Translations under genes and position numbers: made by a program
Notes under the pieces: model-generated
Database searches by the model: none
What the model saw: the letters and a program-made list of their open reading frames with translations, nothing else
What the model was told of the DNA's origin: nothing
Part shown: in pieces, positions 1 to 22,877 of the stretch
How positions within the stretch are numbered: position 1 is the first letter of the stretch
How the letters are laid out: every line of letters begins with the position of its first letter
IMG/VR virus record: IMGVR_UViG_3300013137_000102
Coordinates: 1-22,877 of that record
Reading direction: 5' to 3' (one strand)
Length of the DNA: 22,877 nucleotides
DNA from: a virus

Positions 1-221
1 GTGAAATTACCATCAATTGTTCCCCCGCTTAAATTAAGATAAGAATTTGCACCAAATTCAAAAATGTTTAAACCGTCAAAAGAAAATATTTTTTTATCAA
101 CTGTATTAACAGCTAATTCTCCTTGTTTTATAAAACTACTTTCTTCTCCAGTTGTTCCAGTTGGAATTCTTCCAGGTACAGCAGTTCTTTTAGGTAAAAA
201 CCTTGTATTTTTTGTTGACAT
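1..221 (-). CDS. Tail fibre / receptor-binding protein, N-terminal part (runs off left edge)
   Basis: Only the first 73 codons are in the window; the start is the ATG at 221-219 and the frame is open to the left edge. The visible part begins MSTKNTRFLPKRTAVPGRIP, then has GELAVNTVDKKIFSFDG, a pattern typical of the virion-anchoring end of many phage fibres (GELAxNxxDKKxFxxDG). It then reaches SYLNLSGGTIDGNF, which resembles DYLKLSGGTVSGDTYF near the start of the large fibre gene at 1730-4393, so the two genes share a module. It would be a distal tail or baseplate-attached fibre used for host recognition. The function is inferred from this family pattern; the receptor-binding end lies outside the window. 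A TATTTATT motif lies 53 bp upstream of the start. Confidence 0.72.
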   Translation of the reverse strand, partial: MSTKNTRFLPKRTAVPGRIPTGTTGEESSFIKQGELAVNTVDKKIFSFDGLNIFEFGANSYLNLSGGTIDGNF

Positions 222-274
222 AATGACGAAATTATATAATTTCTTTAATAAAAAACAAGCTATATAGCTCTTAC

Positions 275-282
275 AATAAATA
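275..282 (-). promoter_or_regulatory. TATTTATA-type late element (variant TATTTATT) for the fibre gene at 221
   Basis: In the minus-strand direction the sequence is CCCCCTATTTATTG. It lies 53 bp before the ATG at 221, matches seven of eight bases of the motif found before the other structural genes, and is the most distant example. Confidence 0.4.
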
Positions 283-331
283 GGGGGAATTAAGTTTATT
301 TCAAAGAAATGTATGTTTTTTCAAAATAAAG

Positions 332-351
332 TTGAAAAAATTTTTTTTCAA
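332..351. other. A/T-only hairpin next to the tube-gene late element
   Basis: TTGAAAAAA (332-340) and TTTTTTCAA (343-351) are perfect inverted repeats separated by two T, directly before the TATTTATA motif at 352. It sits between the divergent fibre (221) and tube (386) genes. It could be a protein-binding site or a weak insulator; in sequence this AT-rich it could also be chance. Confidence 0.3.
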
Positions 352-359
352 TATTTATA
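352..359 (+). promoter_or_regulatory. TATTTATA late element for the tail tube unit
   Basis: Exact TATTTATA in the plus direction, followed by a run of A, 26 bp before the ATG at 386. It is one of nine exact copies placed before structural genes in their own reading direction. Confidence 0.55.
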
Positions 360-385
360 AAAAAAACAATTAAATTAATTTTGCT

Positions 386-874
386 ATGGCAGATATGTTT
401 AGACCAGTTCCAATAGAACAGGAACCAAAAAGAAAAAACAGGTTTGTTCTTGAATTCCCAACAGAATTGGGAATTGAATCCTATTTAGTACAGACTTCAG
501 GAAAACCATCATTAGAAATTGCTGCAACTGAAATTCCTTATATGAACACTAGCACCTGGGTGTCTGGTCGTTACAAATGGGGAACTTTAGACGTTGAATT
601 TATTGACGTAATTGGACCTTCAACCACCCAAAAAATTATGGAATGGATAAGGTTACACGCCGAAAGTGCAACTGGCAGAATGGGTTATGCTATTGGATAC
701 AAGAAGAATCTTGTTCTTAAAGCTTTAGACCCAACTGGAGTTGAAGTTGAAAAATGGACTTTGATTGGATGCCTGATTACAAGTGCTTCTTTTGATGACT
801 ACGATTACAGTGCTGAAGAAATTGCAAAAGTGAAAATTACCATCCAACCAGACAGATGTCTGTTGAATGCTTAA
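386..874 (+). CDS. Tail tube protein (T4 gp19-like)
   Basis: The 162-residue product is almost exactly the length of T4 gp19 and has the tube-protein pattern: an N-terminal segment with a basic KRKNRF stretch, a central beta sandwich (STWVSGRYKWGTLDVEFID), a helix with WIRLHAES, and the C-terminal KWTLIGCLITSASFDDYDYS followed by a beta strand ending in IQPDRC. The W-x-L-x-G-C segment in front of the last strands is typical of contractile-tail tube proteins. It would polymerise into the inner tail tube through which DNA passes, inside the sheath encoded at 5178-7877. Oddly, it is on the strand opposite the sheath gene and more than 4 kb from it. A TATTTATA element precedes it and a UUCG-capped hairpin follows it. 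Confidence 0.88.
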   Translation: MADMFRPVPIEQEPKRKNRFVLEFPTELGIESYLVQTSGKPSLEIAATEIPYMNTSTWVSGRYKWGTLDVEFIDVIGPSTTQKIMEWIRLHAESATGRMGYAIGYKKNLVLKALDPTGVEVEKWTLIGCLITSASFDDYDYSAEEIAKVKITIQPDRCLLNA

Positions 875-893
875 TTCTTTATTTTTATAAATC

Positions 894-919
894 AAATCTG
901 GATGTTCGCATCCAGGTTT
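894..919 (+). terminator. UUCG-capped hairpin after the tube gene
   Basis: An 11-bp stem (894-904 with 909-919, one T-G pair) is closed by a TTCG tetraloop (905-908), an unusually stable loop. It lies 20 bp after the tube stop and ends 15 bp before the next ATG. There is no long T run after it, so it may act as a partial terminator, an mRNA 3'-end stabiliser for the tube message, or an attenuator of the downstream pair. Confidence 0.5.
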
Positions 920-933
920 AATTATTTATCATT

Positions 934-1296
934 ATGGCCGTAATTAGACTGTATAAAAGATTTTATAGGATAAATTCCAGAAAGTCTGGAAATTTGTATA
1001 GTCTAATTGACCCAACATCAATAAGTACCAACGTGTATGAAAAAGATACTTTAAATCTTATTGAAGCCAATCCGCCAATCACAAGAGAATCTGAAGGCGT
1101 TTACTATGCAGATTTGAACCCTATTCTTTATTCATATGATAAAACATATGATTTAAAGTGGACAGCTCAATATATAAACATAGCACCTTTAAAAAATTTA
1201 GTGACATCGTTTAAATTAAATCCAACAAGTTTTGGTACTGGTGGAGAAATTTATACAGAAGTCGAAAATCAAATTATAGAAGTTATAATTTTATAA
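934..1296 (+). CDS. Small tail/baseplate-associated protein of unknown function
   Basis: 120 residues, no signal peptide or membrane segment. The sequence looks like a small beta-sandwich: ESEGVYYADLNPILYSYDKTYDLKW resembles the strand pattern (GxYY...YDLxW) seen in small phage structural proteins related to baseplate upper-protein N-terminal domains, but I cannot name a family. It follows the tube gene after a hairpin, and its stop is one base before the next ATG, so it is almost certainly co-transcribed and translationally linked with the BppU-like gene at 1298. That points to a baseplate or fibre-attachment role. The function is inferred from position only. Confidence 0.6.
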   Translation: MAVIRLYKRFYRINSRKSGNLYSLIDPTSISTNVYEKDTLNLIEANPPITRESEGVYYADLNPILYSYDKTYDLKWTAQYINIAPLKNLVTSFKLNPTSFGTGGEIYTEVENQIIEVIIL

Positions 1297-1297
1297 A

Positions 1298-1657
1298 ATG
1301 AACAATAATTCACCCATATTCAGAATAAAAAGGAACGATACGCTTCCTACTTTGCAGGTAAGTATCGGAACCAGGGGAAATCTTGGTCAAAAAATAGGAT
1401 ATAATCTTACTGGTGTTACTGGAATTACATTTACTATGGTTGATGAGTGTTCAAATTCTAAAATTTATGTCCAACCAGCTCAAATAGCATGCTCTTCAGG
1501 CGGAACAATCCAATATTTGTGGCAAGAAGGAGATACTGACACAGAAGGTATATTTTGGGGAGAATTCGAACTTAGATACAATACTGGCCAAAAATTATCA
1601 ATTCCAACCCAAGGTGGAATAAAAATTGAAATTATTAAAGACCTTGACCCATTTTAA
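1298..1657 (+). CDS. BppU-like baseplate upper protein N-terminal domain
   Basis: 119 residues with the pattern of the BppU N-terminal domain (phage baseplate upper protein): an opening RIKRNDTLPTLQVSI, then LTGVTGITFTMVDE, a GGTIQYLWQEGDTDTEGIFW segment, and a final strand pair GEFELRY...IKIEII. In lactococcal phages BppU joins receptor-binding proteins to the baseplate; the domain alone also occurs as a short protein in Bacteroidetes phages. Here only this domain is present, without the usual long C-terminal fibre-binding part. The start is one base after the upstream stop (TAA-A-ATG). It probably sits at the baseplate or fibre base. The domain call is from pattern recognition, the role from context. 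Confidence 0.68.
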   Translation: MNNNSPIFRIKRNDTLPTLQVSIGTRGNLGQKIGYNLTGVTGITFTMVDECSNSKIYVQPAQIACSSGGTIQYLWQEGDTDTEGIFWGEFELRYNTGQKLSIPTQGGIKIEIIKDLDPF

Positions 1658-1695
1658 TATTTACCTATATATTACACCTTTTTTCATAATTTTTA

Positions 1696-1703
1696 TATAA
1701 ATA
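1696..1703 (-). promoter_or_regulatory. Orphan TATTTATA copy between convergent genes
   Basis: Exact motif in the minus direction, 27 bp past the fibre stop, with no minus-strand gene directly ahead. It is a counter-example to a pure promoter reading of the motif, or a source of antisense RNA across the 934-1657 genes. Confidence 0.25.
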
Positions 1704-1729
1704 TCTAAAAAATTAGAAAGTTCCTCGGC

Positions 1730-4393
1730 TTAAAAAAGACCAGCATCTATCGTATCGTATTCGGCAATAAAGATACTATATAAATTCGTAGACGCAGAAT
1801 AAATTGTGGTTGCAGAAACAGCTTGTAAAGATGTAACACCACTTGCCGTCAAGTCATTTATCGAAGGCGAACTAATTAAGTTTACAATTGGGTTATTTGG
1901 AGTCCCTCCAGTTGTAATGTTACTTCCTGGCTGAACTCTAGTTATATCTTCATTTGCTTGTGCTACAAACAAGTTAGACAAATCAGTAGAACCAGAGATA
2001 AAAGTAGAACCAGTTATTGAAGTTGTTGTATCAAATCTATATTCAGAAGCATTCCAATAAGCAAATCCATTTGAAATTGGATTATCTTCTCTGGTAGCCA
2101 CAGCTTGTGTGTCTCCAGTTGTTCCAACTCTAAATGTTTGACTTGCTTCTACAAATTCAAAAGCATATTGTTCAGCAATTCCTCTGTCAATCCAAATTCC
2201 AGCAAATTCTTTTGTAATTCCAGAATTTACTTCTCCATAATTAAGCGTAATTGTATTTGCTGAAATAAATACATTTTCAGTATGAGAAGTGAATGAAGTA
2301 CCTTCTACAAATAAATTTCCGTGAACTGTTAATGTATCTGTTGATGTTATTCCAAGAATTGTATTTCCACTTACAGTCAAATTATCTAATGTAGCTGCTG
2401 AAACATTTACAGTTGGATAATCTTCAGTTCCGCCAGTATAAGTGTTTAATCCATTCTGAACATAAGTTTTATTTAAATCAGAACCTATAGTTTGAAAAAT
2501 ATCATAAAGATTTGTACTTCCAGAAATATATGTATTTCCAAAAATAGTATTCGCCTGAATATTATTTGTATAAAAAGTCCAAGGACTCGAACCTATAATA
2601 TTTTGCGCTGCTGTAATTGTTGACCCAATTGCTGCTTGGGTTAGCATATTATTATAACCACCGACATGCGAATGATTAGCAAAAGTAGTAGTATAATACC
2701 CTTCAGCATGTGAATCTTCACCATTTGCAATTGTATTTCTACCTTCTGCATGAGACCCAAAATCTCCATTTGCAGTTGTGAAATCGCCCTCGGCATGTGC
2801 AGCTATCCCATATGCATATGAAACAATACCTTCGGCATGAGAACCTGTACCATACGCTCTTGTATTAGAACCTTCAACGTGTGATGAAATTCCGTTTGCT
2901 TGTCCACCATTACCTTCTGCATGAGAAGAGTCTCCACTTGCTAATGTTTGAAAACCTTCAGAGTGTGCTCCATTGAGGCCAATGGCCGTTGTATAATGTC
3001 CTTCTGCATGTGCTCCATAATCTCCATTTGCAATTGTATAACGACCTTCTGCGTGCGCACCCAAAGTCCCAATGGCCGTTGTAGCTCTACCTTCTGCATG
3101 TGAAGCCTGACCACTTGCATATGTTAAATATCCTTCTGAATGAGAATAGGAACCATAATTTGATGTTGAATGTCCTTCTGCATGAGAGTATTCACCATAA
3201 GCTTTGGTGCCATATCCTTCAGCATGTGCCCCATTGCCGTTTATAGCAGTCGTATTATTACCTTCAGTGTGAGAATATTTACTGTAGGCTTTTGTTTGGA
3301 ATCCTTCTGCATGAGAAGAAACCCCACTTGCTAATGAACTTTCGCCTTCTACGTGCGAAGATTCTCCATAGGCAGTAGTTGAATTTCCTTCAGAGTGTGC
3401 ATATCTATCAAGAGACTTTGTTCCGTTTCCTTCTGCATGAGAAGAATCAAAATTGGCAGTACTTGTATCACCTTCTGCGTGCGAAGATATTCCACTTGCA
3501 ACGGTTAAATATCCTTCTGCATGAGCATAACTTTTATGTGTTTTGGTTTGATTTCCTTCTGCATGAGAATAGTCTCCATTTGCCATTGTTAAATAACCTT
3601 CGGCATGAGAGGTCAATCCAGTAGCTTTAGATGTCTGTCCTTCTGCATGTGAATAATTTCCAGATGCTGTTGTAGTAAAACCTTCAGCATGTGCATCCAA
3701 TCCAAGCGCTTTTGACATATATCCTTCAGCATGTGCAGATTGACCTGTTGCTGTTGTAGAATCACCTTCTGCGTGTGCCCCATGAAATCCAATTGCCGTT
3801 GTAAAATAACCTTCTGCATGAGATTCGTCTCCATAAGCAGTTGTGCGTTGACCTTCTGCGTGACTTGCACTTCCAGTTGCCAAAACACTTTTTCCTTCGG
3901 TATGAGAATTAGCACCGCTAGCTGTTGTTGCATATCCTTCTGCATGAGAATAACCACCAAAGGTTGTTGAATAATAACCTTCTGCGTGAGAATCTATTCC
4001 AATAGATTTTGTATTATATCCTTCAGCATGCGAAGATGGTCCAGAAGCAGTTGTAGCATCACCTTCTGAGTGAGAATTGTCTCCACTTGCTATGGTAAGG
4101 GTCCCTTCTGTATGAGATGCTATTCCTATAGCGATTGTTTGTTGTCCTTCTGCCACAGCATAATCGCCAACTGCATCTGTTCCACTATCATTATTAGCTC
4201 TAATTGAAAAATTACCAGCAGAACCAGAAAACCACACATCAGAGCCTTGTGTTTGAAAAATATCATACAAGTTAGTGCTAGCAGAAAATATTGTAGATGC
4301 TGATAAATTTTGAGAAAAGTACGTATCTCCAGAAACAGTTCCCCCGCTCAATTTCAAATAATCAGTATTTATCGGCTTAATGTATTGTCCCAT
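1730..4393 (-). CDS. Large tail fibre with YadA-head-like SHAEG repeat shaft
   Basis: 887 residues. Residues 1-77 are an attachment region with LSGGT and SASTNLYDIF modules. Residues about 80-575 are 35 tandem units, mostly 14 residues, of the form H-A-E-G-x-x-T-T-A-x-G-x-x-S; six units have one extra residue. This fits the YadA-head type left-handed beta-roll of trimeric fibres. Residues 576-887 have non-repetitive fibre modules: a second and third copy of S-G-S-T-N-L-Y-D-I-F type sequence, a NLFVEGTSF...NTITLNYGEVNSG segment, AGIWIDRG, and VATREDNPISNGFAYWN, all common in phage fibres. The C-terminus repeats SASTNLYSIF. It is probably a trimeric host-binding fibre. A TATTTATA element lies 41 bp upstream. 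It is on the opposite strand to the tube and BppU-like genes beside it. Confidence 0.85.
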   Translation of the reverse strand: MGQYIKPINTDYLKLSGGTVSGDTYFSQNLSASTIFSASTNLYDIFQTQGSDVWFSGSAGNFSIRANNDSGTDAVGDYAVAEGQQTIAIGIASHTEGTLTIASGDNSHSEGDATTASGPSSHAEGYNTKSIGIDSHAEGYYSTTFGGYSHAEGYATTASGANSHTEGKSVLATGSASHAEGQRTTAYGDESHAEGYFTTAIGFHGAHAEGDSTTATGQSAHAEGYMSKALGLDAHAEGFTTTASGNYSHAEGQTSKATGLTSHAEGYLTMANGDYSHAEGNQTKTHKSYAHAEGYLTVASGISSHAEGDTSTANFDSSHAEGNGTKSLDRYAHSEGNSTTAYGESSHVEGESSLASGVSSHAEGFQTKAYSKYSHTEGNNTTAINGNGAHAEGYGTKAYGEYSHAEGHSTSNYGSYSHSEGYLTYASGQASHAEGRATTAIGTLGAHAEGRYTIANGDYGAHAEGHYTTAIGLNGAHSEGFQTLASGDSSHAEGNGGQANGISSHVEGSNTRAYGTGSHAEGIVSYAYGIAAHAEGDFTTANGDFGSHAEGRNTIANGEDSHAEGYYTTTFANHSHVGGYNNMLTQAAIGSTITAAQNIIGSSPWTFYTNNIQANTIFGNTYISGSTNLYDIFQTIGSDLNKTYVQNGLNTYTGGTEDYPTVNVSAATLDNLTVSGNTILGITSTDTLTVHGNLFVEGTSFTSHTENVFISANTITLNYGEVNSGITKEFAGIWIDRGIAEQYAFEFVEASQTFRVGTTGDTQAVATREDNPISNGFAYWNASEYRFDTTTSITGSTFISGSTDLSNLFVAQANEDITRVQPGSNITTGGTPNNPIVNLISSPSINDLTASGVTSLQAVSATTIYSASTNLYSIFIAEYDTIDAGLF
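2669..4162 (-). repeat. 35 in-frame imperfect 42-bp repeats encoding SHAEG units
   Basis: The block encodes 35 consecutive HAEG-type units, nearly all 42 bp (14 codons), with six 45-bp units; the DNA repeats a CTTCTGCATGTGA-like core on the plus strand. Variation between units is mostly at the x positions, so the protein pattern is better conserved than the DNA. Such arrays can gain or lose units by slippage or recombination. Confidence 0.9.
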
Positions 4394-4434
4394 TTCTTAA
4401 AAATTATCCTCGTAAATTATTTGTATCTGTTCAT

Positions 4435-4442
4435 TATAAATA
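4435..4442 (-). promoter_or_regulatory. TATTTATA late element for the large fibre gene
   Basis: Exact motif in the minus direction within TCCCTATTTATAATG, 41 bp before the ATG at 4393. It is paired with an oppositely directed copy at 4467 serving the divergent gene. Confidence 0.55.
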
Positions 4443-4466
4443 GGGATAAAATTATTTAAATTCTCC

Positions 4467-4474
4467 TATTTATA
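4467..4474 (+). promoter_or_regulatory. TATTTATA late element for the 4485 gene
   Basis: Exact motif in the plus direction within CTCCTATTTATAAAAAAA, only 10 bp before the ATG at 4485. If it is a -10-like element the message would have almost no leader. Confidence 0.5.
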
Positions 4475-4484
4475 AAAAAATTAT

Positions 4485-5039
4485 ATGAATAATTCTAACA
4501 ATATAAGGGGTCAAATAAGAAAAATTATCAGAGAAGGAATTGCTAATTTTTTAATGTTTAAGACACTTGAAGATAGGAAAATTAATTTACTTCATCATAA
4601 TACGCTATACGGAGCCCCCTATTCAACAAAACCTTACGTTCTAAAGAATTATACCGAGAAGAAAGAAGAGGTGTTTAAATTTGATTTAAGACACTTATTT
4701 AGCGATAACGTAATTATTAATCGTGACAAAAAATCAAGTGAAGTTATTGCTTATACTAAAAACAGCGGGAAACAAATTTTTACAATCAATTTAAGTCCCG
4801 ACAGATTAAAACCATCCTTTATAAGATTTGATTGTTTAGAAAAAGAAAAAATTAAAATTCCAGTTACAATTTCCGAAAAAGAAATCGAAGAAATTATTTT
4901 AAACAGAAAAAAAGAAATTGTAAAAGCTGGCTTTGATAATATATTTAGCGACTTTTATTTACAAAGTGTAGAAAATCTTTCACCAGAGTCAATAGAAAAC
5001 TTCTATAAAGATATTGATTTAAACGCCGATTTGTTTTAA
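4485..5039 (+). CDS. Conserved-looking phage protein of unknown function
   Basis: 184 residues, charged (many Lys, Glu, Asp), no membrane segment or signal peptide. It opens MNNSNNIRGQIRKIIREGI, a short amphipathic basic helix resembling the start of several small virion proteins in this phage type, followed by a mixed alpha/beta middle and an acidic, helical C-terminus ending NADLF. I recognise no domain. It stands alone between two minus-strand structural genes and has its own TATTTATA element 10 bp upstream, so I infer a late, possibly virion-associated protein. The sheath unit converges on it, separated by a hairpin terminator. Confidence 0.6.
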   Translation: MNNSNNIRGQIRKIIREGIANFLMFKTLEDRKINLLHHNTLYGAPYSTKPYVLKNYTEKKEEVFKFDLRHLFSDNVIINRDKKSSEVIAYTKNSGKQIFTINLSPDRLKPSFIRFDCLEKEKIKIPVTISEKEIEEIILNRKKEIVKAGFDNIFSDFYLQSVENLSPESIENFYKDIDLNADLF

Positions 5040-5074
5040 TAATTTTCATTTTTAACTTATAGGTGCTTGTTTTA

Positions 5075-5082
5075 TATAAATA
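5075..5082 (-). promoter_or_regulatory. Orphan TATTTATA copy past the sheath terminator
   Basis: Exact motif in the minus direction, beyond the sheath terminator and antisense to the end of the 4485 gene. No minus gene follows directly, so it may be chance in a very AT-rich stretch or an antisense start. Confidence 0.2.
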
Positions 5083-5116
5083 TAAAAAATTTTTTTAAAA
5101 TTATCAAATATAAAAT

Positions 5117-5150
5117 AAAAAAAAAGGGGGAGAAATTTTATTTTCTCCCC
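5117..5150 (-). terminator. Intrinsic terminator of the sheath transcript
   Basis: GGGGAGAAA (5127-5135) pairs with TTTCTCCCC (5142-5150) around a 6-nt loop. Read on the minus strand the stem is followed by a run of nine T (A at 5117-5125). It begins 28 bp past the sheath stop codon. Confidence 0.85.
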
Positions 5151-5177
5151 TATAAATGCTTGATTTTCAGTTGTTTA

Positions 5178-7877
5178 TTAAAAATCCTCGAAGTTAGCCC
5201 CCGTTGGCAAAACTTGGAACGTAAGGTCTATGTATTCAGCGGTTCTTGTTGGCTTAAGTTGAATCTTACCAATTAACATATTTCTATCAATTGTTTCAGC
5301 AGTATTATTGCTATCATCCATAACAACTCTAAATGCTGTCAAACCTCTTTGGTTTTGGATTTGTAACAAGATAGGTTCAACTTTTGCTAAGAACTGGTCT
5401 CTTAAAGTTTGGTCATTCTGTTCGAACAACAATGTTAATGCTGCAGCAGAAATTAATCTTCTAACTTGCAATAATAATCTTCTGATATTAATTCTGTCAA
5501 GAGCAGATTGTCTAACTTGAAGAGTTTTTTGTCCCCAAATTACAACACCCTGTTGTACGAAACTTGCGATAGGATTGATTCTTCCACCATAAAGAACGTC
5601 TCTTTGTCCTTTTGTAAGCTTAAGGTCAGTTCTCTTAATGCTTGTTCCAGCAGTAGCTCTGTTCAAACCAGCAGGAGCAAACCAAGGTGCTGCAACGTTA
5701 TCAGTTAAAGCTAAAGTTTTAACAGCCAATAATGTTGGAGCCTGATAAGTATATTTTCCAGAGATTGTATCTTCAATCTGAATCCATGGCCAGTAAGTAG
5801 CTGAGTAGTTTGAATCAATTCCAGTAGATTCAAGTGCATTTACTGCTTCTTCTGGGGTTCCTCTTTGTATACTTCCATCTCCATCAACAATTGCAAGCCT
5901 TGGAGCATCAATTACGTAAAGAGTGTCAGCTCTATCTTCAATCATGTTTAAAGCATATTTTATAATTCCAGTGTTGTTTTGATAATCAACGCCAGGAGTT
6001 GCAAGTAAATTAATATCTACCGATTCTGGATTAGCAAAAACATCACAAGCTTCTTTAAACATTTCATAGTTGTTTGTTTCAGCTTCTAAAAATTCTTCAT
6101 AAGTATTTTCATATGTTTTATACTTGTTAAATCCATCGAATCCACCAACAGGTACAAGTGTAAATTTAAGTTTAGCTTTATCTATAATACCAGTATTTGC
6201 ATCTTTTGTATAAGCGGTTAATGAATTTTTATCCCCAGAAACAAACTTTGTTGAATCTGCAATATTTTCCATATGGAAACCTTTTGTGGTTGTAATTGCA
6301 CTTGTAGTATATCCGCCGTGATAAACAAAAAGGTCAGATTCTACAGATTTTACAGAATTTTTAACTGAAATTATACTTGAAGTTAAACTTGTATAACCCA
6401 ACTCAGAAATTCCAAGATATGTTTTAAAAATTGAGTCACCAGAAAAATAAGTAGTTTTGTAATAGATATCAGCTCCACCAGCCTCGGTTCCATCAGCACC
6501 CCTTAATTCATATCCTTCAAAACCTGCAGGAACAGAATTTTCTGGGTATCTATTTGCTAATTCAACTGTAATAAACATTGATTTACTTGGATATTCTTCA
6601 TCCCATGTTCCAATATATTTTCCAATGAAATTAGATTGAGTATCATCCAAAGTTACATTTGAATATTTTTCTAAAGCTGTCTGAGAAGCAGTAGCATCAG
6701 TGTCTTCAAATCTTCTTACAATTACATCAAATGTATAATTGTTTACATCAAGATTAGCAATAGAAATTTTTATTTCTCTTGCAGAAGCATCCCCATCAGA
6801 AATAGTGTGGAATCTGAACAATTTATGAACTTCACCACCAACTACTCTTGAAACAATCCAAGGAGTTATTGAATGAGTGTAATCATCACCATAATCAGTA
6901 TATACTTCGTCAGTTTTGTAAATAAGTGAACTTCCTAAAGCGCCTGCTAATGCACCTCTTGCAACAGCTTCTCTTATGTAATGTGGATAAATTTCTTCAA
7001 CATAAAGATTAATTGCTCCAGTAATAACTTTTGGATTTTTTCCAAAAACTTTTACTATGTAATTGTCTTTAGTTTCATCGAGAGAAACCACAAGACCATT
7101 TGTGTAAGCTGTTAAAGGACCTGTTGAACCACTGATAACAAAGTCACTTAATGGATTTACCATTCCAGTTGTTCCAATTTGAGCATCTGTTTCTTCATCG
7201 AAATATTTAACTCCAGCGCTACTTTGTTTACTTCTTAATATTGCCATTGTCATACCAGTGTATGAAGCAATATTTGGGGCAATAGTTACAAGTCCGTTAA
7301 CTATATCGTTTACTGCATCTCCACCAGCTGCTACAACTCCAAACGCAGTCCAATTTGCATCTAATCCAAGACCAGTAACAATTTCAGCCATTGTACAACC
7401 ATTATAGTTAACCAAAATAGAAGTCCCAACGGCTGTTTCTGCCGAAACTGCCCCATCATTCATCACTAAATTTTCTTCAAATGTAATATTATAAGTAAGT
7501 CCGACATAATCAGGAGTTGGCGCTGTAAATGTTGCTCCACTTACAGTTGTTTCTCCAGTATAAGAAGCTGTTTTAACTGCTGGAATTATCCATGCTGGAG
7601 AGTTGGTAAAACCGCCTGCTCCCAAAACTCTTGAAATAGTTAAATCATTAGCTTGCGCTAAAAATGAATTTGCAACGTAAGTTAAAGGAAGGTTTGGTCT
7701 TGTATTACCAAATCTCAACAGAAATTCATCTGTGCTTGTTACTTTAATTGCTTCAAATGCTGGTCCCTTTTCAGTTTTTCCAACCAAACCAAGCCTTGTA
7801 ATTCCAATTCTTGATGCGAATACAGAAAAATCTTGTTCTTTAGTGTAGACTCCTGGTGATACGAATATTGTTGCCAT
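5178..7877 (-). CDS. Tail sheath protein (T4 gp18-like)
   Basis: 899 residues. The N-terminus MATIFVSPGVYTKEQDFS with later LVGKTEKGPAFEAIKVTS and the FLLRFG...ANSFLAQ...ISRVLG run are the standard sheath N-terminal domain. The C-terminal domain is also clear: PWFAPAGLNR (about 731-740), LTKGQRDVLYGGRINPI (about 754-770), then QQGVVIWGQKTLQ, a helical RRLLLQVRRLI segment, and the closing strands IQLKPTRTAEYIDLTFQV. Sheath subunits form the contractile outer tail that drives the tube into the cell. T4 gp18 has 659 residues, so about 240 residues are extra, placed in the middle (roughly 100-560), probably surface-exposed insertions. It has a TATTTATA element 29 bp upstream and a terminator just downstream, so it can be its own transcription unit. 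Confidence 0.95.
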   Translation of the reverse strand: MATIFVSPGVYTKEQDFSVFASRIGITRLGLVGKTEKGPAFEAIKVTSTDEFLLRFGNTRPNLPLTYVANSFLAQANDLTISRVLGAGGFTNSPAWIIPAVKTASYTGETTVSGATFTAPTPDYVGLTYNITFEENLVMNDGAVSAETAVGTSILVNYNGCTMAEIVTGLGLDANWTAFGVVAAGGDAVNDIVNGLVTIAPNIASYTGMTMAILRSKQSSAGVKYFDEETDAQIGTTGMVNPLSDFVISGSTGPLTAYTNGLVVSLDETKDNYIVKVFGKNPKVITGAINLYVEEIYPHYIREAVARGALAGALGSSLIYKTDEVYTDYGDDYTHSITPWIVSRVVGGEVHKLFRFHTISDGDASAREIKISIANLDVNNYTFDVIVRRFEDTDATASQTALEKYSNVTLDDTQSNFIGKYIGTWDEEYPSKSMFITVELANRYPENSVPAGFEGYELRGADGTEAGGADIYYKTTYFSGDSIFKTYLGISELGYTSLTSSIISVKNSVKSVESDLFVYHGGYTTSAITTTKGFHMENIADSTKFVSGDKNSLTAYTKDANTGIIDKAKLKFTLVPVGGFDGFNKYKTYENTYEEFLEAETNNYEMFKEACDVFANPESVDINLLATPGVDYQNNTGIIKYALNMIEDRADTLYVIDAPRLAIVDGDGSIQRGTPEEAVNALESTGIDSNYSATYWPWIQIEDTISGKYTYQAPTLLAVKTLALTDNVAAPWFAPAGLNRATAGTSIKRTDLKLTKGQRDVLYGGRINPIASFVQQGVVIWGQKTLQVRQSALDRINIRRLLLQVRRLISAAALTLLFEQNDQTLRDQFLAKVEPILLQIQNQRGLTAFRVVMDDSNNTAETIDRNMLIGKIQLKPTRTAEYIDLTFQVLPTGANFEDF

Positions 7878-7906
7878 ATTTTAATTATTTTACGAATTTT
7901 ATTTTT

Positions 7907-7914
7907 TATAAATA
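7907..7914 (-). promoter_or_regulatory. TATTTATA late element for the sheath gene
   Basis: Exact motif in the minus direction within ATCTATTTATAAAAAA, 29 bp before the ATG at 7877 and inside the 58-bp gap after the tail terminator gene. Confidence 0.6.
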
Positions 7915-7935
7915 GATAAAAAAAGAGTAAATTGT

Positions 7936-8649
7936 TTAAAGTTCAGAAATTTTAATTGAAATTTTCTTTATTGTATTGACTTTCTCGAAATCAGTAGGGT
8001 CAACTATTTTTCCAAGTACAATTATTGGTACAGAAATTTGATAAATTCTCTCAGTTGTAATATCTTCCACTGCAGATTCATCAACTAATTCCCCCATCTT
8101 TGCAGCAATATCATAACCATTAACTTTTATGTACCCCTGACCATTACAAAATGCCCTGTTCAACATCATTTCATAAAAATCATCAACATCTTCCATATAG
8201 TGGCCAACAAACTTCACATCAAATTCAATATCAACATATGCTGGTTGTGGAATTTTATATAAATCATATCCTTTCAAAGTGCCATCAAATGAAGGAACTT
8301 TAACAAATGTGAACTTTTTTTTATTAGGAACTGTATATTTATTCGGTGCGCTACCGCTTTTTACCGCTGTTCTAATCAATGCAATGAAAGGCCTTCCAAT
8401 TTCTTCGCCACTTTCAGCCCTCATTTCTTTCCAATTCATTTTCCTTTCAGCCCACAATTCTTGCGTAAGATAAATAATTGGAACTCTCCTGGATTGTCCA
8501 TTTTCCATGATAACATGAAAATTTTGACTTTCAATAAACTGCTTAAATCCCATACTCAAATCCTCAATTCCCATCTTTTGTGGTAGAAAATTGTGATTTT
8601 CAAACTGTTTATCTAAATTCTTACCTATGCTCCTTAAAGGTGTACTCAT
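7936..8649 (-). CDS. Tail terminator / sheath stabiliser (T4 gp15-like)
   Basis: 237 residues (T4 gp15 has 272). The visible pattern fits tail completion proteins of contractile phages: RRVPIIYLTQELWAERK near residue 55, RPFIALIRT, a charged PNKKKFTFVKVPSF strand, IPQPAYVDIEFDVKF, the helix MEDVDDFYEMMLNRAF, then GYIKVNGYDI and a final ERIYQISVPIIVLG strand leading to KIVDP. In T4 gp15 caps the tail tube and sheath and joins the tail to the neck. The position between the neck genes and the sheath gene supports this. The closest alternative is a gp3-like tube terminator. A TATTTATA element lies only 9 bp from the start. Confidence 0.7.
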   Translation of the reverse strand: MSTPLRSIGKNLDKQFENHNFLPQKMGIEDLSMGFKQFIESQNFHVIMENGQSRRVPIIYLTQELWAERKMNWKEMRAESGEEIGRPFIALIRTAVKSGSAPNKYTVPNKKKFTFVKVPSFDGTLKGYDLYKIPQPAYVDIEFDVKFVGHYMEDVDDFYEMMLNRAFCNGQGYIKVNGYDIAAKMGELVDESAVEDITTERIYQISVPIIVLGKIVDPTDFEKVNTIKKISIKISEL

Positions 8650-8658
8650 TATTTTTTC

Positions 8659-8666
8659 TATAAATA
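8659..8666 (-). promoter_or_regulatory. TATTTATA late element for the tail terminator gene
   Basis: Exact motif in the minus direction within TTACTATTTATAGAAAAAA, 9 bp before the ATG at 8649. It lies back to back with the plus-strand host-type promoter at 8677-8708. Confidence 0.55.
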
Positions 8667-8676
8667 GTAAAAAATA

Positions 8677-8708
8677 TTTGCATTGTCAGTTTTTTTTTCA
8701 TAGATTTG
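8677..8708 (+). promoter_or_regulatory. Host-type (Bacteroidetes sigma) promoter facing into the gap
   Basis: TTTG (8677-8680) and TAGATTTG (8701-8708) match the Bacteroidetes -33 (TTG/TTTG) and -7 (TANNTTTG) consensus, with a 20-bp spacer that is within the usual 19-21 bp. Transcription would start near 8715 and run rightward, away from the tail terminator gene and antisense to the readthrough from neck 2. No protein-coding frame follows, so it most likely drives the structured RNA described next. Confidence 0.65.
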
Positions 8709-8900
8709 CCATAAATTTTAATCATTATATCAGACGGACAGAAATGCAACACCTGGGTATAATGTAAAGCTCTAAAGGGAAGTCATTGAGCAAGTTGAGA
8801 ATAAAAGGAATAACCAACGACAGGCGGATATATCATCCGAGTGTATTCCAGACCTAACCAGTGATATGATGAGTTAGGGAGCGAAAGGCGGGGGGCGACA

Positions 8901-8925
8901 CCTCAAAAAAAAGTGTTTAACTAAC
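8901..8925 (+). repeat. Direct repeat copy 1 (A8-GTGT core)
   Basis: CCTC, eight A, then GTGTTTAACTAAC. It is near-identical to the copy at 9002-9027, offset by 101 bp, with the long stem 8931-8983 between the two copies. Confidence 0.6.
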
Positions 8926-9001
8926 CGAACAGCTAAGTTCTCAAACTCAAAAAATTTTTTTTGGGTATAGGGGGAACTTAGCTCATGAACGAAAAAGCTA
9001 T

Positions 9002-9027
9002 CCCTAAAAAAAAGTGTATTAAGTAAC
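9002..9027 (+). repeat. Direct repeat copy 2 (A8-GTGT core)
   Basis: CCCT, eight A, then GTGTATTAAGTAAC. It is the second copy of the repeat at 8901-8925. On the minus strand both copies give ACAC followed by eight T. Confidence 0.6.
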
Positions 9028-9078
9028 TCTTATAATAAAAGAAATTTGTAATTAATAAGGGGATTTAACAAATAAAAG

Positions 9079-9645
9079 TTACCTACCTTTCATAACGTCT
9101 TCGTCAACCTCTTTACCCTTTATTGTGATATAGAATCTTCTATCCCCAGCCCATGAATGTTTATTTGAAATTTGGGAATATCCATCATCAGTAATTTCAT
9201 AATATTGCCCCTTATAATTGATATAATCCCCCATCTTGATTTTTGTTATGATAATATTACCGTTTTCTTTTTCTATTAACCCCAATTCCCTAAGTTGCTC
9301 TATGTATATGTGGGCAGTTAGGTTTCCGAAACCTTTTTTAACGAGTCCACCTTTTGCATGATAACTAGGGTCAATAACTTCTACGTTAATTCTTCCAAAT
9401 ATCTCAGTAGGAGGAAAGTAGTGTTTTACTTTGGCTTCGCCATAGAGGGGATGAACTTTCGTCTTGGCATAGTCAATTTTGAATAAAAGGAAACTTGTTT
9501 GCAAAATTCCTTCACTCACTTCTCTACCAGCGTTTGTAAAAAAATTAGCTTCTTTGTCAGAAAAAAATGTTTTTATCCCCTTAACGTCATTAAGGAGTTT
9601 ATTAACATCTTCTTGTTGTTTTCCTATTTCTCTTATATCAGACAT
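9079..9645 (-). CDS. Neck / head-closure protein (T4 gp14-like)
   Basis: 188 residues (T4 gp14 has 256). Features that fit gp14-type neck proteins are a helical N-terminus, FLLFKIDYAKTKVHPLYGEAKVKHYFPP around residues 52-80 (the LYGEAxxKxY stretch is characteristic), INVEVIDPSYHAKGG, a helix YIEQLRELGL, and a closing beta pair MGDYINYKGQYYEITDDG ... GDRRFYITIKGK. The protein would bind the portal-side neck ring and seal the head after packaging, linking to the tail terminator. It starts 6 bp after the neck 1 stop, so the two are translated from one message, although a TATTTATG element inside the end of neck 1 could also start a shorter transcript. Confidence 0.72.
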   Translation of the reverse strand: MSDIREIGKQQEDVNKLLNDVKGIKTFFSDKEANFFTNAGREVSEGILQTSFLLFKIDYAKTKVHPLYGEAKVKHYFPPTEIFGRINVEVIDPSYHAKGGLVKKGFGNLTAHIYIEQLRELGLIEKENGNIIITKIKMGDYINYKGQYYEITDDGYSQISNKHSWAGDRRFYITIKGKEVDEDVMKGR

Positions 9646-9651
9646 AAACTT

Positions 9652-10851
9652 TTACCATAAATATAGACCCATAGGCCCGTAACTCAATGCCTTGTTAACG
9701 TTTTCTTGAATTAAAGCTCTTTTTTCCATAATTTTATCGTAACTTAATTCTTCCAACTGTAATTTAAGTTCTTCTTTTAAATCTTTTTTATCCTCTCTGG
9801 CAGTTGAAATAAGGTCATCTTTATTTAACGTTAATTCAGCATCTGGAATAGGCAGTTGTCCATTAAATTTTCCTCTAATTCCAATGCCCAATAACTCTTT
9901 TGCAAGTGCCTGGGCATATTTTTTTACCCATGTTTGTGCCACAGAATTAAGCTGCATGTAGGAAATATAATTAAGTTTTGCGTCAGCTGGGGAAGAAATT
10001 AAGCCATTTCCTTGTTTTCCTTGTGCAATTTGTTCTTGCGTATACCCCGTCCATCCTGGATTTGCTGTATTTGCAGAAAAGTCGGTATTTCCATAGTTTC
10101 CAGCTCTATCATAATAACAATAAAACACAGTTCCTGGAGTACCAGCCCCACCACCAATTCCGCCAGCATTTACGCCAGCATATCCTTCATTTGGTCTTGG
10201 GATTGGATAAAGCGTTAAAACTTTTGTCCCGTTTGCCCCAGGTCTTAAGAGATATGAATATTCTGAACCCCTTACTCTATTTCTTAATTCAGCAGCTTGA
10301 GCAGTCATAATGGTGTCAAAAACTGGCATTACATGATAAAGCGTGTGTCCAGCAAATGAAGCTCCAAACTCAGAAAAAGCGATATTAGTATTTGCAAACG
10401 GGTCCAACCCGAAAAGGTTGATAAATGAAGGAGTAAACCATAAAACATCATTGACTTCACGATTAGCTGGAATTATATAATTTTGCGTTCCAGCCGTTAA
10501 AGATATACCTTCTGTTTTTAATTCTCTTGTTCCATTTGCTCCAAGCCCAGCCTGTTCTGCTATAGCTTTTCCAAAACTTTGTTCAAAATATAAACTATTT
10601 GAAACATATTTTAATGTAAAATCCATGTCAGATGGAAGTCCCAACATTTCTCCTAGTCTATTTGTAAGAACCCAATTGTTTATGTAGGTAGAATATTCTT
10701 CTATGGATTCACAGATACATTCCTCTATCTGTTCATCTAATAACTCGACCCGCATTACAGGCGCACCTATTTTTCTCCTTATCCTATTAAGGAGAGCTGT
10801 CTTGTCTTCTTGAGACATTCCAGAAAGGCATCTCTCTGTACAAAATGACAT
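9652..10851 (-). CDS. Neck protein 1 / portal adaptor (T4 gp13-like)
   Basis: 399 residues (T4 gp13 has 309). The N-terminal helical pattern is clear: DKTALLNRIRRKIGAPVMRVELLDEQ (17-42) then IEECICESIEEYSTYINNW, the hallmark of gp13-type adaptors (R-x-x-G-A-P-V-x-x-V-E-L-x-D-x-Q). Near the C-terminus WVKKYAQALAKELLG and RGKF (about 326-329) are the second conserved block, followed by a long charged helix. Between them lie a beta domain and a Gly-rich stretch around 228-245 that is not in the minimal family and may be an insertion. The protein joins the portal ring and receives gp14. It has no TATTTATA motif; it is probably read through from the 95-residue gene 24 bp upstream. Its last codons contain the late element for neck 2. 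Confidence 0.8.
   Translation of the reverse strand: MSFCTERCLSGMSQEDKTALLNRIRRKIGAPVMRVELLDEQIEECICESIEEYSTYINNWVLTNRLGEMLGLPSDMDFTLKYVSNSLYFEQSFGKAIAEQAGLGANGTRELKTEGISLTAGTQNYIIPANREVNDVLWFTPSFINLFGLDPFANTNIAFSEFGASFAGHTLYHVMPVFDTIMTAQAAELRNRVRGSEYSYLLRPGANGTKVLTLYPIPRPNEGYAGVNAGGIGGGAGTPGTVFYCYYDRAGNYGNTDFSANTANPGWTGYTQEQIAQGKQGNGLISSPADAKLNYISYMQLNSVAQTWVKKYAQALAKELLGIGIRGKFNGQLPIPDAELTLNKDDLISTAREDKKDLKEELKLQLEELSYDKIMEKRALIQENVNKALSYGPMGLYLW
9656..9663 (-). promoter_or_regulatory. TATTTATA-type late element (variant TATTTATG) inside the end of neck 1
   Basis: In the minus direction the bases CTATATTTATGG encode the last Leu-Tyr-Leu-Trp of neck 1 and lie 10 bp before the neck 2 ATG. 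It matches the motif in seven of eight bases, so coding constraint and signal overlap. Confidence 0.4.
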
Positions 10852-10875
10852 AATTGTATCTGTTAAAAGTTAATA

Positions 10876-11163
10876 TTATCTGTAATATGGTGGTTGATTA
10901 CTTGGGGCATATTGTGGTTTAAAACCAACAAATTCTCCAGAAGCCACATTACATGCTCCTACTAAAATATTCATTGATTGACCAGCTGTTGCAGACCAAG
11001 TAAAAGAATCACCGCCACCCAAAGGTGTTATTGTTATATCACCATCAGCTAAACAAAAAATTTGATGAACTGTAGATGCTGTTATACCATTTCCCAGGTC
11101 TCCTATTGCATAAGAACCAACAGGAAGATGTTTTGCTGAATAATTTGAATTAAAAAATGCCAT
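10876..11163 (-). CDS. Small beta-rich virion protein after the capsid gene (possible capsid decoration)
   Basis: 95 residues, beta-rich and glycine/serine/threonine-rich, with few charged residues: VHQIFCLADGDITITPLGGGDSFTWSATAGQSMNILVG is a run of short strands and turns, and the C-terminus is Pro/Tyr-rich (QPPYYR). No signal peptide. The length, fold style and place just after the major capsid gene resemble small decoration or head-associated proteins, but no family can be named. A TATTTATA element lies 14 bp upstream and a terminator separates it from the capsid gene side, so it heads its own unit and probably carries neck 1 and neck 2 with it. Confidence 0.6.
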   Translation of the reverse strand: MAFFNSNYSAKHLPVGSYAIGDLGNGITASTVHQIFCLADGDITITPLGGGDSFTWSATAGQSMNILVGACNVASGEFVGFKPQYAPSNQPPYYR

Positions 11164-11177
11164 AGTCTAAGTTTTTT

Positions 11178-11185
11178 TATAAATA
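11178..11185 (-). promoter_or_regulatory. TATTTATA late element for the 95-residue protein
   Basis: Exact motif in the minus direction within AACTATTTATAAAAAAAC, 14 bp before the ATG at 11163 and just past the capsid gene terminator. Confidence 0.6.
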
Positions 11186-11221
11186 GTTATAAAATCTAAA
11201 AGATTTACAAAAAAATAAAAT

Positions 11222-11246
11222 AAAAAAGGGGCTGAAATTCAGCCCC
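11222..11246 (-). terminator. Intrinsic terminator of the capsid transcript
   Basis: GGGGCTGAA (11228-11236) and TTCAGCCCC (11238-11246) form a near-perfect palindrome with a one-base centre. On the minus strand it is followed by six T (11227-11222). It begins 22 bp after the capsid stop codon. Confidence 0.85.
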
Positions 11247-11268
11247 CGTTTTATCGTTCCGAGTAGGA

Positions 11269-12957
11269 TTAGTACTGGTTGATGTTGTCAATGTAGATAA
11301 CTGCATAGAAACGGTTGTTAACCATTTTCTTTGCGTAACGAGTCATGATACCTTTACGAGGTGTGAAGTCGTTAGGGTCAGTGATTGTTTGAGTCAACTG
11401 CAATGGAATGTAAGGTGCATAGATGTAACCTGCTTCGAGGAAGGTGTTACCTTTATGTCCTAAGATGATTAACTGAGCTGGTAAATAAGGGTCTTTGTAT
11501 ACAATGTAACGTGAACCTAAGTTACCGATTTTTTCAACGCCAAGGTTGTACTTTTCACTTTCTGGTGAAGCTGAAGTATCAACGTGGAAATATTCGAGGT
11601 CGTCAAAAATTGCTCCTGCTTCAGCTGAACAAACTACCCAGTTTGCACCACCACGAAGAGTTGCTTTGTGGATTTGAGCTGAAAGCTCGTTAATTCTTGT
11701 AATAAGTGTTTGGTTCCAGTCTTTTTGAGTTCCAAAGAAGTTAGCGTTGTTAGCTAAACCTTGGTAATCCCAACGAGCTCTGAAAGGAGCCTGGTTAGCA
11801 ATGTCAATGATGATTTCTCTGTCAATTTCAGCAGCAACGTGCTCTGACAAAAGAGCTGTTAATTCAGCTTCAGCATCAATTGAATGGTAAGCTTCGAGGT
11901 CTTGTGCTAATTCTGGAGTCCAGTGTGCACGTAATTTTCTTGTAATTGTGTTAACAGTTACAGATGAGAATCTCAATGTGATTTCAGCCATTTCTGACTG
12001 ACCTTCAAGGTTATTGTAGATTTCAAATGCTACGTTAAATTCAATTGGGTTTGAACCGTAGAATGTTCCTGCGCCGTCATTCAACATTAAATAGTTGAAA
12101 TCAGTACCAATAACAGAAGCTGGTCTTAAATCAAAAATAACTTTTGCTTGGCTGTTAGCAAACATGTCTTCAGTCCAATTTTGCATTTGTGAAAAATAAG
12201 GAATGCTTCCATTTTGTGGTACAATAAGAATGTTCTGTGAACCTGCACTGTAATAAATAGCAGTGTGAGCTGAGAACCTTACTGTTGCACTTGACTGTTG
12301 TTTGTGAACATCAAAGTTAACATTAGTTCCGTCAGATAAACTAACTGTAGCTGCAGCAAGACCATTAGCAAAGCTGCTTCCAAGCACTGTACTAACTGTA
12401 ACACCTGCAATAGTTTCGCCAGTACCAAATGATAAGTCGAAACCACGGTTGTTGTAAAATCTTTCATAAGCAGTTGTGTCAGCAAAGTTAGGTCCTTGTT
12501 GTCCATTTGCAGTGTTTGAAGGAGCAACTTTCTGAGTGTTCTGCCCAATGAATTGTTGTTCGTGAGTTTTTCCCCACTGTTGTGTGTTGTCGCTGTTTGG
12601 AGTTGATGTACCGTCAGCTCTGTAAGATACTCTAGCATCCATATAGAATAAAAGTCCTGAAGGAAGTGCTAAAGGCTGTACTGAAACGATTTCGTTAGCT
12701 AAAAGACGAGAGAAAACCCTACGTACAATTGGGAAAGCTACTGTATCGAATCTACCAGCTGAAGCATCCAAAGTAACCTCATTCAACATGTGGTGTGCTT
12801 GGTTTTCCAAAAGCTGTGCAATGTTAGTTTTCTTCATACCCTGAAGGTTTTCAAGAAGACCAGATTCACTCCAGTTTCTAACGATTGCTTTTCTTTGTTC
12901 GGCAAGGTCTTTAAATACTGTAAGACCTACTTTTCCGCTGTTTAATAATTCACTCAT
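11269..12957 (-). CDS. Major capsid protein (T4 gp23-like)
   Basis: 562 residues (T4 gp23 precursor has 521). The N-terminal block is diagnostic: WSESGLLENLQG (29-40), IAQLLENQAHHMLNE (46-60), then FDTVAFPIVRRVFSRLLANEIVSVQPLALPSGLLFYMD (about 70-107), the gp23 pattern of LLENQA and the VRRVF...ANEIVxVQP..xPxGLxF stretch. The middle contains a roughly 130-residue less conserved insertion, and the C-terminus has the HK97-fold P-domain and the closing RYAKKMVNNRFYAVIYIDNI. A cleavage site for the gp21-like protease (L/I-x-E) is plausible after LNE at 58-60. Arginine CGT codons are commoner here than in its neighbours, which fits a very highly expressed gene. TATTTATA lies 37 bp upstream and a strong terminator 22 bp downstream. 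Confidence 0.95.
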   Translation of the reverse strand: MSELLNSGKVGLTVFKDLAEQRKAIVRNWSESGLLENLQGMKKTNIAQLLENQAHHMLNEVTLDASAGRFDTVAFPIVRRVFSRLLANEIVSVQPLALPSGLLFYMDARVSYRADGTSTPNSDNTQQWGKTHEQQFIGQNTQKVAPSNTANGQQGPNFADTTAYERFYNNRGFDLSFGTGETIAGVTVSTVLGSSFANGLAAATVSLSDGTNVNFDVHKQQSSATVRFSAHTAIYYSAGSQNILIVPQNGSIPYFSQMQNWTEDMFANSQAKVIFDLRPASVIGTDFNYLMLNDGAGTFYGSNPIEFNVAFEIYNNLEGQSEMAEITLRFSSVTVNTITRKLRAHWTPELAQDLEAYHSIDAEAELTALLSEHVAAEIDREIIIDIANQAPFRARWDYQGLANNANFFGTQKDWNQTLITRINELSAQIHKATLRGGANWVVCSAEAGAIFDDLEYFHVDTSASPESEKYNLGVEKIGNLGSRYIVYKDPYLPAQLIILGHKGNTFLEAGYIYAPYIPLQLTQTITDPNDFTPRKGIMTRYAKKMVNNRFYAVIYIDNINQY

Positions 12958-12994
12958 AGTTAATTTTTTATTTTTTTATTGTTTGTTTGAAAAC

Positions 12995-13002
12995 TATAAA
13001 TA
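12995..13002 (-). promoter_or_regulatory. TATTTATA late element for the capsid gene
   Basis: Exact motif in the minus direction within TAACTATTTATAGTTTTC, 37 bp before the ATG at 12957 and immediately after the scaffold stop. It allows the capsid gene to be expressed apart from scaffold. Confidence 0.6.
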
Positions 13003-13019
13003 GTTAGAAATTTTTAAAA

Positions 13020-14462
13020 TTATATATAGTCTTCATTTTTTTCGATTCCTGCAAGAACTTTTCTGCGTTTCATTTCAGAACTTTCATACACTACTTCTTT
13101 AGCTTTCACTGTGTTAGTAGCGGGTGTTTTAATTTTTGAAACATTGCCTTTATTTACAGAAATTTTATTTTCTTCTAAAATTTTGTTGTAAAGTTTCTTT
13201 GCTTCATCTACAGTCTGAGTTTTGTCAAATTCTTCTGCAATTCTAGTTTTGTCAGTAGTAGATAATCCACCACTAGCAAAAATCTTATTTGCATAAGCTA
13301 ATTTTGCATTGAAAGTCTGCATTTCATCGAATTGTTTTCTTAAATCTTTAAAGGATTCTTGGTAATTTTTAATAACTTCACCAAGTTCTTTATTAGATTC
13401 TGTTAAACGTTTGTTTTCCTTTAATAGCTCGTCTACTTTAGACTCATATTGAGCTTTTTGTTTATTTATAGATTCCTTCAAGTTTGGAGTGCCTTCTCTT
13501 GGCTCTAATCCCAAACGATTGCTGGCATTTCTTAATATTTTTCCTTGGCCTTTCATTTCATCAAGTTCTTCTTCAACTTCAGTTTCTTTTGCTGAAGGAA
13601 TATCAAATGTTGGAAGGTCTTTTTTCCAATCTTTCTTTTCTCTTGAGATGTCTCCCAATGCCTGTAACATAGCTTCTGGGTCATCTTCAATTTCTATATA
13701 GTCTTTTGATTTTTCTGGAATTTCAAACTCAAACATAGCTTCGTCTGTTCCTTTTCCCATTCCACATTCATTTATTTCATCCAAAGAGAATTCTAAAAGT
13801 TCATCTTCCTGAACTGGTGCTGCTGGTGCAGGTGCTGGAGCAGGTGCTGGAGTTACTGCAGTATCTGTTGGAGCTGCTGCTGTTTCATCATCAATATAAT
13901 CTACGTCTACTCCTTGTTCTGTTCCAATTTCTTCACCACTTACTTTTTTATCAATTATTTTATCAATAAGTTGTGCAAGTTCTAAAACATCACTATCAAC
14001 AGGAGGAGCTGTTTCATCTGTTGGTGCCTCTGCTGGTATTTCAGCTGTGGCTTCTGGTACTGCAGGAACGTCTGTTGATGGTGCTTCTGGAGCTGCTACT
14101 GGAGCTGCTTCTGAAACAGAGGTTTGTTCTAATGTTATCATTTCATCTATATTTTTTTCAATTTCAATTTCTTCTTCATCATTATTGTCGAAATGTGTTT
14201 CGTCACCTTCTGCATCATGAGTTGTAATATCTTCAACTTCAACTTCACCATCATTGGTTAATTCAACAACTTTTTCATCTTTTGTCACAGTAGTGTTGCC
14301 TTCATCATCAACTTCAACCGATAAAGATTCCTTTAAAATCTTGTCAATTTTATCGTTAACTTCGCTTTCGAATTCCTTCTTAGCAGCTTCTGTTGCAAAT
14401 TTTTTAATTTGTTCAAAATTTGCTTTAGCTTCCTCTAATGATGTCTTTTTTATATTGTCCAT
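13020..14462 (-). CDS. Prohead scaffold / core protein (T4 gp22-like)
   Basis: 480 residues, much longer than T4 gp22 (269). It is strongly acidic, with runs such as NNDEEEIEIEK. An Ala-Pro-rich linker follows (about 115-160 and APAPAPAPAAP near 215), probably disordered. The C-terminal third holds a predicted coiled coil (about 325-395: KAQYESKVDELLKENKRLTE and following heptads), then KLAYANKIF, a short conserved-looking segment of scaffold C-termini, and basic residues KRRK near the end that could contact the capsid protein. The position between protease and capsid genes is the T4 order 21-22-23. It builds the internal core that shapes the prohead and is then removed by the protease. The long acidic and Pro-Ala insertion is unusual. 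Confidence 0.85.
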   Translation of the reverse strand: MDNIKKTSLEEAKANFEQIKKFATEAAKKEFESEVNDKIDKILKESLSVEVDDEGNTTVTKDEKVVELTNDGEVEVEDITTHDAEGDETHFDNNDEEEIEIEKNIDEMITLEQTSVSEAAPVAAPEAPSTDVPAVPEATAEIPAEAPTDETAPPVDSDVLELAQLIDKIIDKKVSGEEIGTEQGVDVDYIDDETAAAPTDTAVTPAPAPAPAPAAPVQEDELLEFSLDEINECGMGKGTDEAMFEFEIPEKSKDYIEIEDDPEAMLQALGDISREKKDWKKDLPTFDIPSAKETEVEEELDEMKGQGKILRNASNRLGLEPREGTPNLKESINKQKAQYESKVDELLKENKRLTESNKELGEVIKNYQESFKDLRKQFDEMQTFNAKLAYANKIFASGGLSTTDKTRIAEEFDKTQTVDEAKKLYNKILEENKISVNKGNVSKIKTPATNTVKAKEVVYESSEMKRRKVLAGIEKNEDYI

Positions 14463-14485
14463 AGGTTTATTCTTTTAGACTTTTT

Positions 14486-14493
14486 CATAAATA
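14486..14493 (-). promoter_or_regulatory. TATTTATA-type late element (variant TATTTATG) for the scaffold gene
   Basis: TCATATTTATGAAAAA in the minus direction, 23 bp before the ATG at 14462. It sits in a small perfect inverted repeat (TTTTTCATA/TATGAAAAA on the plus strand). Confidence 0.45.
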
Positions 14494-14522
14494 TGAAAAA
14501 AAATGTAAAAATTAATTTTTGA

Positions 14523-15260
14523 TTATATTTTTTTCCAAAATTCGTTATTTGATAATTCAGAAAGTTTTTTATATCCCTCGCACATACAATTTTTAGTTGT
14601 AATTATCTGTGGTTTTTCTGGAGTAATAATACTTGACTCATTAACCATGTCTGCCATTTTGCAAACTCCATTTTCACATATCCATTTAATTTTTCTGTAT
14701 TGTTGTTCAGTAATTGGAGTAAGTCCCCAACTTTTTTCTTCTTTAAATAAGTATGCTCCAGGAGTGGATGGGGATGAAACAAAGTCGAAAGCAATTAATT
14801 CAAAATCGCTTTGTACAATATCTTCACCTTTTACAGTTTTTACAGAACCAACGCCCCTGGAAGAAATTCCAAGCATGACATTACTTTTTAATAATCCCCT
14901 AAGTCTTCTTGCGTCATCGCAATCTGGGTCCAAAAGTTCAACTTTTCCATATAATTCTTCACCCTGCCACCACATGTCAATTACTTTATGTGAAGATTGT
15001 CTTAAACTAACAACGGCACTATCTGGATGGTCTAATTCTCCAAGAGCACGACCTTCTTCAACAGCTTCCATATATTTAGTTGCCTCTCTTCTGAGAATAT
15101 CATATGGATAAACCCTGCCATTTCTATTAAGAGTATTTGCTTTTTGAAGAATACCACTTAATACAATAGGTTCATTTCTTTCTACTGCTTCCTTAATAAG
15201 TTTAACATCTGGTCTGAACCTATAAAACTCTCTAATAATATAATATTGATTTTGTGCCAT
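14523..15260 (-). CDS. Prohead maturation protease (T4 gp21-like)
   Basis: 245 residues (T4 gp21 has 212). The sequence shows LSGILQKANTLNRNGRVYP (34-52), then GRALGELDHPD (70-80) with the catalytic His at 78, a strand-helix block HKVIDMWWQGEELYGKVELL, and GISSRGVGS (131-139) with the nucleophile serine at 133 or 134. This is the His/Ser arrangement of the herpesvirus-assemblin-like proteases of T4-type phages. It digests the scaffold and trims the capsid protein N-terminus before DNA packaging. The C-terminal 60 residues (several Cys, e.g. WICENGVCKMAD and NCMCEGYKK) are additional. It has no TATTTATA motif and starts 18 bp after the stop of the small basic protein, so it is in the same operon as that gene. 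Confidence 0.92.
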   Translation of the reverse strand: MAQNQYYIIREFYRFRPDVKLIKEAVERNEPIVLSGILQKANTLNRNGRVYPYDILRREATKYMEAVEEGRALGELDHPDSAVVSLRQSSHKVIDMWWQGEELYGKVELLDPDCDDARRLRGLLKSNVMLGISSRGVGSVKTVKGEDIVQSDFELIAFDFVSSPSTPGAYLFKEEKSWGLTPITEQQYRKIKWICENGVCKMADMVNESSIITPEKPQIITTKNCMCEGYKKLSELSNNEFWKKI

Positions 15261-15278
15261 ATAATTTATTTAAAGCAA

Positions 15279-15644
15279 TTATTTTTTATCTTTTTTTTCC
15301 GATTGAGCTTTTATTTTTGCTTTTGTTTGGGGATATTCTTCTGGATTTGCATTTACAACAACACGTATTTTAGCATCTGTATCTTTGCTTTTCCCATATC
15401 CAGCAGATATTTTTGTATCACTTATTTTTTCATCTTTAGGAACATCTAATGTTTGATGTAAAGAACCTTTCTTTTTTTCAAAAGCTTTTTGCATCCACTT
15501 TTTTTCTGATAAGCTGCTAGGCATTTTACCTTCTTCCAACAATTTTAAATCTTTTTCAATCTGCTTTTTTGCTTCTTCCAGTAAAGTTATTTTGTAAAGT
15601 TTTTGAACTTCTTCTTGTATGAATTTCTTAAGGTTTTCATTCAT
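15279..15644 (-). CDS. Small basic prohead-core-like protein (position of T4 gp67/gp68)
   Basis: 121 residues, very rich in Lys and Glu and predicted mostly helical; the first 45 residues form a strong amphipathic helix (VQKLYKITLLEEAKKQIEKD). The middle contains KWMQKAFEKKKGSLHQTLDV followed by PKDEKIS, a motif resembling the K-G-x-L-H-x-x-L-x-V-P-x-x-E-K-I-P segment found in many phage proteins of unknown role. The C-terminus is basic (KAQSEKKDKK). It is directly upstream of the protease gene, where T4 has the small core proteins gp67 and gp68, so a prohead-core or internal-protein role is a reasonable inference but is not shown by homology I can see. A TATTTATA element lies 28 bp upstream. 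Confidence 0.62.
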   Translation of the reverse strand: MNENLKKFIQEEVQKLYKITLLEEAKKQIEKDLKLLEEGKMPSSLSEKKWMQKAFEKKKGSLHQTLDVPKDEKISDTKISAGYGKSKDTDAKIRVVVNANPEEYPQTKAKIKAQSEKKDKK

Positions 15645-15672
15645 GACTTTAATTTTTTTTTAGTGGTTTTTA

Positions 15673-15680
15673 TATAAATA
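15673..15680 (-). promoter_or_regulatory. TATTTATA late element for the 15644-14523 operon
   Basis: Exact motif in the minus direction within AATATTTATATAAAAA, 28 bp before the ATG at 15644. It is the most upstream late element of the head-gene block. Confidence 0.55.
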
Positions 15681-15688
15681 TTAAAAAA

Positions 15689-15721
15689 TTTGATAATCGC
15701 ATTTTTTTTTACTATATTTTG
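15689..15721 (+). promoter_or_regulatory. Weak host-type promoter for the 15737 gene
   Basis: TTTG (15689-15692), a 20-bp spacer, and TATATTTTG (15713-15721), which is the TANNTTTG box with one extra T. The start codon follows 15 bp later, so the leader would be short. It is weaker evidence than the promoter at 8677. Confidence 0.4.
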
Positions 15722-15736
15722 GAAAAATAGAAACAA

Positions 15737-16246
15737 ATGAATAAAAGGACTGCAAGGGAAATAGTTGTAAAAAATGATTTTTTGAATAATAAGCAAATTA
15801 ATGTAAAAATAGGTACCGTTGAAAACAGGGATTATCCACAAACAATTTATATTAATATTAGTTTCTGGATTAAACCAAAAACTCAAAATGGAGAAAAAAA
15901 TTTGTTTGAAGGAAAATTAAAAAATATTCTTACCAATAAATTGGTGAAATTTTTGGATAATAATTCTTTTTTTCCTTATGAAAAAGAGAACATATATATC
16001 TATAATATTCCAGAAAATTTTAATTACAATAACAAATACAATTTTATTTCTTTAGAAATTTATCTACATACATTAAACATTAAATCAGAAAAAAAATACC
16101 CACTAAATGTAAAAAAGAATACTGAACTATTTGAAGAGTGCGTAAAAATTTCTAATTTTGTAGGAAATGATTTAGTGAAAATAGAAAACAGCTTTTATAT
16201 CAGAAGAAACTCAAAATCAAAAACAGATATTCCATTTGAATCTTAA
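15737..16246 (+). CDS. Unknown phage protein, likely early or middle class
   Basis: 169 residues, rich in Asn, Lys, Ile and Tyr (ENIYIYNIPENFNYNNKYN), with no signal peptide, membrane helix or domain that I recognise; it looks like a compact alpha/beta protein with a central beta sheet (TIYINISFWIKP; FISLEIYLHTL). It lies divergently from the head-gene operon and lacks a TATTTATA element; a weak host-type promoter lies just upstream. The 3' end overlaps, in another frame, the remains of an ASCH-domain gene, so the two were once overlapping neighbours. Confidence 0.6.
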   Translation: MNKRTAREIVVKNDFLNNKQINVKIGTVENRDYPQTIYINISFWIKPKTQNGEKNLFEGKLKNILTNKLVKFLDNNSFFPYEKENIYIYNIPENFNYNNKYNFISLEIYLHTLNIKSEKKYPLNVKKNTELFEECVKISNFVGNDLVKIENSFYIRRNSKSKTDIPFES

Positions 16247-16556
16247 ATCAAAATGATATGACATGATTCTTAGTGGGGAGAAAAAAAAATATAGAGAAAT
16301 AAATACTTATTGGAGTCGCAGATTTTCTAACTACATTAGAATAAAAGGAAAAAATTATCACCCAACAGATGTGGTTATTTGTTTTAGCAATGGTTATTCA
16401 AAAAACCGAAGATTTTTTTACGGAGTATAAAGAATTGTGTGTAAGAGGAGACAAAGGAGAGTGGGGACAGAACCTGAAAAAGTTTATTATGTTTTAAGAT
16501 TGGGAGATATTTTTAAAATTTATCCATTAATTCAAAATAACAAAGCCGCTAACTAG
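16227..16556 (+). pseudogene. Decayed ASCH-domain protein gene (one nonsense codon, two frameshifts)
   Basis: Pieced across three frames this stretch reads like an ASCH-fold protein of the family that usually starts MKxxHLxLKxxWFDMILSGEK. Segment 1 (about 16230-16421): IFHLNLKSK, then TGA where the family has Trp, then YDMILSGEKKKYREINTYW and, later, VVICFSNGYSKN. Segment 2 (16420-16464): TEYKELCVRGDKGEW. Segment 3 (16467-16553): TEPEKVYYVLRLGDIFKIYP, stop at 16554. The first frame change falls at a run of seven T (16413-16419), the second at GGGG (16463-16466). The longest intact start, ATG 16263, gives only 55 codons. ASCH proteins are RNA-binding-like folds of mostly unknown role. The lesions could be real decay or homopolymer errors in assembly. 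Confidence 0.65.
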
Positions 16557-16571
16557 CGGCTTTGTTATTTT
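16534..16571. terminator. Bidirectional terminator (18-bp palindrome)
   Basis: AAATAACAAAGCCGCTA (16535-16551) and its exact complement (16554-16570) surround a two-base centre, extending one further A-T pair. The GC-rich core is flanked by A/T on both sides, so it can end transcripts from both the ASCH remnant (plus) and the 16570-17382 gene (minus), whose stop codon lies inside it. Confidence 0.85.
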
Positions 16572-17382
16572 ACATGTTCTTTAAATTATTTTTGAGTTCA
16601 GAATATGATATAATAAAATCATCTGCACTGAACGAATCATAAGGGTGTTGGACGCTTAATTTTTCCTTAAACCCTTCCAAAATCTTCACCCTTTCGACTT
16701 GATTAGACTCCTTTAATAATCCATCAATAAGCTCAAGATTTTCTTTTCTTAAATCTTCAATGTGGTTTATTTTTTTATTATCATCTGACATCAACATCCC
16801 AAGAACCTTTTTTTCTTCCTCGTTTAAATGAGAATATCTTTCATTAAAATTATTGACTGCTAATTTGGTGATATATTGCCAATTTTTCAAGTCTGGATTA
16901 TCAACTTTTTCTTTTGATGTTTCTTCAGAAACAACAGTCTTAGTCAAATGTTCTAAAAGATATTCATAAGCTTCTTGTTCAGCCTCCATGTTAGAAAAAT
17001 TAGGCTTTGTAACAGATTCTATTAACGTGTGAATACTATTAAATAATTTATCTTTCTTCCCCCCATTTGATTCAACATGACTGTTTTCTAATAAAGTGAT
17101 TCTTATTTTTTTATTTTCATTAATAACATCTTGCCACTTTATTCCTTTTAATATACTTAAATTCTGGCTTATAAATCTTTCAGCCAATCTTTCTTTGGCA
17201 AAAGGTTTACTATCTTCAAAATTTTTAAATACATAGTGCTGTTTTAATAAGGTTGGGCTTTTTTTTACCATTTCAGTAAATAATTTAAGGGAATTGATAG
17301 TACTTTCTTTAATCGCTTCTTGTGTGGAAAGTCTTGTAATAGAATCTCTTATTACCCCAAAATTTAAAGTTATTTCCTTCAT
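16570..17382 (-). CDS. Unknown, mostly helical late protein
   Basis: 270 residues, charged and predicted almost all-helical, without membrane segments, signal peptide or a motif I can assign. The first 60 residues (DSITRLSTQEAIKESTINSL and following) and the C-terminal 70 (DLRKENLELIDGLLKESNQV, then VKILEGFKEK) look like helical bundle segments. It is divergent from the vWA gene. A TATTTATA element lies 16 bp upstream, placing it with the late structural class, so a virion, prohead-core or assembly function is possible; there is no direct support for a specific role. It ends in a bidirectional terminator. Confidence 0.62.
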   Translation of the reverse strand: MKEITLNFGVIRDSITRLSTQEAIKESTINSLKLFTEMVKKSPTLLKQHYVFKNFEDSKPFAKERLAERFISQNLSILKGIKWQDVINENKKIRITLLENSHVESNGGKKDKLFNSIHTLIESVTKPNFSNMEAEQEAYEYLLEHLTKTVVSEETSKEKVDNPDLKNWQYITKLAVNNFNERYSHLNEEEKKVLGMLMSDDNKKINHIEDLRKENLELIDGLLKESNQVERVKILEGFKEKLSVQHPYDSFSADDFIISYSELKNNLKNM

Positions 17383-17398
17383 TTTGATAAAGTTTTAA

Positions 17399-17406
17399 TA
17401 TAAATA
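17399..17406 (-). promoter_or_regulatory. TATTTATA late element for the 270-residue protein
   Basis: Exact motif in the minus direction within TGTATATTTATATTAAAA, 16 bp before the ATG at 17382. Confidence 0.55.
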
Positions 17407-17438
17407 TACAAAAATTATGACTTTTCACAAAATCTTCT

Positions 17439-17446
17439 TATATTTG
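17439..17446 (+). promoter_or_regulatory. Host-type -7 box for the vWA gene
   Basis: TATATTTG matches the Bacteroidetes TANNTTTG -7 consensus exactly, 33 bp before the ATG at 17480. The -33 region is poor (TTATG about 19 bp upstream), so a weak or activator-dependent promoter is likely. Confidence 0.5.
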
Positions 17447-17479
17447 CCAAGCAAACATGTTTAACTAAAAATTTTGTAT

Positions 17480-19783
17480 ATGGTAAAGTTTATAAAAATC
17501 AAAGACGAACTCTTCCTGATTAATCAAAAAATAAAAAAAGAAACAGTTCAAGTAAAAACAGTCGTAGTGAATACGCATCACATATTTATTGTTGACTGTT
17601 CTGGCTCAATGTATAGTGAGCTTCCACAAATCAGAAAAGATTTGTATAATAAAATTTCAACAGATTTAAAACCTGAAGATTCTCTAACTATTATATGGTT
17701 TTCTGGGAGAAAACAATGTGGTGTTATCCTTGAAGACTATCATATAAAAAGCAATTTAAGCTTAAGTAAAGTAAAAGAATTGGTTGACAGATATTTGGTT
17801 ACTGTCGGCCTAACAGCATTTAAAGACCCATTTGAAGAAGTAAAAGCTGTTATTGAAAGAGTAATACAAAATAAACCAAATACAGTTCATTCTTTATTTT
17901 TTATAACTGATGGTTATGACAATCAGTATTCTACAAAAGAAATTCTGGGTGCAGTTAATGCTGTAAAAGAACAACTTTCCAGTTCTATTGTTGTTGAATA
18001 TGGTTGGTATTGCAATAGAGAGTTGCTTGCTAAAATGGCTTGTGAAATGGGCGGAGTTCATATTTTTAGCGAACACTTTCAGGATTATGAACCATATATT
18101 CAAAAAGAATTTAACAGTCAAAAAGTTTCTAAAAGAAAATATGTTAAATTAGAAGGCGAAGCAAGTTTTGGTAATGTATTTAATATTACACAAGATGGCG
18201 AAGTTATTAATTTTGCCACAAATGATAAAAATGAAGTTTTTGTTAACGAAGATGATAAATGCTTTTATTATTTTTCAAAAAATTCAGTAGGTTCAGAAAT
18301 AAAATTAAATATGCTGAATGAATCTTTAAGAAGTAAACCAGATGCAGAAAAAGACCAGTTTATGACTGCACTTTATGCTGCACTATTCAGCTTCAGTAGA
18401 ATCAGCGATTTTAATAAAGTATCAGAAGTTCTTAAATTTATTGGAGATGCCAGATTTATTATCAAAAAAGCAAATACATTTGGCACACAAAAAATCAATG
18501 AACTTGAAGCTGAATTTTTACATGCTGTAAAGGATAAAGCGGTAAGATTTATCGAAGGTTATAATCCAGATTTGGAACCAGCCGAAGATGCATATTGTGT
18601 TCTTAATATGATTGAAGACCTTATGGAAGATGAAGAAAATTTATGGTATCCAAACCATGAAGCATTCAAATATAAAAGAATTGGTGCCAAGGCAGTTATA
18701 AAAACAGGCATAACAGACAAAGACAAGGAAGACTTGGAGAAGTTATTAAAGGAAGGAAAGGTAAATGAATTAAAAGACAAGGTGAATGAGGTTTCTAAAA
18801 AAGAAGGAGAATTGACATTTGAATACGAAGACGAAGACATGGGTTATTCTATTACCGACCTGGTTTGGAATGAAAAAAGAGCCAACCTTTCAGTTCAAGT
18901 AAGGTATCCAGGACAAGTGGTATTACCTGATAATAAATTTTCCAATCTTCCCAAAGTCTTTAAAACTGGAAAATTCAGAAATTACACCCTTATTAAAGAC
19001 GGCGTAGTTCACACATACAGACTTCCCGTAAGTCTTTCAAAAAACACTTTTCAAAACCTTCAGAACAATGGTCTTTTAAAAGGTGAAGTTTACAAAGACG
19101 GAAAAATTTATGTTTTAGATTTTTCTAACCTGCCAGTTATTAATCGTTTGATGGTTGATACAATGTCAGCTGAACAATTATTTAAAAATGAATATGAATT
19201 GCTTAAATTGAAGGCTAATAACACCGTATTTAATCATTACAGAAAATCTGTTGTTGGAAAAGGTAACTTTGACTTTATTGAACAGTATGGAGAAGATGCT
19301 GCAAATTGGTTAAAGGAACTTGGAATTACTTCTTATGGATTTAATCCCCCAAGTACTCTCGAAAAAACTGGTGAAGAAATTTTTGTAAATTCTCTCCAGG
19401 TTAAAATTGGCGGATTAACTCTTATGACTGCAGAAAAAGATTTTCAAAAAGTTCTTGAGAAATACAAGAAAGGTGAAACTTTAACCGCAAGAGAAGCTCT
19501 GTTAAAACCAGCCATTGAAGAATTCGAAACATTCATGAAATCTATGAAGGATATTAATGATAAAAAACTCATTGAATCATGGATTGATAAGAAATCAAAA
19601 CTTTTCAGAAAGACAAAAAAACATCTGATGAATGAAATTTCTAAAAGCAAATTCTTATGTATTGTTGGGAAATCATGGTTCAAAGAATTTAAGAGCAGGG
19701 ATGAAAAAGAAATGACTCTTAAACTTGATGGCCAGAACATCAAATTTGAAATTGATGACAAAATGCAAAAGATAACTCTGTGA
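17480..19783 (+). CDS. Large von Willebrand factor A (MIDAS) domain protein
   Basis: 767 residues from the ATG at 17480; a TTG two codons earlier is in frame but less likely. The N-terminal third is a vWA domain: HHIFIVDCSGSMYSEL has the metal-binding D-x-S-x-S at 39-43, GLTAFKDP gives the MIDAS Thr at about 112, and FFITDGYDNQ the second Asp at about 144. All MIDAS residues are present, so metal-dependent protein binding is expected. The remaining 540 residues show no domain I can name; they include acidic helical stretches (DLMEDEENLWYP) and a Lys/Glu-rich segment around 415-450. It is cytosolic, with no signal peptide. It has a host-like -7 box and no TATTTATA element, suggesting early or middle expression. 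It is followed by a hairpin-rich 190-bp gap. Possible roles are host takeover or counter-defence; this is a guess. Confidence 0.82.
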   Translation: MVKFIKIKDELFLINQKIKKETVQVKTVVVNTHHIFIVDCSGSMYSELPQIRKDLYNKISTDLKPEDSLTIIWFSGRKQCGVILEDYHIKSNLSLSKVKELVDRYLVTVGLTAFKDPFEEVKAVIERVIQNKPNTVHSLFFITDGYDNQYSTKEILGAVNAVKEQLSSSIVVEYGWYCNRELLAKMACEMGGVHIFSEHFQDYEPYIQKEFNSQKVSKRKYVKLEGEASFGNVFNITQDGEVINFATNDKNEVFVNEDDKCFYYFSKNSVGSEIKLNMLNESLRSKPDAEKDQFMTALYAALFSFSRISDFNKVSEVLKFIGDARFIIKKANTFGTQKINELEAEFLHAVKDKAVRFIEGYNPDLEPAEDAYCVLNMIEDLMEDEENLWYPNHEAFKYKRIGAKAVIKTGITDKDKEDLEKLLKEGKVNELKDKVNEVSKKEGELTFEYEDEDMGYSITDLVWNEKRANLSVQVRYPGQVVLPDNKFSNLPKVFKTGKFRNYTLIKDGVVHTYRLPVSLSKNTFQNLQNNGLLKGEVYKDGKIYVLDFSNLPVINRLMVDTMSAEQLFKNEYELLKLKANNTVFNHYRKSVVGKGNFDFIEQYGEDAANWLKELGITSYGFNPPSTLEKTGEEIFVNSLQVKIGGLTLMTAEKDFQKVLEKYKKGETLTAREALLKPAIEEFETFMKSMKDINDKKLIESWIDKKSKLFRKTKKHLMNEISKSKFLCIVGKSWFKEFKSRDEKEMTLKLDGQNIKFEIDDKMQKITL

Positions 19784-19789
19784 ACGCTC

Positions 19790-19815
19790 CCATTCACGCC
19801 AAAGGCGATGAATGG
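19790..19815 (+). repeat. Long hairpin just after the vWA stop
   Basis: CCATTCACGCC (19790-19800) pairs with GGCGATGAATGG (19804-19815) around AAA, an 11-bp stem with one bulged base. It starts the GC-richer block 19784-19920, which contains three further small hairpins. It may be an mRNA 3' structure, part of a small RNA, or a mobile-element end. Confidence 0.55.
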
Positions 19816-19862
19816 ACTTCTACGCTGCAAACACAACCTAATGGTTCACTTTGTGCAACGAT

Positions 19863-19890
19863 GGGCTTGTTCCTAAGCCCGAATCTTTTT
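19863..19890 (+). terminator. Likely terminator of the vWA transcript
   Basis: GGGCTT (19863-19868) pairs with AAGCCC (19875-19880), followed after GAATC by a run of six T. The stem is short and the T run is offset by five bases, so efficiency may be partial; the stronger hairpin at 19941-19975 would catch readthrough. Confidence 0.5.
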
Positions 19891-19940
19891 TATCCCATCC
19901 GCACTTCGTGACGAATAGGCTTTCTTGGCGAAAACTTTAT

Positions 19941-19975
19941 AAAAAAAGAAAGCCCTGAATTTCGGGGCTTTTTTA
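19941..19975. terminator. Bidirectional terminator between vWA and ADP-ribosylglycohydrolase genes
   Basis: AAAGCCC (19949-19955) pairs with GGGCTTT (19965-19971) around a 9-nt loop, with seven A before and a T-rich tail after. It serves the minus-strand glycohydrolase, whose stop is at 19979-19977, and plus-strand readthrough from the vWA gene. Confidence 0.85.
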
Positions 19976-19976
19976 T

Positions 19977-20756
19977 TTATATCTTTTCAATAGTATCGTA
20001 GAACTGCATTAAGATTGGATAGAATTCTGTATCCTTAGTGATTATTTCAAAAACCTTGGAGGACAACTTCTGGGGTACGTCTTTATAATATGCTTCCGCA
20101 ATAGAGCCAGCCATTACAGCAATTGTATCACTATCTCCGCCAATAGAAATAGCCTTTCTTATACAATCTTCAAAATTTTCAGATTCTAAAAAAGCGATTA
20201 TAGATTCTGGAACAGATTTTTGACAAGAAACGTGAAAAACATAATCTGGCCTTATCTCATTCAGTGTTCTGTTTAGATTATATTCAAAAGTATTTGTAAT
20301 ATAATCTTTTATTTCTTCTTTGGTTTTTCCAGTCCTTGCTAAAAAAATAGCACTCGCAATTGCTTTAGCACCTTTTATTCCTTCTGAATGGTTATGAGTA
20401 ACCTCTGCAGTTTTTTCAGCTTCAATTAACACTTCTTCTAAAGTATTACATAACCAGCCAATTGAACTTACACGCATTGCCGAGCCATTTCCCCAGCTGT
20501 TATATGGCAACATACTGTCTCCATCCACCCACTGGACAAAACTTCTCCCAAAACCAGCTAAAAGGTGTTTTTTTGCATACTCTTTATAGGTTTTAGCATA
20601 ATCCTTTTTATTCATAAAAGCATCCGCTACCGCAATAGTAAGAATAGTGCCATCCGTAAATCTTGATTTCTCATTGAATAATGGAAAATCAGTCCTTTTA
20701 CAATTATGAAATTCGTAATACGACCCTATTACGTCTCCAACTATAGCTCCAAACAT
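19977..20756 (-). CDS. ADP-ribosylglycohydrolase (DraG/ARH family) with an altered TDD motif
   Basis: 259 residues, the full length of the compact family. Family signatures are in order: GAIVGDVIGSYYEF (3-16), RFTDGTIL (32-39), LPYNSWGNGSAMRVSSIGW (85-103), THNHSEGIKGAKA (122-134) and SIGGDSDTIAVMAGSIAEAYY (206-226), the last carrying Asp210, Asp212 and Thr213 that bind the two metal ions. The enzyme family removes ADP-ribose from proteins or nucleic acids, or hydrolyses related compounds, in the cytosol. Odd point: the usual F-T-D-D-T is F-T-D-G-T here, so the second metal-site Asp is replaced by Gly36, a single-base change from GAC to GGC. Activity may be reduced or altered. It lies 40 bp after the glycosyltransferase gene, probably in one operon. 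Confidence 0.88.
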   Translation of the reverse strand: MFGAIVGDVIGSYYEFHNCKRTDFPLFNEKSRFTDGTILTIAVADAFMNKKDYAKTYKEYAKKHLLAGFGRSFVQWVDGDSMLPYNSWGNGSAMRVSSIGWLCNTLEEVLIEAEKTAEVTHNHSEGIKGAKAIASAIFLARTGKTKEEIKDYITNTFEYNLNRTLNEIRPDYVFHVSCQKSVPESIIAFLESENFEDCIRKAISIGGDSDTIAVMAGSIAEAYYKDVPQKLSSKVFEIITKDTEFYPILMQFYDTIEKI

Positions 20757-20796
20757 AATCTTTTTTATTTTGTTATACGAGAAAAACCAAGAAATG

Positions 20797-22224
20797 TTAG
20801 TGAGAGTGGTTAATAGTTTTTTGAGCGGCTCTTTGAAGAGTTTCTTTTATAGATTCAGTTTGTTGAATTCCATTAATTGGGGTAGCTTGTGAATTTATAT
20901 TAAAGATATTGCTTATTGGTTGTGGATTATTCATTATAAATCTTTTTTTTGAATATTCTTCCAATGCTCCACTTTCTTTTTCTTGAATTATTTTTTTATA
21001 GAAATCAACACGTTCTTTAGTTACATTTTTTAATTCGTATTTATCTTTAACAAATTCATGAAGGTTATTTGCCAATTTCTCTCTTAAATCAGGATTTACA
21101 ATTAATTCTTTCATTGCTCTAAACCAACCTTTTTTATTGTCGGATATTAATATTCCATTTTCTCCATCTTTTAAAAGCTGTTTATAAATTCCAAAGTTTT
21201 GTGCGATAAGCGCTTTTTTTTTCATACCAGCTTCAATAATTTTTAATTCTGATTTAACTTCATTAAACATATGAACTCTTCTGGAGATAGTGCCTTTTTT
21301 ATCTTTTACCATTTCAGTTTCATCTAGCGGTGCTAAACAAACATCACAGTAATCATAGTGTCTTCCGTATTGTGTTAAAGGGAGAGTCCATCTTCTAACA
21401 TAGTTTTCTAAATCAAACCCAGGAAAATCATCTTTTTTGATTCTTTTTAAATACTCAATATAATCTTTATTTTTAATTAAAGAAAAATCACTTGTAAATA
21501 TGGATTCAAACTTATTCCAAACACTTTCGTGCGGTTGAATAACTCTTGTGTTGGTTGATTTATCTGGTCTGATTTCTGTAATTGTTCCCCTAATATCAAA
21601 ACCACAAAGAACAAATTGATATTTATCCTGTAAATCTTGTGAAGAATTTAATTTCTGAATAGATTCTTTCATTAAAAGCAAATCATGTAAATGAGATGAA
21701 CCCCCAATCCAAGCAATTCTGCATTTTCCCGATTTGTTTTCTTGAGTTTCGGACTTCCACATCTTATGTGTCATATTAAGTGCATTAGGAATAACATGAA
21801 CATATGGATTGTTTTTTTGAATATATTTCTTAAAAATATCTGTAGTTGTTGTAACGCAATCTACATGTTTAATGTTGCTTAAGATTTTTTCAGAAAGATT
21901 ATCATTTTTCACAACCTCATAAAGTGGATGTGTCGTTGCTGGCTCCCAATAATCATCAATATCCATTATTAAGATGGTGCCATTTTTTCTTAATTGTGAA
22001 GATAATTCAGGAAATTTTGTATAGTCTCCAAATTGTCTGTGAAAATGAATTATATCAAATTTAGATAAATAATTGATGTTATTATAATCTATGTCAATAC
22101 CTATTTCTATTTCAACTTCGTTTCCGAAATAAGTTTGCATTGATTGAGATGGCCAAATAGTACGAAAATGTCCAACACCTTGAGTGTCGCTTGGTACCAT
22201 TAAAATACGAGGTTTTCTATCCAT
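20797..22224 (-). CDS. GT-B glycosyltransferase (GT4-like)
   Basis: 475 residues. The N-terminal Rossmann-like half starts RILMVPSDTQGVGHFRTIWP (6-25), with the G-V-G-x-F-R loop, and includes IMDIDDYWEP (86-95) and HVIPNALN (143-150). The C-terminal half begins CRIAWIGGSSHLHDL (168-182) and has the donor-binding segment FNEVKSELKIIEAG (320-333), in which the conserved Lys and the final Glu331 fit the E-x7-E type region of retaining GT4 enzymes, then ENGILISD (355-362). The last 60 residues are Asn/Gln-rich and probably flexible. It is cytosolic, with no membrane segment. Donor and acceptor are unknown; phage enzymes of this type modify phage DNA, virion proteins or host surface sugars. A 9-bp inverted repeat ends directly at its start codon. 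Confidence 0.85.
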   Translation of the reverse strand: MDRKPRILMVPSDTQGVGHFRTIWPSQSMQTYFGNEVEIEIGIDIDYNNINYLSKFDIIHFHRQFGDYTKFPELSSQLRKNGTILIMDIDDYWEPATTHPLYEVVKNDNLSEKILSNIKHVDCVTTTTDIFKKYIQKNNPYVHVIPNALNMTHKMWKSETQENKSGKCRIAWIGGSSHLHDLLLMKESIQKLNSSQDLQDKYQFVLCGFDIRGTITEIRPDKSTNTRVIQPHESVWNKFESIFTSDFSLIKNKDYIEYLKRIKKDDFPGFDLENYVRRWTLPLTQYGRHYDYCDVCLAPLDETEMVKDKKGTISRRVHMFNEVKSELKIIEAGMKKKALIAQNFGIYKQLLKDGENGILISDNKKGWFRAMKELIVNPDLREKLANNLHEFVKDKYELKNVTKERVDFYKKIIQEKESGALEEYSKKRFIMNNPQPISNIFNINSQATPINGIQQTESIKETLQRAAQKTINHSH

Positions 22225-22260
22225 GATTCTATAAGTTATAATTTAACTAAATATAGAATC
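22225..22260 (-). promoter_or_regulatory. Inverted repeat abutting the glycosyltransferase start codon
   Basis: GATTCTATA (22225-22233) and TATAGAATC (22252-22260) are exact inverted repeats with an 18-bp spacer; the minus-strand arm ends in GAATC directly before ATG. The spacer contains a TATATTTA-like sequence. It could be an operator for a dimeric regulator, or an RNA stem controlling access to the start codon. Nothing else is visible in 22261-22286. Confidence 0.5.
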
Positions 22261-22286
22261 GTGGACAGATAAAATAAATGGTTTTT

Positions 22287-22370
22287 TTAATTATTTAAAT
22301 ATTTTATTTCTCCTGTAGAAATATCCAGGATAAAACGGAACATTTTTAACATATCGTCTTCATTGTATTG
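22287..22370 (-). pseudogene. C-terminal remnant of a gene cut by the TnpB element
   Basis: Directly beyond the right end of the TnpB element the minus strand reads 27 sense codons and a TAA (22289-22287): QYNEDDMLKMFRFILDIST followed by GEIKYLNN. Codon use looks coding (CGT, ATC, CTG, GAT) and the hydrophobic pattern is protein-like, unlike the flanking AT-rich spacer. The frame continues into the element end, not into tnpB. The simplest reading is that the element inserted into a phage gene and left this tail; the rest of that gene would lie beyond the window on the other side of the element. No family can be named from 27 residues. Confidence 0.45.
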
Positions 22371-22500
22371 ACATACTCCCACGGCTGAAGCACGGGGGAT
22401 TCTGGTTTTAAAATAACGGTTGCAGTTCCACATTTCTGTGGCACTGTCTTACACTGTCTATACCAAGAGAAGATGTCCCTTCTCTTAAAATATTTTTTGC
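22368..22500 (-). ncRNA. TnpB omega-RNA region (3' end of tnpB plus right end)
   Basis: In IS200/IS605-type elements the guide RNA spans the end of tnpB, its 3' untranslated region and the right end, and its guide is the flanking DNA. Here, on the minus strand, a GNRA-capped stem CCACA-GAAA-TGTGG (22441-22428) overlaps the last tnpB codons, and an imperfect right-end hairpin with a TTCA loop follows (about 22397-22376). The element then ends in GTATGTCAA, the common end sequence of this group. The upstream limit is approximate. If active, the guide would start at 22367 and run toward lower positions. Confidence 0.6.
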
Positions 22501-22877
22501 AGCATTATGGTCACGGTCATGGTGCATTCCGCAATCTGGGCAAGTCCAATCACGAATGCCTTCATCCAGTTTTCCAACAATATGCATACAGCTGCTGCAT
22601 ATTTGCGTGGATGGAAACCATTTATCAACAAAGACAACCCGCTTTCCATATTCTGCTGCTTTATATTTAAGTTTATCATAGAAACTGCCTGGTGATAAGT
22701 CAAACACTTTTTTTGCACGATTGCGTTTTTGTTTCGCTCCAGTTAATCTTTTGTCTTTCTGCATCTGCAAAAAAGACAGACTCTCAAGACATATTGTGTC
22801 AAAAGAGCGGACAATGTGCAATGCCATTTTCCACTGCCAGTCATTGCGCTGGTTCACAACATGTTCATGCAAGGAAA
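22408..22877 (-). CDS. tnpB: TnpB RNA-guided nuclease, C-terminal part (runs off right edge)
   Basis: About 155 C-terminal residues are visible; the frame is open to the window edge, so the true start lies outside. It reads SLHEHVVNQRNDW, then the RuvC-II strand DTICLESLSF with the catalytic Glu, a basic KQKRNRAKKVFDLSPGSF segment, YKAAEYGKRVVFVDKWFPST, the zinc ribbon CSSC...CPDC, and the RuvC-III segment HDRDHNAAKNIL with the final catalytic Asp. These are the conserved parts of TnpB (OrfB_Zn_ribbon), a nuclease guided by the omega-RNA made from the 3' end of its own gene. All visible catalytic and zinc-binding residues are intact. The stop is TAA at 22410-22408, 38 bp inside the element end. 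Confidence 0.92.
   Translation of the reverse strand, partial: SLHEHVVNQRNDWQWKMALHIVRSFDTICLESLSFLQMQKDKRLTGAKQKRNRAKKVFDLSPGSFYDKLKYKAAEYGKRVVFVDKWFPSTQICSSCMHIVGKLDEGIRDWTCPDCGMHHDRDHNAAKNILREGTSSLGIDSVRQCHRNVELQPLF

Follow-up and report, generated by a model that had tools for sequence, protein, structure and literature searches.

The window analysed here, a 22,877-base record of IMG/VR, has T4-like structural genes that lie mostly on the - strand, and it raises the question of what occupies a 429 bp gap, at 8650-9078, between two of its - strand genes. No ORF longer than 30 aa is found there, in agreement with an earlier reading of the sequence only, which had described a geneless gap of this size between neck 2 and tail terminator. 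That sequence-only reading had also seen a G-rich composition in AT-rich surroundings, and GC content does rise to 0.41-0.48 across 8750-8949 from about 0.33 around it, with the GC skew turning positive in the same segment. Our comparisons indicate that the gap almost certainly holds a + strand noncoding RNA gene whose fold has been preserved by evolution. The features referred to below are, in order:

7936-8649, - strand: flanking late gene (neck 2 of the earlier reading; neck gene below)
8659-8666, - strand: putative phage late promoter of the neck gene, TATTTATA as read on this strand, divergent from the RNA promoter
8677-8708, + strand: Bacteroidetes sigma-A-type promoter of the RNA, TTTG (-33), N20, TAGATTTG (-7); exact match at a conserved place
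8713-9013, + strand: conserved core of the structured noncoding RNA; start predicted, 3' end uncertain within 9003-9050, homologues in L002 and L005
8724-8763, + strand: 5' hairpin P1, ATTATATCAG / CCTGGGTATAAT; shape retained in L005 with other sequence
8755-9003, + strand: tentative long-range helix H1, 8755-8759/8999-9003
8769-8791, + strand: hairpin H2, GCTC/GAGC; TCCA/TGGA in L005, 3/4 pairs compensated
8807-8849, + strand: helix H3, GGAATA/TATTCC; GGAACA/TGTTCC in L005, CGAAT/ATTCG in L002
8825-8829/8835-8839, + strand: inner hairpin H4 within H3
8853-8878, + strand: hairpin H5, CCTAACCA/TGAGTTAGG; 4/8 pairs compensated, 100% paired
8890-8898, + strand: G-rich motif GGGGGGCGA, common to all three relatives with the window's fold
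8931-8983, + strand: 12 bp helix H8, containing H9; second G run at 8970-8974
8945-8953/8958-8966, + strand: nested 9 bp helix H9, inside H8
8955-9013, + strand: alternative pairing of TTTTTTTTGGGTATAG (8955-8970) with CTATCCCTAAAAAAAA (8998-9013), excluding H9; hypothetical switch
9079-9645, - strand: flanking late gene (tail terminator of the earlier reading; tail gene below), convergent with the RNA

The Bacteroidetes sigma-A consensus has TAnnTTTG at -7 and TTTG near -33 (PMC7366714, PMC9723704), and the + strand of the gap matches the pattern TTTG-N20-TAnnTTTG exactly, with TTTG at 8677-8680 and TAGATTTG at 8701-8708. Placing the -7 box at -12 to -5 puts the predicted RNA start near 8713. 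This loose pattern occurs five times in the window against 1.4 expected, which is weak on its own; unlike such a bare match, the conserved position of the promoter appears decisive. In 24 of 30 homologous loci the pattern NTTG-N19-21-TANNTT[TG]G begins 26-38 nt from the neck gene and faces the other way (0.13 in 30 expected, with the background taken from the same loci), and the remaining six carry near variants as judged by eye. The claim of a textbook Bacteroidetes promoter facing against the surrounding genes was therefore well founded. Judged from the promoter type only, the host is probably a member of the Bacteroidetes. In a relative with a 372 kb contig, 42 host-type promoters were counted, compared with 17 for a reversed control.

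A TAAATA-type motif adjoins the RNA promoter in 29 of the 30 loci. On the coding strand, TATTTATA is present 13 times in the window against 3.1 expected, mostly 10-42 nt upstream of gene starts; given this excess and placement, we take the copy before the neck gene to be that gene's phage late promoter. Found in the sense orientation before many late genes, it is the probable late promoter of this phage clade, and it is the reverse complement of the T4 motif TATAAATA. The RNA gene thus points away from the neck gene and towards the tail gene, and its core extends into neither of them. Describing it as antisense in a late operon was imprecise, since there is no gene that it overlaps and a separate late-type promoter motif serves the neck gene.

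Folding energy of the single sequence was moderately better than that of shuffled versions (z of -1.9; 3/100 shuffles) and, since chance would supply 1.4 copies of the promoter pattern in the window, the claim required comparison with relatives. L002 was found through its tail gene and L005, on the 372 kb contig, through a neck profile, and in each the RNA occupies the corresponding place. When the three sequences are aligned, 19 of 56 predicted pairs show double-sided changes, 95% of cells pair and 0/500 shuffles reach any of the measures, a shuffle control that ignores relatedness. Pairing collapses when the partners are slid against each other, although the structure was derived from the same three sequences and is for this reason favoured over the slid versions. 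Compensated helices among these relatives include CGGAT/ATCCG to CGAAT/ATTCG, CCTAAC/GTTAGG to CCCAAT/ATTGGG, GGAATA/TATTCC to GGAACA/TGTTCC and GCTAAG/CTTAGC to GCAGAG/CTCTGC. It is covariation in the alignments, rather than folding energy, that carries the case for a structured RNA.

The stems, nested pair and perfect stem of 10-12 bp described earlier are recovered as a perfect 10 bp stem (8931-8940/8974-8983) within H8 and as H9 nested inside it. The span then proposed, 8677-9040, does hold a structured stretch on the + strand; its conserved core stops near 9003-9013 and not at 9040. P1 was read by eye and is misaligned in one alignment (A5). It is an alternative to H1, both using 8755-8759, and in H1 two of five pairs are compensated and two are broken in L005. 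Further downstream, a single U8G3 strand is able to pair with an A-rich strand either upstream (8945-8953) or downstream (8998-9013); the second of these pairings, TTTTTTTTGGGTATAG/CTATCCCTAAAAAAAA, is 88% complementary and retained by eye in L002 and L005, and may represent a switch.

Among pairs with Watson-Crick double changes, GU wobble was found in 20 columns and AC in 5 on the + strand, compared with 3 and 9 for structures predicted on the - strand. At the level of sequence comparison, this asymmetry marks the + strand as the functional RNA and, together with the covariation, supports the proposal that this strand encodes a functional, structured RNA driven by a host-type promoter. A larger count, 51 GU against 10 AC, came from folding the + strand only, is biased toward it, and was set aside for the two-strand count. 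The RNA of the window is 91% identical to that of L002, beside fourfold sites of the flanking genes that are 34-48% identical, which points to strong selection or to recombination of the RNA gene. We keep an exchange of the RNA as a possibility because the RNA of L005 is only 60% identical, at a protein distance similar to that of L002.

About 30 other contigs have a gap of some 300-430 bp (larger in L029 and L030) with a second, commoner RNA fold, in which a 5' hairpin with GGGGGCGUUG.UUUC is followed by ACACUG...AUGGUAG, a variable multibranched domain, GGGGGGCGUU and CCCUAA.UCUGGUAG. In a ten-sequence group 31/69 of its pairs are compensated, and in a seven-sequence group 15/55. The covariation in homologues by which the sequence-only reading had proposed to check its RNA is thus present in three groups, the window's fold and two of the commoner one, and none of 500 shuffles does as well on the main measures. 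The 5' part of the commoner fold was modelled from 22 members, and this covariance model scores every member searched, as well as L159, which lies outside the model, weakly (E 0.001). It did not detect the window's fold, nor did a model built on that fold detect the commoner one; by these searches the two do not seem recognisably related, no shared sequence being detected. Both end in a C-rich stretch followed by A's and both contain long G runs; six-G runs are also present elsewhere in the 372 kb relative, which rules them out as a locus-specific signal. In L019 a third, longer sequence stands behind the same promoter, related to neither fold by the comparison made. There the gap is 585 bp (L019:2349-2933), the sequence looks structured, and it has a sub-threshold match to RF02932 at about half the gathering score.

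Two G-rich strands of the commoner fold, one in the loop of the 5' hairpin and the other the 3' strand of a long helix, are near-identical. By eye, they vary between lineages and tend to agree within one: L016 has GAGGGCGUUAG and GGAGGGCGUUAG, L008 U in place of C in each copy, L031 GGGGGCUUGGU twice, L035 GGGAGCUUGGU twice and L159 ACUUGU twice. Since the two strands change together between lineages, both probably contact the same partner, and this concerted change suggests a common one that may be external or internal. An internal switch would equally explain the paired G-rich motifs. Exchange between the strands is an attractive model for such a switch; in a duplex-energy test, own pairs gave -9.5 and cross pairs -8.3 kcal/mol, a slight difference only.

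The phages with this RNA form a T4-like clade that includes at least one jumbo phage. In IMG/VR the DNA pattern of the commoner fold matched 18 viral contigs, namely 17 known carriers, all at the locus, and one new contig (L127), also at the locus, and matches of the window-fold pattern in viral contigs were limited to those of L002 and L005. A search of 84,980 prokaryote genomes with the commoner pattern gave two matches, one in Chryseobacterium within a transposase-like gene and one in Treponema where the rest of the RNA is missing by eye, and both were rejected as chance; as the search pattern was strict, distant cellular relatives remain possible. The neck profile had no match in the prokaryote genomes, and among 50,697 phage records there was no cultured relative of the neck protein. 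Model searches of phage records gave at most one significant RNA copy per record, and BLASTN in those records returned short AT-rich matches only.

Not every relative keeps the RNA. In G002 and G008 it is replaced by a winged-helix gene, the two being 26% identical to each other, and G009 carries the RNA. The winged-helix genes (L158:2273-3088 and L160:586-1428, both + strand) differ in their orientation to the neck gene, one running with it and the other against it, and no such gene was found in the other fetched loci. In distant T4-like phages the two late genes are adjacent, mostly with no gap; in L162 a GIY-YIG-like gene, assigned by eye, stands between them. Small genes follow the RNA in its own direction in L029, L030 and L008, and those of L029 (1471-3501, - strand) are a clustered insertion of small ORFs without assigned function. 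From these winged-helix, GIY-YIG-like and small genes, it follows that the locus also accepts cargo.

Rfam 15 gave no match at the gathering threshold and chance-level E-values only at permissive thresholds, so the covariance-model search that had been suggested assigns no known identity, and ARAGORN found no tRNA or tmRNA in the feature. With no ORF and no dispersed copies, the feature does not appear as a fragment of an ordinary coding or mobile element. A group I/II intron or other mobile ribozyme was rejected on the lack of an Rfam match and of dispersed copies, and the earlier suggestion of a relic of a mobile ribozyme is further disfavoured by the single fixed locus and the strong conservation. 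A packaging or guide RNA, proposed at the same time, found no support. In particular, a TnpB guide RNA (omega RNA) was rejected, the sole tnpB-like fragment being 13 kb away and the RNA not at a tnpB 3' end. GOLLD and ROOL, which had no Rfam match here either, are likewise structured noncoding RNAs, often in phages and of unclear function; the window's RNA occurs in different phages, at a fixed place between late genes, and is presumably half their size or less. A structured 6S RNA is known in Bacteroides (PMC7366714). This host RNA had no Rfam match in the gap, and the RNA found here is multibranched instead of a single long hairpin with an open central bubble; takeover by an RNA polymerase mimic is nevertheless conceivable. 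No description of the RNA was found in the open literature, most subscription papers lying outside this coverage, and it apparently constitutes an undescribed family among the structured noncoding RNAs of phages.

As to its role, comparison between loci establishes the position, promoter, strand, fold and conservation of the RNA, and our tentative preference, with a probability of about 0.4, is for a dedicated noncoding RNA gene whose early product acts in trans during takeover. Host RNA polymerase would transcribe it soon after infection, ahead of phage late transcription; we infer this timing from the promoter, which is of host type and unlike the phage late motif. The product of about 300 nt would fold into a stable multibranched structure and act as decoy or regulator, two roles also named in the earlier reading, on a complex of protein or RNA from the host (or the phage), trans action being inferred from the lack of an obvious cis target. 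We rank this reading first, as some relatives do without the RNA and have another gene in its place, and as no particular gene regularly follows it. Against trans action, the RNA was never seen at another place, though a free trans-acting gene could move.

That fixed place, with one copy, is what one would expect of the main rival, a replication-origin RNA acting in cis, in which a host-promoter transcript would form or regulate an R-loop primer, as for T4 oriE/oriF or ColE1 RNA II, and in which competing strands and G and A runs would control primer formation. ColE1 RNA II has competing pairings, and such pairings occur in both folds here. The known origin RNAs are also noncoding transcripts at a fixed place under a host-type or early promoter, and T4 offers both precedents, an early promoter at oriE and an R-loop at oriF (PMC3016281). 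In the 372 kb relative, moreover, the GC-skew minimum lies about 19 kb away. However, T4 origin R-loops need no specific sequence (PMC3016281), whereas the fold here is conserved, and the skew shows no clear origin at the locus: it follows gene strand, so that we discarded it as origin evidence, and third-position skew has no step at the RNA. The RNA is also missing from two relatives. We regard an origin role as rather unlikely. A cis-regulatory RNA or attenuator-like switch, where transcription through it would govern early genes lying downstream or disturb the late genes on either side, seems rather doubtful too. The mutually exclusive pairings of the window's fold would suit it, as would the same-direction genes of L029, L030 and L008 and the head-to-head arrangement of the RNA promoter with the late motif of the neck gene; yet the window and most relatives have only the convergent tail gene after the RNA, no terminator was found, and the folds vary between clades while the neighbours are constant.

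Distinctly unlikely, in our estimate, is an early RNA machine in which two duplicated strands would exchange partners during synthesis, priming replication or capturing a host complex, and for which one fixed locus would harbour two or more unrelated folds, each preceded by the same promoter. A packaging or virion RNA would fit a place between head-tail genes. phi29 pRNA is likewise transcribed from an early promoter and keeps its fold while its sequence drifts. The RNA described here is larger, multibranched and from a T4-type phage, has no match to the Rfam pRNA family and is absent from relatives sharing the same head-tail genes, and T4-type packaging motors are not known to need RNA; such a role is very improbable. 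That the gap holds no functional RNA, only a mobile-element relic, chance structure or an element at the DNA level, is scarcely credible: the site does take inserted genes, and the two folds have no detectable sequence in common, but compensatory changes, strand-specific wobble, strong conservation and the absence of copies elsewhere contradict it.

Phage takeover is usually told through proteins, and a selected RNA under a host promoter is a candidate for an RNA-based tool of takeover or replication, carried by a whole uncultured clade that keeps the fold while the sequence turns over. With alignments and covariance models at hand for both folds, it can be searched for in metatranscriptomes.

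Three other features of the window and its relatives deserve mention. At 22408-22872 (- strand), a fragment of a TnpB-like (Cas12f1-like TNB) transposon protein reaches the right contig edge, and its guide RNA end would be to the left. At 1730-4393 (- strand), an 887-aa protein has dozens of SHAEG-type repeats, like YadA-head-like fibre or adhesin repeats. Finally, bases 1-80000 of the 372 kb contig (G001; L138-L141) contain about 45 tRNA genes, among them two with CUA and one with UUA anticodons of suppressor type, which makes stop-codon reassignment possible in some genes.
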